Made by a program: the position numbers and the translations under genes. Below the pieces are notes generated by a model. That model worked only from the letters and a program-made list of their open reading frames with translations, ran no database searches and was not told where the DNA came from. This document shows positions 1 to 64,000 of a DNA stretch of 64,000 nucleotides, piece by piece; position 1 is the first letter of the stretch, and each line of letters opens with the position of its first letter. Source of the stretch: Paludibaculum fermentans. Lineage in GTDB: Bacteria; Acidobacteriota; Terriglobia; Bryobacterales; Bryobacteraceae. The stretch spans positions 2,852,001 to 2,916,000 of the forward strand of contig NZ_CP063849.1 in NCBI RefSeq assembly GCF_015277775.1. The letters are read 5' to 3'.

Positions 1-1761
1 CGCCGCGAAGAGACAGGCAAAGCGCTGCTCTGGAATCGCGGCGACGCGGTGGATTTCCCCATCTGGTGCGACGTGCCGCTGCCCGGCGAGGACCTGAGCT
101 ATGTGCTCTACGGCAGCGGCGGCTGCTCGCTCTACGACACCGCCAAACTGCTGCAGGCCGGGTGTGTGGGCGAGGTGTTCAAGCCCGCCTACGTCGAGGA
201 TCTCGATCTTGGCTACCGCGGCTGGGTGCGCGGCTGGCCCACCGTCTTCGTGGCCGCCGCGAAACTGGTGCATCACCACCGCAGTACAACGAAGCGCTAT
301 TTTACGGAAGCGCAGATCCAGGCCGTCGTGGAGGTGAACTACCTACGCTTCCTGGCGCGCAGCGTGGCCAACCCGGAGGTCTTCCGCGTCATGTGGCGGC
401 GGGCGATCGATCGCCTGAACCTCTACGCCGCGCAGGAGCCGGCGCAACCCTGGGTCTTCCCTACCCTGCACGCCGCGCGATCCGTCACCGACTGGGTGGA
501 GCCCGGTCCGCCGCAACCGGCCGACGAGTGGCTGGCGCAGGCATTGGGTACGGGCGATGCCGTGAGCTTTCCCGGCAGGGCTCGCGATCCGGGCAAGCCC
601 CTGGTGATCGTGGCCAGTTCCTACATCCCCTTTCCGCTGTCCCATGGCGGCGCGGTGCGGATCTTCAACCTCATGAAGGGCGCTGCCGCGGAATTCGACC
701 AGGTGCTGATCGCGTTCTGTGACAAGCACGAGGCGCCGGCGCCTGAGATTCTTGCCTTGTGCCATGAAGTGATCCTGGTCCGCCGAGAAGGCTCGCACCT
801 GAAGCCGATGACGGAACGGCCCGACGTGGTGGAAGAACACGACACACCCGCGTTCCGGGCTGCCTTGCGGGAGATGATCCGCAAGCACCAGCCGGCGATC
901 GTACAACTGGAGTTCACCCAGATGGCGTTGTATGCCCCCGACTGCGGCTCCGTCCCCAGCATCCTGGTGGAGCACGACGTCACCGTGGATCTCTACATGC
1001 AACTGCTGCGCGAACACGCCGATTGGGAGATGGCCCAGCAACTGGAGCGCTGGCAGCGCTTCGAGCGCCAGGCATGGCGTGATGTCACGTGCGTCGTGAC
1101 GATGTCGGAGAAAGACCGCAGCGTGGTGGAAGGCGCGCGCCGCGTGCAGGTGCTGCCGAACGGCGTCGACCTCCAGAGGTTCCAGCCGTCCGCGCAGGAG
1201 CCCGAACCGGGCCGCATCCTCTTCATCGGTTCGTTCGCCCACCTGCCCAACCTGATGGCGCTCGACTTCTTTCTGAGAGAGTCGTGGCCCGCCCTGGAGG
1301 CCGCCGGCGCAACGCTCCACGTCATCAGCGGAGCCCGGGCGGAGCATTACCAGGAACTGCACCAGGACCGCGTCAAACTCGATCTGAACCGGCCGGGCAT
1401 CGAGGTGGAAGGCTTCGTCAGCGACGTCCGCCAGGCGTACAATCGAGCCTCCGTCGTAATCGCCCCACTGCTGGCCAGCGCCGGCACCAACATCAAGATC
1501 ATGGAGGCCATGGCGATGGCGAAGGCGGTCGTGTCGACGCCGGCCGGCATCAATGGCCTCGATCTCAATCCGGGCCAGGATGTACTGGTGGTTCAAAGTG
1601 GAGCGGAAATGGCTGAGGCCGTCAAAACCCTGCTGCTTGATCCTGAACAGCGCCGCCGGATCGAGGGCGCCGCCCGCCGCACCGTGGAGGCCCACTACAG
1701 TTGGGACGCCGTGGCCGCGGCGCAAGCCGACCTCTACCGCTCCCTGATGCGGCGGCACTAG
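1..1761 (+). CDS. Two-domain glycosyltransferase (GT2 remnant plus GT4), 5' end outside window
   Basis: The frame is open from base 1, so the true start lies upstream; the GTG at 49 is internal. The first ~110 visible residues look like the end of a family 2 glycosyltransferase (GGCSLYDTAKL, then an EDLDLGYRGW stretch resembling the acceptor-side ED motif). From about residue 180 a second domain starts (PLVIVASSYIPFPLSHGGAV) and shows the group 1/GT4 fold: a nucleotide-sugar site around IKIMEAMAMAKAVVST and a preceding GFVSDVRQAYNRASV segment. It is likely a cytoplasmic enzyme of surface polysaccharide assembly. The stop overlaps the tail of the convergent DinB-like gene by 4 bases. The sugar specificity cannot be read from sequence. 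Confidence 0.85.
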   Translation, partial: RREETGKALLWNRGDAVDFPIWCDVPLPGEDLSYVLYGSGGCSLYDTAKLLQAGCVGEVFKPAYVEDLDLGYRGWVRGWPTVFVAAAKLVHHHRSTTKRYFTEAQIQAVVEVNYLRFLARSVANPEVFRVMWRRAIDRLNLYAAQEPAQPWVFPTLHAARSVTDWVEPGPPQPADEWLAQALGTGDAVSFPGRARDPGKPLVIVASSYIPFPLSHGGAVRIFNLMKGAAAEFDQVLIAFCDKHEAPAPEILALCHEVILVRREGSHLKPMTERPDVVEEHDTPAFRAALREMIRKHQPAIVQLEFTQMALYAPDCGSVPSILVEHDVTVDLYMQLLREHADWEMAQQLERWQRFERQAWRDVTCVVTMSEKDRSVVEGARRVQVLPNGVDLQRFQPSAQEPEPGRILFIGSFAHLPNLMALDFFLRESWPALEAAGATLHVISGARAEHYQELHQDRVKLDLNRPGIEVEGFVSDVRQAYNRASVVIAPLLASAGTNIKIMEAMAMAKAVVSTPAGINGLDLNPGQDVLVVQSGAEMAEAVKTLLLDPEQRRRIEGAARRTVEAHYSWDAVAAAQADLYRSLMRRH

Positions 1762-2375
1762 CGCGGATAGCCCGCGCTGGCCTTGATCTCCTGGATCTGC
1801 AGAATGTGCCGCTGCGAGTGAACCGAGATCATCAGGAACCACTGGTACAGATCGGTTCCGCTCTTCTGGATCTCCCGCCCGCGCAGATCCTCCTGCGTGG
1901 ACTTGGCCGTCGACAGCATCTCCGCGCGCAGCTTGAGGAACTGGTCCAGGCCCTTCTTCCCATCCTTCAACTCGCCCTTGGACTCGCGCGCCGCCGCGGT
2001 CTTGTTGCGCTCCGTGCGGTCGATTCCGTACCAAAGCGTTTCCTCATCGGGATGCTTCGGCCGGACAAAGGCGCCGGCGGGCTGCTTGAGGCAATCCTGG
2101 ACCCACTGCCAGTACTGCGGCTCAGCGATGGTGAGGTGTTCCACCACGTCGAGGATGCTCCACTTGTCCGGAGCCGCCTTGAACGCCAGTTGGGCCGGAG
2201 TGAGTCCCGTCACCTCCTGCGTCAGCCAGCGGTTGGTCATCTCGAAGTGGGCGACCAGCCGTTCACGTTCCATTGCGGGCATGGGCCCCGCCACGGAAGC
2301 GCCAGCAAGTAAAGTGGAGAGCGCCAGCGCGGCAAGCGCGCCCGGGCGGCGGACCGGCGGGAAGCATGCAGTCAT
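1758..2375 (-). CDS. DinB-like domain protein with signal peptide
   Basis: This 205-residue protein begins with a charged stretch and a hydrophobic segment ending in Ala-rich sequence (ALAALALSTLLAGASVAG), a likely signal peptide. The rest matches the DinB/YfiT four-helix fold: an early helix (LVAHFEMTNRWL), then WSILDVVEHLTIAEPQYW with the histidine that often binds metal in this superfamily, and a late SVHSQRHILQIQEI with a second histidine. Function is unknown; members include metal-dependent thiol transferases. The exported form is common in Acidobacteriota. It is convergent with the glycosyltransferase and about 45 bases downstream of the aminotransferase on the same strand. Confidence 0.8.
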   Translation of the reverse strand: MTACFPPVRRPGALAALALSTLLAGASVAGPMPAMERERLVAHFEMTNRWLTQEVTGLTPAQLAFKAAPDKWSILDVVEHLTIAEPQYWQWVQDCLKQPAGAFVRPKHPDEETLWYGIDRTERNKTAAARESKGELKDGKKGLDQFLKLRAEMLSTAKSTQEDLRGREIQKSGTDLYQWFLMISVHSQRHILQIQEIKASAGYPR

Positions 2376-2419
2376 ACTGCCCGGATTGGACGGCCTCGCC
2401 GCGGGTTCGTTTGGTGGTT

Positions 2420-3565
2420 CTAGCCCGGCAACGTCTCCAGCACGCGGTCGATGTCAGCCGGAGAGATATAGAAGTGCGGCGACATACGAACCCAACCCTG
2501 GCGGGGCGCCGTGATGACACCGTTCGCCTTCAGGTGGGCGTGCGTGGTCCGGGCGTCGACTCCTGATTTGCGGATGCTGACGATGCCGGCACCGGTGGCG
2601 GGTGTCCGCTCGCCCAACACCTCGTAGCCCTTGCGGCGTGCGCCTTCGGCCAGTTGGTCACCCAGGCTTTGCACGTGCGGTGCAATACGATTAACCCCAA
2701 CCTCCAGAACGAGTTCCGTGGACTTCCAGAGGCCGAAGCAGCCGACCGTGTTCAGCGTCCCGCACTCATACCGGCCCGCATCCTTGCGGACGGTCATGTC
2801 CCGCGAGGAGTAGTCCGCGAAGCCGGCGACCGTAGTCCAGCCGAACTCCACCGGCTCGATCCGGTCCTGCCAATCCTGCTGCACGTAGAGGACCCCATTG
2901 CCTTCCGGACCCAGCAGCCACTTGTGACCATCGGCGGCCAGCGCCTGGATGTTCATCTTGCGGACGTCCAGCGGGAAGGCGCCCAATCCCTGGATAGCGT
3001 CGACGAAGAAGAACACGCCGTGGCGGCGGCAGATCTGCCCAATCGCCTCGAGGTCGGCCCGGTAGCCGCTCAGGTACTGGACAAAGCTGGTGGCCAGCAG
3101 CTTGGCTCCGCGCGCCGCGGCTTCGATCTTGTCCAGCGGATCGAGGTAGGACAGCCACTGCACGGTGACGCCGCGCCACTGCTCCAACTTCTTCCATATG
3201 TAGAGGTTGGCGGGAAACTCCTCCTGGAAGGCGACGATCTTGTCGCCCGGTTTCCAGTCGAGCCCCAGCGCCACGGTGGCAATGCCTTCGCTGGTGTTTT
3301 TGACTATGGCGATCTCGGCCGGATCGGCGTTGATCAGCTTCGCGGTGACTGCCCGCAACCCGTCGTAGGAGGCCAGCCACTTGTCGTAGTGCAGCGACCC
3401 GAAGTTCATGCCGTCGTCCGCGAGCCACTTCATGGCGTCCGAAGCCCGGCGCGCCAGCGGAGCTACCGCGGCATGGTTCAGGTAGACTAAGTTGTCTGTG
3501 ACCGGAAATTCCGACCGGTATTGGGCCCAGATTTCCTGCGACCCTAAATCTATGTAACCCATCAA
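2420..3565 (-). CDS. Class V aminotransferase family protein (PLP enzyme)
   Basis: 381 residues, the usual size of the cysteine desulfurase/isopenicillin-N-epimerase-like class V fold. Visible landmarks are the N-terminal VYLNHAAVAPL segment, a cofactor-site stretch KNTSEGIATVALGL, the FFVDAIQGLGAFPLDV strand carrying the PLP-pyridine aspartate, and AADGHKWLLGPEG with the Schiff-base lysine. There is no obvious cysteine-bearing loop like that of IscS/SufS, so a general lyase, epimerase or aminotransferase role is more likely than Fe-S sulfur donation. A second methionine follows the first directly, so the start is uncertain by one codon. It is divergent from the M48 protease across about 35 bases. 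Confidence 0.85.
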   Translation of the reverse strand: MMGYIDLGSQEIWAQYRSEFPVTDNLVYLNHAAVAPLARRASDAMKWLADDGMNFGSLHYDKWLASYDGLRAVTAKLINADPAEIAIVKNTSEGIATVALGLDWKPGDKIVAFQEEFPANLYIWKKLEQWRGVTVQWLSYLDPLDKIEAAARGAKLLATSFVQYLSGYRADLEAIGQICRRHGVFFFVDAIQGLGAFPLDVRKMNIQALAADGHKWLLGPEGNGVLYVQQDWQDRIEPVEFGWTTVAGFADYSSRDMTVRKDAGRYECGTLNTVGCFGLWKSTELVLEVGVNRIAPHVQSLGDQLAEGARRKGYEVLGERTPATGAGIVSIRKSGVDARTTHAHLKANGVITAPRQGWVRMSPHFYISPADIDRVLETLPG

Positions 3566-3601
3566 CTCTACTGTACGTTAGTCTGGATGAGGGGATCGAC
3601 T

Positions 3602-4669
3602 ATGATCAGGCGCCTTCCGTTCACTTTGCCCGTACTGCTGGGCCTCATTGTGCCCACGGTGTGGGCCGACCCGCCCAAGACCGACGACACGAAGACCGAT
3701 ACCACTCAGGCCGACGCCAAGAAACCCGCTAACAAGAACAAAAAGAAGGACCCTGACGCCATCGGTGACCGCGATGTCGGCAAGGGCATGAACTGGTATT
3801 CGATCGAAAAAGAGATCGCCATGGGCAAGCAGTACGCCATGGAAATCGAGCGCCAGGCCAAAATCGTCGACGACCCCGTGATCGCCGAGTATGTGAACCG
3901 TGTCGGCCAGAACCTTGTCCGGAACTCCGATTGTAAGGTTCCAGTGACGATTAAGGTGATCGATACGGACGAACCCAATGCGATGGCGCTGCCCGGCGGC
4001 TTCTTCTTCGTGAACACGGGTCTAATCACCCTCGCGGAGAACGAGAGCGAGATCGCCGGCGTCATGGGCCATGAGATCGCGCACATCGCCGCCCGGCACG
4101 GCACGAAGCAGGCCACCCGCGGCCAACTGGTGAACCTGGCGACCATCCCGCTCATTTTCATGGGCGGCTGGACCGGCTACGGCATCCGCCAGGCCGTTTC
4201 CCTGGCCATCCCCCTGGGCTTCCTGCAGTTCTCGCGCGCCTTCGAATCCGAGGCTGACATGCTCGGCCTGCAGTATATGTACAAGGCAGGCTACGACCCC
4301 AACGGTTTCGTGGACTTCTTCGAACGCCTTGAGTCGTTGAACAAACGCAAACCCGGCGCCGTTTCCAAGATCTTCAGCTCGCACCCGCCCACCGGCGACC
4401 GCATTGTCACCGCACAGAAGAACATCTCCGACCTTCTCAAGGAGAAGCCGGAATACGTGGTCACGACCTCCGAATTTGAGGATGTGAAGACCCGCCTGAT
4501 GTCGATGAACAACCGGCGCCGCGTTGGTTCAACGCCCGAGGACGCGAACCGTCCGACCCTCCGGAAGGCGCCCGGCAGCGGCACCGATCCGATCGACGGC
4601 GACGGCAGCGACAAGAAGCCGACCAAGGAAGAATCCGACGAGCGCCCCACCCTCAAGCGCCGCAACTAA
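3602..4669 (+). CDS. Exported M48-family zinc metalloprotease
   Basis: I prefer the ATG at 3602 (355 residues) to the in-frame ATG at 3587: a GAGGGG lies 7 bases upstream and the protein then opens with a clean signal peptide (MIRRLPFTLPVLLGLIVPTV, cleaved after VWA). A lysine/aspartate-rich linker follows. The zinc site HEIAH is at residues 157-161 and the third ligand is the glutamate of FESEADMLG near residue 215, as in M48 peptidases such as BepA and LoiP. The hydrophobic stretch between them (LATIPLIFMGGW) is typical of the family. The C-terminus after about residue 300 is polar and low-complexity. Likely role: periplasmic quality control of outer-membrane proteins. A strong terminator follows. 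Confidence 0.9.
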   Translation: MIRRLPFTLPVLLGLIVPTVWADPPKTDDTKTDTTQADAKKPANKNKKKDPDAIGDRDVGKGMNWYSIEKEIAMGKQYAMEIERQAKIVDDPVIAEYVNRVGQNLVRNSDCKVPVTIKVIDTDEPNAMALPGGFFFVNTGLITLAENESEIAGVMGHEIAHIAARHGTKQATRGQLVNLATIPLIFMGGWTGYGIRQAVSLAIPLGFLQFSRAFESEADMLGLQYMYKAGYDPNGFVDFFERLESLNKRKPGAVSKIFSSHPPTGDRIVTAQKNISDLLKEKPEYVVTTSEFEDVKTRLMSMNNRRRVGSTPEDANRPTLRKAPGSGTDPIDGDGSDKKPTKEESDERPTLKRRN

Positions 4670-4695
4670 CCAGGTTTTCCGCCGCTCCCGCGAAG

Positions 4696-4730
4696 AACGC
4701 CATGCCCACCCGGGCGTGGCGTTTTTCTTT
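4696..4730 (+). terminator. Rho-independent terminator after the M48 gene
   Basis: An inverted repeat (arms of about 12 bases, AACGCCATGCCC against GGGCGTGGCGTT, with one T-G wobble and a 4-base loop) is followed at once by a T-rich run (TTTTTCTTTT). It sits 27 bases after the protease stop and ends that transcript before the NDH-2 gene. Confidence 0.85.
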
Positions 4731-4810
4731 TACGTGGGCCTCAATCCCCAGTTTGCGATAGACAAACCCGAATGGCGCGCGGGGGTCGTTTCGCGCATCA
4801 ATAGAAGTAT

Positions 4811-6121
4811 ATGGGTACCGGGGATGGCAATTTACCTCACATCGTGATTGTTGGCGGCGGCTTCGGCGGTCTCGCCGCGGCCCGCTCTTTGCGCCACCTG
4901 AACGTCCGCATCACGCTCGTCGACAGAAAGAATCATCATTTGTTCCAGCCGCTGCTCTATCAGGTAGCAACGGCGATGCTAATGCCCGGACAGATCGCCG
5001 CACCGATCCGGCAGGTCCTCAAAAACGACCGGCATACGACCGTACTCCTGGGTGAAGTATCGGGCGTCGATGCCGCGGCTCACACCTTAACCGTGGAAAC
5101 ACCGGAGCGCGAACCGCTCCACCTCCACTACGACTTCCTGGTGCTGGCCACCGGAGTCCAACACAGCTACTTCGGCCACGACGAGTTCGAACAGTATGCG
5201 CCGGGCATGAAGACGATGGCCGACGCGACCAAGGTTCGGAACAAGGTTCTCTCCGCCTTCGAGGCGGCGGAACATGAAACCGACCCCGCCCTGCGCTCTG
5301 CCCTGCTGACATTCGTCCTGGTAGGCGGCGGCCCCACGGGTGTCGAAATGGCAGGAGCCATCGCCGAACTGGCGCGCATGAGCATGAAGTCCGACTTCCG
5401 GCGCATCGATCCCCAGGACACGAAGATTCTGCTCGTGGAAGCTTCGCCGCGCGTACTGGGCGGCTTCGATCCGTCGCTCTCAGAAAAGGTGACGCAGCGG
5501 CTGACGCACATGGGCGTCCAGGTGCTCACCGGCCACCCCGTGGAGCAGATCGACGACTCGGGCGTCACGGTAGGCGGCGAACACATCGCCAGCAGGACGG
5601 TCATCTGGACCGCGGGCGTCACGCCCTCGCCGGTAGCCCGCTGGCTGGGTTGTCCGGCCGATCGGGCCGGCCGGGTGAAGGTCCGTTACGACCTCAGCGT
5701 ACCCGGGGCACCCGAGATCTTCGTGATCGGCGACGTCGCCAACTACGAGCAGGAAGGCAAGCCCCTGCCCGGCGTCGCGCAGGTGGCGATGCAGATGGGC
5801 GCGCACGTCGCGCGGGTGATGGAAGCGCGGCTGATGAACGATGCTCCACCTCCGCCGTTCCACTATGTGAACAAGGGCAATATGGCCGTGGTCGGCCGCA
5901 ACTACGCCATCCTGGAGCGCGGCAACCTGAAGCTGACCGGTTATGTGGCCTGGCTGGCGTGGTCGTTGATTCACGTCCTCTTCCTGGCGCTGCCGAATCT
6001 CAGGGTGAGTGTGTTCCTGCAGTGGGTCTGGTCGTACTTCACTGAGCAGCGCGGCTCGCGGCTCATCGTCGAGCCGGAAATTTCCTCAAGCCCCGCTGAG
6101 ACTGTCCGATCTGCCTCTTGA
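4811..6121 (+). CDS. ndh: Type II NADH dehydrogenase (NDH-2)
   Basis: 436 residues with two dinucleotide folds. The FAD-binding Rossmann motif is at the N-terminus (IVIVGGGFGGLAAARSL) and the NADH site is in the middle (FVLVGGGPTGVEMAGAIAEL). VIGDVA, late in the flavin domain, is the conserved second FAD contact. The C-terminal ~60 residues (LTGYVAWLAWSLIHVLFLAL) form the hydrophobic membrane-attachment segment of NDH-2. The enzyme moves electrons from NADH to quinone without pumping protons. The start lacks a strong ribosome site (GAAGT nearby). Its stop codon lies in a palindrome that also holds the Shine-Dalgarno of the next gene. Confidence 0.9.
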   Translation: MGTGDGNLPHIVIVGGGFGGLAAARSLRHLNVRITLVDRKNHHLFQPLLYQVATAMLMPGQIAAPIRQVLKNDRHTTVLLGEVSGVDAAAHTLTVETPEREPLHLHYDFLVLATGVQHSYFGHDEFEQYAPGMKTMADATKVRNKVLSAFEAAEHETDPALRSALLTFVLVGGGPTGVEMAGAIAELARMSMKSDFRRIDPQDTKILLVEASPRVLGGFDPSLSEKVTQRLTHMGVQVLTGHPVEQIDDSGVTVGGEHIASRTVIWTAGVTPSPVARWLGCPADRAGRVKVRYDLSVPGAPEIFVIGDVANYEQEGKPLPGVAQVAMQMGAHVARVMEARLMNDAPPPPFHYVNKGNMAVVGRNYAILERGNLKLTGYVAWLAWSLIHVLFLALPNLRVSVFLQWVWSYFTEQRGSRLIVEPEISSSPAETVRSAS

Positions 6122-6129
6122 GGCAGATC
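6108..6129 (+). promoter_or_regulatory. Palindrome over the ndh stop, masking the next gene's ribosome site
   Basis: A perfect inverted repeat, GATCTGCCT-CTTG-AGGCAGATC. The ndh stop TGA (6119-6121) spans the loop and first arm base, and the GAGG ribosome site of the following gene (6120-6123, ATG at 6132) is mostly in the 3' arm. A ribosome finishing ndh would melt it, so translational coupling is a reasonable inference. Without Ts after it, it is not a terminator. Confidence 0.6.
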
Positions 6130-6131
6130 AA

Positions 6132-6959
6132 ATGCACATCCTTTTGCTCGCGTTGGCGTTGACCAGCGGTTCTCCTGATTGGAACCAGCCCTCGGTGGGC
6201 CGGCCCTGGTCGATGCCCCTGAAAGCGGAAGGCGGAACCGCGCCCTTCCAATGGGAGATTACGGGAGGGGACCTCCCGCCCGGTGTGCATCTGGTGGATC
6301 TGTCGACGGTCGTGTTAGGTTCGGCGTCCGCTCCAGGGCTCTTTGGTGCACCGGCTGAAGCAGGGCAGTGGTTTGTCAGGGTTCAGGTCACTGATGCAGA
6401 GGGGCTCATCGCGGAGCAGTGGTTGGATCTGACGGTTTCGCCGCTCAGCTTGTCCCGGGCGTATGTAAACGCGCCCGCCGGTCAGGCGCTGGCATGGCAA
6501 GCCGTTGTATCTGAAGGAGCGGCGCCGTTCGAGTACCGTCTCGCACCCCAGGCCTTCCTTCCGCTGGGTTTGGTATTGACCCCGGATGGAATCCTGCGCG
6601 GGACGGTGCTCGTACCCGGTCAGTACGAGATTCCCATTGAAGTGACGGATGCCGGAGGCAATCGCCTGCGCACCACGCTCACCGTGAACGCCTACGGCGA
6701 GGAGACTTCCCTGCCCGCCCTCGGCGTCCGCCTCAGCGTGCAGGATTGCCATGTGGTGGCCGAATTCCCAACCATGCCCGAGACCATCAAGGGCGAATTG
6801 ATCGGCGGCGGCCCCGGTGAGGCAGTGGACGTCGTCCTCACCAACCTCGAATCCGGCCAGCAGGCCGTCGCGCACTACGAGGATCAGACCCTGAGTCTCG
6901 CCAGCAGTTGCGCGGCTTCTCCATCCACCTTGTCCTTGGGCATCGCCTTGGGACTCTGA
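6132..6959 (+). CDS. Secreted protein with putative Ig-like domains
   Basis: Start chosen at ATG 6132 (275 residues), with GAGG 8 bases upstream; the longer open frame from 6009 runs inside ndh and is not used. The N-terminus MHILLLALALTSGS is a short hydrophobic signal. Two repeats resemble the putative-Ig (He_PIG) family, with GTAPFQWEITGGDLPPGVHL and GAAPFEYRLAPQ...LPLGLVLTPDG giving the usual 'LP.GL' turn. The function is unknown. The last ~25 codons run antisense into the 3' end of the DUF2264 gene (76-base overlap) and look like low-quality sequence. The gene may have lost its original stop. Confidence 0.65.
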   Translation: MHILLLALALTSGSPDWNQPSVGRPWSMPLKAEGGTAPFQWEITGGDLPPGVHLVDLSTVVLGSASAPGLFGAPAEAGQWFVRVQVTDAEGLIAEQWLDLTVSPLSLSRAYVNAPAGQALAWQAVVSEGAAPFEYRLAPQAFLPLGLVLTPDGILRGTVLVPGQYEIPIEVTDAGGNRLRTTLTVNAYGEETSLPALGVRLSVQDCHVVAEFPTMPETIKGELIGGGPGEAVDVVLTNLESGQQAVAHYEDQTLSLASSCAASPSTLSLGIALGL

Positions 6960-8764
6960 TAACGTAGCGAGGCCAAATACAACTTTGGCTGCGCCGGCGC
7001 GATGAGCATCTGGACCTGATGCTTGGCGAAAAGCACGCTACCCGTCGCCTCTTCGCTCCCCGACTTGACCCAGCCATTCAGGCTCCAGGTCTTCAGGTGT
7101 GCATCCGGGTACACAGGGCCTTGAGCAAAGGCGGATCCGCCTTCCACCAACTCGATCCCCTCCAGCGGGCCACCGGAGCACTGCACGTTGTGGATGCGCG
7201 CTTCGAACTCGCCCAGGTGCTGGATCTGCGTGCGCACCTGCGCGGTCACCGGACCCAGCTTGATCGAGTACTCGATCTCGATCTTCTCAGTATCCATCTC
7301 AGTGGACGTGATGTCGCCGCGGACGGCAGTCTCGCCCGTACTGGTGTTCCGCAGCGCCAGCACGTTATCCAGAGTGGCGTGCGCCGGATCGTGCGTGGCC
7401 GCAAAACAGAAGTGCGACGAGTACTCCAGCTTGTTGTACTTGTCGCGATAGTGGGCATCCGGCTTGGTCGACCTGGCGTTGAAGACGCGCACCTGGCCGG
7501 AAGACCGCCGCCCGGCCAGCAGCAGGCCCGGCTCCGGCAGGGCAATCGCGTAGTCGCTCTTCTCGATGGGGAGAGGCTCCTCCGGAGCGGTCCAGAACGG
7601 ATCGCCGTCGGGGATCCGCCAGAACGCGAAAGCCTGCATCCCCCAGTAGGGATGCCCGCCGTCGATATAGCTCTCCTTGATCGCCGGGGAGCCCTCCGGA
7701 GTATAAGTCTCCCGCAGCTTCCCGGCCTCGGCATCAAAGCCGCCGATCGACGCGTGATACAGGATGTTCTGCTGCACAATACGCCGCAGCAGGCCCGGAG
7801 AATGCGGCCACAGCTTCTGCTGATACGCCAGCACCAGTGGAGTCAGCACACCCCAGCGGTAAATCAGCGACCGTCCAAACAACACATGACCGCCATGCCC
7901 CGCGAAGAACATGGGCGCCGTCTCCAGATACCTCGACAGCCGTTCGCTGAAGCGTTTGCTGATCTCGGGATACCGCGCGCCCACCAACTCATTCCAGTAC
8001 AGGAAATGACTGGCGAAGACCCACGAGTTGTAGTAGTCGTACGCCGCGCCGGTCAGCCCGTCGTTGTACCAGCCGCTGTCGCCCGTCGCCATCGACTCAA
8101 TCACCTTCATGTCGTCGAGCATGAACTGCTCGTCGGCCTGAAACTCGGGCCACTTCTCCGACAGGCGCAGGCGCGCCGCATGATTGACCGCCGTGAACAG
8201 AGCCCAGTTGTTGCCACGCACAGGCTGCTTGGTGCAACTGTCCAGCCACGCGGCCACATTGCGCCGCTCGCCTTCCGTGAGAGCGGGCAGCACCTTGTCG
8301 CGCAGCAGCCACAGGCTCCAGGCCACGATGGACGATTCCACCTGGCGTTGATCGCTGCCGCCGGTCTTCGCGGGCTGCCAGTAATCCGGATGCTCGGGAT
8401 TGCAGCCGTTCCGAAACGCATTCGTCATCGCCGCCGTGAGTTCCAACCCCGGTTCGCGCCCGCCCGCGATCCAGGCCGCCATCGCCGGCATCATGCGCGT
8501 GACGCCCGTCACGCTCAGGCCCGACTTCGAGAGAAAGTTCTTCGTGATCGTCGCATTCGGATACTCGACCACCGCCAGGCTGGGTGAGGTCTTCGCGGCA
8601 TTCTTCAGGTAGCCGCGGGTGATGTCGAGGAAGAAGCTCTTCACCTGTGCCTCAGGCGGAGGAGGAGGCGGAGGCGGCTCGCCCTTCTTCCCGCCGGACT
8701 TCTTCTTGCCCTGCGCGGCAGCGGCCGCCGCGGGCACCAGACTCAAAAACTCTCGCCGGTACAT
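6884..8764 (-). CDS. DUF2264 domain protein with Tat-like signal
   Basis: Start placed at the ATG at 8764 (626 residues), where the protein opens MYRREFLSLVPAAAAAAQ, a twin-arginine-like or Sec signal. A run of eight prolines after a Lys-rich stretch forms a linker. The body (VTGVTRMMPAMAAWIAGGREP, then YNDGLTGAAYDYYNSWVFA, then YIDGGHPYWGMQAFAFWRIP) matches DUF2264, a family with an alpha/alpha-toroid appearance found near polysaccharide degradation genes. A role in periplasmic glycan breakdown is inferred, not shown. It lies 10 bases downstream of the Ig-like membrane protein and is probably co-transcribed with it. Confidence 0.85.
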   Translation of the reverse strand: MYRREFLSLVPAAAAAAQGKKKSGGKKGEPPPPPPPPEAQVKSFFLDITRGYLKNAAKTSPSLAVVEYPNATITKNFLSKSGLSVTGVTRMMPAMAAWIAGGREPGLELTAAMTNAFRNGCNPEHPDYWQPAKTGGSDQRQVESSIVAWSLWLLRDKVLPALTEGERRNVAAWLDSCTKQPVRGNNWALFTAVNHAARLRLSEKWPEFQADEQFMLDDMKVIESMATGDSGWYNDGLTGAAYDYYNSWVFASHFLYWNELVGARYPEISKRFSERLSRYLETAPMFFAGHGGHVLFGRSLIYRWGVLTPLVLAYQQKLWPHSPGLLRRIVQQNILYHASIGGFDAEAGKLRETYTPEGSPAIKESYIDGGHPYWGMQAFAFWRIPDGDPFWTAPEEPLPIEKSDYAIALPEPGLLLAGRRSSGQVRVFNARSTKPDAHYRDKYNKLEYSSHFCFAATHDPAHATLDNVLALRNTSTGETAVRGDITSTEMDTEKIEIEYSIKLGPVTAQVRTQIQHLGEFEARIHNVQCSGGPLEGIELVEGGSAFAQGPVYPDAHLKTWSLNGWVKSGSEEATGSVLFAKHQVQMLIAPAQPKLYLASLRYQSPKAMPKDKVDGEAAQLLARLRV

Positions 8765-8774
8765 GCTGACAGCA

Positions 8775-9455
8775 TTATTTCTCAACCGGACCACTGGGGG
8801 CCACGGTCAATTGGCGTTTCACCTTCCGGCCGAAGGTTCCGCTGGCGGTCAATGTATACGTGACAGGTTTCCTGGGCACCGCATAGAAGCAGCCCTGCAG
8901 GATCTGCGAGCCGGGAAAGGCCGGCGGATCCACCCCCACCAGCGTCGCGTTCCTGGTGGCGAAGCACAGCAGGTGCACGGTGTCTCCACGATCCACCTTC
9001 GACTCCCGCACCCGGAAGTAGCTGATGCTCGGTGCCAGCGCGGGCTCCGGCATCACAATGAGGTCGAACGATTTCGAGAGCGTCCGTCCCTTCGCATCCT
9101 CCGTGGTGAGCGTATACCGGGTGGTGCGCTCCGGGCTGACCTCAAAGCAGCGGTTGAACGAGGGCGAGAGCTCGGCGATGGGAGGATCAATTCGCACAGC
9201 CTTGGCATTCATCACGCCATAGCAGACGGAGGTCGTCTCGCCCTCGGCGATTGCGCCCGGATACGCATAGAAGTTGATGATGCCCAGCCCCTTGGCCGGA
9301 TCCACCCAGTCGAAGGCTTCCGGTCTCTTCACCGGTGCCGCCACGCGCGCGGCCCGCCAGCGCAGGATGTTCGGCATGCCGTCGACCAGCAGCCACGCCG
9401 TGACGATCAGAATCAGAACATTGCCAAGTTGCAGCCAGTTCTGCCACCGCTTCAT
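8775..9455 (-). CDS. Membrane-anchored protein with two Ig-like domains
   Basis: 226 residues. One N-terminal membrane helix (LGNVLILIVTAWLLVDGMP) is followed by two similar beta-sandwich-like segments. Each has a central cysteine-bearing strand (TTSVCYGVMNAKAVRIDPP and TVHLLCFATRNATLVGVDPP) and a later Cys (SFNRCFEVSP, ILQGCFYAVP), so each domain could form one disulfide outside the membrane. Each ends in a TRYTLTTED/VTYTLTASG strand. No enzyme motif is seen. Position and orientation suggest an operon with the DUF2264 gene. Function unknown. Confidence 0.7.
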   Translation of the reverse strand: MKRWQNWLQLGNVLILIVTAWLLVDGMPNILRWRAARVAAPVKRPEAFDWVDPAKGLGIINFYAYPGAIAEGETTSVCYGVMNAKAVRIDPPIAELSPSFNRCFEVSPERTTRYTLTTEDAKGRTLSKSFDLIVMPEPALAPSISYFRVRESKVDRGDTVHLLCFATRNATLVGVDPPAFPGSQILQGCFYAVPRKPVTYTLTASGTFGRKVKRQLTVAPSGPVEK

Positions 9456-9610
9456 TCGGACCCATTAGACATCAACTGCGGTGCGGTTGTTCCCACCGAA
9501 AGCATTGCACAGGTGTCGAACAATCCAGCTAGATTCATACGGTTTCGGGAACCGGCACCACCGCTGCCGTGTCAAAGATTGGCACCAAGCCTCGATTCCC
9601 GGAATGCGAA

Positions 9611-9661
9611 GTCAATTTTCTGGTTTTGTTACAACAACCAGCAAACATGAGTCGTATTGCA
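9611..9661 (+). promoter_or_regulatory. Conserved upstream element, copy 1
   Basis: This 51-base stretch lies about 95 bases before the 69-residue ORF and aligns without gaps to 11202-11252 upstream of the second TPR gene. Conservation is concentrated at the two ends: GTCAATTNTCTG (11 of 12 identical) and ATGAGYCGTATTGCA (14 of 15), with a diverged middle of the same length. Two fixed-distance blocks suggest a promoter or protein-binding site. No standard sigma-70 or sigma-54 pair could be fitted. Confidence 0.5.
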
Positions 9662-9754
9662 CAGTAGAGTCTGGTGGGAGTGGAATTAAACGCAGTCATC
9701 CTGCTTGGAGCTGGCCACCAAGTGCAGTTCATTCTTAACTGAGGAGACGACCCG

Positions 9755-9964
9755 ATGAACGATGACCCGGAAAAGGGGCCGCCGCATCCTCGGAGCAGGC
9801 AGTCCTCCAGTACCCCGGTGTACGGAAAGCTGCCATCAGCGTGGATCGATTTCATCCGGTATTGCCAGGATATGCGATACGGCGAAATTGAGCGGTTGTC
9901 CATTCAGGACGGACTTCCCGTACTGGCCGAGACGACACGGCAGAAGGTGAAGTTCACGAGCTAG
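9755..9964 (+). CDS. Small hypothetical protein (69 aa)
   Basis: ATG at 9755 with a GAGGAG ribosome site about 7 bases upstream. The N-terminal 25 residues are polar and Pro/Ser-rich. The C-terminal half is compact and amphipathic (SAWIDFIRYCQDMRYGEIE, then IQDGLPVLAETTRQKVKF). No domain is recognised. A remnant of the same C-terminus (EI....Q.GL..LA.TTR.K) precedes the second TPR gene, so the ORF is part of a duplicated unit and was probably translated in the ancestor. A strong terminator follows 36 bases after the stop. Confidence 0.6.
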   Translation: MNDDPEKGPPHPRSRQSSSTPVYGKLPSAWIDFIRYCQDMRYGEIERLSIQDGLPVLAETTRQKVKFTS

Positions 9965-9999
9965 TTCAAATATACGTTGCCGGCTGACCGAAGCACTCG

Positions 10000-10051
10000 G
10001 AGGCCGTCGCTCAGGAACACCAGGTTCCCAGCGGCGGCCTCTTTTGTTTTT
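10000..10051 (+). terminator. Terminator/attenuator between small ORF and first TPR gene
   Basis: GAGGCCGTCGCT (10000-10011) pairs with AGCGGCGGCCTC (10030-10041) over an 18-base loop with one wobble, and TTTTGTTTTT follows. It has the form of an intrinsic terminator yet lies before the TPR gene (ATG 10089), with no obvious promoter after it. It may act as an attenuator or set the ratio of the two products. The 3' arm and T-tract are partly kept in the second unit (near 11460), but the 5' arm is not. Confidence 0.7.
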
Positions 10052-10088
10052 GGCCAGCCGGGGATCGGCCAAAGAAAGAGAGGAGCCA

Positions 10089-11117
10089 ATGCGAACAGGA
10101 TTCGTGTGTCTGATGGTCCAGGTATGCCTGGTGGTCAACGGCCGCCCTGTGAATCCCCAGCCGGACGAGCCCAGCGAGGAAGCCGTCCGGCTCTGGGTGA
10201 CAACGATGGAGGCAGCCCAGAAACTCCGGCAGCAAGGAGCTTACGAAGCGGCCTATCGAGGATTCGAAGACGCGAGCGCGCTCGCCCGGAGCATGCCCGG
10301 CACGCCCGTCCTGCGCGCTCGAAGCTATGAATACCTGGGTAGCATGGCGGCCACCCTGGGCCGGCCCATCGAGGCCGAAGGGCACTACCTGTCCGCCATC
10401 CGGCTGTGGGAAGCCATTGACGACCTGGGGACCATCCCACAACTGCAGGCCACGGCCGACCTCGTCAGTCTGTATGTCGAGACAGGCCAGACCGGCAAGG
10501 CGGAGCGGCTCGCCAAACGGCTGGCGGCCGACAGCGAAGACAAGCTCGATGCGAATCCTACGGCGGCGGGCCGGGTACAGATTGCCCTGGCCGCGGCCGC
10601 GTATCTGAACCAGGATGTGGATCGCGCCGAGTCACTCTGCCGGAAGGCGATCCGGACGAAAGAAGCCAATCGCGAGATCTCGCCGGAGGAGCTGTCCCAG
10701 GCCCACAATCAACTCGGCCTCATCCTCTGGAAGCAAGGCCAGCGGGCCTATGCCTTGCAGCAGGCACGGACCGCCGTCGAGATCCTGGAGAAAAACGACC
10801 GGACTCATTCCATCGAGTATGCCGCCGCACTCGGGAATACGGCCATGATGTCCGCCATCGACAGCGGAGACCGCAACGCGGCGGACCTGATGTTGCGCGC
10901 CATCCAGGTTGTCAGGGCAGGTGTGGGCACAGGCCATGTCTTCCTGGCCGAACTCCTGGTCAACTATGCCGACCTGCTGAAGCGTGCCAAACGCGGCGAC
11001 GAGTCAAAGGCCGCGCAGCGCGAGGCACAGCAGATCTTCCAGAACACCCTGGTGCGGCAGCCTGGCCATCACACCGTTGACGTGGCGGACCTGGTGCGAG
11101 GCAGCAAGCGCCGCTGA
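10089..11117 (+). CDS. Exported TPR-repeat protein, paralog 1
   Basis: Start at ATG 10089 (342 residues), with AGAGGAG just upstream; the longer frame adds only non-coding residues. A signal peptide (MRTGFVCLMVQVCLVVNG) is followed by helical repeats of about 34 to 45 residues: AQKLRQQGAYEAAYRGFEDA, then RSYEYLGSMAATLGRPIEAE, then AYLNQDVDRAESLCRKAI, then AHNQLGLILWKQGQRAYAL, in the pattern of tetratricopeptide repeats. The C-terminus has LAELLVNYADLLKRAKRGDESKAA. The protein probably acts as a periplasmic scaffold; the partner is unknown. It has the same length as the paralog at 11515 and aligns along its whole length. Confidence 0.8.
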   Translation: MRTGFVCLMVQVCLVVNGRPVNPQPDEPSEEAVRLWVTTMEAAQKLRQQGAYEAAYRGFEDASALARSMPGTPVLRARSYEYLGSMAATLGRPIEAEGHYLSAIRLWEAIDDLGTIPQLQATADLVSLYVETGQTGKAERLAKRLAADSEDKLDANPTAAGRVQIALAAAAYLNQDVDRAESLCRKAIRTKEANREISPEELSQAHNQLGLILWKQGQRAYALQQARTAVEILEKNDRTHSIEYAAALGNTAMMSAIDSGDRNAADLMLRAIQVVRAGVGTGHVFLAELLVNYADLLKRAKRGDESKAAQREAQQIFQNTLVRQPGHHTVDVADLVRGSKRR

Positions 11118-11201
11118 CACCGGCAAATCCCGAGGGCACGAAGCCCTCCGAGCCAGCGCGCCCCGGCATCCTGCAACACTTGCGAAGTGTCCGTTCCAAG
11201 T

Positions 11202-11252
11202 GTCAATTCTCTGTGGTCGTTGCCACCGGTTCCCGCGATGAGCCGTATTGCA
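11202..11252 (+). promoter_or_regulatory. Conserved upstream element, copy 2
   Basis: Gapless partner of 9611-9661 (about 33 of 51 bases identical, nearly all at the two ends). It lies in the 400-base spacer before the second TPR gene, upstream of the degraded small ORF. That the end blocks and their spacing are kept while the small ORF downstream has decayed argues for a regulatory function rather than mere leftover homology. Confidence 0.5.
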
Positions 11253-11276
11253 GGCTAGTGCACGCTCCAACATGCG

Positions 11277-11390
11277 TTGAACACGGCCGGAGCGGGCGCC
11301 TGGAGCGAAATCGACCAACCGGGCGTTCAGGTTGGACTCATCGCCCTGGCCAGGACCACGCGGCACAAAGCAATGCTCGCGAATGAGTGA
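11277..11390 (+). pseudogene. Decayed copy of the small ORF
   Basis: In the frame ending at the TGA at 11388-11390 the reading is a stretch opening AWSEIDQPGVQVG and continuing LIALARTTRHKAML, which aligns with the C-terminus of the 69-residue ORF at 9755 (about 11 of 27 identical). No ATG and no ribosome site precede it; the only start-like codon is a TTG at 11277. The N-terminal part is missing. I read it as the relic of the small ORF in the second copy of the unit, though a 37-residue peptide from TTG cannot be excluded. Confidence 0.5.
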
Positions 11391-11514
11391 GGACAGCCGC
11401 TTCTGGCTGACCGCAGTACGCGGAGTTCGCCGCCTGGGGGCTGTGGTACCCGTGCGGACGGCCTCTTTCTGTGGTTGCGAGCCGGAATCGGCCTTTCAAG
11501 AAGGAAGGGAGCTC

Positions 11515-12543
11515 ATGAGACGAGTCCTTGCGCATCTCATCGCCCTTTGTAGTGCGGCAGTCATCGGCTGTGCCGCGAATGGGCTGGACCCCACGCCGGA
11601 TACGAACCCAACGCGGCGCTGGGCGGATCTCGTGGAAACAGCCCACCAACAGCGGCATGCTGGAGCCTATCAGGCAGCTTTCGAGACCCTCCAGCAGGCC
11701 AGCGCCCTGAGCCAACAGATCCCGGGCGCGCTCCAGATGCGAGCACGGAGCTCCGAATATCTCGGCACCTTGGCGGCCTTGCTGGGGCAGCCCGTCGAGG
11801 CGGAGTCCATGCTGAAGACGTCCATCCGGCTTTGGGAGCAGACGGGCGAACCGGGCTTTGTCGCCCGCCTGCAGACGGAAGCGGACCTGATCAGCCTCTA
11901 TGTGGCCACCGGACGGCCCGGCCTCGCTGCGCGATCAGCCAGGACGCTGGCCGCCAAATGCGATGGCAGGCTCGACCAGGATGCGGCGGCGGCCGACCGG
12001 GTCTACGGCGCGCTGGCTGCCGCCGCTTACTCAAACCAGGATCTGGTGCGCGCGGAAGCCCTGGCTCGCAAGGCAATTCAATTCCACCAGCTCAACCCCG
12101 ATGCCATGCCGGAGGACCGGGCCCAGGCGCACACCCAACTCGGACTCATCCTGTGGAAACGAGGACAGAAGGACGCAGCCCGGCAGGAGGTTCGGGCGGC
12201 CATCGACATCCTGGAGGCGAATCATCGCGGAGCAGTCGTCGAATACGCGGCCGCACTCAGCAATCTGGCGAAGATGACGGGCGCCGATCGAAACGACCTG
12301 CGCGCGTTGGAGATGATGCGCCGCGCGATCGAAGTGGCGCGGTCCAACGTCGGCGCCAGCCATGTCTTCCTGGCCGATCTGTGGTCAGCCTACGCCGAAC
12401 TGCTGAAGCGGGCCAAGCGCGGCGAGGAGTCGAAAGCCGCCCGCCGCGAGGCACAGGCCATCTATCAGCAAACGCTCGTACAGCAACCCGGCCGCTACAG
12501 TGTGGATATCGCGGACTTCGCCCCGGAAGCCGGCAAACGCTGA
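11515..12543 (+). CDS. TPR-repeat lipoprotein, paralog 2
   Basis: ATG at 11515 (342 residues), with AAGGAAGGGAG directly upstream. The N-terminus MRRVLAHLIALCSAAVIGC is a lipoprotein signal with an AVIGC lipobox, so the mature protein is probably membrane-anchored, unlike its soluble-looking paralog. Repeats line up with those of the first copy: AYQAAFETLQQASALSQ, RSSEYLGTLAALLGQPVEAE, AAYSNQDLVRAEALARKAI, AHTQLGLILWKRGQKDAA and LWSAYAELLKRAKRGEESKAA. The conversion from secreted to lipid-anchored form suggests functional divergence after duplication. Confidence 0.8.
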   Translation: MRRVLAHLIALCSAAVIGCAANGLDPTPDTNPTRRWADLVETAHQQRHAGAYQAAFETLQQASALSQQIPGALQMRARSSEYLGTLAALLGQPVEAESMLKTSIRLWEQTGEPGFVARLQTEADLISLYVATGRPGLAARSARTLAAKCDGRLDQDAAAADRVYGALAAAAYSNQDLVRAEALARKAIQFHQLNPDAMPEDRAQAHTQLGLILWKRGQKDAARQEVRAAIDILEANHRGAVVEYAAALSNLAKMTGADRNDLRALEMMRRAIEVARSNVGASHVFLADLWSAYAELLKRAKRGEESKAARREAQAIYQQTLVQQPGRYSVDIADFAPEAGKR

Positions 12544-12555
12544 CGGGATGCCGGG

Positions 12556-13686
12556 TTAGGCCAGCAGCTCCTGGGTCCGGATGAGCCGTTCCTGCACGCG
12601 CACCCCGTTGGGGCACTGGATCGTGCAGCGGTCGCAGGACTCGCAGCGGACCTGCTGCAGCTCCGCCGGCATGGTTCGGAAGTTGTCGCGGGCCATCGCA
12701 AACTCGCCGTACCCGTCGGCATAGGTCAGATACCGCAGCATGTCGCTCACCGGCAGTCCCTGGGGACACGTCCCGGCGCAGGTCCCGCACATCCTGCAGT
12801 ACAGCGGCGTGATGCGTTCCAGATGCGCGGCCAGCAGCTTGGCGTCCGCCGCCTGATAGGGCTCGCGCAGCGCCTTGAGATTCTCGTCGAGTTGCTCGTT
12901 GTCCTTGATGCTGGGGATCGCCGTATGCACATAGGGCATCCGCAGCGCCCACTTGAGCGCGGAAAGGGCGGCGCCCGGCTTCGCCATGGCGGCTTTGGCC
13001 CGATCGAAATCGTAGCTCCGGTCCAGCCGCATGCTGCCGGCCATCACCTTCATCGCCACCACGCCGATCCCGGCGTCGGAGATCGACTTCACCAACGGCT
13101 CCATCGTGGCCGCCATGGCGAAGTTATAGGTGGTGAGAATGACGTCGATGGAGCCGGTCTTGATGGCGGCCGGAATCACTTCCGCGTGGCCGTTGTGCAG
13201 GCTGAGCCCGGCGAAGCGGATCTTGCCCTGCTTCTTCGCGATCTGCTGCGCCTCGATCAACTCCGGCGTGATCTGATCCGCCCGGTCCTTGGCATGCAGG
13301 TACCAGATGTCGATGTGGTCGGTGCCCAGTTCCTTCAGCGTGGTGTCGATGTCGCGCAGGGCGCCGTCCTTGTCCTTCGCAATGGTCTTGGAGGAAAGGA
13401 CCAGCTTCTGCCGGTGCGGCTTCACCGCCGCGCCCACCATGCGTTCGTTGTTCCCGCCCGAGTAGACACGGGCGGTGTCGAAGTAGGTAATGCCCTGGTC
13501 GATCGCGCGCTCGATCACGGTGGGATCGGAGGTCACCATGCAGCCGAAGCCGACACTCGTCACCTTCAAACCGGTCTTGCCCAGCGTCCTGATAGCGGCA
13601 GGAGCCGGAGCCCCCGGCGCGGCCAGCAAAGCGGGCGAAATGGCGCCGGCAGCCAGAAAGCCGCGGCGGGAGAAATTCGAACTCAC
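12556..13686 (-). CDS. Tat-exported aldo/keto reductase with ferredoxin-like tail
   Basis: 376 residues. SRRGFLAAGAISPALLA is a twin-arginine signal. Residues ~30-280 form an aldo/keto reductase barrel: LGKTGLKVTSVGFG, then FDTARVYSG with the catalytic Asp and Tyr, then LVLSSKT with the Lys, then IWYLH with the His. The last ~85 residues carry two four-cysteine clusters, CRMCGTCAGTCPQG and CESCDRCTIQCPNG, which should bind two [4Fe-4S] centres. This combination is an AKR coupled to iron-sulfur electron transfer. Substrate unknown. It is paralogous to the gene at 14829. The DUF362 gene is 45 bases upstream on the same strand. Confidence 0.88.
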   Translation of the reverse strand: MSSNFSRRGFLAAGAISPALLAAPGAPAPAAIRTLGKTGLKVTSVGFGCMVTSDPTVIERAIDQGITYFDTARVYSGGNNERMVGAAVKPHRQKLVLSSKTIAKDKDGALRDIDTTLKELGTDHIDIWYLHAKDRADQITPELIEAQQIAKKQGKIRFAGLSLHNGHAEVIPAAIKTGSIDVILTTYNFAMAATMEPLVKSISDAGIGVVAMKVMAGSMRLDRSYDFDRAKAAMAKPGAALSALKWALRMPYVHTAIPSIKDNEQLDENLKALREPYQAADAKLLAAHLERITPLYCRMCGTCAGTCPQGLPVSDMLRYLTYADGYGEFAMARDNFRTMPAELQQVRCESCDRCTIQCPNGVRVQERLIRTQELLA

Positions 13687-13731
13687 GGGATACTACCTCC
13701 GGAATTTGACGTTCAACAACCGGCGCAGCGA

Positions 13732-14766
13732 TCAGCCCAGCTTGGGCGGCAACTCGGTGAGCGGGCCCATCCACTGCATCATGCGGTCGATATCGGTGTG
13801 CAGGCGGTACTTCTTCTGAACGTCCTCGATCTTCTCGCCGCGCAACTCAATGCCGGCCCGGTCAAACGTGCCGATGCCCACCTTCGCGCAGTACTGCAGA
13901 TAGCCCATCCACTCGGGATTCACGCCCATGCACTCGACGCCAATCCGGTCGGCGGCCACAAAATCGGTAGAGGCGATGGCGACCCGCGAAGCAACCGGGG
14001 TGCCGGAGCCGGGGCCGTTGCCCTCCATGCCTTCGAAGCCGTCGATCACCGCCACACCCCAATTTGGCTTCAGCCGCTCGGCCGTCCGCATGATGTCGTA
14101 ATGCGTCTGCCGAACGCCGCCGTGATAGACCCGTTTGTCGTTCCAGCGTTTCGCCTCGCCCTGCTTGTAGTGCAGCGGAGCGCCCAGCGCCATGTTCTTG
14201 ATGTTCAGCGTCGCAATGACGACGTTGTGGGTCTTCAACAGGCCGGCCGAGATCACGAAAGCGTCCGGATCGAGCAGCCGCTTGGCCAGACGCACCGGCT
14301 GGATCTGGAGATTGCCGTCGAGAATCTGCAGCGTCTCGTACTCGGCTTCTTCATTAAGATCCACCAGCTTGATGTTCATCTTCTTGTGATCATCAATGGC
14401 CGCCTGGTACTTGAAGTTGTCGAAACCGGCGGTGGTGAAGCCGGCGGAGGATTCGGCAATGTAGACAGGACCCTTGTAACGGTCGGCCAGATAGTCGAGG
14501 ATGCCGTTCAGCGCGTCCGCGTGTGTGGCCGCCAGCTGGCGCTCAGTGGAGACCATGTTCGGCTTGATAACAACGGACTTACGGCCGCGCAGCTTCGCCG
14601 TGATCTCCTTGTCGATCAGGCGCATGGCCGCCGTCACATTCTTGCGGCGATCCTCGCCTTTGAAGAGGCCGGCGGGGACTTGTGTGGCCGCACGAGCGGT
14701 GCGGGAAGCGAGCAGCAGTCCGGCGGATGCGCCAAACAGACCCCGGCGGGTGAAAGTAGTGGCCAT
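13732..14766 (-). CDS. Tat-exported DUF362 domain protein
   Basis: Start at the ATG at 14766 (344 residues), preceded by GAGGTG. MATTFTRRGLFGASAGLLLA is a twin-arginine signal. The body fits DUF362: GRKSVVIKPNMVSTE, then VYIAESSAG, then ISAGLLKTHNVVIATLNIKNM, then VAVIDGFEGMEGNGPGSG. Unlike many family members it carries no ferredoxin cysteine clusters of its own. The adjacent aldo/keto reductases do, and all three are Tat-exported, so an exported redox module is a fair inference. The gene is divergent from the AKR at 14829 across about 60 bases. Confidence 0.85.
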   Translation of the reverse strand: MATTFTRRGLFGASAGLLLASRTARAATQVPAGLFKGEDRRKNVTAAMRLIDKEITAKLRGRKSVVIKPNMVSTERQLAATHADALNGILDYLADRYKGPVYIAESSAGFTTAGFDNFKYQAAIDDHKKMNIKLVDLNEEAEYETLQILDGNLQIQPVRLAKRLLDPDAFVISAGLLKTHNVVIATLNIKNMALGAPLHYKQGEAKRWNDKRVYHGGVRQTHYDIMRTAERLKPNWGVAVIDGFEGMEGNGPGSGTPVASRVAIASTDFVAADRIGVECMGVNPEWMGYLQYCAKVGIGTFDRAGIELRGEKIEDVQKKYRLHTDIDRMMQWMGPLTELPPKLG

Positions 14767-14828
14767 TGCGAACACCTCAGTCAATATAGTATGTAAAGAG
14801 CTGAAACTCTGTAAAGGAGGATTTCGAC

Positions 14829-15953
14829 ATGAGCGCGACCCGACGCGGATTCCTGGCCGGTATCGGCCTGGCTGGAACAGTAGGCCTGGAGGCGGCGCCC
14901 TCCGCCATCGAGATGCCCAAAAGGACGCTGGGCAAGACCGGCATCAAGGTGACCGTGCTCGGCTTCGGCTGCATGACCACCTCCGACCCCACCGTGATCG
15001 AACAGGCTGCCGACGCCGGCATCAACTGGTTCGATACGGCCCGCGGGTATCAGAACGGCAACAACGAGAGGATGGTCGGCGCGGCGCTGAAGAGCCGTCG
15101 CGACAAGCTCCACATCACCAGCAAGACCCCCGGCAAGACCAAGGCCGAGGTGCTGGCGAACCTGGACACCACGCTGAAGGAGCTGCAGACCGACCACATC
15201 GACGTCTGGTATCTCCACTCGCGCTCCACCCCCGCGGCGGCGCCGGATGAGCTCTTCGATGCGCAGGATGAAGCCGTCAAGGCCGGCAAAGTGCGCTTCA
15301 AGGGTGTCAGCTTCCACAGCGGCCACAAAGAGATGATCCCGTTCCTCATCGAGAAGAAGCGCACCGACGTCCTTCTCATGAGCTACAACTTCACGATGGA
15401 TCCCGAACTCGACACCCTCATCGACAAGGCCAACGCGGCCGGCATGGGCATCGTGGCCATGAAGGTGATGGCCGGCGGCTTCCGCCAGAACAAACAGGGC
15501 TCGCCGATGTTCGAGAAGTTGTCGAAGACCGGCACCATGGCCGCCGCCCTCAAGTGGGCCGTGCGCCGTCCGGCGATTCACACCTCCATCCCGGGCATCA
15601 TGGATGCTGACCAACTGGATGAGAACTTCAAGGCTGTCGCCGCCGGCTATAGGAAGGAAGTCGACGACAAGCTGCTGGCCGCCCAGCTCAAGTTCATCAG
15701 CCCGCTGTACTGCCGCTTCTGCGGATCCTGCTCCGGCAAGTGCGCGCAGGGCCTGCCCGTCAGCGACATCATCCGCTATGTCAGCTACGCCGAAGGCTAC
15801 GGTGAATTCGCCCTGGGCCGGGAGAACTACCAGACCCTGCCCGAAAACCTGCAGCAGGTGAAGTGCGGCGACTGCACCAACTGCAGCATCAACTGCCCGA
15901 ACGGCGTGCGCGTGGCCGAACGCGTGGCCCGCGCGCAGGAGATGTTTGCGTGA
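14829..15953 (+). CDS. Tat-exported aldo/keto reductase with ferredoxin-like tail (second copy)
   Basis: 374 residues, with a near-consensus ribosome site (AAAGGAGG) 8 bases upstream. ATRRGFLAGIGLAGTVG is the Tat signal. The AKR barrel shows LGKTGIKVTVLGFGCM, FDTARGYQNG, HITSKT and VWYLHS. The C-terminal cysteine clusters are CRFCGSCSGKCAQG and CGDCTNCSINCPNG. It aligns over its full length with the copy at 12556, including the QGLPVSD and YGEFA stretches, so the two arose by duplication and now flank the DUF362 gene on opposite strands. Its stop overlaps the GTG start of the DUF6599 gene. Confidence 0.88.
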   Translation: MSATRRGFLAGIGLAGTVGLEAAPSAIEMPKRTLGKTGIKVTVLGFGCMTTSDPTVIEQAADAGINWFDTARGYQNGNNERMVGAALKSRRDKLHITSKTPGKTKAEVLANLDTTLKELQTDHIDVWYLHSRSTPAAAPDELFDAQDEAVKAGKVRFKGVSFHSGHKEMIPFLIEKKRTDVLLMSYNFTMDPELDTLIDKANAAGMGIVAMKVMAGGFRQNKQGSPMFEKLSKTGTMAAALKWAVRRPAIHTSIPGIMDADQLDENFKAVAAGYRKEVDDKLLAAQLKFISPLYCRFCGSCSGKCAQGLPVSDIIRYVSYAEGYGEFALGRENYQTLPENLQQVKCGDCTNCSINCPNGVRVAERVARAQEMFA

Positions 15954-16771
15954 GGGCGTTCCTGCTGTCACTGATCGGAATGGTAGCGATGGGGCAGTCT
16001 CCGGACTGCTCCATCTCGCCGGGCTTTGTCCAGGATGGCAAAGTCCGTCAATTTGATACTGAGACGCTCTACGAGTACATGAACGGGAATTCGGAAGGAT
16101 ATTTCCTCTACGGATTCAAGAGCATGACCGGGATCACGTGCAAGAAAGCCGGAGTGACGCTCATCGCGGATATCAGTACGTTCCCTTCACCCGAATTGGC
16201 GTACGGAATGTTCACCGGCAATTTGGATCCCCGCCTGCCCACCGAGAAAATCGGAGCCGGCGGCCAGGTCACCGGCCGCAAAGTACTTTTCGTAAAAGGG
16301 CAGTTCCTGGGAGAAATTGCAGCCGAACCCGAGGGCGAGTACACCGCTCTTCTGCGCGCGGCCGCCGTCGAGTTCGCCAGGAAGATCACTGGAACCACCG
16401 AAACACCAGCGGAGTTGGCGTGGTTCCCGAAAGAACACCTGCAGGCGGGCTCCCCGCGCCTGGTGCCCCAGAGTGTCCTCGGCCTCCGTATCCTCAAGCG
16501 CGGCTATCTCGCACAATATGAGGAAGGCAAGTCATTTGTAGTAACAGAAGACTCGCCCGCCTCCGCCACGGCTCTCTTCGCGAAGTTGAAGGAGCGTTTC
16601 CCGGGCGGCTCCGCCACCCAGGTCGGCGACGAGGGTTACGTCACGGAAGACCGCTATCTCGGCAAAATGTGTCTATTCCGTAAAGGAATGCGCGTGGCGG
16701 GTTTCACCAACGCTCCGCCGTCCGGCGACGCCGCTCAACGCGCCCTGCAATTAGCGGCTCGTATCCCGTAA
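15950..16771 (+). CDS. DUF6599-like exported protein
   Basis: Starts at GTG 15950, overlapping the upstream stop by 4 bases (GTGA), so it is translationally coupled to the aldo/keto reductase; 273 residues. A signal peptide (VRAFLLSLIGMVAMG) is followed by the segment FDTETLYEYMNGNSEGYFLY, typical of the DUF6599 family. The rest alternates beta strands (GQVTGRKVLFVKGQFLGEIA) and ends in a repeat of the same fold. The family is uncharacterised. Coupling to the Fe-S AKR suggests it works with it outside the cytoplasm. Confidence 0.7.
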   Translation: MRAFLLSLIGMVAMGQSPDCSISPGFVQDGKVRQFDTETLYEYMNGNSEGYFLYGFKSMTGITCKKAGVTLIADISTFPSPELAYGMFTGNLDPRLPTEKIGAGGQVTGRKVLFVKGQFLGEIAAEPEGEYTALLRAAAVEFARKITGTTETPAELAWFPKEHLQAGSPRLVPQSVLGLRILKRGYLAQYEEGKSFVVTEDSPASATALFAKLKERFPGGSATQVGDEGYVTEDRYLGKMCLFRKGMRVAGFTNAPPSGDAAQRALQLAARIP

Positions 16772-16861
16772 GTCTGATATTTTTTACGAGCCCTATACAA
16801 ATTTACTGGACAATGCAGCATAATGGAGCTGCTTACGGTCTTTGTGCGCCTCGCAGCTCCA

Positions 16862-19800
16862 ATGAAAACGATTTTTGCGTTTCTTCTGCCGGCTTTTCTC
16901 CTGGCTGGCCCTCCCCTTGATCGCGCTCGTCTCGCGGAAACCACTCAATCCCCGGATCTTCGCGCCGCCTTGCGCGGCTTGCGCACCTCTGAAACAAATC
17001 GCAGGGACCGCCTGCGGAATCACGCCGAGTCCCTACCCGGCCGCACACCCCTGGCCTCCGGCACGGGTGTGACTATGGCGCCCGGCTATCTGGGCGGAAC
17101 GGCCATCGACGATATCTATGGCATGGCCAAAGACGCGGACGGTAATCTGGTCGTCGCTGGCGACTCCACCTCCGCTGAGCTGAAAGCCACAGCCGGCGCC
17201 GTCGCGCATGAACGCGGCGATGTATTTGTCCAGAAACTCAAGGCCGACGGCTCGGCGGTTCTCTGGACCGCGCGCCTGGGCGGCACACAATTGGAGAGCG
17301 CCACCGCGGTCACAGTAGACGCCAAAGGCGATGTTTATGTCACGGGTTGGACAGCTTCCTCCGATTTCCCCACTTCGTCCAACGCGTTTCAGCGGTTTGG
17401 CCAGGGCGGCGACGATGCCTTTGTCGCCAAATTGTCGGGCAAGGATGGCAGTCTCGTCTATTGCACCCTGCTCGGCGGCACGAAGGACGAGAATCCGCAG
17501 GCCATCAGTGTCGATGCCGCCGGTATCGTGGCGATCACCGGCCATACGGACTCTACGAATTTCCCCACCCAGGCCGCGGGCTCGCGCGGCGCGTTCTCCG
17601 GTGGACCCGGCGCCATGATCGCACGCCTGAATGCGACCGGCTCGGCCCTGGTTTCCAGTACGGTGCTCACCGGCAACGGCTGGGTAAAAGGCTTCGCCAT
17701 CGCCAGCCTGGCGGACGGCACTTTCCAACTGGCTGGCGCCTCGACCGCCAGCGACCTGCCCATGGTGAAGTCGTTTCAGAAGTCCCATCAAAGCGCCGGA
17801 GTCTGGCACTCCGGCAACGCCGGCCGCAGCTGGATCCCTGGCGCTGACGGCATGCGCGGCGTTCAGGGGGAATCGATGGTCATCGACCCCTCGAATCCCC
17901 AGATGATCTATGTGGCGACAAAGCGAGGGGTCTACAAATCCTCGGACGGCGGCTTCACCTGGAAGGCCGCCAACTCCGGCCTCACTTCCGCCGCTACGCA
18001 GTACCTGGCTGTCGACCCCAAGACGCCCACCACCCTCTACGTGGCCACCTCCACGGTCGGCGTGTTCAAATCCACCGACGGCGGCGCCAACTGGTCCGCG
18101 GCCAACTCCGGTCTCGCCAAGAACGCCTGGCAGATCACCCTCGATCCCCAAAACCCCAAAACGCTCTATGCCACCACCAGTTCCAGCGGCATCATGAAGA
18201 GCACGGACGGGGGCGACTCCTGGAACAACGCCAACACCGGGATTGACGAGTACTTCCCTTACATCATTCAAATCTCGGTCGATCCGCAGACGCCAGCCAA
18301 TCTCTATGCCGCCGGCTATCTCTCTGTCTATCGCAGTCGCGACGCCGGCCTGACGTGGACGCCTCTCAACGCCGGCCCCTCCGACGAGATCTACACCTCC
18401 GTCCACGTCGACGAGAGCAATCCCAGCACCATTTACGCGTCCTCCTACTTCAGCGGTTCCTACCGCAGCACGGACGGCGGCGCTTCCTGGCAGCCCATGC
18501 GGAGCGGGCTCTCGCCATACTTGACGGTCTATGAATTCCGCGCCGGCACCAACGCCCCCGGCGTAGTCTATGCCGCCACTGACTATGGGATCTACAAATC
18601 CCTGAACTATGGCCAGACCTGGACCCAGCCCGCCGCGGAACTATCCAACCACTACATCTACGGTTTGGCCTTGAACCCGCTGGACAAGAACATCGTGTAC
18701 TCCTGCGGACAGCTTGCGCCGGATGGAGTCGTGGTGCACTTCGACAAGGACGGGCAGTCGATTCTCCAGTCCACTTACCTGGGCGGCGACGGCGATGACG
18801 AGATCTTCGGAATGGCCATCGGGCCCGACGGTTCGGTCCACGTGACGGGCTTCAGCGAGTCGCCCGATTTCCCCACCACTCCCGGCGCGCCGCAGACAGT
18901 CATCGCGGGTGAGATCGACGCCTTCGTCGCCACGTTCGACAACACCCTGGGCACCCTGCCGTTCTCTACCCTGCTGGGCGGCGACGGGGCCGACATCGGC
19001 ATGTCTCTGGCAATCGAGCCGGGCGGAACCCTCGCCGCCGCCGGCTGGACCGGTTCCCTGCAATTCCCGGTGACCGGCGGTCTCGGCAATGCGCCCCTGG
19101 GCGGCTCCACGGACATGTTCCTGGCCCGGGTTTCGCCCACCGCCCCGGGCTTCGCGCTCACCACGCTCCTGGGCGGCAGCGGCCTCGACTCGGCCACCGC
19201 CGTCGTGGCCACCGACAGTGGAGCCTGGGTCGGCGGCTACACCACCTCGCGCGACCTCACCGGCACGCTCGCGGGCGCCAGCGCCGGCTATCTCGGCGGC
19301 GCCTCCGACGCCCTGCTGGTTCGTGTCGCAGGCCTGTCCGCCGATGCGGCATTCCAGCAGACCAGCCTGACCTTCGACATCCTGCTCGACGGCGGCCCGC
19401 TCACCCAGGAAAAGACAGTCACCGTCACCAGCGCCGCCGGAGCCTTGCCGCTCGTGGGCAAAGTCCCCGCCGATGCCGCCTGGCTCAAGGCGGTGCCGAA
19501 CCCCCAGAAGGCCGGTGAACTACTGATCCGGGTCGACGCAACCGGGCTGGTCGCCGGTGAATACAAGACCGCGATCGAGGTCTCCTCGCCGCTGGCCGGC
19601 GTGGCCACCACGCCCGTGGCCGTCACCCTGCGCGTGAAGAACGCCACCCCGCCCGTCCTCACCACCGTCCTCCACCAGGCGGAACGGACCGCGCAGGCCA
19701 TCGCGCCCGGCCTCCCCATCCTATTGCAGGGAGACGGTTTCCTCTTTGCCAGCGGGAAGCTGACACCGGATCCCGCGGCCGAAGTACTGCCCACCACCCT

Positions 19801-20359
19801 GGGCCGCGTCTCCGTCACCATCAATGGGACACCCGCCCCGTTGGAGTCGGTGGAAGGCACGCTGATCTCTGCCATCACCCCCTTCGGCCTCACCGGCGAC
19901 CGCGCCACCATCGTCGTCACCCGCGACGGCCTCGGCAGCGCGCCAATCGACGTCGCCCTCACCCCCACCGCCCCCGGCCTCTTCACCACCGACGGCTCCG
20001 GCCAGGGCCAGGCCCGCGCTGAGAACGAGGACGGCACCACCAACACCGTCGACAACGCCGCCGAGCACGGCCACCCCATCATCCTGCACGCCACCGGAGC
20101 CGGCATCATGACACCCGCCCTCGCCGATGGCCAACTGGTCACCGACGCCGATCACCACCCAGACGCCAAAGTCGAGGTCTTCATCGGCGGCCTGCCCTGC
20201 GACGTCTACTATTCCGGAGCCGCCCCCGGCCGCTTCGCCGGCTACCTGGATCTGAACCTGAAAGTACCAGATGAAGTGACACCCGGACCCGCCGTGCCCG
20301 TTGTTCTCAGAATCGGCGGCAAGGACAGCACACAGACTGTAACCATTGCAGTTCGTTAA
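16862..20359 (+). CDS. Giant secreted SBBP/BNR-repeat protein with Solibacter C-terminal domain
   Basis: Start taken at ATG 16862 (1165 residues), which opens a signal peptide (MKTIFAFLLPAFLLAG). Residues ~75-300 contain SBBP repeats (YLGGTAIDDIYGMAKDADGN, TGWTASSDFPTSSNAFQ). Residues ~300-640 are Asp-box/BNR propeller blades (SSDGGFTWKAANSGL, STDGGANWSAANSGL, STDGGDSWNNANTGI). SBBP repeats then resume to about residue 830. A BACON-like strand block (FDILLDGGPLTQEKTVTVTS) leads to the C-terminal ~200 residues, which resemble TIGR03437, a domain expanded in Solibacter relatives. Likely extracellular or surface-bound; ligand unknown. It is the main taxonomic marker in the window. Confidence 0.85.
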   Translation: MKTIFAFLLPAFLLAGPPLDRARLAETTQSPDLRAALRGLRTSETNRRDRLRNHAESLPGRTPLASGTGVTMAPGYLGGTAIDDIYGMAKDADGNLVVAGDSTSAELKATAGAVAHERGDVFVQKLKADGSAVLWTARLGGTQLESATAVTVDAKGDVYVTGWTASSDFPTSSNAFQRFGQGGDDAFVAKLSGKDGSLVYCTLLGGTKDENPQAISVDAAGIVAITGHTDSTNFPTQAAGSRGAFSGGPGAMIARLNATGSALVSSTVLTGNGWVKGFAIASLADGTFQLAGASTASDLPMVKSFQKSHQSAGVWHSGNAGRSWIPGADGMRGVQGESMVIDPSNPQMIYVATKRGVYKSSDGGFTWKAANSGLTSAATQYLAVDPKTPTTLYVATSTVGVFKSTDGGANWSAANSGLAKNAWQITLDPQNPKTLYATTSSSGIMKSTDGGDSWNNANTGIDEYFPYIIQISVDPQTPANLYAAGYLSVYRSRDAGLTWTPLNAGPSDEIYTSVHVDESNPSTIYASSYFSGSYRSTDGGASWQPMRSGLSPYLTVYEFRAGTNAPGVVYAATDYGIYKSLNYGQTWTQPAAELSNHYIYGLALNPLDKNIVYSCGQLAPDGVVVHFDKDGQSILQSTYLGGDGDDEIFGMAIGPDGSVHVTGFSESPDFPTTPGAPQTVIAGEIDAFVATFDNTLGTLPFSTLLGGDGADIGMSLAIEPGGTLAAAGWTGSLQFPVTGGLGNAPLGGSTDMFLARVSPTAPGFALTTLLGGSGLDSATAVVATDSGAWVGGYTTSRDLTGTLAGASAGYLGGASDALLVRVAGLSADAAFQQTSLTFDILLDGGPLTQEKTVTVTSAAGALPLVGKVPADAAWLKAVPNPQKAGELLIRVDATGLVAGEYKTAIEVSSPLAGVATTPVAVTLRVKNATPPVLTTVLHQAERTAQAIAPGLPILLQGDGFLFASGKLTPDPAAEVLPTTLGRVSVTINGTPAPLESVEGTLISAITPFGLTGDRATIVVTRDGLGSAPIDVALTPTAPGLFTTDGSGQGQARAENEDGTTNTVDNAAEHGHPIILHATGAGIMTPALADGQLVTDADHHPDAKVEVFIGGLPCDVYYSGAAPGRFAGYLDLNLKVPDEVTPGPAVPVVLRIGGKDSTQTVTIAVR

Positions 20360-20431
20360 TGGAACCCGCCCGCGAGCCGGGATTCTAGATTGAGTCCCGG
20401 CCCCGCGAGGGGACGATTATATAATCAAAGG

Positions 20432-20869
20432 GTGAAACACCTGAAACTGATCGTCCCCCTGGCCGTACTACTGCTCTCCGCCTGTTCCAAAAACATCCAG
20501 ACGGATGAAGCCGTAAAGCAGGGCATCATCAAGCACCTGAGCCAGAACAGCGGCTTACAGCTGGCCAGCATGGACATCACCGTCAGCGGTGTGACGTTCA
20601 AGGACAATACAGCCGAAGCCTCCGTCTCCTTCAAGCCCAAGGGCGCTGACCCGGCCACCGGCATGCAGATGCGCTATTCCCTGGAACGCCAGGGCTCTGA
20701 GTGGGTTGTGAAGAAGAAGGCCGATAGCGGCCACGGCGCGGCCCTGCCCGGTATGAACCCCGGCTCCATGCCTGCCTCCCCTCACGGCGCCACCACACCG
20801 CCGGCCATGGGCGAGATGCCGGCCAACCATCCGCCGATGGGTTCCGGAAAGATGCCGGAGAAGAAGTGA
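20432..20869 (+). CDS. Small lipoprotein
   Basis: I favour GTG 20432 (145 residues), because the product then begins as a textbook lipoprotein signal, VKHLKLIVPLAVLLLSAC, with lipobox LSAC. The ribosome site is poor. The fold region after it (ITVSGVTFKDNTAEASVSF, then RYSLERQGSEWVVKKK) looks like a small NTF2-like or cystatin-like beta sheet with a helix (VKQGIIKHLSQ) before it. The C-terminal 35 residues are Pro/Met/Gly-rich and probably disordered. An inverted repeat (GCCGGGA against TCCCGGC, 20377-20401) lies in the 70-base spacer after the upstream gene. Its stop overlaps the next start. Confidence 0.65.
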   Translation: MKHLKLIVPLAVLLLSACSKNIQTDEAVKQGIIKHLSQNSGLQLASMDITVSGVTFKDNTAEASVSFKPKGADPATGMQMRYSLERQGSEWVVKKKADSGHGAALPGMNPGSMPASPHGATTPPAMGEMPANHPPMGSGKMPEKK

Positions 20870-22044
20870 AGCGCGTCGCCGTCCTGGGCGGAGGACCGGC
20901 GGGCTCCATGGCGGCCGCGGGCATAGCGGCAGCCGGCCTCGACACCATCCTGCTCGACGAGAAGCTCGCCTGGGAAAAGCCCTGCGGCGGCGGCATTACC
21001 TTCAAGGCCTACACCCGATACCCGTTTCTGCTCGAGAACGACCGTCCGAAAAAGGTGGTCAGCGACGCCGTGTTGACCGAGCCCAGCAGCGGCTCGGTCC
21101 AGATGGGCCTCACCCAGCCCCTGGTCATCTTCTCGCGCTACGACCTGAACGGACTGCTGCTCAAGCGCGCCGAAGACGCGGGCGTCCAAATCGAGCAGGA
21201 CCGTGTCACGGGCCTGGAACGGAAAGGCAGCGGCTGGTCGATCAAGACCCGCGCGGGCGCACTGGACGCAGATTTCGTCGTCGTCGCCACTGGCGCCCGC
21301 AACGCCCTCCGCAATGTCGGCACCGAATGGTCGGCCGCCGACACCATGTACGCCCTCGGCTACTGGGTCCCGGACGAACGCAGCCGCATCGACATCCAGT
21401 TCTTCCCCAACTTCGAGGGCTACATCTGGGTCTTCCCGCGCTGCGGCCACCTCTCCGTGGGCATCTGCGGCAAAGGCGAATCCGCTCCCAAAATGCGGGC
21501 CCGGCTGGAGCAGTACATGCTCGACAACGGCATCCCCCTCAAGGACGCCAAATTCTACGGCCACATGATCCCCGCCCTCGAGCGCCCCTCCTGGCGCAGC
21601 AACCGCGTCAGCGGCGAAGGCTGGATGGCCGTGGGAGACGCCGCCGGCCTGGTCGATCCTGTCACCGGCGAAGGCCTCTACTACGCCTTCCGCTCCGGCG
21701 ACCTCGCCGCCCAATCGATTCTCAACGAACAGCACGACCCCGCCCAACGGCCCGCCCTCTACCGCTCGCTCATCCACGGCGAGTTCATGGAGGATCTTAC
21801 CCTCGGCGCCGGCCTCGCCAAGCGCTTCTTCATCCAGCGCATCATGTTCTCCAGCGTGCCTGCCCGGATGATCGAGCTGATGCGCCGCAGCCCGCGCATG
21901 ATGGAGATCGTACAGGACCTCTTCTCCGGCACCCAGGGCTACCTCGACCTCAAAGCCCGCCTGCTGGCCAATCTGAACGGAACATTTCTGGAAGTCTGCA
22001 TAGGCTCGATGCTCGGTCATCGGGTCGTCAAGGAAGGACGCTGA
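20866..22044 (+). CDS. Geranylgeranyl-reductase-family FAD oxidoreductase
   Basis: GTG start overlapping the lipoprotein stop by 4 bases; 392 residues. The N-terminus VKRVAVLGGGPAGSMAAAGI is the FAD Rossmann motif, followed by WEKPCGGGITFKAYTRYPFL, the Cys-Gly-Gly substrate-side loop of the family. DADFVVVATGARNAL is the second flavin contact and GWMAVGDAAGLVDPVTGEGL the third. This fits the geranylgeranyl reductase group (BchP/ChlP, archaeal lipid reductases and quinone-tail reductases). Phototrophy is not implied: no other pigment gene is present. Reduction of an isoprenoid side chain is the best guess. Confidence 0.85.
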   Translation: MKRVAVLGGGPAGSMAAAGIAAAGLDTILLDEKLAWEKPCGGGITFKAYTRYPFLLENDRPKKVVSDAVLTEPSSGSVQMGLTQPLVIFSRYDLNGLLLKRAEDAGVQIEQDRVTGLERKGSGWSIKTRAGALDADFVVVATGARNALRNVGTEWSAADTMYALGYWVPDERSRIDIQFFPNFEGYIWVFPRCGHLSVGICGKGESAPKMRARLEQYMLDNGIPLKDAKFYGHMIPALERPSWRSNRVSGEGWMAVGDAAGLVDPVTGEGLYYAFRSGDLAAQSILNEQHDPAQRPALYRSLIHGEFMEDLTLGAGLAKRFFIQRIMFSSVPARMIELMRRSPRMMEIVQDLFSGTQGYLDLKARLLANLNGTFLEVCIGSMLGHRVVKEGR

Positions 22045-22047
22045 GAC

Positions 22048-23304
22048 TTGAACACTGAACGAAGCGCCCAGCTGATGGAGCGTGCCCGGAAACTGATCCC
22101 CGGAGGCGTCAACTCGCCCGTCCGCGCCTTTCGCGGCGTCGGCGGCTCGCCCCGTTTTATTGAGAGCGGCGCCGGCTGCCGCATGGTCGATGTGGACGGC
22201 AACTCCTACATCGACTACGTCTGCTCGTGGGGCCCGCTGATCCTCGGCCACTGCTTTCCGCCCGTGATGAACGCCATCCGCGCGGTGCTCGAAACCGGCA
22301 CCAGCTTCGGAGCGCCCACCGAACGCGAAATCGAGCTCGCCGAAGAGATCTCCACCGCCGTCCCCTCCATGGAGATGGTGCGCCTGGTGAACTCGGGCAC
22401 CGAAGCCACCATGAGCGCCCTGCGCGTGGCCCGCGGCTTCACCGGCCGCGACCTCACCATCAAGTTCGAAGGCTGCTACCACGGCCACGTCGACTCCCTG
22501 CTGGTCAAGGCCGGCAGCGGCATGGCCACCCTCGGCATCGCCGACACCGCCGGCGTCCCCCGTGCCTTCGCTGAAACCACGCTCGCCCTGCCCTACAACA
22601 GCGTCGAAGCCATCGAGGCCGCCTTCACCGCCCACGGCAGCGAAATCGCCGCCGTTATCGTCGAGCCCGTCGTCGGCAACATGGGCTGCGTCCCGCCCCT
22701 GCCCGGCTACCTCCAGGCGATGCAGGCCCTCTGCAACCAGCACGGCGCCCTGCTCATCTTCGACGAAGTCATGACCGGCTTCCGCGTCAGCTTCGGCGGA
22801 GCCCAGGAACTCTACGACATCCGCCCGGACCTCTCCACCTTCGGCAAAGTCATCGGCGGCGGACTCCCCATCGCAGCCTACGGCGGGCGCGCCGACATCA
22901 TGAGCCGCGTCGCCCCCTCCGGCAACATCTACCAGGCCGGCACGCTCTCCGGCAATCCGCTGGCCGTCGCCTCCGGCCTGGCCATGCTCCGCTACCTCAA
23001 GGCCCACAAGGACGTCTACCAACAGCTCGACCGCGCCGCCGCCCGCATCGCCGCCGCCGCGCCCGAAGGCGTCACCGTCAACCGCGTCGGCTCCATGTTC
23101 ACGTTCTTCTTCGGCACCGGCCCGGTCACCAACTGGGACACCGCCAAGACCGCCGACACCGCGCGCTTCAACGCCTTCTTCCACCACATGCTGGAGAACG
23201 GCGTCTATCTGCCCCCGTCCCAGTTCGAGGCCGGCTTCGTCAGCGCCGCCCACGACGACGAAGCAATCGAGGCCACCGTGCAGGCCATCCGGTCATTCCG
23301 CTAA
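22048..23304 (+). CDS. hemL: Glutamate-1-semialdehyde 2,1-aminomutase
   Basis: TTG start at 22048 with a GGAAGGAC-type ribosome site; it yields the family N-terminus ([19 protein letters not shown] follows within ten residues). 418 residues, close to the usual ~425. The PLP-binding lysine is in [19 protein letters not shown] (about Lys267), and the substrate loop [16 protein letters not shown] and [13 protein letters not shown] are intact. It makes 5-aminolevulinate from glutamate-1-semialdehyde, the C5 route to haem and B12. It lies 3 bases after the FAD reductase. Its stop is inside a 13-bp hairpin with the next gene's start. Confidence 0.93.
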
Positions 23305-23319
23305 TGTAGCGGAATGACC
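23291..23319 (+). promoter_or_regulatory. 13-bp hairpin spanning hemL stop and sulfatase start
   Basis: GGTCATTCCGCTA (23291-23303) pairs perfectly with TAGCGGAATGACC (23307-23319) across a 3-base loop. The hemL stop TAA (23302-23304) and the sulfatase ATG (23314-23316) lie within it, so the sulfatase start codon is fully base-paired in free mRNA. No T-tract follows. Coupled translation, opened by ribosomes finishing hemL, is the simplest reading. Confidence 0.6.
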
Positions 23320-24807
23320 CGTAGAGAAATCCTGGCCGGCGCGGCCGCCATGAGCCTCAACAACGCGACCAAGCCGCGCAACGTGATCTTCATCCTCAGC
23401 GACGATCACCGCTACGACGCCCTGGGCTTCCTCAAAGCCCAGCCCTGGCTGGAGACACCCCAACTCGACCGTCTCGCCTCGGAAGGCGCCCACTTCCGCA
23501 ACGCCTTTGTCACCACCGCGCTCTGCTCGCCCAGCCGCGCCTCCATCCTCACCGGCGTCTACGCCCACCGTCACAAAATCGTCGACAACAATACCGCCAT
23601 CCCCCAGGGCACCACGTTCTTCCCGTCCCATCTCCAGAAGGCCGGCTACAAGACCGGTTTCTTCGGCAAATGGCACATGGGCAACTCCGGCGACGCGCCC
23701 CAGCCCGGCTTCGACGAATGGGTCAGCTTCCTCGGCCAGGGCACCTATCTGCCCAACCCGAACGGCCTGAACGTCAACGGCCGCAAGGTCCCGCAGAAGG
23801 GCTACATCACCGACGAGCTCACCGACTACTCGCTAAATTGGCTCAACTCCCTGCCCAAGCAGCAGCCCTACTTCATGTACCTGTCGCACAAGGCCGTCCA
23901 CGCTGAGTTCGAACCCGCCGCTCGCCACAAGGGCCGCTACCAGGACGCCAAGTTTATCTATCCGCCCACCATGCAGGAGACGGGCGAGATGGCTCAGAAC
24001 CGCCCCATGTGGGTCCGCAACCAGCGCAACTCCTGGCACGGCGTCGACTACCCCTACCACTCCCAGCTCGACATCGCCGATTACTACAAGCGCTACGCCG
24101 AAACCCTGATGGCCGTCGACGAAAGCGTCGGCCGCGTGCTCGACACCCTCAAATCCCGCGGCGAACTCGACTCCACCCTCGTCGTCTACATGGGCGACAA
24201 CGGCTTCGCCTTCGGCGAGCACGGCCTCATCGACAAACGCACCGCCTATGAGGAATCCATGCGCGTGCCCCTGCTCGCCCGTTGCCCGGAGCTCTTCCAG
24301 GGCGGCAAGACCGTCAATCAGGTGGTCGCCGGCCTCGACATCATGCCCACCGTCCTCGACACCTGCGGAGCCCCCACGCCCGCCGGCCTTGATGGCATGA
24401 GCTGGCTGCCGCTCGCGCGCGGCGAATCCACCGGCTGGCGCAAGGAATTGCTCTACGAGTACTACTGGGAGCGCAACTTCCCGCAGACACCCACGGTCCA
24501 CGCCCTGCGCGGAGACCGCTACAAGTTCATCCGCTGCCAGGGCGTCTGGGATATCGACGAGCTCTACGACCTGCAGGAAGACCCGCTGGAGAGCCGCAAC
24601 CTCATCAACAGCGAGAACCACAAGGCGATCGCAGCCGGAATGCGCAACCGCCTCTTCGAGGTACTGGAGCAGACCGGCGGCATGAACATCCCGCTGCAGC
24701 CCGACGGCGGCAGCCAGCAAAGCCTGCGCAACCCGGACAAAGCCAAACCGGCCGACTTCCCGCCGCAGTTCATCGGCAGGCCCAAAGGCCCGGCCCGACA
24801 CCAGTAG
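23314..24807 (+). CDS. Type I sulfatase (arylsulfatase family), exported
   Basis: 497 residues. A short twin-arginine-like leader (MTRREILAGAAAMSL) precedes the alkaline-phosphatase-type fold. NVIFILSDDHRYDALGF gives the two metal-binding aspartates. TALCSPSRASILTG holds the formylglycine site, with Cys71 in C-x-P-x-R, so activation by a formylglycine-generating enzyme is required. GKWHMGN carries the conserved Lys and His, and VVYMGDNGFAFGEHGL the later metal Asp-Asn pair. It probably desulfates a polysaccharide or mucin-like substrate. The start has no clear ribosome site and is buried in a hairpin with the hemL stop. Confidence 0.92.
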   Translation: MTRREILAGAAAMSLNNATKPRNVIFILSDDHRYDALGFLKAQPWLETPQLDRLASEGAHFRNAFVTTALCSPSRASILTGVYAHRHKIVDNNTAIPQGTTFFPSHLQKAGYKTGFFGKWHMGNSGDAPQPGFDEWVSFLGQGTYLPNPNGLNVNGRKVPQKGYITDELTDYSLNWLNSLPKQQPYFMYLSHKAVHAEFEPAARHKGRYQDAKFIYPPTMQETGEMAQNRPMWVRNQRNSWHGVDYPYHSQLDIADYYKRYAETLMAVDESVGRVLDTLKSRGELDSTLVVYMGDNGFAFGEHGLIDKRTAYEESMRVPLLARCPELFQGGKTVNQVVAGLDIMPTVLDTCGAPTPAGLDGMSWLPLARGESTGWRKELLYEYYWERNFPQTPTVHALRGDRYKFIRCQGVWDIDELYDLQEDPLESRNLINSENHKAIAAGMRNRLFEVLEQTGGMNIPLQPDGGSQQSLRNPDKAKPADFPPQFIGRPKGPARHQ

Positions 24808-24810
24808 CGC

Positions 24811-26436
24811 TTATTCCGCGGGCTTCGGCAGCGCCTTGCGGGGCAGCATCTCAGCGCGGGTGGCTGCGTGGTACACCACCGACGCAATCACCGCGCTGGC
24901 CTGCTTCAAATCGTCTGCCGGCACATGGTCGTACACGTCCATGTTCCCGTGATGCGTCACTGACCCGTAGTCCAGCGGATCCTGAATGAACTGGAACCCC
25001 GGCAGCCCCACGGCATCGAACGCCAGGTGGTCCGTCCCGCCCGTCGTCCGCAGGGTCACCGTGCTGACGCCCATGTCCCGGAACGGCGCCAGCCACTGCT
25101 CGAACACCGGCTTCATCGCGTCGTTGTTCTCCACATAGACGCCGCGGATCTTCCCTGCCCCGTTGTCCAGGTTGAAGTACCCGCTCATCCGCCCGTGCTC
25201 CGACGTCAACTGCATCGTCTTCGGATCCGCGAAGTGTTCCTTCACATACGCGATCGAACCCAGCAACCCCTGCTCCTCACCCGTCCACAGCACCAGCCGT
25301 ACCGTACGGTCCAGCTTCAGGTTGAGCGACTTCAGGATCCGCACCACTTCCATCATCACCGCGCTGCCCGCGCCGTTGTCCGTCGCGCCCGTGCCCGCAT
25401 GCCACGAATCGAAGTGCGCGCCCACCATCACCAGTTCGTCCTTCTTCGCGCCGCCCGGCAGCTCGCCCACCAGGTTGAAGCTGTCCACCTTCTCCTCGGT
25501 CTTCACCTTCAGCATCACCCTTACCTTCGGCGCTGTACCGCTCTCCGCCAGCCGCACCAGCCGGTTGTAATGCTCCGCCGTCACGACAAACGATGGAGGA
25601 CCCATGGGGAACTCCGCCTCCTGCCGCCCCGCCTGCTCCGCCGCCGTACGCCCATCCCGCGCCCGGCCATCCGCCGTAAACACGGCCACGGCGCCTTCAT
25701 CCTTCAGGAACTTCGCCCGCTCGCCGCGCAGTCCGTAGAGCTGCGCGATGAACGTCTCAATCCCCTTCACGTTCAGGCTGTTGAAGAACGGCCCCAGCTT
25801 TTCGGGCTCTTCGGGCACTTCCGTCTTCGCCGGATCGTAACCCACCTTCGCAGTGGGCCCCACGGCCTTGGCCATGTCAGCCAACTCGGCGTCCGTATAC
25901 CGCTTCACCAGCCCCTGCGTCGACGGGCTCAGGTCCTGCACCGGATTCAGCAGCACCACCTTGCCGCGCAGCTTGCCCTTGTACTTTTCCTTGAACTTCG
26001 CCAGCTCCTCGGCCATCTTCTTCGGGTTGTAGGAGTCGCGGAATACCGCCTGGATCACTTCGCCCGTCACCGCACCGTTCGTCCCCCCACTCCACGCCAG
26101 CGGCATCGCCGTCAATAGCGCATAGCGCGGCTCCACCATCTCCACCGCATACTGCTCCACTGACCAGGCCCGGCCAAACGGACCCCATTTCTCCAGATGC
26201 ACGTTCTGCACGCCCCACGAGATCAGGCGCTTCGACGCCCAATCCGCTGCCTCGCGCGCTTCGGGCGAACCCGTCAACCTCGGCCCGTAGCGGTCCGTCA
26301 GCCCCGCCAGCGTCTCCATGACCTTCGATCGTTCATAGGCTTCCGCCTTGATCTGTTGGACAACTTGCAGGTCCACCCGGTCCTGGGCTGAGAGGGAAAG
26401 AAGCGCCAGGCCGCACACAGCTAGTCGCAGCAACAT
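24811..26436 (-). CDS. M28-family zinc aminopeptidase, exported
   Basis: Start at the ATG at 26436 (541 residues), preceded by a GAGGAGGT ribosome site. Signal peptide MLLRLAVCGLALLSLSA. A PA-like insert occupies roughly residues 130-300. The catalytic domain has VMVGAHFDSWHAGTGATDNGAGS (metal His, Asp), RLVLWTGEEQGLLGS (catalytic and metal Glu) and a later TTGGTDHLAFDAVGLPGF with the final His, the M28 arrangement. It is likely a periplasmic or secreted dipeptidase/aminopeptidase. It is the last gene of the minus-strand run from 28640 and converges on the sulfatase, 3 bases apart. Confidence 0.9.
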   Translation of the reverse strand: MLLRLAVCGLALLSLSAQDRVDLQVVQQIKAEAYERSKVMETLAGLTDRYGPRLTGSPEAREAADWASKRLISWGVQNVHLEKWGPFGRAWSVEQYAVEMVEPRYALLTAMPLAWSGGTNGAVTGEVIQAVFRDSYNPKKMAEELAKFKEKYKGKLRGKVVLLNPVQDLSPSTQGLVKRYTDAELADMAKAVGPTAKVGYDPAKTEVPEEPEKLGPFFNSLNVKGIETFIAQLYGLRGERAKFLKDEGAVAVFTADGRARDGRTAAEQAGRQEAEFPMGPPSFVVTAEHYNRLVRLAESGTAPKVRVMLKVKTEEKVDSFNLVGELPGGAKKDELVMVGAHFDSWHAGTGATDNGAGSAVMMEVVRILKSLNLKLDRTVRLVLWTGEEQGLLGSIAYVKEHFADPKTMQLTSEHGRMSGYFNLDNGAGKIRGVYVENNDAMKPVFEQWLAPFRDMGVSTVTLRTTGGTDHLAFDAVGLPGFQFIQDPLDYGSVTHHGNMDVYDHVPADDLKQASAVIASVVYHAATRAEMLPRKALPKPAE

Positions 26437-26484
26437 CGAAAGACCTCCTCGGTTATGGGGATAGTATAGCCGCCCCACGGAGGA

Positions 26485-27012
26485 TTATTCGCGGTCGAGA
26501 TTCTGCTTAAACCGAAATGTGAAAGTTGCGGCGATTGCCGCAAACAACAACATACTGCCCCACACCAGCACCTGGCCCCTGCGCGGTTCCGCCGCGCGCA
26601 CCGGACCGCTGCCCGCTTCGCCATATAGGACCCGCACCAGCAGATGGACCTCCGCCGCCGTGCGGCCCTCCATCCGGTTGTCCAGCACGATCTGGTAATG
26701 GTCCGGCTCGGCCGGCTTGTGCGAAAACGCCCCGCCGCGCGCGAACGGAGTGGACGCCTCCACCTCGTGCGCTTCCCCACGCAGCCATCGCTGCGCGTCT
26801 TCGCGTTTCAGCAGCACCACTCTTACGCCCGACCCGCCCTGCAGCACCTCAAACGAGCACACGATGCGCGCAGGCTCCACCGGCAAATCAATATCCAGCG
26901 TGCGGATCTTCGACGCGCCCACCTTCACCGCATCGTCGATCAGAGTCACGCTGTGTGGAACCGGAGCCGCGCCCTTCGACGCCAACAACAATGCCAGCCA
27001 CAGGCTCGTCAT
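26485..27012 (-). CDS. Hypothetical exported protein with C-terminal membrane helix
   Basis: 175 residues. A short N-terminal hydrophobic stretch (MTSLWLALLLASKGAA) suggests export, and one C-terminal helix (VLVWGSMLLFAAIAATFTF) followed by Arg/Lys suggests anchoring, leaving a ~130-residue beta-rich domain outside (RIVCSFEVLQGGSGVRVVLL, HYQIVLDNRMEGRTAAEVHL). No known motif. Its start overlaps the amidohydrolase stop by 4 bases, so the two are coupled; the M28 gene follows after 48 bases. Function unknown. Confidence 0.65.
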   Translation of the reverse strand: MTSLWLALLLASKGAAPVPHSVTLIDDAVKVGASKIRTLDIDLPVEPARIVCSFEVLQGGSGVRVVLLKREDAQRWLRGEAHEVEASTPFARGGAFSHKPAEPDHYQIVLDNRMEGRTAAEVHLLVRVLYGEAGSGPVRAAEPRRGQVLVWGSMLLFAAIAATFTFRFKQNLDRE

Positions 27013-28640
27013 TTCTGCTCGTACACTACCTTGCCCCCAACCACGGTCAGCCGCACCTTCGTCTTCACAATATCCAAAACCGGAGCCGTCATGATGTCAT
27101 GATCGAGAATCACGAAATCTGCCAGCTTGCCCACTTCCAGCGAACCCTTGGTCTTTTCTTCAAAGGCGGCATAGGCGCCGGTCAGCGTCCAGCTCTCCAA
27201 CGCCTGCGCCCGGCTCATCCGCTGGTCCGGAGTCCACCCGCCCGGCGGCTGCCCCGTCACATCCTGCCGAGTGATCGCCGCATACAGCCCCAGCATCGGA
27301 TTCGGCTCCTCCACCGGGAAGTCGCTGCCATTCGCCACCGGCACACCCGCCTTCAAAAACCGCTGCCACGCATAGGCGCCCGCCACACGGTCCGGGCCCA
27401 CCCGCTTATCGATCCAGCGCATGTCTGACGTCGCATGCGTGGCCTGCACCGACGCGATCACGGAGTTGTCCGCAAATAGCTGGAAGTCCGGCAGCGAGAT
27501 CACCTGCGCATGCTCCACCCGGAACCGCTTGTCGTTCTTGCCCTGCAGCGCCGCCGCGTAGGCATCCAGCACCGTCCGGTTCGCACGGTCGCCAATAGCG
27601 TGCGTACACACCTGGAATCCGCGCGCCGCCGCCTGTTTGGCCACCCGCTCGATGTCTTCCTTCGTCGTCATCATCAGGCCGGAGTTCGCCTTGTCGTCCG
27701 TATACGGCTGCCATAGCGCCGCTCCACGCGACCCCAGCGCCCCGTCCGCATATAGCTTGATCGCCCGCACCGTCAGGTAGCTGCCGATCTCCGGACCCTT
27801 CTCCAGATACTGCTTCCACAGCAAGCCCTCGCCGCCGATCATCGCCCACACCCGCATCGGCATCTTGCCCTCGGCGATCAATTCCTTGTAAGCCCGCAGG
27901 TCGGCTTCGCTGACGCCTGCATCGTGAACACCCGTCAGGCCCAGCCGAGCACATTCCGCCACCGCCAGTTCCAACTGTTTCTTGATCTGCGCAAAGGTCG
28001 GCGGAGGAATCTTCCCCCGCACCAGGCCCTGTGCCCGGTCCACCAGGATGCCGGTCGCTTTCCCCTGGGCGTCCCGCAGAATCTTGCCGCCCGCCGGATC
28101 CGGAGTCTTGTCGTCAATCCCCGCCAGCGCCATCGCCTTCGAGTTCGCCCAGCCCGCATGGCCGTCCACCCGAGTCAGGAACACGGGACGGTCCGCCACC
28201 ACCGCATCCAGATCCTTGGCGCTCGGGAATACCCCGCCCCAATTGGTCTGATCCCAGTTCCGGCCCACCACCCATTCGCCCGCCGGCCGGCCCGTTGCCT
28301 GCTGCTTCACATACTCCGCGATCTCCGCCACGGTCTTCACGTGCCGCAGGTCGCGCGACTCCAGCAGGCCGCCCAAACCACGCATATGGCCGTGCGAATC
28401 AATCAAACCCGGAATCAGCGCCGCGCCGTGCGCATCGATGCGCCGCGTGTCCGGCCCGGCATACGAGCTCACATCCGCGCCCACCGCCAGGATCTTCTCC
28501 CCGGCCACGGCGATCGCCTTCGCTGATGGCATCGCAGGGTTCACGGTGTAAATTCGAGCGTTTTCAACGATCAGATCAGCCTTCTGCGCGACGGCCGGCA
28601 CAACCAGCACAAGCCCTAACAGGGCTACAATAGGCAGCAT
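27009..28640 (-). CDS. Amidohydrolase family 3 protein, exported
   Basis: The open frame extends upstream to 28931, but the product becomes a normal exported enzyme from the ATG at 28640 (543 residues): MLPIVALLGLVLVVPAVAQ is a signal peptide, followed by LIVENARIYTVNPAMPSA. ALIPGLIDSHGHMRGLG supplies the first metal histidines. CTHAIGDRANRTVLDAYA and VANGSDFPVEEPNPMLGLY give the later His and Asp. YAAFEEKTKGSLEVGKLADF is the usual closing sequence. It is related to YtcJ-type metal-dependent hydrolases; substrate unknown. Its start codon shares two bases with the divergent gene at 28639, leaving no room for promoters between them. Confidence 0.88.
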   Translation of the reverse strand: MLPIVALLGLVLVVPAVAQKADLIVENARIYTVNPAMPSAKAIAVAGEKILAVGADVSSYAGPDTRRIDAHGAALIPGLIDSHGHMRGLGGLLESRDLRHVKTVAEIAEYVKQQATGRPAGEWVVGRNWDQTNWGGVFPSAKDLDAVVADRPVFLTRVDGHAGWANSKAMALAGIDDKTPDPAGGKILRDAQGKATGILVDRAQGLVRGKIPPPTFAQIKKQLELAVAECARLGLTGVHDAGVSEADLRAYKELIAEGKMPMRVWAMIGGEGLLWKQYLEKGPEIGSYLTVRAIKLYADGALGSRGAALWQPYTDDKANSGLMMTTKEDIERVAKQAAARGFQVCTHAIGDRANRTVLDAYAAALQGKNDKRFRVEHAQVISLPDFQLFADNSVIASVQATHATSDMRWIDKRVGPDRVAGAYAWQRFLKAGVPVANGSDFPVEEPNPMLGLYAAITRQDVTGQPPGGWTPDQRMSRAQALESWTLTGAYAAFEEKTKGSLEVGKLADFVILDHDIMTAPVLDIVKTKVRLTVVGGKVVYEQK

Positions 28641-29565
28641 GGATGACAGTATGGCACACGGGGATATGACCGCCCCCGCGCTGCAAACCGCGGTTTGGCA
28701 GTACTGGGTTGGAACCGTTAGCGCCTTCCTGCTGGCCCTGTTGTTCCTCGTCGCCGGCGTCTGGAAACTCAGCGATCCGTTCGCCACCGAAACCCGCATG
28801 GTGCAGGCCCTCATTCCCACACAGCTCGCGATGGCCACCGCCCTGGCCGCCGGTGTCGCCGAGGTGTGGAGCGGCATCATGCTCCTGGTCCCCCGCTGGC
28901 GCAGATGGGGCGCCTGGCTCAGCGGCCTCATGCTGGTGGCCTTCCTGGTCTACTTCGCCGTCTTCTACCAGCAACTGCAGGGTGCCGATTGCAGCTGCTT
29001 CCCCTGGTTGAAGCGCGTCGTCGGACCCGGTTTCTTCATCAGCGATGCGGCCATGCTCCTTCTGGCTGTCGCTGCCGGGCGCTGGTCCATCGCCTCTTAT
29101 AGCCTCAAGCAGGCTACCATGGTGCTCTGCGCGATCGTCGTCTTTGCAGGCGCAATCTTCGGCGTCACGGCCGCCCGCCAGACCGGCACCAAGGCTCCGG
29201 CCCAGATCACGGTGGATGGTAAGGCCTTCACCACCGCCCAAGGGCGCGTCTTCCTCTTCTTCTTTGATCCGGAATGCATGCACTGCTTCGCCGCCGCCCA
29301 GCAGATGTCCAAGTACACCTGGAAGGACGTCAAGGTGGTGGTCGTCCCCACGGTGCATCCCCAATACTCGGAAAGCTTCCTGAAGGACACCGGCCTCAAA
29401 GCCGGCATCTCCCCGGACATCAACGTCCTGCGCCAGACCTTTGCGTTTAAGACCGATCCGCCCTACGGCGTCGCCCTCGAACGCGGCCGGCAGGTGGGCG
29501 CTTATCCGTTCTTCGACGAAAAGGACCCTGTCGCGGGCCTCAAGAAGATCGGCTGGCTGCCTTAA
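28639..29565 (+). CDS. MauE/DoxX-type membrane protein fused to a thioredoxin-like domain
   Basis: 308 residues from ATG 28639; in-frame ATGs at 28651 and 28666 are possible. Four membrane helices in the first ~170 residues (TVSAFLLALLFLVAGVWKL, MATALAAGVAEVWSGIMLL, WLSGLMLVAFLVYFAVFY, ISDAAMLLLAVAAG) match the MauE/DoxX fold, with CSC between helices 3 and 4. A further helix (MVLCAIVVFAGAIFGVTA) leads to a thioredoxin-like domain with FFFDPECMHCF (Cys213-x-x-Cys216). The arrangement resembles membrane electron relays to extracytoplasmic dithiol proteins. A thiol-redox partner role is inferred. Confidence 0.75.
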   Translation: MDDSMAHGDMTAPALQTAVWQYWVGTVSAFLLALLFLVAGVWKLSDPFATETRMVQALIPTQLAMATALAAGVAEVWSGIMLLVPRWRRWGAWLSGLMLVAFLVYFAVFYQQLQGADCSCFPWLKRVVGPGFFISDAAMLLLAVAAGRWSIASYSLKQATMVLCAIVVFAGAIFGVTAARQTGTKAPAQITVDGKAFTTAQGRVFLFFFDPECMHCFAAAQQMSKYTWKDVKVVVVPTVHPQYSESFLKDTGLKAGISPDINVLRQTFAFKTDPPYGVALERGRQVGAYPFFDEKDPVAGLKKIGWLP

Positions 29566-29574
29566 ACCATCCGC

Positions 29575-30846
29575 TCAACCAACCGGCGGCACGGGCTCCT
29601 CAGCCGTCAGCAGCGGTCCCGGCAGTCTCGTCTCCGGCTGCTTCGCCCGGCTCTCCGGCAGTGCCGGCAAGAAGAGCATCAGCGCCGCCGCTCCCACGGT
29701 GAGTACCGCCAGCTTCACAATCATCCCGCCGTAGGATGAGGACGAATCGAACGCGCGGCCCATCAGGATCGGTCCAATCGCGCCCGCGATTGCATACGAG
29801 GTCCACGTCAGCCCGTACAGCGTCGAAAACGACCGCAGTCCGAAATACCGCGACAGCAGGAACGGAGTGACGTCCGCCTCTCCGCCCATCCCGAACCCAA
29901 TCAGGACCGCGGCCACGATCCCGGTCTCCAGCGTCCGTGCGCTCGCCATCACAAACACGCCGCCCGCTGCCAGGGCCAGCAGGACAAACCCCACGCGCGG
30001 CGCGGGAAAGCGGTCCAGCAGCCATCCTGTAATCATGCGGCCCAGGAAGGCAGCCACGCCCATCGCGGACACCGCCAGCGCGGCCCGGCTCGAATCCACG
30101 CCCCGGTCCGTCAACAGCGCGGGCAGATGCGTAATCGTCCCGTTCTGGCTGATCGACGCCAGGAACAACACCACCGCCAGGATCCAGAACGCCCTCGACT
30201 TCAAGCCCTCGGCCCACTCGACGCCGGTCTGGGCGTCTCCACTTGGCTTGCGCGAAGCCGGATTCTCGCGCACCATGGTCGCCACCGTCGGCAGCCCCAC
30301 CAGCAGCACCAGGCCCCCCAGCACCGCAAACGCCCACCGCCAGCCGAAGTGCAGGATCAACGCCTGGGCCGCCGGAGGCCACGCCACGGCGCCCACCGTT
30401 CCGCCCGTCAGCATCAACGCCAGCGCGAGGCCGCGCCGCTGGTCGAACCAGCTGCTGATCGCTCGAGCGTACGAAAGCATGGCCGTGCCGTTGCCCACGG
30501 CGCCAATCAACACAAACATCGCGTAGAGGTGCCACAGGTGCGAGCTCAGCAGGGACAACGCGCCGAAGGCCAGCGCGAACACGGTCACGCAGGGCACAAT
30601 CACACGCCGCGGCCCATACCGGTCCAACAGCCGACCCAGCACCGGCGAGCAGACTGCCACCGTCAGCGCCGCAAAGCCGAACGCCATCGACACCGCCTCC
30701 CTGGACCAGCCAAACTCCGCGCTCAACGGCTTCAGGAAGATCCCGAACGTATACACCAGCAGCGACGCGAAACCCGTCAGCACCCCGACGGATGACGCAA
30801 ACACCACCCGCCAGCCAGGATAGCCGGCCGAGCCTTCGCCGCTCAT
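29575..30846 (-). CDS. MFS transporter (oxalate/formate antiporter-like)
   Basis: About 423 residues from the ATG at 30846, which follows the upstream stop by one base; the ATG at 30861 overlaps that gene and is equally possible. Twelve hydrophobic helices are visible. The loop between helices 2 and 3 has the MFS signature (LGRLLDRYGPRRVIV), repeated in the second half as LGRMITGWLLDRFPAPR. The closest familiar subfamily is the monocarboxylate/OFA group. The substrate cannot be told. Overlap with the Sec-containing gene indicates co-transcription and coupled translation. Confidence 0.88.
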   Translation of the reverse strand: MSGEGSAGYPGWRVVFASSVGVLTGFASLLVYTFGIFLKPLSAEFGWSREAVSMAFGFAALTVAVCSPVLGRLLDRYGPRRVIVPCVTVFALAFGALSLLSSHLWHLYAMFVLIGAVGNGTAMLSYARAISSWFDQRRGLALALMLTGGTVGAVAWPPAAQALILHFGWRWAFAVLGGLVLLVGLPTVATMVRENPASRKPSGDAQTGVEWAEGLKSRAFWILAVVLFLASISQNGTITHLPALLTDRGVDSSRAALAVSAMGVAAFLGRMITGWLLDRFPAPRVGFVLLALAAGGVFVMASARTLETGIVAAVLIGFGMGGEADVTPFLLSRYFGLRSFSTLYGLTWTSYAIAGAIGPILMGRAFDSSSSYGGMIVKLAVLTVGAAALMLFLPALPESRAKQPETRLPGPLLTAEEPVPPVG

Positions 30847-30847
30847 T

Positions 30848-31495
30848 CTACTTTCTGACATAGCCCATTCCAGCCGACCTCTTTCCGCCCATGCGGTGCG
30901 CTTCGTCCGACAACGCGTGCACCCCGCTGGCATCGATCCAGCGGTTATAGAAGTTGAACAGCGCGCATACCGTGATGGCGTAGTAGATCGCTTCGTCGTC
31001 GTAGCCCACCGCGTGCAGCGGCGCCATATCCGCCGCCGTGATGTGCGGCGATTGATGGTTCACCTTGTCGACGAAACGGAACAACTCCTTCTCCCTGGCA
31101 TCCAGCTGCGACGTCTCGAGGTCACGAATCAGACTCTCGACGAACGCCTCGCCCTGCAGCCCCGGGCGTTCCTGCTCCAGCAAAACCGCCGCGACCGCGG
31201 CGTGCGACTTCAGTCAAAACGGGCAGTGATTGCGCGCCGACGTATAGGCCGCAATCAGCTCGCGCACGCCCGGGCTCAGCGGGCCCGGCTCGCGCAGCAT
31301 CTCCTGCGTGAAGCGCGCCAGGTGCGTCGTTGCCTCCGCCCTGAACGCGAACATGTGCCAGATCTGCGGATACTCCGCGCCCGACGCCTGCATCATGCGG
31401 ATGCTGTCCAGGTAGGCGCTCGGCTGGGGGTTGTTCTCCACCCCAGGCAGGAACATCGGCTCCATTGGAGACTTCGGCTTCTCGGAATCGCTCAT
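30848..31495 (-). CDS. AhpD/carboxymuconolactone-decarboxylase-like protein, probable selenoprotein (Sec94)
   Basis: Two open frames (31495-31214 and 31213-30848) are one gene in a single frame interrupted by TGA at 31216-31214. Read through, it gives 215 residues of the peroxidase-related CMD/AhpD family. The TGA falls at the second cysteine of the redox motif: NHCPF-U-LKSH, so Cys91-x-x-Sec94 with His98, and Glu79 is 12 residues before Cys91. This is the spacing of Mycobacterium AhpD Glu118/Cys130/Cys133/His137. The sequence after TGA (SHAAVAAVLLEQERPG) continues the family without a break. A SECIS-like hairpin follows. It is 15 bases after the TonB receptor and overlaps the MFS start. A point-mutation pseudogene is the alternative. 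Confidence 0.82.
31187..31202 (-). promoter_or_regulatory. Candidate bacterial SECIS hairpin
   Basis: On the transcribed (minus) strand, 11 bases after the TGA, CGCCGC pairs with GCGGCG around the loop GGUC. The loop begins at the 18th base after UGA. The E. coli fdhF SECIS has a GGUCU apical loop at nearly the same distance, and bacterial SECIS elements need a G-containing apical loop on a short stem about 16-37 bases downstream. Because the arms also encode the Ala-rich SHAAVAAV stretch, the stem could partly reflect codon choice. Confidence 0.6.
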
Positions 31496-31510
31496 CGCTC
31501 GCCCCTCACT

Positions 31511-34500
31511 CTAGAAGTTCAGCTTCAGCGCAAACTGCATCAGCCTCGGCGGAGCCGCGCTGAAGATGCGCCCGAAATTCGTCGAATTCAGATCCGATAC
31601 CGGCAGGCCGAAGTTGGCATGATTCGCCACGTTGAACGACTCCGCACGGAACTGCAGCCGCATCGCCTCAGTCAGCCGGAAATTGCGCACCAGCGATACG
31701 TCGAAGTTCGTCACCGCCGGGCCCCGGCCCGTATTGCGGCCCGCATTCCCAAACTGGCCTGCCTGCGTCACCGGGTTCAGCCGCGCAAACGCCGACCGGC
31801 TCATCCACTCATCCACCGTGTGCGGACCCGCATTCGGATCGCTCACCGCGTCCGGACGGCTCGCCGCGAACCCGGAGATCGGCGGGCTGTTCGCCTGCAG
31901 CGACACGTTGGTCGAGTCGGAAATGGTGAACGGCGTCGCCGTATTGTGAATCGCGATCAGGTTCAACTGCCAGCCGTTCACGGCATGCCGCATGGCGGCC
32001 GGAGCGCTCTTGCGGACCTTCGGCTCCCAGCTTCCGCTGGCGACGAACCGCTGCCGGGCATCGAACAGCGACGGCCCGTGCTCCGCCGCCAGGTTGAACG
32101 GATTCTGCGCCAGGTCGTTCTCGCCCGAAAGCGGCTTGGCCGCGGCACCCGACAGATTCATCGCCGACAGGTAATCCAGCGACTTCGAATACCAGTAGGA
32201 GACGTTGAACCCGAAGCCGCCGTTGTAGCGCCGCGAGAGGCTCGCCTGCGCCGCATGATAGGTCGAATTCGTGATGTTGGAAAGCATCGCGATGGTCGAG
32301 AAGTCGCACGAACCGCCATCGGCCGGGCAGTTCGCATATACCCGCCGTCGGTCGGCATTCTGGGCCGTAGCCCCGGGTCCATACACCGCCGGGTTCGCTT
32401 CGATGTTGCGCGGCAGCCGGGTGCCCTTCGAACCCACATACCGCACCTCCACCAGGTACTGCGACCACAGCGACCTCTGCACGCTCAGGTTCCAGTTCTG
32501 CGCATAAGGCGGACGCGCCGTCGGGTCAATCGCAAACACGGTGGACGGCCGGACAAACGTGTCAGCCGGAGGGTAAACCCGCCCGGCATACGGATCCGCG
32601 AAGTTCAGGCCGGTTCCGCTGTATTGATTGAACTGCGCCCACGGCAGCGAACTCACCGGCCCCTGCGAGGCCGTGCCCGAGCCGTTCTGGAACTGGTCAT
32701 AGAACAACCCGTAACTGGAACGCACCGACCACACGCCCTGCCCCGTCGGATCCCAGGCAAAACCCACTCGCGGCATCCAGCCGTTGTAGCTCTGCGCAAT
32801 CCCTTCCGCAATGCCGCGATCGCCCGGGAACAGCAGCCCCTTCGGAGCGTCCGGCCGTACCGTCGACTGCACGCCCGGCACAAACGCGTTCACCCGCTGC
32901 CGCAATTCCCTGATCGGGTTCAGCCGCTCGTAGCGCACGCCGTAGTTCAACGTGAAGTGCCGCGAGAGCCGCCACTCGTCCTGCGCGTAGAGGTTCGTGC
33001 CCCACATGCGCAGCCCGCGATGGAAGTCGCCCAGGCCCTGGTAGAACGTCACAGGCCCGCCCAGCAGCAGGTTCGCGATGGCATTGTTCGTCGGGAAGGT
33101 CGAGGCAAAGACGTAAAACGCGTTCGGAGCAATAGCCTGGAACATGTTCAATTGGGTCCGGACAAACCCGCCGCCGAACTTCAGCGAGTGGGCGCCGCGG
33201 AACCAGGACAGCCCCTCCTGCACCTCATAGCTGTTCTGCACGGAATCGCGCGGCCCCGTGATGGCGCCGCCGATGGGCGAGTAGCCGCTGATGTTGAAGA
33301 ACGGCGGCCCCTGCCCCAGGTCGGAAGCCGAGTTGTATTTGAACCCCAAAGCGCTGGGTGGCGTCCGGTTCAGGCGCGTATCGAAATCGAAGCTGTAGCG
33401 GAAGAAGGTCAGGCGCAGGGAGTTGCTCAGCGCCGGCGTGAACACGTGCGTGCTGGCCAGTGCCGCCGAGTGCGTGGTGATGTCATTGCGCGTCGGGAAG
33501 CCCGGCACCTCTGACCCGCGCACCGAGATCGGATTGATGTCGTAGCCGCCCGAGAAAGAATACCGGACCGAAAGCTGGTCCTTCGCCGTGGCCACCAGGT
33601 CCACGCGCCCACCCGCCTGGTCGAAGAAGTTCGTAGCCACCACCGTCGCCCGGTAGATCGACGGCGAGATGTTCCCAATGGGATAGAGATTGACCACATT
33701 CAGGGCCACCGGATTCAGGGCCTGCACCGGAATCTTGTTGCCCGGAATGGGCACGCCGCCCGCCGCGAAATTGATCAGTTGCACGCCCAGGTCGGAGAAG
33801 TCGCCGTTGTGCTGCTGCGCCGTCGGTACCGTGGCCGAGTTCGTAAAGCCCTGCTTGTTCCGGAACCCTTCGTAGTAGCCGAAGAAGAACAGCTTGTCCT
33901 TCTTCAAAGGACCACCCACCGTCCCGCCGAACTGGTTCTGCTTCAGCGGCTCCACGTCCTGGGAGAAGAAGTTGCGGGCGTCCAGCCTGTCGTTGCGCAG
34001 GAACTCATACACGCCACCATGAAACTGATTCCCGCCGGACCGAGTTACGACACTTGTGGTCGCTCCGCTCGTGCCGCCGTACTCCGGCGGAGCGCTTTGC
34101 GTCAGGATCCGGAACTCCGCAATCGCGTCCACTGGGATCTTCAGCGCATACCCGCCGTCCATGCGGTTGATGTTCTGTGCCCCATCCAGCAGGTAGAGAT
34201 TCGACTCCGGACGCATGCCGTTCACGGCGTAGGCCTGCCCCTGCCGCAGCGAGCCGCCCGCGGTCGCCACACCGGCGGTTAGCGGAGCCACGCCGGTCTG
34301 CAGCAGTCCCAACTGCGTGAAGTTGCGGCCGTTCAAAGGCAGGTCCAGCACTTCCCGTCCGCTCACCACCTTGCCCAGTGTGTTGGTGGTGGTGTCTACC
34401 ACCTGCGCATCGCCGGTCACCGTCACCGTTTCGTGTACGCTGGCCAGATCCAGCTCGATGTCCACGCGCAGCGTGCTGCTAACGTTTACCTGGACCGGCG

Positions 34501-34774
34501 TCTGTGTATACTTCGAGAACTGTGGAGCCTCGGCCGTCAGCGTGTAAGTCCCCACCGGCAGCGGCGGAAACCGGAACAGCCCGCCTTGCGACGAGATCGT
34601 CTCCTGGACGAGGCCCGTCGTCAGGTTCCTCACGGCAACGTGCGCGTTGCCCAGCATACTCCCGGACCGGTCCATGACGCGGCCCTCCACCACTCCGGTA
34701 GGGTCTTGCCCCCACGCGGCAGTGAACAGGGAGAGACAAATGAAATAAGCAGACCTGGACCAGAAGGATGTCAT
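31511..34774 (-). CDS. Oar-like TonB-dependent receptor with carboxypeptidase-regulatory domain
   Basis: Start taken at the second methionine (34774, 1087 residues), which opens MTSFWSRSAYFICLSLF, a signal peptide ending near AWG. Residues ~25-110 are a carboxypeptidase-regulatory-like beta sandwich (GVVEGRVMDRSGSMLGNAHV). Residues ~115-230 form the plug, with VLDLPLNGRNFTQLGLLQTG, the hallmark of this acidobacterial family. The rest is a large beta-barrel (YGVRYERLNPIREL, YAQNWNLSVQRSL) closing in LMQFALKLNF with a terminal Phe for outer-membrane insertion. It probably imports an oligosaccharide or other large ligand. It heads an apparent operon with the Sec-containing AhpD-like gene and the MFS transporter. 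Confidence 0.9.
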   Translation of the reverse strand: MTSFWSRSAYFICLSLFTAAWGQDPTGVVEGRVMDRSGSMLGNAHVAVRNLTTGLVQETISSQGGLFRFPPLPVGTYTLTAEAPQFSKYTQTPVQVNVSSTLRVDIELDLASVHETVTVTGDAQVVDTTTNTLGKVVSGREVLDLPLNGRNFTQLGLLQTGVAPLTAGVATAGGSLRQGQAYAVNGMRPESNLYLLDGAQNINRMDGGYALKIPVDAIAEFRILTQSAPPEYGGTSGATTSVVTRSGGNQFHGGVYEFLRNDRLDARNFFSQDVEPLKQNQFGGTVGGPLKKDKLFFFGYYEGFRNKQGFTNSATVPTAQQHNGDFSDLGVQLINFAAGGVPIPGNKIPVQALNPVALNVVNLYPIGNISPSIYRATVVATNFFDQAGGRVDLVATAKDQLSVRYSFSGGYDINPISVRGSEVPGFPTRNDITTHSAALASTHVFTPALSNSLRLTFFRYSFDFDTRLNRTPPSALGFKYNSASDLGQGPPFFNISGYSPIGGAITGPRDSVQNSYEVQEGLSWFRGAHSLKFGGGFVRTQLNMFQAIAPNAFYVFASTFPTNNAIANLLLGGPVTFYQGLGDFHRGLRMWGTNLYAQDEWRLSRHFTLNYGVRYERLNPIRELRQRVNAFVPGVQSTVRPDAPKGLLFPGDRGIAEGIAQSYNGWMPRVGFAWDPTGQGVWSVRSSYGLFYDQFQNGSGTASQGPVSSLPWAQFNQYSGTGLNFADPYAGRVYPPADTFVRPSTVFAIDPTARPPYAQNWNLSVQRSLWSQYLVEVRYVGSKGTRLPRNIEANPAVYGPGATAQNADRRRVYANCPADGGSCDFSTIAMLSNITNSTYHAAQASLSRRYNGGFGFNVSYWYSKSLDYLSAMNLSGAAAKPLSGENDLAQNPFNLAAEHGPSLFDARQRFVASGSWEPKVRKSAPAAMRHAVNGWQLNLIAIHNTATPFTISDSTNVSLQANSPPISGFAASRPDAVSDPNAGPHTVDEWMSRSAFARLNPVTQAGQFGNAGRNTGRGPAVTNFDVSLVRNFRLTEAMRLQFRAESFNVANHANFGLPVSDLNSTNFGRIFSAAPPRLMQFALKLNF

Positions 34775-34887
34775 TGATGGAACCCAGCGAAGCAATGGGT
34801 CTGATACTACACGGGATGGATCAGAATCAGCAATATGCGGTTTCTACTAGTGTGTAGTGGGGATGGCGGGCGACAGGACCCAAAAGA

Positions 34888-34921
34888 AAACGAGCCGTGG
34901 CGGGGCAGCCACGGCTCGTTT
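34888..34921 (-). terminator. Intrinsic terminator of the PEP-CTERM gene
   Basis: A perfect 14-bp inverted repeat (AAACGAGCCGTGGC and its complement) with a 6-base loop lies 26 bases after the PEP-CTERM stop. On the minus strand a T-rich tract (TTTTCTTTT) follows, so it mainly serves that gene. The plus side also has TTTA. Confidence 0.9.
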
Positions 34922-34947
34922 ATATGAGGTTTGGAGTTGGCGGCAGA

Positions 34948-35682
34948 CTAGCTGCGGCGACGGCGGCGAGCCGCCCAGAGCAACCCGAGGAGACCAGTGC
35001 CCATCAGGCCGTAGGTGCCGGGTTCGGGAACCATCGTCCCGCTGAACGAGCCCTGGGCCGTGAGGGTACCGGTCCTCGACAGAACAGTGTGGAGCGTCAG
35101 GGGATTCAGGCCGGGCCGGCCGAAGGTTGCGGCAATGGTTGTGCCGGCAATCTCCGTGCCATCCACGAGCGAGGCGGCGGTGGAAGCGATGAGATTCGCG
35201 GCGTTGATCGGAACGTTTGACGCGATGCACTGGGCCAGCGCGATGCCGCTTTTGCCGGCGCAATTGTTGGTGGGCTGCAGTGTCGTTGTTCCGTCCACGT
35301 CGATATCAAAAGTGAACGCGCCGGAGGCGGTGTTGAAGCCGGAGAAAACGATTGTGAGGGCACCGGAACCGTCGCGGCTCGCCGCGGTGTTCGGCGTCAG
35401 CCCTGTGGCGGTGGCCCCACCAGTGAGCTTCACGAAATCCTGGGACAGCAAGTACCCAAATCCGCCACCCTGTGTGTCGAACTTATAGGTAGCAGGCAGT
35501 GTAATAACCAGCTGTTCCAGTGTGACAGCGGGGTCACCGGAGTTGAACTGCACGGACCAGGTGCCCAGCGCACCACCCAGAAAGCCCGCTTGACCGGTGA
35601 TGCTCGCGCCCTGCGCGACCGATGCAAGCGCAAACGCTGTAACGCAAAGAGCAGAGACTCTTCGCAGACCATTAGATTTCAT
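34948..35682 (-). CDS. PEP-CTERM sorting-domain protein
   Basis: 244 residues with GGAGGGGAAG 5 bases before the ATG. Signal peptide MKSNGLRRVSALCVTAFALA, cleaved near AQGA. The middle is a beta-rich secreted domain with one Cys pair (NNCAGKSGIALAQCIAS). The C-terminus VPEPGTYGLMGTGLLGLLWA followed by Ala-Arg repeats is a complete PEP-CTERM tail: the VPEP motif, one membrane helix and a basic end. Such proteins are processed by an exosortase (EpsH), linked to exopolysaccharide-producing bacteria. No exosortase is in this window. The ligand or structural role is unknown. Confidence 0.88.
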   Translation of the reverse strand: MKSNGLRRVSALCVTAFALASVAQGASITGQAGFLGGALGTWSVQFNSGDPAVTLEQLVITLPATYKFDTQGGGFGYLLSQDFVKLTGGATATGLTPNTAASRDGSGALTIVFSGFNTASGAFTFDIDVDGTTTLQPTNNCAGKSGIALAQCIASNVPINAANLIASTAASLVDGTEIAGTTIAATFGRPGLNPLTLHTVLSRTGTLTAQGSFSGTMVPEPGTYGLMGTGLLGLLWAARRRRRS

Positions 35683-35921
35683 TTACTTCCCCTCCATGAG
35701 GTAGTGTCTTTGTTTGCCCCAATAGGGCTGACGATATCACATTAAGACGTCAAGTAGGAAGGAGAAGTGACTACCCAGAACAAATTTTGTGTACTTTGCG
35801 CGAGTTCCCGGCTACTTATGCCAGGCAATGGGCTTACGGGCGGCGAAGGCGCCTAAATGGAAGCGCTTGCTGTATGACTTACGTCGGACGCTGCCGGGTG
35901 CGGCGGAGAATTCCTCGCCGC

Positions 35922-37889
35922 TTACATGTATTCCGGCACCGGGATTCCCAGCACGTTCGCCAGGGTGTGGTGCAGCTGTTTCTGGAAATAGACCGCCAGC
36001 CAGAGCAGGACATTTCGCTTTTCCGGGTCTTTCTCCGCGAGGATCGGGTAGTCCTGGTAGAAGGTGTTGAAGGCCTGCGCCAGTTGGAACGCGTAGCGCG
36101 CCATCTGGGCAGGTTCTCCGGAACTGAGTGCCGCATTCAAGGCGGAACCGGACTTCGAGGCCGCCAGCAGGAGTTGCCAGATCGGTTCTGAACTCAGCTG
36201 GCGGGCCATCTTCTCCGCGTCCAGCACTTCAGTGAACTCAGGGATCTGCTCGCCACGTTCAACCAGCTTGGCCAGAATCTTGCCGGCCCGCACGGCCGCG
36301 TATTGGATGTACGGTCCGGTCTCGCCTTCAAAGCTCAGCGCTTCCTGGAGGTCAAAGGCGATCACCGTGTTCCGGGTGAACTTCAACAGGAAGTAGCGGA
36401 GGGCTCCGATGGCGATCTGGGTGGCTACGCGCCTGCGTTCGGCTTCGGGCTTCTCCGCGTGGCGGGCGTCCACCTCGACCTGGGCCTTCTCGATCAGTTT
36501 GTCGATCAGGTCGTCGGCTTTCACGCCCAGGCCTTTGCGGCCGGAGACTTCGACGTACGACTTCTTCTTGTCTTCCTCGGAGAGGGGGATGTCCAGTTCA
36601 ACGCAGGTGCGCGGCGACAGGGCCACCATCTCATAGGAGAAGTGGATGGAGTGGTCGGCCTGCTGTTCGTAGCCGAGCGCGCGGAGGCCGGCGACGACGA
36701 CGTCCTGTAAATAGGACTGCCGCGAGTCGATGACGTTGTAGACCTCGGTGCCGCCACCGAACGCGGGGCGATCCGCCACGGCTTCGGAGGCATCAGCCGT
36801 CGCGACCCACGCGACATGGCCGTCGGGGTAGGTCCGCATGGGCATGTAATGGAAGTCCTTGCCGAGGATGCCGAACTTCCACATCTGATAGGCGATGTCC
36901 TTGCCGACGTAGGTCACGGTGCCGTTGGAGCGGACGATCACCTTGGCGTCGTCGTCGCCCGACTCCTCGCCGGCCGAGTCGCGGAAGTGCGTGGCAGCCA
37001 TCACCCAGCAGCCCTTGTTCTTCCCTTCCTCGACAAAGTAGATGGCCTTGCGCTGCTTGAGCTGCTCGAAGGCGGTGGCCCAGAACTGGAGGTGCAGGAT
37101 CTCGCTCTCGCGCGGCAGGACGTCGTAGCTGATGCCCAGGCGCCACATGGTGGTGAGGTGGCACTCGACGATCGCGTCGGCGATCAGGTGGCCGAGCTCC
37201 GCGATGACGCCTTCGCCGTGTTCGATGGCATGCAGGGCATCGCGCCGCCACTGGATCGCTTCGGGATGGTCGCCGTAGTAAGCCGAAGTCCGGGCGTAGA
37301 GGTCCCAGCAATAGTAGTCGAACTTGGGCGCGGCCAGCAAAGCCTTCACCTCGTCGACCGACTTCTTCTCCAGATGGTGGAAGCCGACCACCACGTCGGC
37401 GACCTGAACGCCCGTATTGTCGATATAGTTCTGGACCTCGACGGCACGGCCGGAGGCGCGCAGCATGCGGACGAAGGTATCGCCCAGGACGGAGTTCCGC
37501 AGGTGGCCGATGTGGGCCGCCTTGTTCGGATTGATGTTCGTGTGCTCGACGATGGTCTTGCCCGGAAGTGCGTCGGGAGCCTGGCTGGCGGCTGCGAGCA
37601 GCAGGGCGCCGTACGCACCGCGGTCGAGGCGCGCATTCAGGAAGCCATTGCCCGCCACTTCGAGGCTGGCGATGCCGGCGACAGGCGGCAGCGCAGCGAC
37701 AATCTCGGCAGCGATCACCTTAGGAGCCTTCTTCAACTGGCGCGCCAGCGCGAACGCCACGGGCGCCGCCAGCTCGCCCAGGTCGCTCTGCTTGGGCTGC
37801 TCAATAACTACAGGAATATCAACGCCGTAGCGTTCCTTCAGGAGGGTGGTAAGGGCTTCGCGCAGACGCTGTTCGGCCAAATGAAACAC
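35922..37889 (-). CDS. argS: Arginyl-tRNA synthetase
   Basis: I place the start at the GTG at 37889 (655 residues): CTGAGGT lies about 10 bases upstream and the protein begins VFHLAEQRLREALTTLL, a normal ArgRS N-terminal domain. A TTG at 37931 would add 14 residues. The HIGH motif is in NKAAHIGHLRNSVLGDTF near residue 125. The region equivalent to KMSK is VSGRKGLGVKADDLID, a known variant in ArgRS. The C-terminal anticodon-binding domain has the DALRY-like IGALRYFLLKFTRNT and the QAFNTFYQDYPIL helix. It charges tRNA-Arg, and is essential unless duplicated elsewhere. It is divergent from the ferredoxin gene. Confidence 0.95.
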   Translation of the reverse strand: MFHLAEQRLREALTTLLKERYGVDIPVVIEQPKQSDLGELAAPVAFALARQLKKAPKVIAAEIVAALPPVAGIASLEVAGNGFLNARLDRGAYGALLLAAASQAPDALPGKTIVEHTNINPNKAAHIGHLRNSVLGDTFVRMLRASGRAVEVQNYIDNTGVQVADVVVGFHHLEKKSVDEVKALLAAPKFDYYCWDLYARTSAYYGDHPEAIQWRRDALHAIEHGEGVIAELGHLIADAIVECHLTTMWRLGISYDVLPRESEILHLQFWATAFEQLKQRKAIYFVEEGKNKGCWVMAATHFRDSAGEESGDDDAKVIVRSNGTVTYVGKDIAYQMWKFGILGKDFHYMPMRTYPDGHVAWVATADASEAVADRPAFGGGTEVYNVIDSRQSYLQDVVVAGLRALGYEQQADHSIHFSYEMVALSPRTCVELDIPLSEEDKKKSYVEVSGRKGLGVKADDLIDKLIEKAQVEVDARHAEKPEAERRRVATQIAIGALRYFLLKFTRNTVIAFDLQEALSFEGETGPYIQYAAVRAGKILAKLVERGEQIPEFTEVLDAEKMARQLSSEPIWQLLLAASKSGSALNAALSSGEPAQMARYAFQLAQAFNTFYQDYPILAEKDPEKRNVLLWLAVYFQKQLHHTLANVLGIPVPEYM

Positions 37890-37978
37890 GACGGGTGGGA
37901 CCTCAGGTTCCAGTGTAGCAACGACCTCCAAGGGCTATATGAGACCACTTTGGTCCTAGATTGAGGTATACTTAGATC

Positions 37979-38374
37979 GTGGCGAAAGTAACCTTCCTCC
38001 CGGCCAACAAGACTTTTGAAATTGACCTGGAAAACCTTCCTTATCATGAACATGGCAAGCCGAAATCTTTTCTCGACATCGCGATCAATGTCGGCATGCA
38101 CATCGAACACGCCTGCGGTGGAAACTGCGCTTGCACCACCTGCCACGTGGTGGTGAAAGAGGGCGCCGAGTTCCTTAGCGAGATGGACGACGACGAAGCC
38201 GACAAGCTCGACATGGCCGCCGATCTGCAACTCGGTTCGAGGCTGGGGTGCCAGGTTTTCTTCGAACGCGACGGCGACGCCGTGATCGAGATTCCGTCCT
38301 GGAACCGCAACTACGTGAGCGAAGGCGGCGGCTCAATCAACCTCGGCGACGCTATTCCCGCCGCGAAGAAGTAG
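37979..38374 (+). CDS. fdx: [2Fe-2S] ferredoxin (adrenodoxin/ISC type)
   Basis: 131 residues from GTG 37979, with TTGAGG upstream. The cluster ligands are Cys46, Cys52, Cys55 and Cys91 in the C-x5-C-x2-C-x35-C pattern of the vertebrate/ISC-type ferredoxins (EHACGGNCACTTCHVVV, then LGSRLGCQV). The acidic helix between them (EFLSEMDDDEADKLD) is the partner-docking surface of that group. The C-terminus (PSWNRNYVSEGG) resembles Fdx of Fe-S assembly systems. It carries electrons for cluster assembly or for a redox enzyme. No isc genes flank it here, so the partner cannot be named. It converges on the lipoprotein gene, 3 bases apart. Confidence 0.9.
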   Translation: MAKVTFLPANKTFEIDLENLPYHEHGKPKSFLDIAINVGMHIEHACGGNCACTTCHVVVKEGAEFLSEMDDDEADKLDMAADLQLGSRLGCQVFFERDGDAVIEIPSWNRNYVSEGGGSINLGDAIPAAKK

Positions 38375-38377
38375 CGG

Positions 38378-39310
38378 TTACTCCGCTTTGGCGCCTTCCG
38401 GGTGTCTCATGGGAAACGCCTTGACCGCCTGGTCGATTATATCAAAGGGCGCCACGACGCTAATGTTGATCTGCTTATCCTTGGCATTGACCTGGATGCC
38501 GTCGTAGATCCGCATGAGTTCCTTCTCGGTGTCCGGCGTCCTCAATCTCAAAATCCCGACCGCGGCGCGGATGGTCTCCTGCACCTGTTTGGCCAGCTCG
38601 GCGTCGGGGTAGTCGCCCTCGGCCTGGAGGTTCACTCCGCTGCTGAGGTCGGCGTGCACCTTGACCTCACCCAGCGACGTGGCCAGGCGGGCGAAGTTCG
38701 CCATATTCCCCTTCAGGGGGATATCGGGCACCATGGCTCCGCCGTGTAGCGAGACGAGCCAGGCGTGGTCGAGCGGCAGCTCCGTCACCATCTCGATGAG
38801 ATCGTGCGGCGGGTTCTCGCCGGGCTTGTCGCGGTTGTCGATGATCTGCTTCAGATCCTTCACCGCTCCAGCGACGGCGACGCCGCTGGTGATGAACAGG
38901 ACCCCGGCCTCACCCTGCGACAGGATGTAGTAAGTCTTGTAGCTCTGGCGCTCGATGCCAGGCACGCGGAAGTCCGGCTCCTGGCCGAACTGGCCGCCAA
39001 ACTTGCCGCGGATGAAGACCATGCTCCGCTTGTTGTTGCCGGCATAGACCAGTTCCCAGATGTCGCGCGTGGGGTCGAGCCCGGTCTTGGCCTGGAAGTC
39101 GTCCAGAACCTTGATCTTGTGACCTTCGACGTAAGTCTTGAAGAAGGGCGTGGCCTTCAGCTTGTCCAACCGCAGCCCGGCGAGGACGACGGTGTCGGAA
39201 GGAATCAGGGGGGCGATGGCGGCGTCGATGCGCGCGCCTTTCGACCCGGCTCCGCAACCTGCGGCGAAGACAGCGGCCAGAACAACGGTGGCGGGCTTCC
39301 TTAAATCCAT
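38378..39310 (-). CDS. Hypothetical lipoprotein
   Basis: 310 residues with a GGGGAG ribosome site. MDLRKPATVVLAAVFAAGC is a lipoprotein signal with lipobox AAGC. The mature domain has a repeated alpha/beta layout: LIPSDTVVLAGLRLDKLKAT, FKTYVEGHKIKVLDDFQAKT and DPTRDIWELVYAGNNKRSMV. It later shows a segment that compares two quantities, LPLDHAWLVSLHGG. I do not recognise a named family; the layout recalls DUF3352-like proteins. It is the last gene of the minus-strand run from 43829, 36 bases after the DUF1080 gene. Confidence 0.65.
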   Translation of the reverse strand: MDLRKPATVVLAAVFAAGCGAGSKGARIDAAIAPLIPSDTVVLAGLRLDKLKATPFFKTYVEGHKIKVLDDFQAKTGLDPTRDIWELVYAGNNKRSMVFIRGKFGGQFGQEPDFRVPGIERQSYKTYYILSQGEAGVLFITSGVAVAGAVKDLKQIIDNRDKPGENPPHDLIEMVTELPLDHAWLVSLHGGAMVPDIPLKGNMANFARLATSLGEVKVHADLSSGVNLQAEGDYPDAELAKQVQETIRAAVGILRLRTPDTEKELMRIYDGIQVNAKDKQINISVVAPFDIIDQAVKAFPMRHPEGAKAE

Positions 39311-39346
39311 ATGCTCCCCAACCTATTGACGGGGCCCGGCATGGAT

Positions 39347-39973
39347 CTATTTCAGCGACTTGACGCTTATCTCCTTAAAGAAGACCGTCGAGGACTTGTC
39401 GTGATTCTGTACGCCGATGTAGCCGGAGTCCGGACGAGGGCCGCGGACGGGTTCGTACCACATCTTGCGCTCGGGGACAGGCTGGTCGCCCTTGAACTCG
39501 TTGACGACGACGCCGTTGAGGGAGATCTTCGTGACCTGGCCCTTGATCTCGATGTCCATGGTGTTCCACTCGCCGGCCGGCTTCTGCTGGCGCGAGGTGA
39601 CCTTGGAGAGGGAGTAGATGGCGCCGGTGGAGTGCCAGTCGTCGCCGGCGGCGTCGATCTGGACTTCGTAGCCGTTGTGGACGCCGTACCACGGGTCTGG
39701 CGGCGCTTCCGGCAGGCGGATGATGACGCCGGAGTTGGCGTGGTCGCCGACGGTCTTGAAGACGACGCGGACGACGCAGTTGCCGAACTTCTCCTTGGTG
39801 AAGTACAGCAGGCCCATGCCGCCTTCGGTCTTCATGAGCCCGTCCTCGATGACGAACTGTCCGGGGCCGGTCATCTTCCAGCCGGTGAGATCCTTGCCGT
39901 TGTAGAGCGGCTTGAACTCAGCGGCGGGCAACAGGGCCGCGGCGGACAGAAGGGTGAGCATGAGTAGTTTCAT
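39347..39973 (-). CDS. DUF1080 / 3-keto-disaccharide hydrolase-like protein
   Basis: 208 residues with a signal peptide (MKLLMLTLLSAAALLPAAE). The FKPLYNGKDLTGWKMTGPG opening is diagnostic for DUF1080 (3-keto-disaccharide hydrolase domain), a concanavalin-like jelly roll. Later family marks are FGNCVVRVVFKTVGDHANSG, YEVQIDAAGDDWHSTGAIY and SGYIGVQNHDKSSTVFFKEI. It is exported and probably handles 3-keto-glycosides or binds glycan. Its start overlaps the HtrA-like gene's stop by 4 bases, so the two are translated together, an unusual pairing of a protease and a glycan-active protein. Confidence 0.9.
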   Translation of the reverse strand: MKLLMLTLLSAAALLPAAEFKPLYNGKDLTGWKMTGPGQFVIEDGLMKTEGGMGLLYFTKEKFGNCVVRVVFKTVGDHANSGVIIRLPEAPPDPWYGVHNGYEVQIDAAGDDWHSTGAIYSLSKVTSRQQKPAGEWNTMDIEIKGQVTKISLNGVVVNEFKGDQPVPERKMWYEPVRGPRPDSGYIGVQNHDKSSTVFFKEISVKSLK

Positions 39974-41115
39974 AGATCCTGCGAAGCCTCTCCAAGGGTC
40001 ACGGTCATCTTCACTTTGCGGCCGCCCCGATAGAGCGTCAGTTCCACTTTATCGCCCGGGTGCTTGCGTGCCAAGACGCGGGACAAAGAATCGATGCGGT
40101 CGACCTTGGCGCCGTCGAGGGCCATGATGAGGTCGCCGCCGACGCCGATCTGATAGTTGCCGATGACGACGAGGTCGCGCGCGCCGCGCAGGCCGACCTG
40201 GGCGGCAGCGGAGCCCTGGGCCACCTGCTGGACGAGCAGGCCGCCCTCTTCGGGCAGGCCGAGCTCAGTGGCGAGGTCGCCATAGACGTAGATGACGTCG
40301 ACACCCAGGCGGGGCCGTCCATAGGGCTTGTTCGACTGGTAGGACTCGATCATCGTCTTGGCGCGGTTGATGGGCATGGCGAAGCCGATGCCGATGTTGC
40401 CGCCGGGGCCATAGATGGCGGTATTGATGCCGATGACGTTGCCGTTGGAGTCGAGCAGCGGGCCGCCGGAGTTGCCGGGGTTGATGGCGGCATCGGTCTG
40501 GATCATGCCTTCGAGTTTGCGGCCGCTCTCATCGGCGATATCGCGGCCGAGGGAGGAGACGATGCCGGTGGTGAGGGTGCCGTCGAGGCCGAAGGGGTTG
40601 CCGATGGCGAGGACCTTCTGGCCGACCTGAAGGTGTTCGGAGTCGCCCAGCGGCAGGTATTTGGCTTCGCGGCGGGGCTGCACCTTGAGCAGGGCGAGGT
40701 CGTTCACGGGATCCTTATAGACCACGGTGGCCTTGTACTTCTCGCCGTTGGAGAGGGTGACCTGGACCTCGGGCGCGCGGCCGCTGACGACGTGGTTGTT
40801 GGTGAGGATCCGCCCGGTCTTATCGATGAAGAAGCCGGAACCGGACTCCTTGGACGGGTAGATCTCCAGGAACCAGTTCTGCCGGTAGACCGTGGACGTG
40901 ATGTTCACGGTGGCATCGTGGGCCTGTTTATAGACCTCGATATTGTTGTTCTCGTCGACGCTGAGCCCGGCGCCGCGGGCCACCGAGGGCCCGGACCAGA
41001 TGGGCGAGTCGATGCCGGTGGCGAGGCGCGCGGCGGGACTCCAGCGCTTATAAGTGGTTCCGGCGACAAATCCGCCCACCAGCAGGGCGGCGATGATCCA
41101 AATCCGTGCTTTCAT
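39970..41115 (-). CDS. HtrA/DegP-like serine protease with one PDZ domain
   Basis: 381 residues. An N-terminal membrane anchor or uncleaved signal (WIIAALLVGGFVAGTTY) is followed by a trypsin-like domain with catalytic His108 (ILTNNHVVSG), Asp139 (DPVNDLALLKV) and Ser216 (INPGNSGGPLLD). One PDZ domain occupies residues ~275-375 (LGLPEEGGLLVQQVAQGSAA, with carboxylate-binding GGLLV). With one PDZ and an anchor it resembles DegS or plant/mycobacterial HtrA more than two-PDZ DegP. Likely role: periplasmic stress protease. It overlaps coaE by 4 bases upstream and the DUF1080 gene by 4 downstream. Confidence 0.92.
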   Translation of the reverse strand: MKARIWIIAALLVGGFVAGTTYKRWSPAARLATGIDSPIWSGPSVARGAGLSVDENNNIEVYKQAHDATVNITSTVYRQNWFLEIYPSKESGSGFFIDKTGRILTNNHVVSGRAPEVQVTLSNGEKYKATVVYKDPVNDLALLKVQPRREAKYLPLGDSEHLQVGQKVLAIGNPFGLDGTLTTGIVSSLGRDIADESGRKLEGMIQTDAAINPGNSGGPLLDSNGNVIGINTAIYGPGGNIGIGFAMPINRAKTMIESYQSNKPYGRPRLGVDVIYVYGDLATELGLPEEGGLLVQQVAQGSAAAQVGLRGARDLVVIGNYQIGVGGDLIMALDGAKVDRIDSLSRVLARKHPGDKVELTLYRGGRKVKMTVTLGEASQDL

Positions 41116-41717
41116 ACTCTGAGACTCCGCAGGTCAGTATAGAGACGGCCGACCTGTGCAAGGGTTCCATCCTTCTCCCCTGAGGTATCGATGACGTAGT
41201 CAGCGTACCTTCGTTTCTCTTCCAGCGGCATCTGCCGTTTGAGGCGGTCGAGCACTTCCTGCCGCGTGAGGCCATCGCGCTTGATGGCGCGGGCGATCTG
41301 CTGCTCGTCCGTGCAAACGGTGAGTACCAACTTGTCGAACCGCCGGTAACTCCCAGTCTCTATCAGGATAGCGGCTTCCACCACGGCGATTGAGAGGGGG
41401 TCTTCGGCCTGGACCGACTTCATCCATTGCTCTTCGGCCGCGATGACGGCCGGGTGAACGAAAGAGTTGAGCAGTTCGAGCTTTTCGGGGTCGCCGAAGA
41501 CGACGGCTCCGAGTTTGCGGCGATCGATGCGGCCGTGGGCGTCGAGGATCCCGCCGCCGAAGGCCTCGACGGCCTGGAGGTAAGCGGGGGCGCCGGGCAG
41601 GAGCGCCTGATGGCCGAGTTCATCGGCCGAGAGCAGACGGCAGCCGAGATCGGCCAAAGCCCTGCCGACGAAAGTCTTACCGGTGGCAAGCCCGCCCGTG
41701 AGGCCGACGCGTAGCAT
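41112..41717 (-). CDS. coaE: Dephospho-CoA kinase
   Basis: 201 residues, the normal size. The P-loop is GLTGGLATGKT at residues 5-15. The next family marks are LLSADELGHQALLPG, LGAVVFGDPEKLELLNSFVHP (the CoA-binding region) and SIAVVEAAILIETGSYRRFD, with IARAIKRDGLTRQEVLDRLK in the lid. It phosphorylates the 3'-hydroxyl of dephospho-CoA, the last step of coenzyme A synthesis. It lies 5 bases after folD and overlaps the HtrA-like gene by 4 bases, so it belongs to the same transcript. Confidence 0.95.
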   Translation of the reverse strand: MLRVGLTGGLATGKTFVGRALADLGCRLLSADELGHQALLPGAPAYLQAVEAFGGGILDAHGRIDRRKLGAVVFGDPEKLELLNSFVHPAVIAAEEQWMKSVQAEDPLSIAVVEAAILIETGSYRRFDKLVLTVCTDEQQIARAIKRDGLTRQEVLDRLKRQMPLEEKRRYADYVIDTSGEKDGTLAQVGRLYTDLRSLRV

Positions 41718-41722
41718 GGATC

Positions 41723-42637
41723 CTATTTTAGGCGGTGTTCGGCGCTTTGCACGGTGTTGGACATCAACATGGCGATGGTGAGCAGGCCGACCCCTCCGGG
41801 AACGGGGGTATAGGCCTCAGAGAGTTCAGCCATGTCGAGGGGGTGGACGTCGCCGACGAGCAGGCTGCCGCGTTTCTCAAAGCGGGCGAGCTTCTCGGCG
41901 TCGCCGCGGGTGATGCGCTCGGCTTCGGGGCGGCTGGAGACGCGGTTCATGCCGACGTCGATGACGACGGCTCCGGGGCGGATGTATTCGGCGGTGAGCA
42001 TGGCGGGCCGGCCGATGGCGGCGACGAGGATCTGGGCCCGTTTGCAGACCTCGGGCAGGTTCTGGGTCTTGGAGTGGCAGATGGTGACGGTGGCGTGGGC
42101 GTGGAGGAGCAGCATGGCCATGGGCTTGCCGACGATGTCGGAGCGGCCGACGACAACGGCGTCGCTGCCGGCGGGGTCGATGCCGGAGCGGCGGAGGATC
42201 TCCATGACGCCGGCCGGCGTGCAGGAGCGGGGGGCGGGGGCGTTGGCGACGAGCTGGCCCACATTAAAAGGATGGAAGCCGTCGACGTCCTTATCGGGGC
42301 GGATGGCGAGGAGGACGGCGCGGGAGTCGACCTGTTTGGGCAGGGGCATCTGGACGAGGATGCCGTCGATAGCGGGGCGCTGATTGAGGGTCTCGATGTG
42401 GGCGAGGAGCTCGGCCGTGGTGGTGGTATCGGGCAGGCGGATCTCTTCGCTGTGGACGCCTAACTCCAGGCAGGTTTTGACCTTATTGCGGACGTAGATC
42501 TCGCTGGCGGGGTCGTTGCCGACGAGGATGACGACGAGTCCGGGGGCGCGCCGCGCGGAGGTGAGGTGCGCGATGCGGGGTTTGAGCTCATCGAGGATCT
42601 GCTGGTTGATTACTTTGCCGTCGAGGATACGCGCCAT
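41723..42637 (-). CDS. folD: Bifunctional methylenetetrahydrofolate dehydrogenase/cyclohydrolase
   Basis: 304 residues from the ATG at 42637, preceded by GAAGGA. It opens MARILDGKVINQQILDELK. The catalytic Tyr and Lys are in SEIYVRNKVKTC (YxxxK). IDGILVQMPLPKQVD and PDKDVDGFHPFNVGQL are the folate-site signatures, and VVVGRSDIVGKPMAMLLL plus ATVTICHSKTQNL the NADP site. PVPGGVGLLTIAMLM near the end is the second family signature. It interconverts 5,10-methylene-, methenyl- and 10-formyl-tetrahydrofolate. It lies in one open frame with the upstream hypothetical region (see the longer entry). Confidence 0.95.
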   Translation of the reverse strand: MARILDGKVINQQILDELKPRIAHLTSARRAPGLVVILVGNDPASEIYVRNKVKTCLELGVHSEEIRLPDTTTTAELLAHIETLNQRPAIDGILVQMPLPKQVDSRAVLLAIRPDKDVDGFHPFNVGQLVANAPAPRSCTPAGVMEILRRSGIDPAGSDAVVVGRSDIVGKPMAMLLLHAHATVTICHSKTQNLPEVCKRAQILVAAIGRPAMLTAEYIRPGAVVIDVGMNRVSSRPEAERITRGDAEKLARFEKRGSLLVGDVHPLDMAELSEAYTPVPGGVGLLTIAMLMSNTVQSAEHRLK

Positions 42638-43312
42638 GCTTCCTTCACGGTAGCAAGGGGGGGCGGCGGTACTCAAGGAATCGGAGGAGATGGGGGCCGG
42701 CCGGTTGGGTTTGGGCGGGCTGGGCGGTGGGGGTGGCGGTGGGTTCGTTCCCTCAAAAACTGGAATGGGGTTGTGGGGGGCGGCGGGTTCGCCGTTTTCG
42801 TGAGGTGGGTTTGTTCCCTCAAAAATTGGAGTGGGTTGAGCAGGCAGGGCGGCTGGGACGGGTTCGGCGGGCAGAGCGTCGAGGGCGCGCTGGAGGCGGC
42901 GGGTGTTGGCTTCGATCCAGCCGGCGTAGCGGTTGAGGGCCTGGATGAAGCCGACCTGGCGGAGGACCCATTGAGTGGCGACGGCTTCGTCGCCGCGGCC
43001 GAATTCGAGGCCGGCGTTGAAGAGGGCGCGTTCGAGGCTTTCGTGGAGGCGGGCGTGGCCCTGGAGCATGTGGAGTTCGAAGGTGAGGGCGCGGCGGTTG
43101 GGATCGGAGATGGAGGTGGTGGCGGCTTCGGCGAGGGCTCGGAAGTGGGCTTCGATGCGAGCAGGCATCTGGTGGTTGGCGGAGTAGGCTCCGGTGCGGC
43201 GGGCGTTGCCGGAGGAGGCGGCTTTGCCGGCGGCGGTGCGGGGGCCGGTGGATTTGCGGGCATTGGCGCGATTGGCGGCAAGGCGCTTTTCCGAGATGGC
43301 GGCTGCTGGCAT
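41723..43312 (-). CDS. Hypothetical protein in frame with FolD (possible fusion, 529 aa)
   Basis: One open frame joins two proteins. Residues 1-225 start with an AAAISEKRLAANRANARKS / TGPRTAAGKAASSGNARRTG segment typical of short, repeatedly duplicated acidobacterial and planctomycete proteins. A helical region (HMLQGHARLHESLERALF) follows, and then a proline-rich linker holding two near-copies of PI/PVFEGTNPP and a run of seven prolines. Residues 226-529 are a complete FolD. folD has its own ATG with GAAGGA upstream, so most FolD is probably made separately. The upstream ORF simply has no stop before it. Its own ATG (43312) has AAAGGA. Loss of the upstream stop codon is the simplest explanation. 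Confidence 0.6.
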   Translation of the reverse strand: MPAAAISEKRLAANRANARKSTGPRTAAGKAASSGNARRTGAYSANHQMPARIEAHFRALAEAATTSISDPNRRALTFELHMLQGHARLHESLERALFNAGLEFGRGDEAVATQWVLRQVGFIQALNRYAGWIEANTRRLQRALDALPAEPVPAALPAQPTPIFEGTNPPHENGEPAAPHNPIPVFEGTNPPPPPPPSPPKPNRPAPISSDSLSTAAPPCYREGSMARILDGKVINQQILDELKPRIAHLTSARRAPGLVVILVGNDPASEIYVRNKVKTCLELGVHSEEIRLPDTTTTAELLAHIETLNQRPAIDGILVQMPLPKQVDSRAVLLAIRPDKDVDGFHPFNVGQLVANAPAPRSCTPAGVMEILRRSGIDPAGSDAVVVGRSDIVGKPMAMLLLHAHATVTICHSKTQNLPEVCKRAQILVAAIGRPAMLTAEYIRPGAVVIDVGMNRVSSRPEAERITRGDAEKLARFEKRGSLLVGDVHPLDMAELSEAYTPVPGGVGLLTIAMLMSNTVQSAEHRLK

Positions 43313-43349
43313 GGGGTGGTCCTTTCTTCGTGCTTGTCCTGGTGAGCGA

Positions 43350-43829
43350 TCAGTTGGGATACAGCCGTTGGACGAGGCGCAGTTCGGCGGCCAGGACGCG
43401 ATGGCGGCGCCAGTAGCGTTCCTCGAGTTTGAGGGCTTCCTGGAGGGATTTGCGTTGGGCGGGGTCCATGGTGAGCCAGCCCTGCAGGGCGTGGACTCCG
43501 GAGCTGGCTTTGGGGACGAGTTCGTTGGTGTTGTCCCATTGGCGCTGGATCTGGAAGTTCAGAGCAGCGGCTTCGAAGAAGGCGTAGCGTTCGGCGCGCC
43601 AGATGCAGTCGGCCATGCGGTCGGCGAGGATGTGCTGGTAGACGTTGGCGGGTTTGTACTGTTCGTGGACGGCGGCACGAAGTTTCTTGTAGTAAGCCTT
43701 GCGTTCGCAGAAGGTGAGGGCTCCGGTGGCTTTAGGGCCGGTGAGGATGCCGTCTTCTTCGACCTCGGTGTGACGGGTGAGCAGGTCGATGTCGGGGAAG
43801 GCGCAGTCGGTTGGTTCGGTGGTGTACAT
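43350..43829 (-). CDS. Hypothetical protein (159 aa)
   Basis: ATG with GAGGA 8 bases upstream. The protein is soluble-looking, rich in charged and aromatic residues: HTEVEEDGILTGPKATGALT, then RKAYYKKLRAAVHEQYKPAN, YQHILADRMADCIWRAERYA, and a C-terminal helix KLEERYWRRHRVLAAELRLV. No known domain or catalytic motif. It shares composition and helical style with the N-terminal part of the next ORF, 37 bases downstream, and the two look like a pair that recurs in these genomes. It starts the long minus-strand run that includes folD and coaE. Confidence 0.65.
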   Translation of the reverse strand: MYTTEPTDCAFPDIDLLTRHTEVEEDGILTGPKATGALTFCERKAYYKKLRAAVHEQYKPANVYQHILADRMADCIWRAERYAFFEAAALNFQIQRQWDNTNELVPKASSGVHALQGWLTMDPAQRKSLQEALKLEERYWRRHRVLAAELRLVQRLYPN

Positions 43830-44833
43830 ATGAAATGTCCTCTATAACCAGTTTGGTGGGGGTGGACCTAGGATTTAGGACAACGAAGTCTGCAATGTGT
43901 TGATTGTAGGGGAGAAGATTTTTCTTGAAGTTGTGTGATCAAAGAAGCTTAATGTGGGGGAAGGGGACCTGAGGGGGCGGACTTCCAGTGAAGGGGTGAC
44001 GGCGGCGTCCGGGTTGCGGGATGAAGCGGGTGATGTTTACCGGCTTGCTTGCAGGATGCGCGTCGTGAAGAAGGGCCACCTCGACTGGAAGACGAAGCGA
44101 ACCCGCTGCATCCCACCTTAGCTCTCAGAGACGCCCTCCCTTGAGGGATTACAGCCCGTCCTGGTGGCCAATTCGATCGATTGAACACGTATTGTCCCAG
44201 GCAGAATTCCGCTTCAGGAGTGGGCCACTGGGTGTGCAGTAGTGCGCCGAGACTGCCGGACGTCGATGCCTTGTCGTCATTTCGGAAGCCGCTGGGCTCA
44301 CGCCGCGGGGACCATCCGCTCGAAGCCCCACTGAGACCACCGCCGCCGCAAGACTTGACACTCGGGCTGTGCTGAATTGGACAGGCTCAACCCCTCTTGA
44401 GCGGAGAGAGCCCACGGTAAAACCAGGAACCGCCGACCTGGAACATTTTGAATTAAACTCCAGATGCGACGGCTGCAACTTGTCCTGGAGAGCAGTGAGG
44501 CACACAAATCACTCATATTTAGTATTATTTAATCACCTCGTTTATTATGGAACGATAAAAACCGGACCAAGAGAGACCGGAACAGCCATCAGTATTATTA
44601 GGTCTATTTGGGATCCGCCAAGTCATCGTAGTGACCCAAATGGCCCCCCTCATTAACTACCAAGTGTGGACCTTGGAACCATTACCAACAAGGCAAACTA
44701 AAGCTTCATTGCTCCACACGGGCCGATCTGATATCATCCGACTCCAACAAGGACAAAAAAAGGCATATAGTCTCAGCCCCCCGAAACGTTGCGTCCGGAG
44801 TGGGCTGTTCAACACTGTTGAAAGTTGAGAACG
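43830..44833. other. 1-kb intergenic region without a supported gene
   Basis: No open frame here has a credible ribosome site, composition or motif. The left part would hold the promoter of the minus-strand gene at 43829. The right part (about 44500-44800) is visibly richer in A and T than the rest of the window (for example AGTATTATTTAATCACC near 44520) and must contain the promoter of the giant repeat gene. No tRNA or transposon end was recognised. The compositional change marks the left edge of the accessory region. Confidence 0.5.
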
Positions 44834-47800
44834 ATGATAAACAGAGAAACCGTCGCTACCTACACAGAGCAATTCACCCAAATGGGTACTATCTTGCGAG
44901 GAACAGTGCGGCAACTCCGCCTTTTCTTATATTTGGTCGTGGCTGCCGCGTGCGCGCAAACGATCAGCGTAACAGGCAACACGAACTCATCCACTCAACA
45001 GACGCTGGTGAGCGTACCGCTCGAGGACATTCTGGAGCGGTCGAACGTGAGGCCGGTGCCGGCCATCGTCGCCAATGGAATCTCCTACGCAGTGGGTGAG
45101 GTCGCGGGCGTTCCGTTCGCCACCGCAATCCGCCCTGGCGTTACGGAGGCATTCGGCATCGCAAATGGGACGCTGGCCTTCTCCGAAGCGGGCCAACTGC
45201 TGCTGTCGAAGACTGGACACAGAGGCGTCGTGAAGGTTGCGGCTGAAGGGAAAGTGTTGCGGGCGGCGTGGCGACCGGGATCACGGAGTTTGGCGGCCAT
45301 CTTTCTAAACCAATCGGGTGCGTACCTCGCCCTGTATGATACTGCTGCCCAATCGCTCACAAAAGTACCCGCAGCGGGGCTTACGACCGATGTCCTGACT
45401 TGGGAAGAGCGAGGCAACGTGCTGTATTTTGTGTGCAGGACGGAGGCAGGATACAGCCTCGTGCAGTGGTCGCCAGGCTCTGGGGAGACCAAGGAGTCTC
45501 CAATCTCCGCGCGGGATGTACCTTTCGTGAGCGCCTGGACGGCAGATGAACTCCGTGAAGGCAACGGGTTCACTCGACTGCGCGAGCAAACGGCCTTCAC
45601 GCAGGCGTTTCAAGACACTGCCGGTGCAGGATCAGCATTTTACTTAAAGGCCGGCCCTGAGGCGACGCCAGTTGCCGACGCGCTCCCTGTTTTACTGCTA
45701 GATCGTCACCTTCTTGTGGCTCAAATCGTTGAGGGCAGGAGACAGTATTGGTTTCTGCCTACGGATCTGGCTGCAGGATCTGTGGCCGGACCTCAAGACC
45801 CGCTGATTTACGCTCCGCTCCCCACAGATGCCTACCCCGCGGGAGAAAGCGCGCTTGATCTGCCGGCACCGTCCTCCTGTAAGGCGGCAGTGGTGAATCG
45901 CTCTACGGTTGCCTCGCTTTTCCAGACTGTGGACTGGTATCGAACGAGTTGCGGCCTGAAGGCGAATGAGCGTGAAATCCCACCGCCGGTGTTGAGAGGT
46001 CCGGGTGCGACGACCTCCTCGGGCACAGAGATTGCTGGAGACCCAATCCTTGAATGGGAACCCGTGCCTGATGCAGTGGAGTACGAACTCTACGTGACTC
46101 GTTATAAGGTGGCACCGTCGGTGGGCGAGGAGGTCTACGCGACGAATGTCTACGAGAATCGAAAGATCTCCGGGAGCAACACGACCTGGCTGCTACCTGG
46201 AGGAGTGCTGGAGCGAGGCGGCAATTATCGTTGGAATGTTCGAGCGAAGTTTGCCGCGGGGGCGACGGGACACTTCTCTTCGCAAAGCTTATCGTTCTTC
46301 GTGAGAGGCAAGGCTCCAGCACCGGTGGCTCCTGGGAAAGCAGGCATTACCGAGCCGATCAAGGTTTTGGCTCCAGTACTCACCTGGCTTGAAACGAAGG
46401 ACTCAGCCACCTACGAGATTGAAGTCGAGAATACGCGGAATGTAGGTGAAAACTCTCGCAGTCCCGTCTACCAGGGCTCAGCTGATGATATCTTTTTAAG
46501 ACTTTCAGATGGTATTCTACGTAATAATCAAACTTACAGTTGGCGGGTCAGGGGTGTGAGCTCAGACGGCATCATGTCGGAGCAGGCCCCGCCACTGGAG
46601 TTCGCGGTTGGCGATGGGACGAGTTTTGCGATGGAACTCGCACCGACGAGCCAGACATGGAATGTCAATGCTGGCCATTACTGGAATTCTGCGACAAGAC
46701 GCCTTTGGATTTCCAACAGATATAACAGCACATGCTGGCAGACGTACATCGTTGCATATACAGGGGGTGTCCAAGCTGGGGAACTCGGTTTTATCGACCC
46801 GTATATTGAAATAACACCCACGCCCTCGGGGTGGCCCGTGGGAGTTGCCTCTGGGAGCACCAACGGCCCGGCAACTTGCACAACAAACACAAGCACGGCT
46901 CCCATTGATGAAATGGACTCGTTCCATGCCGCCTATGCCGGAATTGTCAGCGCACCGATTTCAGCAACGACAGGCTTGACGTCGGTCACCTTAAACCTCA
47001 TGGACGATGACGTGTGGCCGAATGGCGATGACCTGATGAATTCGGTCAGCTTGAGCATCGGCGCCGACGTGACCGGTCCCTCACTTCCCTCCCTGACTAA
47101 TGTATCTGCAACAGCGTCAGCGATTTTGTTCAGCGCATCCAGCACGGATGCAAACAGCGGCCTGTATGGATACGAGGTGAAGCTCACGACGAATGGCCAA
47201 GACTATTATTGTGTAAACGGGGCGTCCCCGTTGAAATCCATATGGGGCTGCTATCTTTTCCCGAGCGGCACGCCCTTATCGGTCTCCGGCTTGGCGCCTG
47301 GAACGTCGTATTCGCTCACGATTACCGGATACGACAATGTCGGGAATCCTGGCAGCACGAGTGTGCTGAACCAAACAACGAAGCAGTCTGTCACGATCAG
47401 GACCAGCCCGTCGGGCCTCAGTTATACAGTAGACGGACAGGCGTACTCTTCCACCCAAGTGTTCAGCTGGACACCGGGCTCCCCGCACTCGATTAGCACA
47501 ACAACGCCCCAATCCGGCGGCACGGGGATCCGATACGTGTGGTCAGGATGGAATGATGGGGGGGGCATTTCCCACAGCGTGTCCGCCCCGAATTCCGCGA
47601 CAACGTACACCGCCAGCTTTACGACACAGTATTATCTGACGACATCCGCCGGCGGCGGCGGCGGCACGGTGAGCCCGGCAAGCCAATGGTACGACGCGGG
47701 GCAGAACGCGGGTATTTCGGCGTCAGCTTACCAGGGCTATCAGTTCGTCTCCTGGTCAGGCACCGGTTCCGGCAGCTATTCCGGCTCCAATGCCAGCACC

Positions 47801-48187
47801 AATGTGACGATGAACGGCCCAATCAGTGAGACAGCGTCCTTCAGCCAGCAAGTCTCAATGACTGTCACGACCAATCCGTCGGGCCGTTCGTTCACAGTTG
47901 ACGGCCAGACCTACTTTGCCGCGCAGGCATTCAACTGGTCGCCAGGCTCCCAACACTCAATCGGCACGACTACTCCCCAATCCGGTGGAACCGGTATCCA
48001 ATACGTGTGGTCCAACTGGAACGACGGGGGCGCCATTTCGCACGCCGTCACCGCACCCGGCTCCGCGACAACCTACACCGCCAACTTTACCTACCCAGTA
48101 TTATCTGACAACATCCGCCGGCAACGGCGGCGGCACAGTGAGTCCGGCGAATCGGGCCCCTCCGTCACCACCAGCGAATGTTCATAA
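44834..48187 (+). pseudogene. Giant surface repeat protein, N-terminal part of a broken gene
   Basis: First of four frame pieces of one ~7.8-kb gene. Start is uncertain: ATG 44834, TTG 44825, or ATG 44882, which would open a good signal (LRLFLYLVVAAACAQ). Residues ~60-320 form beta strands reminiscent of a propeller (HRGVVKVAAEGKVLRAAWRP). Two fibronectin-III-like domains follow (ILEWEPVPDAVEYELYVTRY, APVLTWLETKDSATYEIEVE), then a ~200-residue unknown domain, another FN3-like domain (VSATASAILFSASSTDANSG), and the first repeats of the tandem array. Frame is lost at 48091 by one inserted base compared with sister repeats. The 3' 90 bases read out of frame. Confidence 0.7.
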
Positions 48188-48226
48188 TGCGCCGCCAGGC
48201 TGCGGTCGCGAGTCCGGTACGTCCAC
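48149..48226 (-). other. Inserted inverted copy of the methionine aminopeptidase 3' end
   Basis: Inside one repeat unit about 80 bases of repeat are missing and replaced by 78 bases that match the reverse complement of 56331-56410 with only two single-base gaps. That source is the end of the truncated methionine aminopeptidase (the part reading AAHYEHSLVVTEG). The repeat resumes at GCAGCGGCTCCGG. The replacement changes frame and is one of four lesions in the gene. Confidence 0.85.
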
Positions 48227-48960
48227 GCAGCGGCTCCGGCAGCTATTCCGGGCCCAACGCCAGCGCCAGTGTGAACATGAACGCCCCTATCAATGAAACT
48301 GCTTCCTTCAGCCAGCAAGTTTCAGTGACGGTCACGACCAATCCGGTGGGCCGGTCCTTCACAGTTGACGGCCAGACCTATTTTTCCGCGCAGGCCTTCA
48401 GTTGGTCGCCGGGCTCGCAACACACAATTGGTACAACCACCCCTCAATCCGGCGGCACGGGAGTGCAGTTCGTTTGGTCCGGGTGGAACGACGGGGGCGC
48501 CATTTCGCACGCCGTCACCGCACCTGGCTCCACGACAACCTACACCGCCAACTTTACGACCCAGTATTATCTGACGACATCCGCCGGCAACGGCGGCGGC
48601 ACAGTGAGTCCGGCAAGTCAGTGGTACAACGCGGGACAGAATGTGGGCATTTCGGCGTCAGCGAACCAGGGTTATCAGTTTGTCTCCTGGGCCGGCAGCG
48701 GCTCCGGCAGCTATTCCGGGTCCAACGCCAGCGCCAGTGTGAACATGAACGCCCCTATCAATGAGACTGCTTCCTTCAGCCAGCAAGTCTCAGTGACGGT
48801 GACAACGAACCCCGTGGGCCGTTCCTTCACGGTAGACGGTCAGAGTTACTCGGCCACTCATATATTCAGGTTGGTCGCCGGGCACGCAGCACACAATTGG
48901 TACGACCACCCCTCAATCCGGCGGCACGGGAGTGCAGTTCGTTTGGTCCGGGTGGAATGA
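48178..48960 (+). pseudogene. Giant repeat protein, second frame piece
   Basis: The open frame covers the repeat remnant after the aminopeptidase-derived insert and one full unit (QVSVTVTTNPVGRSFTVDGQ onward). It goes out of frame at 48869, where an extra G turns TATATTCAGTTGG (as in the units at 50262 and 50727) into TATATTCAGGTTGG. The correct reading then continues in another frame from about 48870 to 49115 before the next foreign segment. Its nominal start lies within foreign DNA and is not a real initiation site. Confidence 0.7.
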
Positions 48961-49115
48961 TGGGGGCGCGATCTCCCACACGGTGACCGCACCTGGCTCA
49001 GCAACAACCTACACCGCAAACTTCACGACCCAATACTACCTGACGACGTCTGCCGGTAGCGGCGGCACTGTGAGTCCGGCCAGCCAGTGGTACAACGCGG
49101 GGCAGAGTGTAGGTA

Positions 49116-49199
49116 CCGCAACGGTTCCTGCTACAAGTGCGAGAACTGCGGCGGCACCTCCGGCTGCTCTTAGTCCGAATCTGATTGGGGAGTCGGCCG
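49116..49199 (+). other. Inserted 3' end of a probable B12-dependent ribonucleotide reductase gene
   Basis: About 84 bases replace about 89 bases of repeat. In one frame (49120-49173) they encode NGSCYKCENCGGTSGCS followed by a stop, the cysteine-rich tail typical of NrdJ-type ribonucleotide reductases, and then 26 bases of unrelated sequence. The lost repeat sequence survives in the inverted copy at 55177-55535. Identification rests on recall of NrdJ tails. Confidence 0.65.
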
Positions 49200-52100
49200 G
49201 TAGCGATGAACGCCCCGATTAGCGAGGCGGCCTCCTTCAGCCAACAGGTCTCGGTGACCGTGACAACGAACCCAGTGGGCCGCGCCTACACCGTCGACGG
49301 CCAGACCTACTCTGCAGCGCAGGCATTCAATTGGTCTCCTGGCTCCCAGCACTCGATCGGCACGACCACCCCTCAGTCCGGAGGCACGGGCGTCCAATAC
49401 GTGTGGTCCGGCTGGAGCGATGGCGGCGCCATTTCCCACAATGTGACCGCACCCGGCTCCACGGCAACATACACTGCAAGCTTCACGACCCGATACTACC
49501 TGACGACCTCTGCCGGCAACGGCGGCACCGTGAGTCCGGCCAGCCAGTGGTACAACGCGGGCCAGAACGTGGGTATATCGGCGTCAGCTAACCAGGGGTA
49601 TCAGTTTACTTCCTGGGCCGGCAGCGGCTCCGGCAGCTATTCCGGGTCCAACGCCAGCGCCAACGTGACGATGAACGCCCCGATCAGCGAAGCGGCAGCC
49701 TTCAGCGCAGCGGGCCAGGTAACGGTGATGACCAATCCGGCGGGACGATCGTTCACGGTGGATGGTCAAACCTACACGGCGGCGCAATCATTCAATTGGA
49801 CGGCGGGCTCGCAGCATTCGATTGGAACGGCCACACCACAATCCGGTGGGACGGGCATCCAGTTCGTTTGGTCCGGGTGGAACGACGGGGGCGCCATTTC
49901 GCACGCCGTCACCGCACCTGGCTCCACGACAACCTACACCGCCAACTTTACGACCCAGTATTATCTGACAACATCCGCCGGCAACGGCGGCGGCACAGTG
50001 AGTCCGGCAAGTCAGTGGTACAACGCGGGACAGAATGTGGGCATTTCGGCGTCAGCGAACCAGGGTTATCAGTTTGTCTCCTGGGCCGGCAGCGGCTCCG
50101 GCAGCTATTCCGGGTCCAACGCCAGCGCCAGTGTGAACATGAACGCCCCTATCAATGAGACTGCTTCCTTCAGCCAGCAAGTCTCAGTGACGGTGACAAC
50201 GAACCCCGTGGGCCGTTCCTTCACGGTAGACGGTCAGAGTTACTCGGCCACTCATATATTCAGTTGGTCGCCGGGCACGCAGCACACAATTGGTACGACC
50301 ACCCCTCAATCCGGCGGCACGGGAGTGCAGTTCGTTTGGTCCGGGTGGAATGATGGGGGCGCGATCTCCCACACGGTGACCGCACCTGGCTCAGCAACAA
50401 CCTACACCGCAAACTTCACGACCCAATACTACCTGACGACGTCTGCCGGTAGCGGCGGCACTGTGAGTCCGGCCAGCCAGTGGTACAACGCGGGGCAGAG
50501 TGTAGGTATTTCGGCGTCAGCGAACCAGGGTTATCAGTTTGTCTCCTGGGCCGGCAGCGGCTCCGGCAGCTATTCCGGGTCCAACGCCAGCGCCAGTGTG
50601 AACATGAACGCCCCTATCAATGAGACTGCTTCCTTCAGCCAGCAAGTCTCAGTGACGGTGACAACGAACCCCGTGGGCCGTTCCTTCACGGTAGACGGTC
50701 AGAGTTACTCGGCCACTCATATATTCAGTTGGTCGCCGGGCACGCAGCACACAATTGGTACGACCACCCCTCAATCCGGCGGCACGGGAGTGCAGTTCGT
50801 TTGGTCCGGGTGGAATGATGGGGGCGCGATCTCCCACACGGTGACAGCAAGCGGCTCCGCGGCCACCTATACTGCGAATTTCGCCACGCAATATTACCTG
50901 ACAACCTCCGCAGGAAGTGGCGGAACGGTGAGCCCGGCCAGCCAGTGGTATAACGCAGGACAAAGTGTGAGCATCTCGGCGACGGCCAATCAAGGCTATC
51001 AATTTGTCGCCTGGACGGGCACGGGCTCGGGCAGTTACTCAGGCACGAATTCGAGTGCCAGCGTTACGATGAACGCGCCAATTACGGAAGTTTCCACATT
51101 TTCCATCGTGACGACGTTACCGCCCGCCCCCCCAAATCTTATATCTCCTGCGAATGGCGCGATCGCCCAAGCTTCGAACGTGAACTTCCAATGGTCAGCA
51201 AGTGCGAGGGCAGTGAACTATGACTTGTACCTGAGCACAACGAACCCACCCGCGCTCCGCCAAGCAGACGCCAGTGGCACATCGTTCCCGGTCAATGGCT
51301 TGGGATGCGGACTGACCTACTACTGGGCAGTCACGGCGAAGAATCCGAGTGGAAAGGCCGCGTCCCAGACATGGACGTTCCAAACATCCGCATGCGGCAA
51401 TAACGACGAACCGGCCGCGGCGAAAGTCGTTTCCAGCCTGCCTTCGACGAATGAGCAGGACACCATGACGGCCACCTCCAATGCCGCGGACCCCCTCCAC
51501 TCGTGCACGGGTACCACGGATTCCAACACGGTCTGGTACCGATACGTTGCGACCTTCACGGGCGTCCTCCAGATCAGCAGTGCGGGCAGCAACTATGACA
51601 CAGTGCTGTCAGCTTACCCAGGCACTGCGGCTCCTGGCGCCGAGATGGCGTGTAACGACGATAGCGGCAACTACCAGTCTTCGATCAGCATAAACGTCAC
51701 CTCCGGGCAGTCCTATCTCATTGAAGTCAGCGACTATGGCCAGACAGGCGGCGGCTCACTCGTCCTTTCCCTGACGGGGGGGCCACAAACCTTGAATACG
51801 GTTTCGCCCAACAGCGGTTCAGGGTCTTCGCAAATGTTCTCAGCGGTGTACCCGAGCGGGATCCAGTGGGGACAGTTGCTATTCGCCCAGACCCCGTCCG
51901 GGAACGGCCAATCGTATTGCTTTGTCCACTACGATCGAACAGGAAACGGGTTGTGGCTGTACGGTTCAGGCGGTTTCTTTGTCGGCCCGGTCACACCAGG
52001 TGTTTCATCCAACTTGCTGCAGAACACTCTCTGCGCAGTAAACACGGCGGCTTCCAGCATCCAAAGTCAGGGCGGGTCGTTGACCGTCAATGCTTCTCTG

Positions 52101-52655
52101 GTATTCAAGGGAAGCACGGCGCGCAATATCTACACGCGCTCACTTGATGCTTCCGGAATCGACTCCGGCTGGGTCCAGCGCGGAACCTGGACCTTGCAGG
52201 CAGCCTCGCTTCCTTCCCCGACAACCCTTCCGTCCAGCGGCGCGGGCAGCAGCCCGACCTTCAAACTGACCTACCCTGAGCCTCCGGGTTTCGGCGGAAT
52301 CCCCTCCGGCTGGGCGCAGTTCCTCATTGGCGCGGCGACGGATGGAGGAGGCCAGCCGTTCTGCTTTGCACACTACGACCGCGCCGGCAACGGGCTTTGG
52401 ATGTACTCATCGGACGCCGGCTTCTTCCTTGGGCCGATCTCGCCGGGCACGCCTTCCAATGCACTGAGCAGTTCCGCATGCACTGTCAGTACAGGGACCG
52501 TGAGCATACAGAACACGGGGGGCGGTCTGGTGGTGACATTGCCGCTAACGTTGAATGCACCCATTAACGGCGCGAAGAAGATCTACATGCGTGCACTTGA
52601 CGCTTTGAATCGCGACACCGGCTGGCTGGAGATGGGCGCTTGGACAGTTCAATAG
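49200..52655 (+). pseudogene. Giant repeat protein, C-terminal part
   Basis: Continuous frame of ~1150 residues, but it begins within a repeat and lacks its own start; the TTG at 49185 is in foreign DNA. It holds the last repeats to about 51113, then an FN3-like domain (VNFQWSASARAVNYDLYLST), a prepeptidase-C-terminal-like domain (TVWYRYVATFTGVLQISSAG, then LSAYPGTAAPGAEMACNDDS), and two copies of a ~120-residue module ending in (N/K)I.(T/M)R(S)LDA...W (SYCFVHYDRTGNGLWLYGSG and PFCFAHYDRAGNGLWMYSSD). The repeats are probably a stalk. If the lesions at 48.1-49.2 kb are assembly faults, this is part of an intact adhesin-like protein of about 2600 residues. Confidence 0.75.
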
Positions 52656-53063
52656 GGAGGGCTGATTCACGGGAGTTGCGGTCCGGCAGTTCCTTGGAGA
52701 GCGGGCCGCGAGCTCGTGTGGCTCTGCATTGAGGTGCTCTACAGTATTGGCGCCATTTTGTGAACCAACTCCAAACTGGAGAGAAGGGACCGGGCTGGAA
52801 GCGGTGACGCCGCTTTCGCAATCCTGGTTAAGAGACGAATCGCTGATTTGGGTGAGTGGGCAGTCGAGAGGTATTACGGCATAGGCCAAGGATTCGGACG
52901 AATGTGATTGCGGTGATTGATTGTGGTGAAGAGGCGGAGCCGAAGCTCCGCGCAGCATGAATGCCACCCCACAAGAGGTTGGCGGCGGGCTAGTGGTTTG
53001 GGTGGGAACGGGTGGAGGAGAGAGGGGGCGGGCCGGTTGGGCCGCGCCCCCTGTGGGGTTCGA
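52656..53063. other. Intergenic region with a hairpin repeat
   Basis: No supported gene. Near 52931-52948 GGCGGAGCCGAAGCTCCGC forms a short perfect hairpin, followed by CAGCATGAATGCCACCCC, a sequence style shared with the dispersed elements at 55534 and 55824. No terminator with a T-tract was found directly after the giant gene's stop. Confidence 0.45.
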
Positions 53064-53529
53064 TTAGTCGCCGTTGGGGCCGTTGTGGCAGCTGTGGCAG
53101 CCGATGACGGTGCCCTTGGTGAAGGTTCGGCCGGCCATGGTCCGGTCGGCTTGCATCTTGGACAGGATGGTTCCACGGTAGTCGGTGCCGTGGCAGGCCT
53201 GACAGGCGGCGCGGTTGCGGGCGGCGTCTTCGTGCCGGTTGACCCAGGAGGCACCGATGGGGTGGAGACCGTGGGGTCCACCGTTCACGGTGTTGGGTGT
53301 GGTGCTGTGGCAGGTGGAGCATTCGGCCAGCGTGCCGGAGTGGCCTTGCAGGGCGTTGCTCTGGACGTTGTCGTTGACGATGGGCGAGGTGTATTCGGCG
53401 TGGGTGGAGCCGTGGCAGGCCTCGCATTGCAGGCCGCCGTGGCCGGAAGAACAGCGGTAGAGCGAAGTAGCGGCCGGGGGGGGTATTGGGGTTGGTGGCG
53501 AAGGTCTGGTCTGTGACGCCGCGGAGATT
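53064..53529 (-). pseudogene. 3' fragment of a multihaem cytochrome c
   Basis: Reading from 53529 down gives GVTDQTFATNPNTP, then a frame change at a run of eight G (53477-53484), then a segment opening LYRCSSGHGGLQCEACHGS with further haem sites CSTCHS, CQACHG and CHSCHN and stop at 53064. At least four CxxCH motifs remain. The 5' part of the gene is absent: homology stops at the edge of a dispersed repeat (53530-53674). Such cytochromes are periplasmic electron carriers. This copy is truncated and frameshifted. Confidence 0.75.
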
Positions 53530-53674
53530 GGGCCGAGTTGGCAGAGCGGCGGGATTTGCGGGCCTTCGATGGAGATGGGCGGGCTGCGCGCTTCCCTGCT
53601 GGGTTGGTTGGGGACTTTCGGTTGCTCCCCCGCTCCTTGCAGTCGCGGCTCTGCTTGCGGTTGCCTTGGTTTTG
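53530..53674 (+). repeat. Dispersed ~145-bp repeat, copy A
   Basis: Closely matches 55607-55752 in the same orientation (shared stretches such as GCGGGCCTTCGATGGAGATG and GCAGTCGCGGCTCTGCTTGC). Copy A abuts the truncated cytochrome on the left and the IS481 element on the right. It has no coding signature and is probably one of many genomic copies. Confidence 0.8.
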
Positions 53675-53819
53675 TGTACGGCCGCGGACATGGGTGACAA
53701 TCTGGTCTACCGACATGGGTAACAGTCGTCGCGGGGGCTTGTCTGATCGCCTTTCGCGATTCTAGCCGGATTCGTACGCCTGTGGAAATGTGGGAATCGC
53801 GTAGCGATTTCCAAGCGCG

Positions 53820-53864
53820 GTGGGAAGCGAGGGAATCCTGTTTTTGGATTTCCTCGCTTTCCAC
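53820..53864 (-). promoter_or_regulatory. Long stem-loop after the transposase gene
   Basis: GTGGGAAGCGAGGGAATCC and GGATTTCCTCGCTTTCCAC form a 19-bp stem with two G-T wobbles and a 7-base loop, 21 bases past the transposase stop. There is no T-tract, so it may protect the 3' end or block read-through rather than act as a classical terminator. Confidence 0.55.
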
Positions 53865-53885
53865 GGTGCGTCATTTCCATGGGCC

Positions 53886-55091
53886 TTACTCAGCGGCCGG
53901 CACCGCCGCGGATTCGTCGTCCTGTTGCTCCAGCGCCTTCGGCTTCTTCCTCATAAACCGATTACGCTCTATGTCCAGCCAGCCGAGCAACAGCATGCCG
54001 TAGAACACTTCGAAATAGCGATCGTCAACCTGCCGCAGTCCAAGCAACTGACGCGCAAAGATCTCGCTGATGAAAATCCTCTGATCCTTGTAGTAGAGAT
54101 CTCCGTGATTCTGGATCCGTCGTAGCACGAGCCCTGCCGGGTACTCCACCTCCGGGATCCGACGTGGCATCGGGCGCAACGACGGCTGATAGTGTTTTGC
54201 CGGCGTATCGTAGTCCAGGGCTTCATGGGGCCGCTGCTCGTTGTAGATCCTTTGAAAGTCGTGAAATCGCTTCTGCTGCTGGCGCGGGTTGGCCGCCGGC
54301 GGATTCAGCGTGTCCTGTTTCAACGTCCGATGCATGCGCTCGTGGCGGCCGTTTTCCTGCGGTGAGGCCGGTGCTGTGCGCTCCGGCAGAATGCCCAGCC
54401 GAACCCAGCGCATCGACAACCGACTGAGTCCGCCAGGCGCCCGCGTCGAAAACGGCGTGCCATTGTCCGTACGAATCACCTCCGGCAGACCGTACTCTCG
54501 AAACGCCGCCTCGAAGATCGCAGCCGCATGCTTTCCATCCGTCTTCGGCGTAATTTGGCAGCGCAGCAAGTACCTGCTGTGGGCGTCCGTGATGGTCAAT
54601 GGATCGCAACGCACGCCATCACCTGTACGGAACCAACCCTTGAAGTCCGCGCACCACGTCCGATTGGGTCCATCCACGGACGCAAAGGGCTGCCCGAAGG
54701 GCGGCGTCCGCAAGCGTCGCTTTCGTGTGACACTCAGACCCGCTCTTTTCAGGATCATGGCGATGGTGCTGGGCGCCGGCCAGTGCTTCCTCTCCGGCTC
54801 CGCCTCGGCCAACTTCCTCAATAGCTTGCGCGGGCCCCAGTTCCACTTCCGCCGCTCAGCCAGGATGCGCTCTATGACTTCCTGACTGACTTCCTGCGGG
54901 CTGGTATGAGGCGCCCGGCTGCGGTCCTGCAAACCGGCCACGCCTTCCTCCTCTCGACGCTTGATCCACTTGTGGACCGTCTTTCTCGATACGCCATAGG
55001 CTTCCGCCAGTGCGGTCACGGTCTCGCCTTCGTCGTACTCCTGCAATAGTTGAACCCGTTGGTCCATTGCTCTGGTCTCCTTCCACGGCAT
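53886..55091 (-). CDS. IS481-family transposase
   Basis: 401 residues from the ATG giving MPWKETRAMDQRVQLLQEY; a start two codons earlier is possible. An N-terminal helix-turn-helix (VTALAEAYGVSRKTVHKWIK) binds the IS ends. The rve-type DDE core has Asp in WCADFKGWF, Asp in IRTDNGTPF and Glu in ASPQENGRHERMHRTLK, with the usual IS481 tail RIYNEQRPHEALDYDTPAKHY. All three catalytic residues are present and there is no frame break, so it may be active. It moves the element by cut-and-paste or replicative DDE chemistry. Confidence 0.93.
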   Translation of the reverse strand: MPWKETRAMDQRVQLLQEYDEGETVTALAEAYGVSRKTVHKWIKRREEEGVAGLQDRSRAPHTSPQEVSQEVIERILAERRKWNWGPRKLLRKLAEAEPERKHWPAPSTIAMILKRAGLSVTRKRRLRTPPFGQPFASVDGPNRTWCADFKGWFRTGDGVRCDPLTITDAHSRYLLRCQITPKTDGKHAAAIFEAAFREYGLPEVIRTDNGTPFSTRAPGGLSRLSMRWVRLGILPERTAPASPQENGRHERMHRTLKQDTLNPPAANPRQQQKRFHDFQRIYNEQRPHEALDYDTPAKHYQPSLRPMPRRIPEVEYPAGLVLRRIQNHGDLYYKDQRIFISEIFARQLLGLRQVDDRYFEVFYGMLLLGWLDIERNRFMRKKPKALEQQDDESAAVPAAE

Positions 55092-55176
55092 CGACACTCA
55101 TCGTGCCGTACCGATAAGGCGGATCAGATCTCTTGCGCCGCTGATCTGTGTTACCGATGTCGCCGGTCCAATTCGT

Positions 55177-55535
55177 TAGGTCTGGCCGTCGACGGTGTAG
55201 GCGCGGCCCACTGGGTTCGTTGTCACGGTCACCGAGACCTGTTGGCTGAAGGAGGCCGCCTCGCTAATCGGGGCGTTCATCGCTACGTTGGCGCTGGTGT
55301 TGGACCCGGAATAGCTGCCGGAACCGCTGCCGGCCCAGGAAACAAACTGATACCCCTGGTTGGCTGATGCCGAAATACCTACACTCTGCCCGCGTTGTAC
55401 CACTGGCTGGCCGGACTCACAGTGCCGCCGCTACCGGCAGACGTCGTCAGGTAGTATTGGGTCGTGAAGTTTGCGGTGTAGGTTGTTGCTGAGCCAGGTG
55501 CGGTCACCGTGTGGGATCGCGCCCCATCATTCCAC
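55177..55535 (-). repeat. Inverted stray copy of the giant gene's repeat
   Basis: 359 bases on the minus strand match the plus-strand stretch 48957-49316, apart from its centre: this copy keeps normal repeat sequence (GYQFVSWAGSGSGSYSGSN) where the main gene has the 84-base ribonucleotide reductase piece. Both sides of that lesion match almost base for base. It stops at the IS end on one side and at a dispersed hairpin repeat on the other. It carries no start and is not a gene. Confidence 0.85.
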
Positions 55536-55600
55536 CAGATGGCCGGCATGAGTGCGGCCCGCCAGCCTTGGGGGCTTGCCCCACAGAAGACGGTTTGACT
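55534..55600 (+). repeat. Dispersed hairpin repeat, copy 1
   Basis: CAGATGGCCGGCATGAGTGC followed by GGGGGCTTGCCCCAC and GACGGTTTGAC; similar to 55824-55888. The second copy has two obvious small hairpins (GCCGGCA-TGAG-TGCCGGC and GCAAGC-ATGGG-GGCTTGC); here the arms are partly mutated. Confidence 0.65.
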
Positions 55601-55606
55601 GGAGAT

Positions 55607-55752
55607 GGGACCGAGTTGGCGGAACGGTGGGATCTGCGGGCCTTCGATGGAGATGGGCGGGCTGCGCGCTTGCCTGCCGGGTTGGTTGGGGACTTTCGGT
55701 TGCTCCCACGCTCCTTGCAGTCGCGGCTCTGCTTGCGGTTGCCTTGGTTTTG
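55607..55752 (+). repeat. Dispersed ~145-bp repeat, copy B
   Basis: Direct repeat of 53530-53674 about 2.1 kb away. The two copies bracket the IS481 element and the inverted stray repeat, so recombination between them would delete the intervening DNA. Confidence 0.8.
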
Positions 55753-55823
55753 GGGGTGGAACTGGTCGGCGGGGCAGCCTTTCCGGATCGCGGGTGGCCG
55801 GGGTGGGCTCGTCGGGGCTGCCT

Positions 55824-55888
55824 GCAGATGGCCGGCATGAGTGCCGGCCCGCAAGCATGGGGGCTTGCCCCACTGATGACGGTTGACC
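55824..55888 (+). repeat. Dispersed hairpin repeat, copy 2
   Basis: Contains GCCGGCATGAGTGCCGGC and GCAAGCATGGGGGCTTGC, each able to form a short stem-loop, in the REP-like style. It is the better preserved of the two copies in this window. Confidence 0.65.
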
Positions 55889-56084
55889 GAGATGGGGCCG
55901 GGGGCCGGGCGACTTTCCGTATGTTGAACATAGAGAGGTGGCGGGACGCGACCGGGTTGATTTGCATGGTCGAGGGGCCCTCCTTCTGATTGCGGGAAGA
56001 GACGCTGGGATTTTTGATTGCCCAGGGCCGGATGACTCGCGTGACGCAAGCCCTTGCCGCGCGGCTTGCGGGACTTCCGCCACA

Positions 56085-56427
56085 GACTGCTCGGGCCGGA
56101 AACCGGGTGTACGAGATTGGACGGACGGTGGAACGGGCTGTGCGGAGCCGCGGGTTCAGTGTCCTGAAGGAACTGTGCGGTCACGGGGTGGGGCGGACGA
56201 TCCACGAGGAACCGACCGTGCCGAACCACTTTGACAGGCGGTTCCGGTCGAAGCTGACGCACGGGCTGGTGATTACCATTGAACCGATCATCTCGGCCGG
56301 CGATGGATCGCTGCGGTTGGATGCGGATGGGTGGACGTACCGGACTCGCGACCGCAGCCTGGCGGCGCATTATGAACATTCGCTGGTGGTGACGGAGGGG
56401 GCTCCGATTCTGTTGACGGTGGCTTGA
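56085..56427 (+). pseudogene. map: Truncated type I methionine aminopeptidase (C-terminal ~110 residues)
   Basis: The frame reads ARAGNRVYEIGRTVERAVRS, LKELCGHGVGRTIHEEPTVP (with the metal His of GHGVGR), then LVITIEPIISAG (metal Glu) and AAHYEHSLVVTEG (second metal Glu region), the C-terminal half of MetAP-1. The N-terminal half, with the two metal aspartates, is missing; upstream sequence is unrelated repeat DNA. It therefore cannot be functional, and an intact map must exist elsewhere. Its last 80 bases recur, inverted, at 48149-48226. Confidence 0.85.
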
Positions 56428-56494
56428 GGGGGTGGGACGGGGGGCTGGCGGGTTGGCGGTGGGTGGGGGGACGTTCGCGCCCTGTCCACCCGCG

Positions 56495-56700
56495 GCTGCC
56501 GTTGGAGTTTCGAGCAGCCTGCGTTTTGGGACAGGGGACGAACGTCCCCGCTGCCGTTGGAGTTTCGAACAGCCTGCATTTTGGGACAGGGGACGAACGT
56601 CCCCGCTGCCGTTGGGATTCGCGGAATGTTCCCGCTGGCGTTTTGACTCGAGGAACGTTCCCGCTGCCGTTGGGCCTCGAGGAACGCTCCCCACTGGCGT
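56495..56700 (+). repeat. Short tandem repeats next to the TonB receptor gene
   Basis: Two 55-bp units (56495-56549 and 56550-56604, nearly identical) contain GGGGACGAACGTCCCC, a perfect hairpin. Three shorter ~29-bp units follow (from 56605, 56634 and 56663), each built on GCTGCCGTTGG...GGAACGTTCCC. They end 15 bases before the stop of the minus-strand receptor gene and could shape its mRNA 3' end. Confidence 0.8.
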
Positions 56701-56715
56701 TGGCTACGGCTGACT

Positions 56716-59700
56716 CTAGAACGTCAGGCGCAGCGCGAATTGCAGTTGGCGGGGCCCCGTGTTCGTGCGGAGGCTGGTGATGGCTCCGAAGGAATTCGAG
56801 TTGATGTTCGAGTTGGGGTTGCCCAGGGTGGTTTTGTTGGCGAGGTTGAAGGCTTCGGCGCGGAACTGGAGCTTGTAGCGCTCGCGGACCGGGATCTCCT
56901 TGAAGAGGGAGGTGTCGAAGTTGATCAGCGCCTGGGAGAGGGTGCGCGGCAGGTTGCGCGGACCGTTGCCGAGGGTGTAGGCCGCGATGTTGGTGAAGGC
57001 GTCGCGGTTGAGCCAGCGGTCCACGGTGGGATTGTCGAGCGAGGGGTCGCCCGCGATGTTGGGCCGATCGCCGCCATAGGTGGGGGCGTTGGCCGTCACG
57101 GAGATGACGTTGCCGCTCATGAGGGAGGCGATCACATTCGCCTGCCAGCCTCCGACGACGGCGCGGTAGAGGCGATTGCCGCTCTTGCCGAACGGCAGCA
57201 GGTAGCTGGCGGCGGCGGTGAAGCGGTGCGGCTGGAAGGTGGTGGAGACGCCCTTCTCGGCGCGGCGGTTCTCCCAATTCTGGACGGAATTGCTGCCGGA
57301 GTCAGTGAACCCATTGCCGCCATTGCCCAGATTGTCATCCAGCAATTTTGAGAACGTGTAGGACAGCAGCGCGGAGAAGCCGCTGGAGAAGCGACGCTCC
57401 AGGCGGACGGTGGCGGCGTGGTAGCTGGAGCCGGCCCAGCTATCGAGGACGTCGACGGCCGTGTATTGAGGGCTGGTGGTGAGCAGGGTGGCGAGGGGCA
57501 CCTTGGCCTGGGCGAGCGGTCCGGAGCGAACGAGGGCCGCGTAGGGGTTGGCGACCTGGTTGAGGAGACTGCTGCCGAGGGCTCGGGCGGAGGCGGGCAG
57601 GTAGTGGAACGAGGCGGAGGCAGGCAGGCCGGAGCCGCGGTTGCCCATGTAGCCGAGCTCGAGGGCCCAGGAGCCGAGCTGCTGCTGGATGTTGAAATCC
57701 CACTGCTGGGAGTAGCCGGTCTTGAGGGAGCGGAGCGTGGCGGCGGCGTTGGTGCCGATGCCGGTGGCCGCGCCGAGGGTGGTGCCGGAGGGCATGACGA
57801 TGCCATTGGGGAACGGATTCGTGATGGAGCCGGAGGGCGTGATGCCGCCGTCGGTGGAGCCGACGTAGGGGGTCTGGCTTTCGAAGCCGGTGGAGCCGAG
57901 GCGCACGTAGATGCCGGTGGTGGGCAGGTAGTAGATGCCGTAGGAGGCGCGAATCACGGTGTGGGGCAGGAGCTGATAAGCCAAGCCGACGCGCGGGCCG
58001 AAGTTGTCCTTCTGCGCGTCGCGATCGCCGCGGCCCAGGCCGCCGGTGCCAGGGAAGATGATGGAGCCGGTGAGGGGCACTCCGTTGACGGTGTTGGTGG
58101 CGTAGGGGTCGAAGTTGGCGATGGCGTTGTAGCGATCTGTGCCGGGCCCCTCGTATTCATAGCGCAGGCCGAGATTCAGGGTGAGTTTGGGCGAGGCCTT
58201 CCAGTCGTCCTGGACGTAGACGGCGAAGTTCTTCGTCGTGTAGGTGGGGTAGTTGTAGCGATAGAGGGTGCCACTGGCGGCGTAGCCGAGCAGGAAGCTG
58301 GCGTAGCCGTAGCCATTGGTGGCGGCCACGGTGGGGCTGGGGCCCTTGGTGAAGTTGCGGTCGAAGTTCAGTTGGAACTGACCGGGTCCCTGGACGCTGT
58401 TCCATTGGTAGATGCGCTGCTCGGCTCCGAACTTGAGGGTGTGATTGCCCTTGAGCCAGGTGAGGGCGCCGCCGGCGGTCCAGGTGTTGTTGCGCTGGGC
58501 GGAGATGTCGCCCTGGTTCTGGCCGATGGGGGAGACGTCGGACATGGAGAAGTAGGGGAAGAGCGGGATCTGGATCTGGCTATTGACGGAGGGGTCCATG
58601 CCGATTTTGGTGACGTCGAAGCCGAGGCTGAGCGGGGTGCGGTCGATGCCGAAGCGGTTGAGGCCGGCGCGCAGCTCGAGGATGAGCGTGGGGCTGAGGG
58701 TATCGGTGTAGGTGAGAACGGCGCTGTTGCGGGGGTAGACGGCGGGCGCGCCGGAGGGGTCGGCCACGGTGCCGCCGAAGTAGGTGGGATAGACGTTTTC
58801 GGTGCGATCCCAGGTGTAGCGGCCGGCGAGGCGGCGGGCCGGTGTGAAGTAGTGATCGAACTTGCCGCCGAGGATGTCCTTATTGATGGCCTGGGAGCCG
58901 ACGCCGAAGAAGTTGTTGGCTCCGGTGTAGAGGTCGCCGTCGCCGGTGGGGTTGGGGTAATAGGCGGAAGCGGCGCGGGCGACGGCATTGAGCTGGTTGC
59001 GCGGGATGACGTTGCCGGCGAAGGGGACGCGGGCGGTGGAGCTGCTGAGCGGGTCGTAGATGGGGATGAGGACGCCTTTGGCGTCGCGGGTCTGGGAGAA
59101 GTCGCCGTCGCGCTGAAGGGCGGTGGGTACGGTGCGGAAGGCACGGGAGCCGGTGCGCTGGCGGACGGCCTCCCAGTTGACGAAGAAGAAGGTGCGATTG
59201 CGGATGACGGGTCCGCCGAGGGTGGCTCCGAACTGGTTGAAGGTGAAGGGGGACTTGGGGCTGCCGCTGCGGTTGTTGAAGAAATCGTTGGCGTTGAGCG
59301 ATTTGTTGCGGAGGTACTCGAAGACGGAGCCATGGAACTCGTTGGTGCCGCTTTTGGAGATGAAGTTGATGATGCCGCCGCCGGTGCGGCCATATTCGGC
59401 CGAGGCGTTGCGGGTGATGATGCGGAACTCCTGGGTGGCGTCGGGGGACAGGGCGATCTGGATGCCGCCGGAGGTGTGATTCTCGGCGGCGACACCGTCG
59501 ACCATGCCGTTGTTGACGGAGGGCGAGCCGCCGCCGATGGAGATGCGGCCATCGCCGTAGGCGGAGTTGCTGAGTCCGCCGAAGCCTCCGAGGGGCCGGA
59601 CGCCGGGGACGAGGGCGGCGAAGGCGAAGGGGTTGCGGCCGTTGAGGGGGAGGTCGACGATGCGCTGGGAGGTGACGACGGTGCTTTGGGCGGAGGTTTC

Positions 59701-60099
59701 GGTCTCGAGGGCGGGCGGGGCTCCGGAGACGACGATCTGTTCGACGGTGACGCCGAGTTCCAGCTTGATGTCGACGCGGAGGACCTGGCCTTCGTCGAGG
59801 TGGAGGCCGGAGCGGAGGACGGGCCGGAAGCCGGCGACGGTGATGCCGAGGGAGTAGTCGCCGTAGGGCAGCGAAGGCGCGGTGAAGTAGCCCTGGCCGT
59901 TGGTGGGGACGCGGCGGGCTACGCCGGTGGCGGTGTTGGTGATGGTGACTGGCGCCTCGGGGATGTTGGCGCCATTGGGGTCAGTGATGAGGCCGGTGAT
60001 GGTGGACGATTGCGCAAACAGGGCGGGTCCGCCGGCGGTGCAGAGGAGCACGAGGGAGTGTCTGAGAAGGGCAGACACACGTGTGGTGTTATGAGCCAT
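56716..60099 (-). CDS. Oar-like TonB-dependent receptor with carboxypeptidase-regulatory domain (second)
   Basis: 1127 residues with AAAGGA before the ATG. A signal region (ALLRHSLVLLCTAGGPALFA) precedes a regulatory-like sandwich (SSTITGLITDPNGANIPEAP) and a plug containing IVDLPLNGRNPFAFAALVPG. The large barrel has GGIINFISKSGTNEFHGSVF, NLGLRYEYEGPGTDRY and RASYGIYYLPTTGIY, and ends RQLQFALRLTF with terminal Phe. Same architecture as the receptor at 31511, but clearly diverged. The MBL-fold gene follows upstream on the same strand, 32 bases away. Substrate unknown; large-ligand uptake across the outer membrane is the family role. Confidence 0.9.
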   Translation of the reverse strand: MAHNTTRVSALLRHSLVLLCTAGGPALFAQSSTITGLITDPNGANIPEAPVTITNTATGVARRVPTNGQGYFTAPSLPYGDYSLGITVAGFRPVLRSGLHLDEGQVLRVDIKLELGVTVEQIVVSGAPPALETETSAQSTVVTSQRIVDLPLNGRNPFAFAALVPGVRPLGGFGGLSNSAYGDGRISIGGGSPSVNNGMVDGVAAENHTSGGIQIALSPDATQEFRIITRNASAEYGRTGGGIINFISKSGTNEFHGSVFEYLRNKSLNANDFFNNRSGSPKSPFTFNQFGATLGGPVIRNRTFFFVNWEAVRQRTGSRAFRTVPTALQRDGDFSQTRDAKGVLIPIYDPLSSSTARVPFAGNVIPRNQLNAVARAASAYYPNPTGDGDLYTGANNFFGVGSQAINKDILGGKFDHYFTPARRLAGRYTWDRTENVYPTYFGGTVADPSGAPAVYPRNSAVLTYTDTLSPTLILELRAGLNRFGIDRTPLSLGFDVTKIGMDPSVNSQIQIPLFPYFSMSDVSPIGQNQGDISAQRNNTWTAGGALTWLKGNHTLKFGAEQRIYQWNSVQGPGQFQLNFDRNFTKGPSPTVAATNGYGYASFLLGYAASGTLYRYNYPTYTTKNFAVYVQDDWKASPKLTLNLGLRYEYEGPGTDRYNAIANFDPYATNTVNGVPLTGSIIFPGTGGLGRGDRDAQKDNFGPRVGLAYQLLPHTVIRASYGIYYLPTTGIYVRLGSTGFESQTPYVGSTDGGITPSGSITNPFPNGIVMPSGTTLGAATGIGTNAAATLRSLKTGYSQQWDFNIQQQLGSWALELGYMGNRGSGLPASASFHYLPASARALGSSLLNQVANPYAALVRSGPLAQAKVPLATLLTTSPQYTAVDVLDSWAGSSYHAATVRLERRFSSGFSALLSYTFSKLLDDNLGNGGNGFTDSGSNSVQNWENRRAEKGVSTTFQPHRFTAAASYLLPFGKSGNRLYRAVVGGWQANVIASLMSGNVISVTANAPTYGGDRPNIAGDPSLDNPTVDRWLNRDAFTNIAAYTLGNGPRNLPRTLSQALINFDTSLFKEIPVRERYKLQFRAEAFNLANKTTLGNPNSNINSNSFGAITSLRTNTGPRQLQFALRLTF

Positions 60100-60131
60100 A
60101 GAGGTTGTCCTTTGGAGAAGCCGGTTACGAG

Positions 60132-61283
60132 TTAGCGAAGTGGACGCTGATAGAAGAAGCTTTCGCCCCAGGTCATGACAACGGCTGGATAACGGAGGGG
60201 AAAGAGCCGCGTGTAGGTCTGGGTGTAGTCTTCGCGGTGGTCGACCTTGTGTCCCATTTCGTTCTCGTGACCGGTGATGACGAGGGCGGGATTGATGCCG
60301 CGGACCATGCGGCCGAGGCCGTTGGCCCAGCAGTTGGGCATGAGGATGTCGACCTTTTGATCGCGGCCGATCTGGGCGATCCAGTCGAAGTCGCTGCCGG
60401 CGGCCTCGGAGCCGGATTGGTCGCCGGTCTGGACGAGGGTGAAGCCCTCGGGTGTGGTGACGAGGGTGATGTTGACGAGGATGCGCGGGCCCTGGTGGCC
60501 GGGATAGGGCACGACGGAGAGGCTGCGGCCATTGGCGAGGGTGAGGGTTTGCGCGGGTCCGGTATTGCGGGGGAGATGGGTGACGGCTTTGGCGAGGGTG
60601 GGTTCGGCGGTCCAGACGTCTTCAGGGGCGACGACGGGTTTGTGGAGGGCGAGGAAGGCGCGCGCGACGTCGGGGTTGGCATGGTCGCCGTGCTGGTGGC
60701 TGATGAAGAGAGCGTCGGCCTGGGCGGCGAGACGGTCGATCCATTCCTGGGGCATGGCAAAGCCGGGTTCGCGAGTGCCGGGCACGATGTCGAAGGCGAC
60801 GGAGACGCTGGCGGTGCGGACGAGGAAGCCGTGGTTGTAGAGCTTCCAGATGCGGAGTCCGGTGGTGACGCGGGTGGTTTCGATTTCGCGGAGGGCTGCT
60901 TCGAGGCGGGCCTTGTAGTATTGCTGGACGATGGGTTTGCGGGGCGCGGATTCGATGTGGAGGACGTCGTCGAGGCGGATCATGGCCGCGCGGCGGACGG
61001 GTGTCTCGACGAGAGAAGGCTGGTAGTTGGCGAGGATGAAGTTGACCCAGTCGAGGGAGTTGGCGATCCATTCGTCGGGCGCGTCCTTGAGTTCCGGCGC
61101 CGTGAGCAGGCGGCGGGCGGAAGAGACGAAGGGCGGCTTGGGGGCGTTATCGGCGACGGATTCGCGGGGATCGGCGGGGTCGAACGGAAAGGGCTGGGTT
61201 TGCGCGCGGGTACTGGGCGCGGCGGCGCAGGCGAGCAGGACCAGGGCGAAGAGGGGCGTGCGATAAGACTGCCGTGAGTGCAT
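60132..61283 (-). CDS. Exported MBL-fold metallohydrolase
   Basis: 383 residues with a signal peptide (LFALVLLACAAAPSTRA). The metallo-beta-lactamase motif is ALFISHQHGDHANPDVARAF (H-x-H-x-D-H), with a preceding NHGFLVRTASVSVAFDIVPG strand and a later VVPYPGHQGPRI that should give the next metal His. NALVITGHENEMGHKVDHRE follows. The class is close to UlaG-like and general hydrolases; substrate unknown. The ribosome site is weak. It lies 32 bases before the TonB receptor on the same strand, so both could be on one transcript. Confidence 0.85.
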   Translation of the reverse strand: MHSRQSYRTPLFALVLLACAAAPSTRAQTQPFPFDPADPRESVADNAPKPPFVSSARRLLTAPELKDAPDEWIANSLDWVNFILANYQPSLVETPVRRAAMIRLDDVLHIESAPRKPIVQQYYKARLEAALREIETTRVTTGLRIWKLYNHGFLVRTASVSVAFDIVPGTREPGFAMPQEWIDRLAAQADALFISHQHGDHANPDVARAFLALHKPVVAPEDVWTAEPTLAKAVTHLPRNTGPAQTLTLANGRSLSVVPYPGHQGPRILVNITLVTTPEGFTLVQTGDQSGSEAAGSDFDWIAQIGRDQKVDILMPNCWANGLGRMVRGINPALVITGHENEMGHKVDHREDYTQTYTRLFPLRYPAVVMTWGESFFYQRPLR

Positions 61284-61444
61284 GGGATTAGACTGTCGTG
61301 ACCAGTCTATGCGTTGCGCGTATCGTTGGCGTTACGACGGTGCGGCTTTCCCGTGAATCTACGGCAAATGGCGGCGGGCGGGACGGCCCAATGAACGGCC
61401 CCGCCGTTTGCGGCGCTGGCGCCCGCCACGAGCAGTGCGTTGTG

Positions 61445-62863
61445 CTACAGCGCCCGCATGAAGGCGACCAGGTCCGATTTCTCGGCCGGGGTCAGTTGCA
61501 GCTCCAGGGCGAGATTGAAGAACTCCACTGTATCTTCGAGGGTCAGCAACCGGCCGTCATGCAGATAGGGCGGTGAATCCTTCACCCCGCGGAGCGGGAA
61601 CGTCTTGATGGGCCCGTCGCCGTAGGACATCATGTTGTTGACCATGCGCGGCTTGAAGAAGCGCTCCGTCTGGAGGTTGTGCATGCTGTTGTCGGTGTAA
61701 TAGGGCGCCTGATGGCATGAGGCGCACTGGCCCTTGCCAAAGAATACGGCCTGGCCGCGCAGTTCCGCCGCATCCGCCTTCTTCGGATTCAACTTGCCGT
61801 CGACGCCGAGTTTGGGCGCGGGTGGGAAGTCGAGAATCTCCTGAAACTCCGCCATGGCATGGACCTGGCTGCCGCGGTCGAGTATGTTCACGCCCTTCTT
61901 CTGCGCGATCACCGGGTCTCCGTCAAAGTACGCGGCGCGCTGCTCAAACTCGGTGAAGTCCTCGATGGTCTTCAACGCCCGCTGGGAACCGAAGAGGCGT
62001 TGAATATTGGCTCCGCGCAGGGTCGGCGTGTTGATGCGATGCCGGAACTCCTGCGGCCGCGCGTCGCCGGCCAGATGCGTGGCGCGGTTGGTGTGGCCGT
62101 TGGCATGGCAATCGAAGCAGGTGACGCCGCGGCTGACACGCTCAGAGCGGCGGTCTTCGGTGGCGTTGAACTGCTGCTGCGGGAAGGGTGTCACCAGCAG
62201 GCGAAGTCCCTCCAACTGCTTGGGATTCAGGAGTCCGTTGAACACCTCATAGAAATTGTCGATGGTGATGAGCTTGCCTTTGGAGACATCGCCCAGATCG
62301 GTGCGGGTGGTCAGAAAGATGGGTGGAGGAAAGTCGGGTAGGAAGTGGTCTGGAATGTCGTAATCCAGGTCGAAGCGGGTGAGGTCCCGGCTCTCCTGCT
62401 TCTTCACCTCATCGATTTCGAACTTTGGGAAGATCATCCCGCCCTCAGGGTGATTGGGATGAGGCAGAGGCTCAAAGCCGGCGGGGTAGAGGCTGCGCTC
62501 CCTGATCTGGTCCGGGGTCAATTTGGAGAGCTGGTCCCAGGTTGTGCCCGCGGCGAGTTTGACGCGCACACCCTGCTGCACGGCCTTGCCTCCGGACATG
62601 CGGACGCCTTGGGCCGGGCGATTGCTGAGATCGTAGCGCTGCTCGAGTAGGGCCAGGTGCCGCCGCATGATCTCGGGCTTGGCCGCGACCATGCGGGTCA
62701 TGATGGTCGAGAAAGTCTCGTGAATGTCGACCGGCGCGTAACTGGAAGGTTTCTTGCCGTCGTCCTGCGCGCGCAGCGTGCCAACGGACAGCAACAAGCA
62801 GGCAGTCATGAATAAGCCGGCGGTCAACAGCGCCCATTCGAGTTTGCGAAGAATCGTTGTCAT
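61445..62863 (-). CDS. Dihaem cytochrome c peroxidase-like protein
   Basis: 472 residues with GGGAGGT before the ATG. The N-terminus has one hydrophobic segment (LEWALLTAGLFMTACLLLSV), a signal or anchor. Two haem c sites are visible, CFDCHANGH near residue 248 and CASCHQAPY near residue 378, with the second-domain signature PLRGVKDSPPYLHDGRLLTL, as in MauG/CcpA-type dihaem proteins. The N-terminal ~230 residues are longer than in classical CcpA. It probably acts as a periplasmic peroxidase or dihaem oxidoreductase; the haem-coordinating methionine or tyrosine cannot be assigned from sequence alone. The FNR gene lies 51 bases upstream. Confidence 0.85.
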   Translation of the reverse strand: MTTILRKLEWALLTAGLFMTACLLLSVGTLRAQDDGKKPSSYAPVDIHETFSTIMTRMVAAKPEIMRRHLALLEQRYDLSNRPAQGVRMSGGKAVQQGVRVKLAAGTTWDQLSKLTPDQIRERSLYPAGFEPLPHPNHPEGGMIFPKFEIDEVKKQESRDLTRFDLDYDIPDHFLPDFPPPIFLTTRTDLGDVSKGKLITIDNFYEVFNGLLNPKQLEGLRLLVTPFPQQQFNATEDRRSERVSRGVTCFDCHANGHTNRATHLAGDARPQEFRHRINTPTLRGANIQRLFGSQRALKTIEDFTEFEQRAAYFDGDPVIAQKKGVNILDRGSQVHAMAEFQEILDFPPAPKLGVDGKLNPKKADAAELRGQAVFFGKGQCASCHQAPYYTDNSMHNLQTERFFKPRMVNNMMSYGDGPIKTFPLRGVKDSPPYLHDGRLLTLEDTVEFFNLALELQLTPAEKSDLVAFMRAL

Positions 62864-62914
62864 CGGACCTCCCGCGGATCCTTATGCACTTCGCGCGCCA
62901 TCGCCGCAGGCCTT

Positions 62915-63655
62915 TCAATACCCGGCAAACTCCTCCGCGCGGATGTCGTCCTCGCGGATTCCGGCCTGACTGAGCATCGTGTGGAGCGCCTGCACCATTT
63001 GGGGCGGGCCGGCTACGTAGTAGAGCGGGGCTACGGCGTTCCGGAGATACCTGGACAGCATCGCCCGGTCAATTTTTCCGGTTTCGCCGTTCCAGCGCCG
63101 CTGCGATTTTGCCATTCCGGTCATCGTCGCAATCAGTTTGTAGTTCGGATTTTCCCGCTCGAGCGCCTGGAGTTCCTCGAGAAAGGGAGCGTCCTCGGGC
63201 CGTCGGTTCGAATAGAAGAGGAAGATGCGGCGAGGGAGTTCTTCTTCGGCCGCGCGCAGCACCATGCTCCGGAAGGGTGTGATGCCGATGCCGCCCGCCA
63301 AAAGGACGGCGGGTCGCGGCGAGGCGCCGTCGAGTGTCAGGTCACCCGCGGGACCAGTCAGATGAACCGACGTACCGACCCGTAGAGACTGCAACGTGCG
63401 TTTGAAGGCCGAATCCCGCAGGCGTGTAGCGATCATCAGGCTCGCCTCGTGGGGGCTGCTCGCGATAGAGAATGTTCGCGTGTTCCCTTCCCCATCCGTT
63501 TGCTTGGGATCGATCAGAGTCATGTCCAGATACTGGCCTGCCTGGAAGGACCAGTGCGACGGCCTTTCAAAACGGAGGGCCAGCGTGCGCTCGGCGACTT
63601 CCTGCCGGCTCAACAGCTTGGACAGAGGGCTGGGCGCGACTGCAGCGGCGCTCAT
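62915..63655 (-). CDS. Ferredoxin-NADP reductase-type flavoprotein
   Basis: 246 residues. FAD site RTFSIASSP (R-x-F-S), pyridine-nucleotide site VLLAGGIGITPFRSMVL and the late LYYVAGPPQMVQAL match the FNR superfamily as a stand-alone module with no ferredoxin or globin domain. The C-terminus AGIREDDIRAEEFAGY matches the closing beta strand of the fold. It transfers electrons between NAD(P)H and a small carrier. Its neighbour in the same direction is the dihaem peroxidase-like protein, so it could feed a redox chain, though it is cytoplasmic. Confidence 0.85.
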   Translation of the reverse strand: MSAAAVAPSPLSKLLSRQEVAERTLALRFERPSHWSFQAGQYLDMTLIDPKQTDGEGNTRTFSIASSPHEASLMIATRLRDSAFKRTLQSLRVGTSVHLTGPAGDLTLDGASPRPAVLLAGGIGITPFRSMVLRAAEEELPRRIFLFYSNRRPEDAPFLEELQALERENPNYKLIATMTGMAKSQRRWNGETGKIDRAMLSRYLRNAVAPLYYVAGPPQMVQALHTMLSQAGIREDDIRAEEFAGY

Positions 63656-63674
63656 GCCGGCACCACTTCGCGGT

Positions 63675-64000
63675 TCATAGCTCCCCCACCATGTGTTCGA
63701 TCCCGCTGGAGGTGTAGTAGCGGGCGACCAACGGGCGCCGGGTCTCGAGAACTTTCCAAGCCTCGACTTTCCTCGACTCGGTGGGACAGTGTACGGCGAC
63801 GAACGCCTCGCCCCGTTTCGCCGCGGCCAGATCCCTGTCGGCGTAGGCGGCCTCGGTGCCGATGGTTCGAGACAGTTCCGTCATCAGCAAGCCCCACAGA
63901 CCGTCCTGGTACAGGTGTTCCTCGGCGAACTGGACCACCTCTTCGCCGGTTGCCGCGATGACGTCTTCCTCGACCTGGCCGGCGAGACGGAGCTCCGCCA
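63675..64000 (-). CDS. Hypothetical protein, 5' end outside window
   Basis: The frame stays open to the right edge, so the start lies beyond 64000; the first GTG in the window is not preceded by a ribosome site. The visible 108 residues are soluble and mostly alpha/beta: GLWGLLMTELSRTIGTEAAY, RGEAFVAVHCPTESRKVEAW, RPLVARYYTSSGIEHMVGE. This recalls general-stress or low-temperature-response domains that have a nucleotide-like beta-alpha-beta unit, but I cannot name the family. The FNR gene begins 19 bases after its stop. Confidence 0.6.
   Translation of the reverse strand, partial: AELRLAGQVEEDVIAATGEEVVQFAEEHLYQDGLWGLLMTELSRTIGTEAAYADRDLAAAKRGEAFVAVHCPTESRKVEAWKVLETRRPLVARYYTSSGIEHMVGEL

Follow-up and report, generated by a model that had tools for sequence, protein, structure and literature searches.

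The question raised by this locus is whether an AhpD-like gene that is interrupted by an in-frame TGA codon is a broken gene or is read through the TGA as a selenoprotein. The locus lies in a window of 64,000 nucleotides and its features are collected in Table 1. Standard translation yields two open reading frames, 31214..31495 with 93 amino acids and 30848..31183 with 111 amino acids starting from a TTG, which are the two truncated genes that the first-pass annotation expected to be listed there. When the single in-frame TGA is taken as a residue, the two frames fuse through it, as was proposed, into one frame of 215 amino acids. The extent given at that time was correct, and the strand, which was left unstated, is minus. 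The active site features an E79-x11-C91-P-F-U94-x3-H98 motif, and the proposed identity of its spacing (+12, +3, +4) with that of AhpD was confirmed; the catalytic residues of AhpD are Glu118, Cys130, Cys133, and His137 in the numbering quoted in PMC3141380. Sequence comparison indicates that the gene is almost certainly intact and encodes a selenoprotein with an active-site selenocysteine. The two pieces given by standard translation would belong to a single selenoprotein, with Sec in its active site, that is conserved across many genomes of Acidobacteriota.

Table 1. Features of the AhpD-like selenoprotein locus, with positions numbered in the window.
Feature	Position	Strand	Remarks
Predicted AhpD-like (TIGR01926) selenoprotein gene	30848..31495	-	215 codons and TAG, one TGA read through
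In-frame TGA, predicted selenocysteine U94 (codon 94), within C91-P-F-U94	31214..31216	-	From the reading frame and relatives
SECIS-like hairpin CGCCGC-GGTC-GCGGCG	31187..31202	-	11 nt between the TGA and the first hairpin base
Upstream outer-membrane receptor (CarboxypepD_reg and OMP_b-brl_4)	31511..34795	-	Stop 15 nt from the selenoprotein start
Downstream MFS transporter	29575..30846	-	From an ATG 1 nt past the selenoprotein stop; longer ORF from 30933 possible

Relatives of the gene were collected by scanning named genome contigs with two search patterns that do not span the TGA codon, and the best 80 of 280 relatives were kept. TGA is found at the codon-94 position in 79 of these 80, the remaining one (L129) having TGC; in the tabulated subset the counts are 77 TGA and 1 TGC out of 78, and the other two TGA rows are L111 and L113. 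The best 80 of 280 are the nearest relatives of the query and the rows are related, including near-copies (L100 shares 97% identity with the window gene, and the protein rows L171 and L153 equal L018 and L155, respectively). Their titles are mostly Bryobacterales or Acidobacteria, and five carry other labels: L143, L164, and L179 are assigned to Gemmatimonadetes or genera thereof, L156 to Chthoniobacterales, and L102 to Proteobacteria. Based on the same codon being TGA in 79 of the 80 fetched relatives, the common TGA is judged to be far above chance. Across the phylum, a homologue with E ≤ 1e-10 was detected in 68 of 396 genomes. The 14 best phylum-scan matches (at least 44% identity, own gene included) feature 10 TGA and 4 TGC codons (L021-L024), and E79, C91, column 94, and H98 are invariant in 14 of 14 when Sec is written as C in the alignment. 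Among 36 more distant TGA-bearing homologues that were fetched with G082 omitted, the TGA forms a CxxU motif in 33 places by pattern and in the remaining 3 by reading. The in-frame UGA is located in a column that is Cys among non-Sec homologues. The comparison of homologues also revealed that neither half is decayed. The differences per codon position over 76 relatives are 0.24/0.17/0.46 before the TGA and 0.22/0.19/0.48 after it, which points to similar coding constraint on both sides. The first-pass annotation had noted family similarity on both sides as well. The Cys versions (L021-L024 and L129) sit among Sec versions, with two changes on the best tree, which suggests Sec-to-Cys switches. 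A TAG inside the G139 homologue was considered and set aside, as it lies ahead of the conserved part and is most likely upstream of the start of that gene. The genome that carries the window gene also contains two adjacent stop-free AhpD-like paralogues (G000:C1:3119789-3120927) with 32-33% identity.

All four components of the selenocysteine machinery, selA, selB, selC, and selD, were sought in the same genome and found above their family cut-offs. The tRNA-Sec with anticodon TCA scores 68.8 bits (cut-off 47), SelB 358 bits (cut-off 242), SelA 490 bits (cut-off 268), and SelD 353 bits (cut-off 125). A second match to the tRNA-Sec model, barely above the cut-off at 47.4 bits, is a tRNA-Ser by ARAGORN. 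The selD gene of this genome (L049:1501-2406; G000:C1:9301580-9302485) carries a single in-frame TGA close to the start codon end of its frame and is therefore likely a selenoprotein gene itself. Within the 68 genomes with a homologue, SelB is present in 43 of 46 that carry a TGA-bearing homologue vs 3 of 22 that do not (Fisher p 6e-11; the TGA and SelB labels were read by eye, and the genomes are related, so that the p value overstates independence). The background of SelB across the phylum scan is 255 of 396 genomes. The three genomes that have a TGA homologue and no SelB match, G080, G242, and G266, are assemblies of 450-950 contigs that are 72-90% complete, and the three that have SelB and no TGA-bearing homologue are G275, G334, and G394.

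The GGUC-loop hairpin that was described as starting 11 bases past the UGA was located exactly there, with a 6-bp stem and a 4-base loop, and comparison with relatives showed that it is conserved with covariation. The SECIS criteria printed in PMC13188914 include a loop of 3-9 nt with a G within its first two positions, a stem of 4-16 bp, a loop located 16-37 nt from the UGA, and an energy of at most -7.5 kcal/mol; the values found here are a GGTC loop, 6 bp, 17 nt from the UGA, and -12.4 kcal/mol (nt 9-31 after the UGA). All six pairs are kept in 71 of the 77 tabulated TGA genes and five pairs in the other 6, whereas the five Cys relatives examined keep three or four pairs and the full stem is absent. 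The stem is weak in two TGA genes, L151 (-5.2 kcal/mol) and L176 (-4.2 kcal/mol). Gene by gene the stem is weak evidence because the encoded peptide, HAAVAA, itself favours a hairpin at its codons; in comparison with synonymous shuffles, the energy values of the 10 Sec genes, taken singly, range only from 0.04 to 0.31. The hairpin argument therefore rests on synonymous covariation together with the common TGA. In the stem alignment 98.2% of 497 pair cells are paired, and the covariation score over 71 distinct rows is 0.236 vs 0.121 when shuffled; the corresponding values for the ten phylum Sec genes are 0.384 and 0.105. The loop-closing codons are GCG-GTC in 45 of 77 genes, GCA-GTT in 27, and mixed in none, so the first and last loop bases covary while the amino acids are unchanged. 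A Gly codon replaces Val in the other five, and in one of these, L163, the closing bases are unpaired. On a quick tree the loop-closing pair changes 12 times (best tree), with at least 6 of the changes on well-supported branches, and for six independent pairs both sides change jointly in almost every one of 200 pairings, with no change in opposite directions (sign test at the loop-closing bases, p 0.03). The SECIS model of the 2026 review (PMC13188914) contains such a closing pair, so the pattern fits the known SECIS structure. These joint synonymous changes would document cleanly, in natural sequences, that a bacterial SECIS element has been under selection. In one relative (L029:1804-1836) the loop after the TGA is CACG, without the usual G-U, and the closing bases still pair. 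An Rfam scan of 30700-31600 returned only three matches, each below its family cut-off.

The read-through protein matches NCBIfam TIGR01926 with 86.0 bits (cut-off 81.8) and Pfam CMD with 36.1 bits (cut-off 23). An AlphaFold2 model, computed with Cys in place of Sec, has a mean pLDDT of 93.5 that is high on either side of residue 94. The best PDB matches of the model, 6k40, 2prr, 3c1l, 2oyo, and 2pfx, belong to the AhpD/peroxidase-related group and resemble it over the whole length (TM by query 0.66-0.73); however, in each of the five a CxxC motif occupies the site where Sec is predicted here, and the identity is 20-26%. AhpD from M. tuberculosis (structures 1gu9, 1knc, 1lw1, and 1me5) shares the Glu-x11-Cys-x2-Cys-x3-His spacing and the all-helical build, but it has Cys133 at the position of the Sec, and its whole chain matches poorly (Foldseek TM by query 0.37-0.42, rmsd 10-12, 16-19% identity). 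The debrominase Bmp8 is one of the weaker fold and sequence matches.

There is a discrepancy regarding the role of the residue encoded by the TGA. The first-pass annotation placed it at the resolving-cysteine position, which is doubtful since the residue of M. tuberculosis AhpD that aligns with U94 is Cys133, described in PMC6626918 as the exposed cysteine that bonds AhpC via a disulfide, with Cys130 partly buried. By analogy with Cys133, U94 is probably the reacting residue and C91 its partner. According to the same paper, in B. thailandensis AhpD the other (first) cysteine of the pair has the larger role. An AhpC domain was not found in the six neighbouring window proteins that were scanned. 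Taken together, we hold with very high confidence that the locus encodes one 215-aa AhpD-like protein, in which tRNA-Sec(UCA) and SelB would insert selenocysteine at UGA codon 94, directed by the hairpin immediately 3' of the UGA. The product would adopt an all-helical fold of the AhpD type, with Glu79, His98, and a C-x-x-U motif in its active site, and its most likely role would be reducing a hydroperoxide or, alternatively, a disulfide partner, for example a peroxiredoxin. U94, as the selenolate, would react with the substrate, a Se-S bond would then form between U94 and C91, and a cellular thiol system would regenerate the enzyme. Comparison supports the recoding, the conservation, the RNA element, the family, and the predicted fold, whereas we infer that the protein contains selenium, which substrate and reductant it uses, how U94 and C91 divide the reaction, and whether it is linked to the transport genes next to it.

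The two truncated frames of standard translation are what a pseudogene, an AhpD-like gene split by a nonsense mutation, would also produce. This origin is extremely improbable, as the same TGA is present in 79 of the best 80 of 280 relatives, both halves are similarly constrained with a downstream frame that is intact in many species, the catalytic His98 past the TGA is conserved, and the genome encodes the Sec machinery. The first-pass annotation named two observations that would refute its reading, a lack of selB and selC, and close relatives with clear Cys codons together with decay of the downstream half, the latter as the mark of a nonsense mutation; both genes are present and the downstream half is undecayed. 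The 111-aa frame from the TTG at 31183 could instead mark a second protein, restarted behind a short N-terminal one. There is next to no chance of such an arrangement, given that the stretch from the TGA to the TTG is well conserved and contains His98, that the Cys relatives are one continuous protein, and that the model of the read-through protein stays confident through residue 94. The TGA could also be read through in another way, as Trp, as Cys, or by near-cognate suppression, and Cys insertion would work too, since Cys occupies the column among non-Sec relatives. However, TGA serves as the stop codon of the MFS and amidohydrolase genes, 2 of 9 neighbours checked, the TGA homologues track SelB, and a full stem accompanies the TGA and is absent from the 5 Cys relatives examined, which leaves this kind of decoding barely conceivable. 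The three readings were rejected.

The selenoprotein gene is located between a receptor gene and an MFS transporter gene, and the conservation of this arrangement was determined in 78 tabulated loci, 76 of which have a flank long enough to judge the neighbours. An MFS relative is the adjacent downstream gene, in the same orientation, in 28 of 78 loci and a receptor relative (at least 45% identity) is directly upstream in 16; with the thresholds used, both are adjacent in 12, either in 32, and neither in 46. The cluster is rarer in 13 phylum-scan neighbourhoods (9 Sec and 4 Cys), where the MFS is found in L051 (Sec) and L060 (Cys) and a receptor of at least 45% identity only in L060. In this last locus, from genome G359, a Cys orthologue that is 55-57% identical is flanked by counterparts of both neighbours, with identities of 60% and 48%, and G359 gave no SelB match. 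Sec and Cys orthologues in the same gene cluster allow a comparison of what selenium adds. From these counts over the 78 loci and the 13 neighbourhoods, the receptor/selenoprotein/MFS cluster is recurrent in the near clade and not universal. The MFS protein is nearest to L-lactate and oxalate/formate carrier models, yet it is below their cut-offs. A histidine kinase gene adjoins the selenoprotein gene of L155 (L155:6356-7945), and its relatives are found in 14 loci, among which the distance and the strand differ.

The cluster tentatively suggests an uptake system, although an improbable one, in which the receptor would import a compound, the MFS protein would complete its entry into the cell, and the selenoenzyme, whose gene sits between theirs, would reduce it; candidate substrates are a lipid or organic hydroperoxide and a halogenated aromatic. 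Selenium use in Acidobacteriota would then be tied to a particular nutrient. The product may also be a selenoprotein other than a peroxidase, namely a reductase or a reductive dehalogenase acting on a compound that the transporters next to it bring in. The 16 upstream receptor relatives and 28 downstream MFS relatives in 78 loci, as well as the presence of Bmp8 among the weaker matches, are in line with such an enzyme; however, the closest relatives of known structure carry the names AhpD or peroxidase-related and 46 of the 78 loci have neither neighbour adjacent with the thresholds used, and we consider this role unlikely. The selenoprotein with a peroxide- or disulfide-reducing role is the preferred reading.

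AhpD-like selenoproteins had been described before, as the first-pass annotation stated. They have been known with a CxxU motif since the Sargasso Sea survey (PMC1088965), are placed under TIGR01926 in the 2026 review (PMC13188914), and are tabulated as TIGR01926 / COG2128 with CxxU in PMC1088965, PMC2398784, PMC13188914, and PMC9312934. For Acidobacteria, an early survey (PMC1794560) counts 4 selenoproteins from 3 families, and an acidobacterial AhpD-like member may already be among the 4. No paper on the acidobacterial clade or its gene cluster was found in the open-licence literature searched. The related NCBIfam families NF041238, NF041047, and NF053654 are annotated as (seleno)proteins, and the window protein scores far below their cut-offs (36.9/175, 17.4/110, and 12.9/310 bits, respectively). 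The window gene is a well-supported new member that adds to the already described AhpD-like selenoprotein family. When compared by description, the acidobacterial clade and the receptor/MFS context are unmentioned in the tabulated entries of these sources, and what this analysis adds is the spread in Acidobacteriota, the partly conserved receptor/MFS cluster, and the corrected equivalence of U94 with Cys133. The known AhpD-like selenoproteins share with the window gene the TIGR01926 match, the Sec at the second position of the CxxU pair, and the SECIS-like hairpin right past the UGA.
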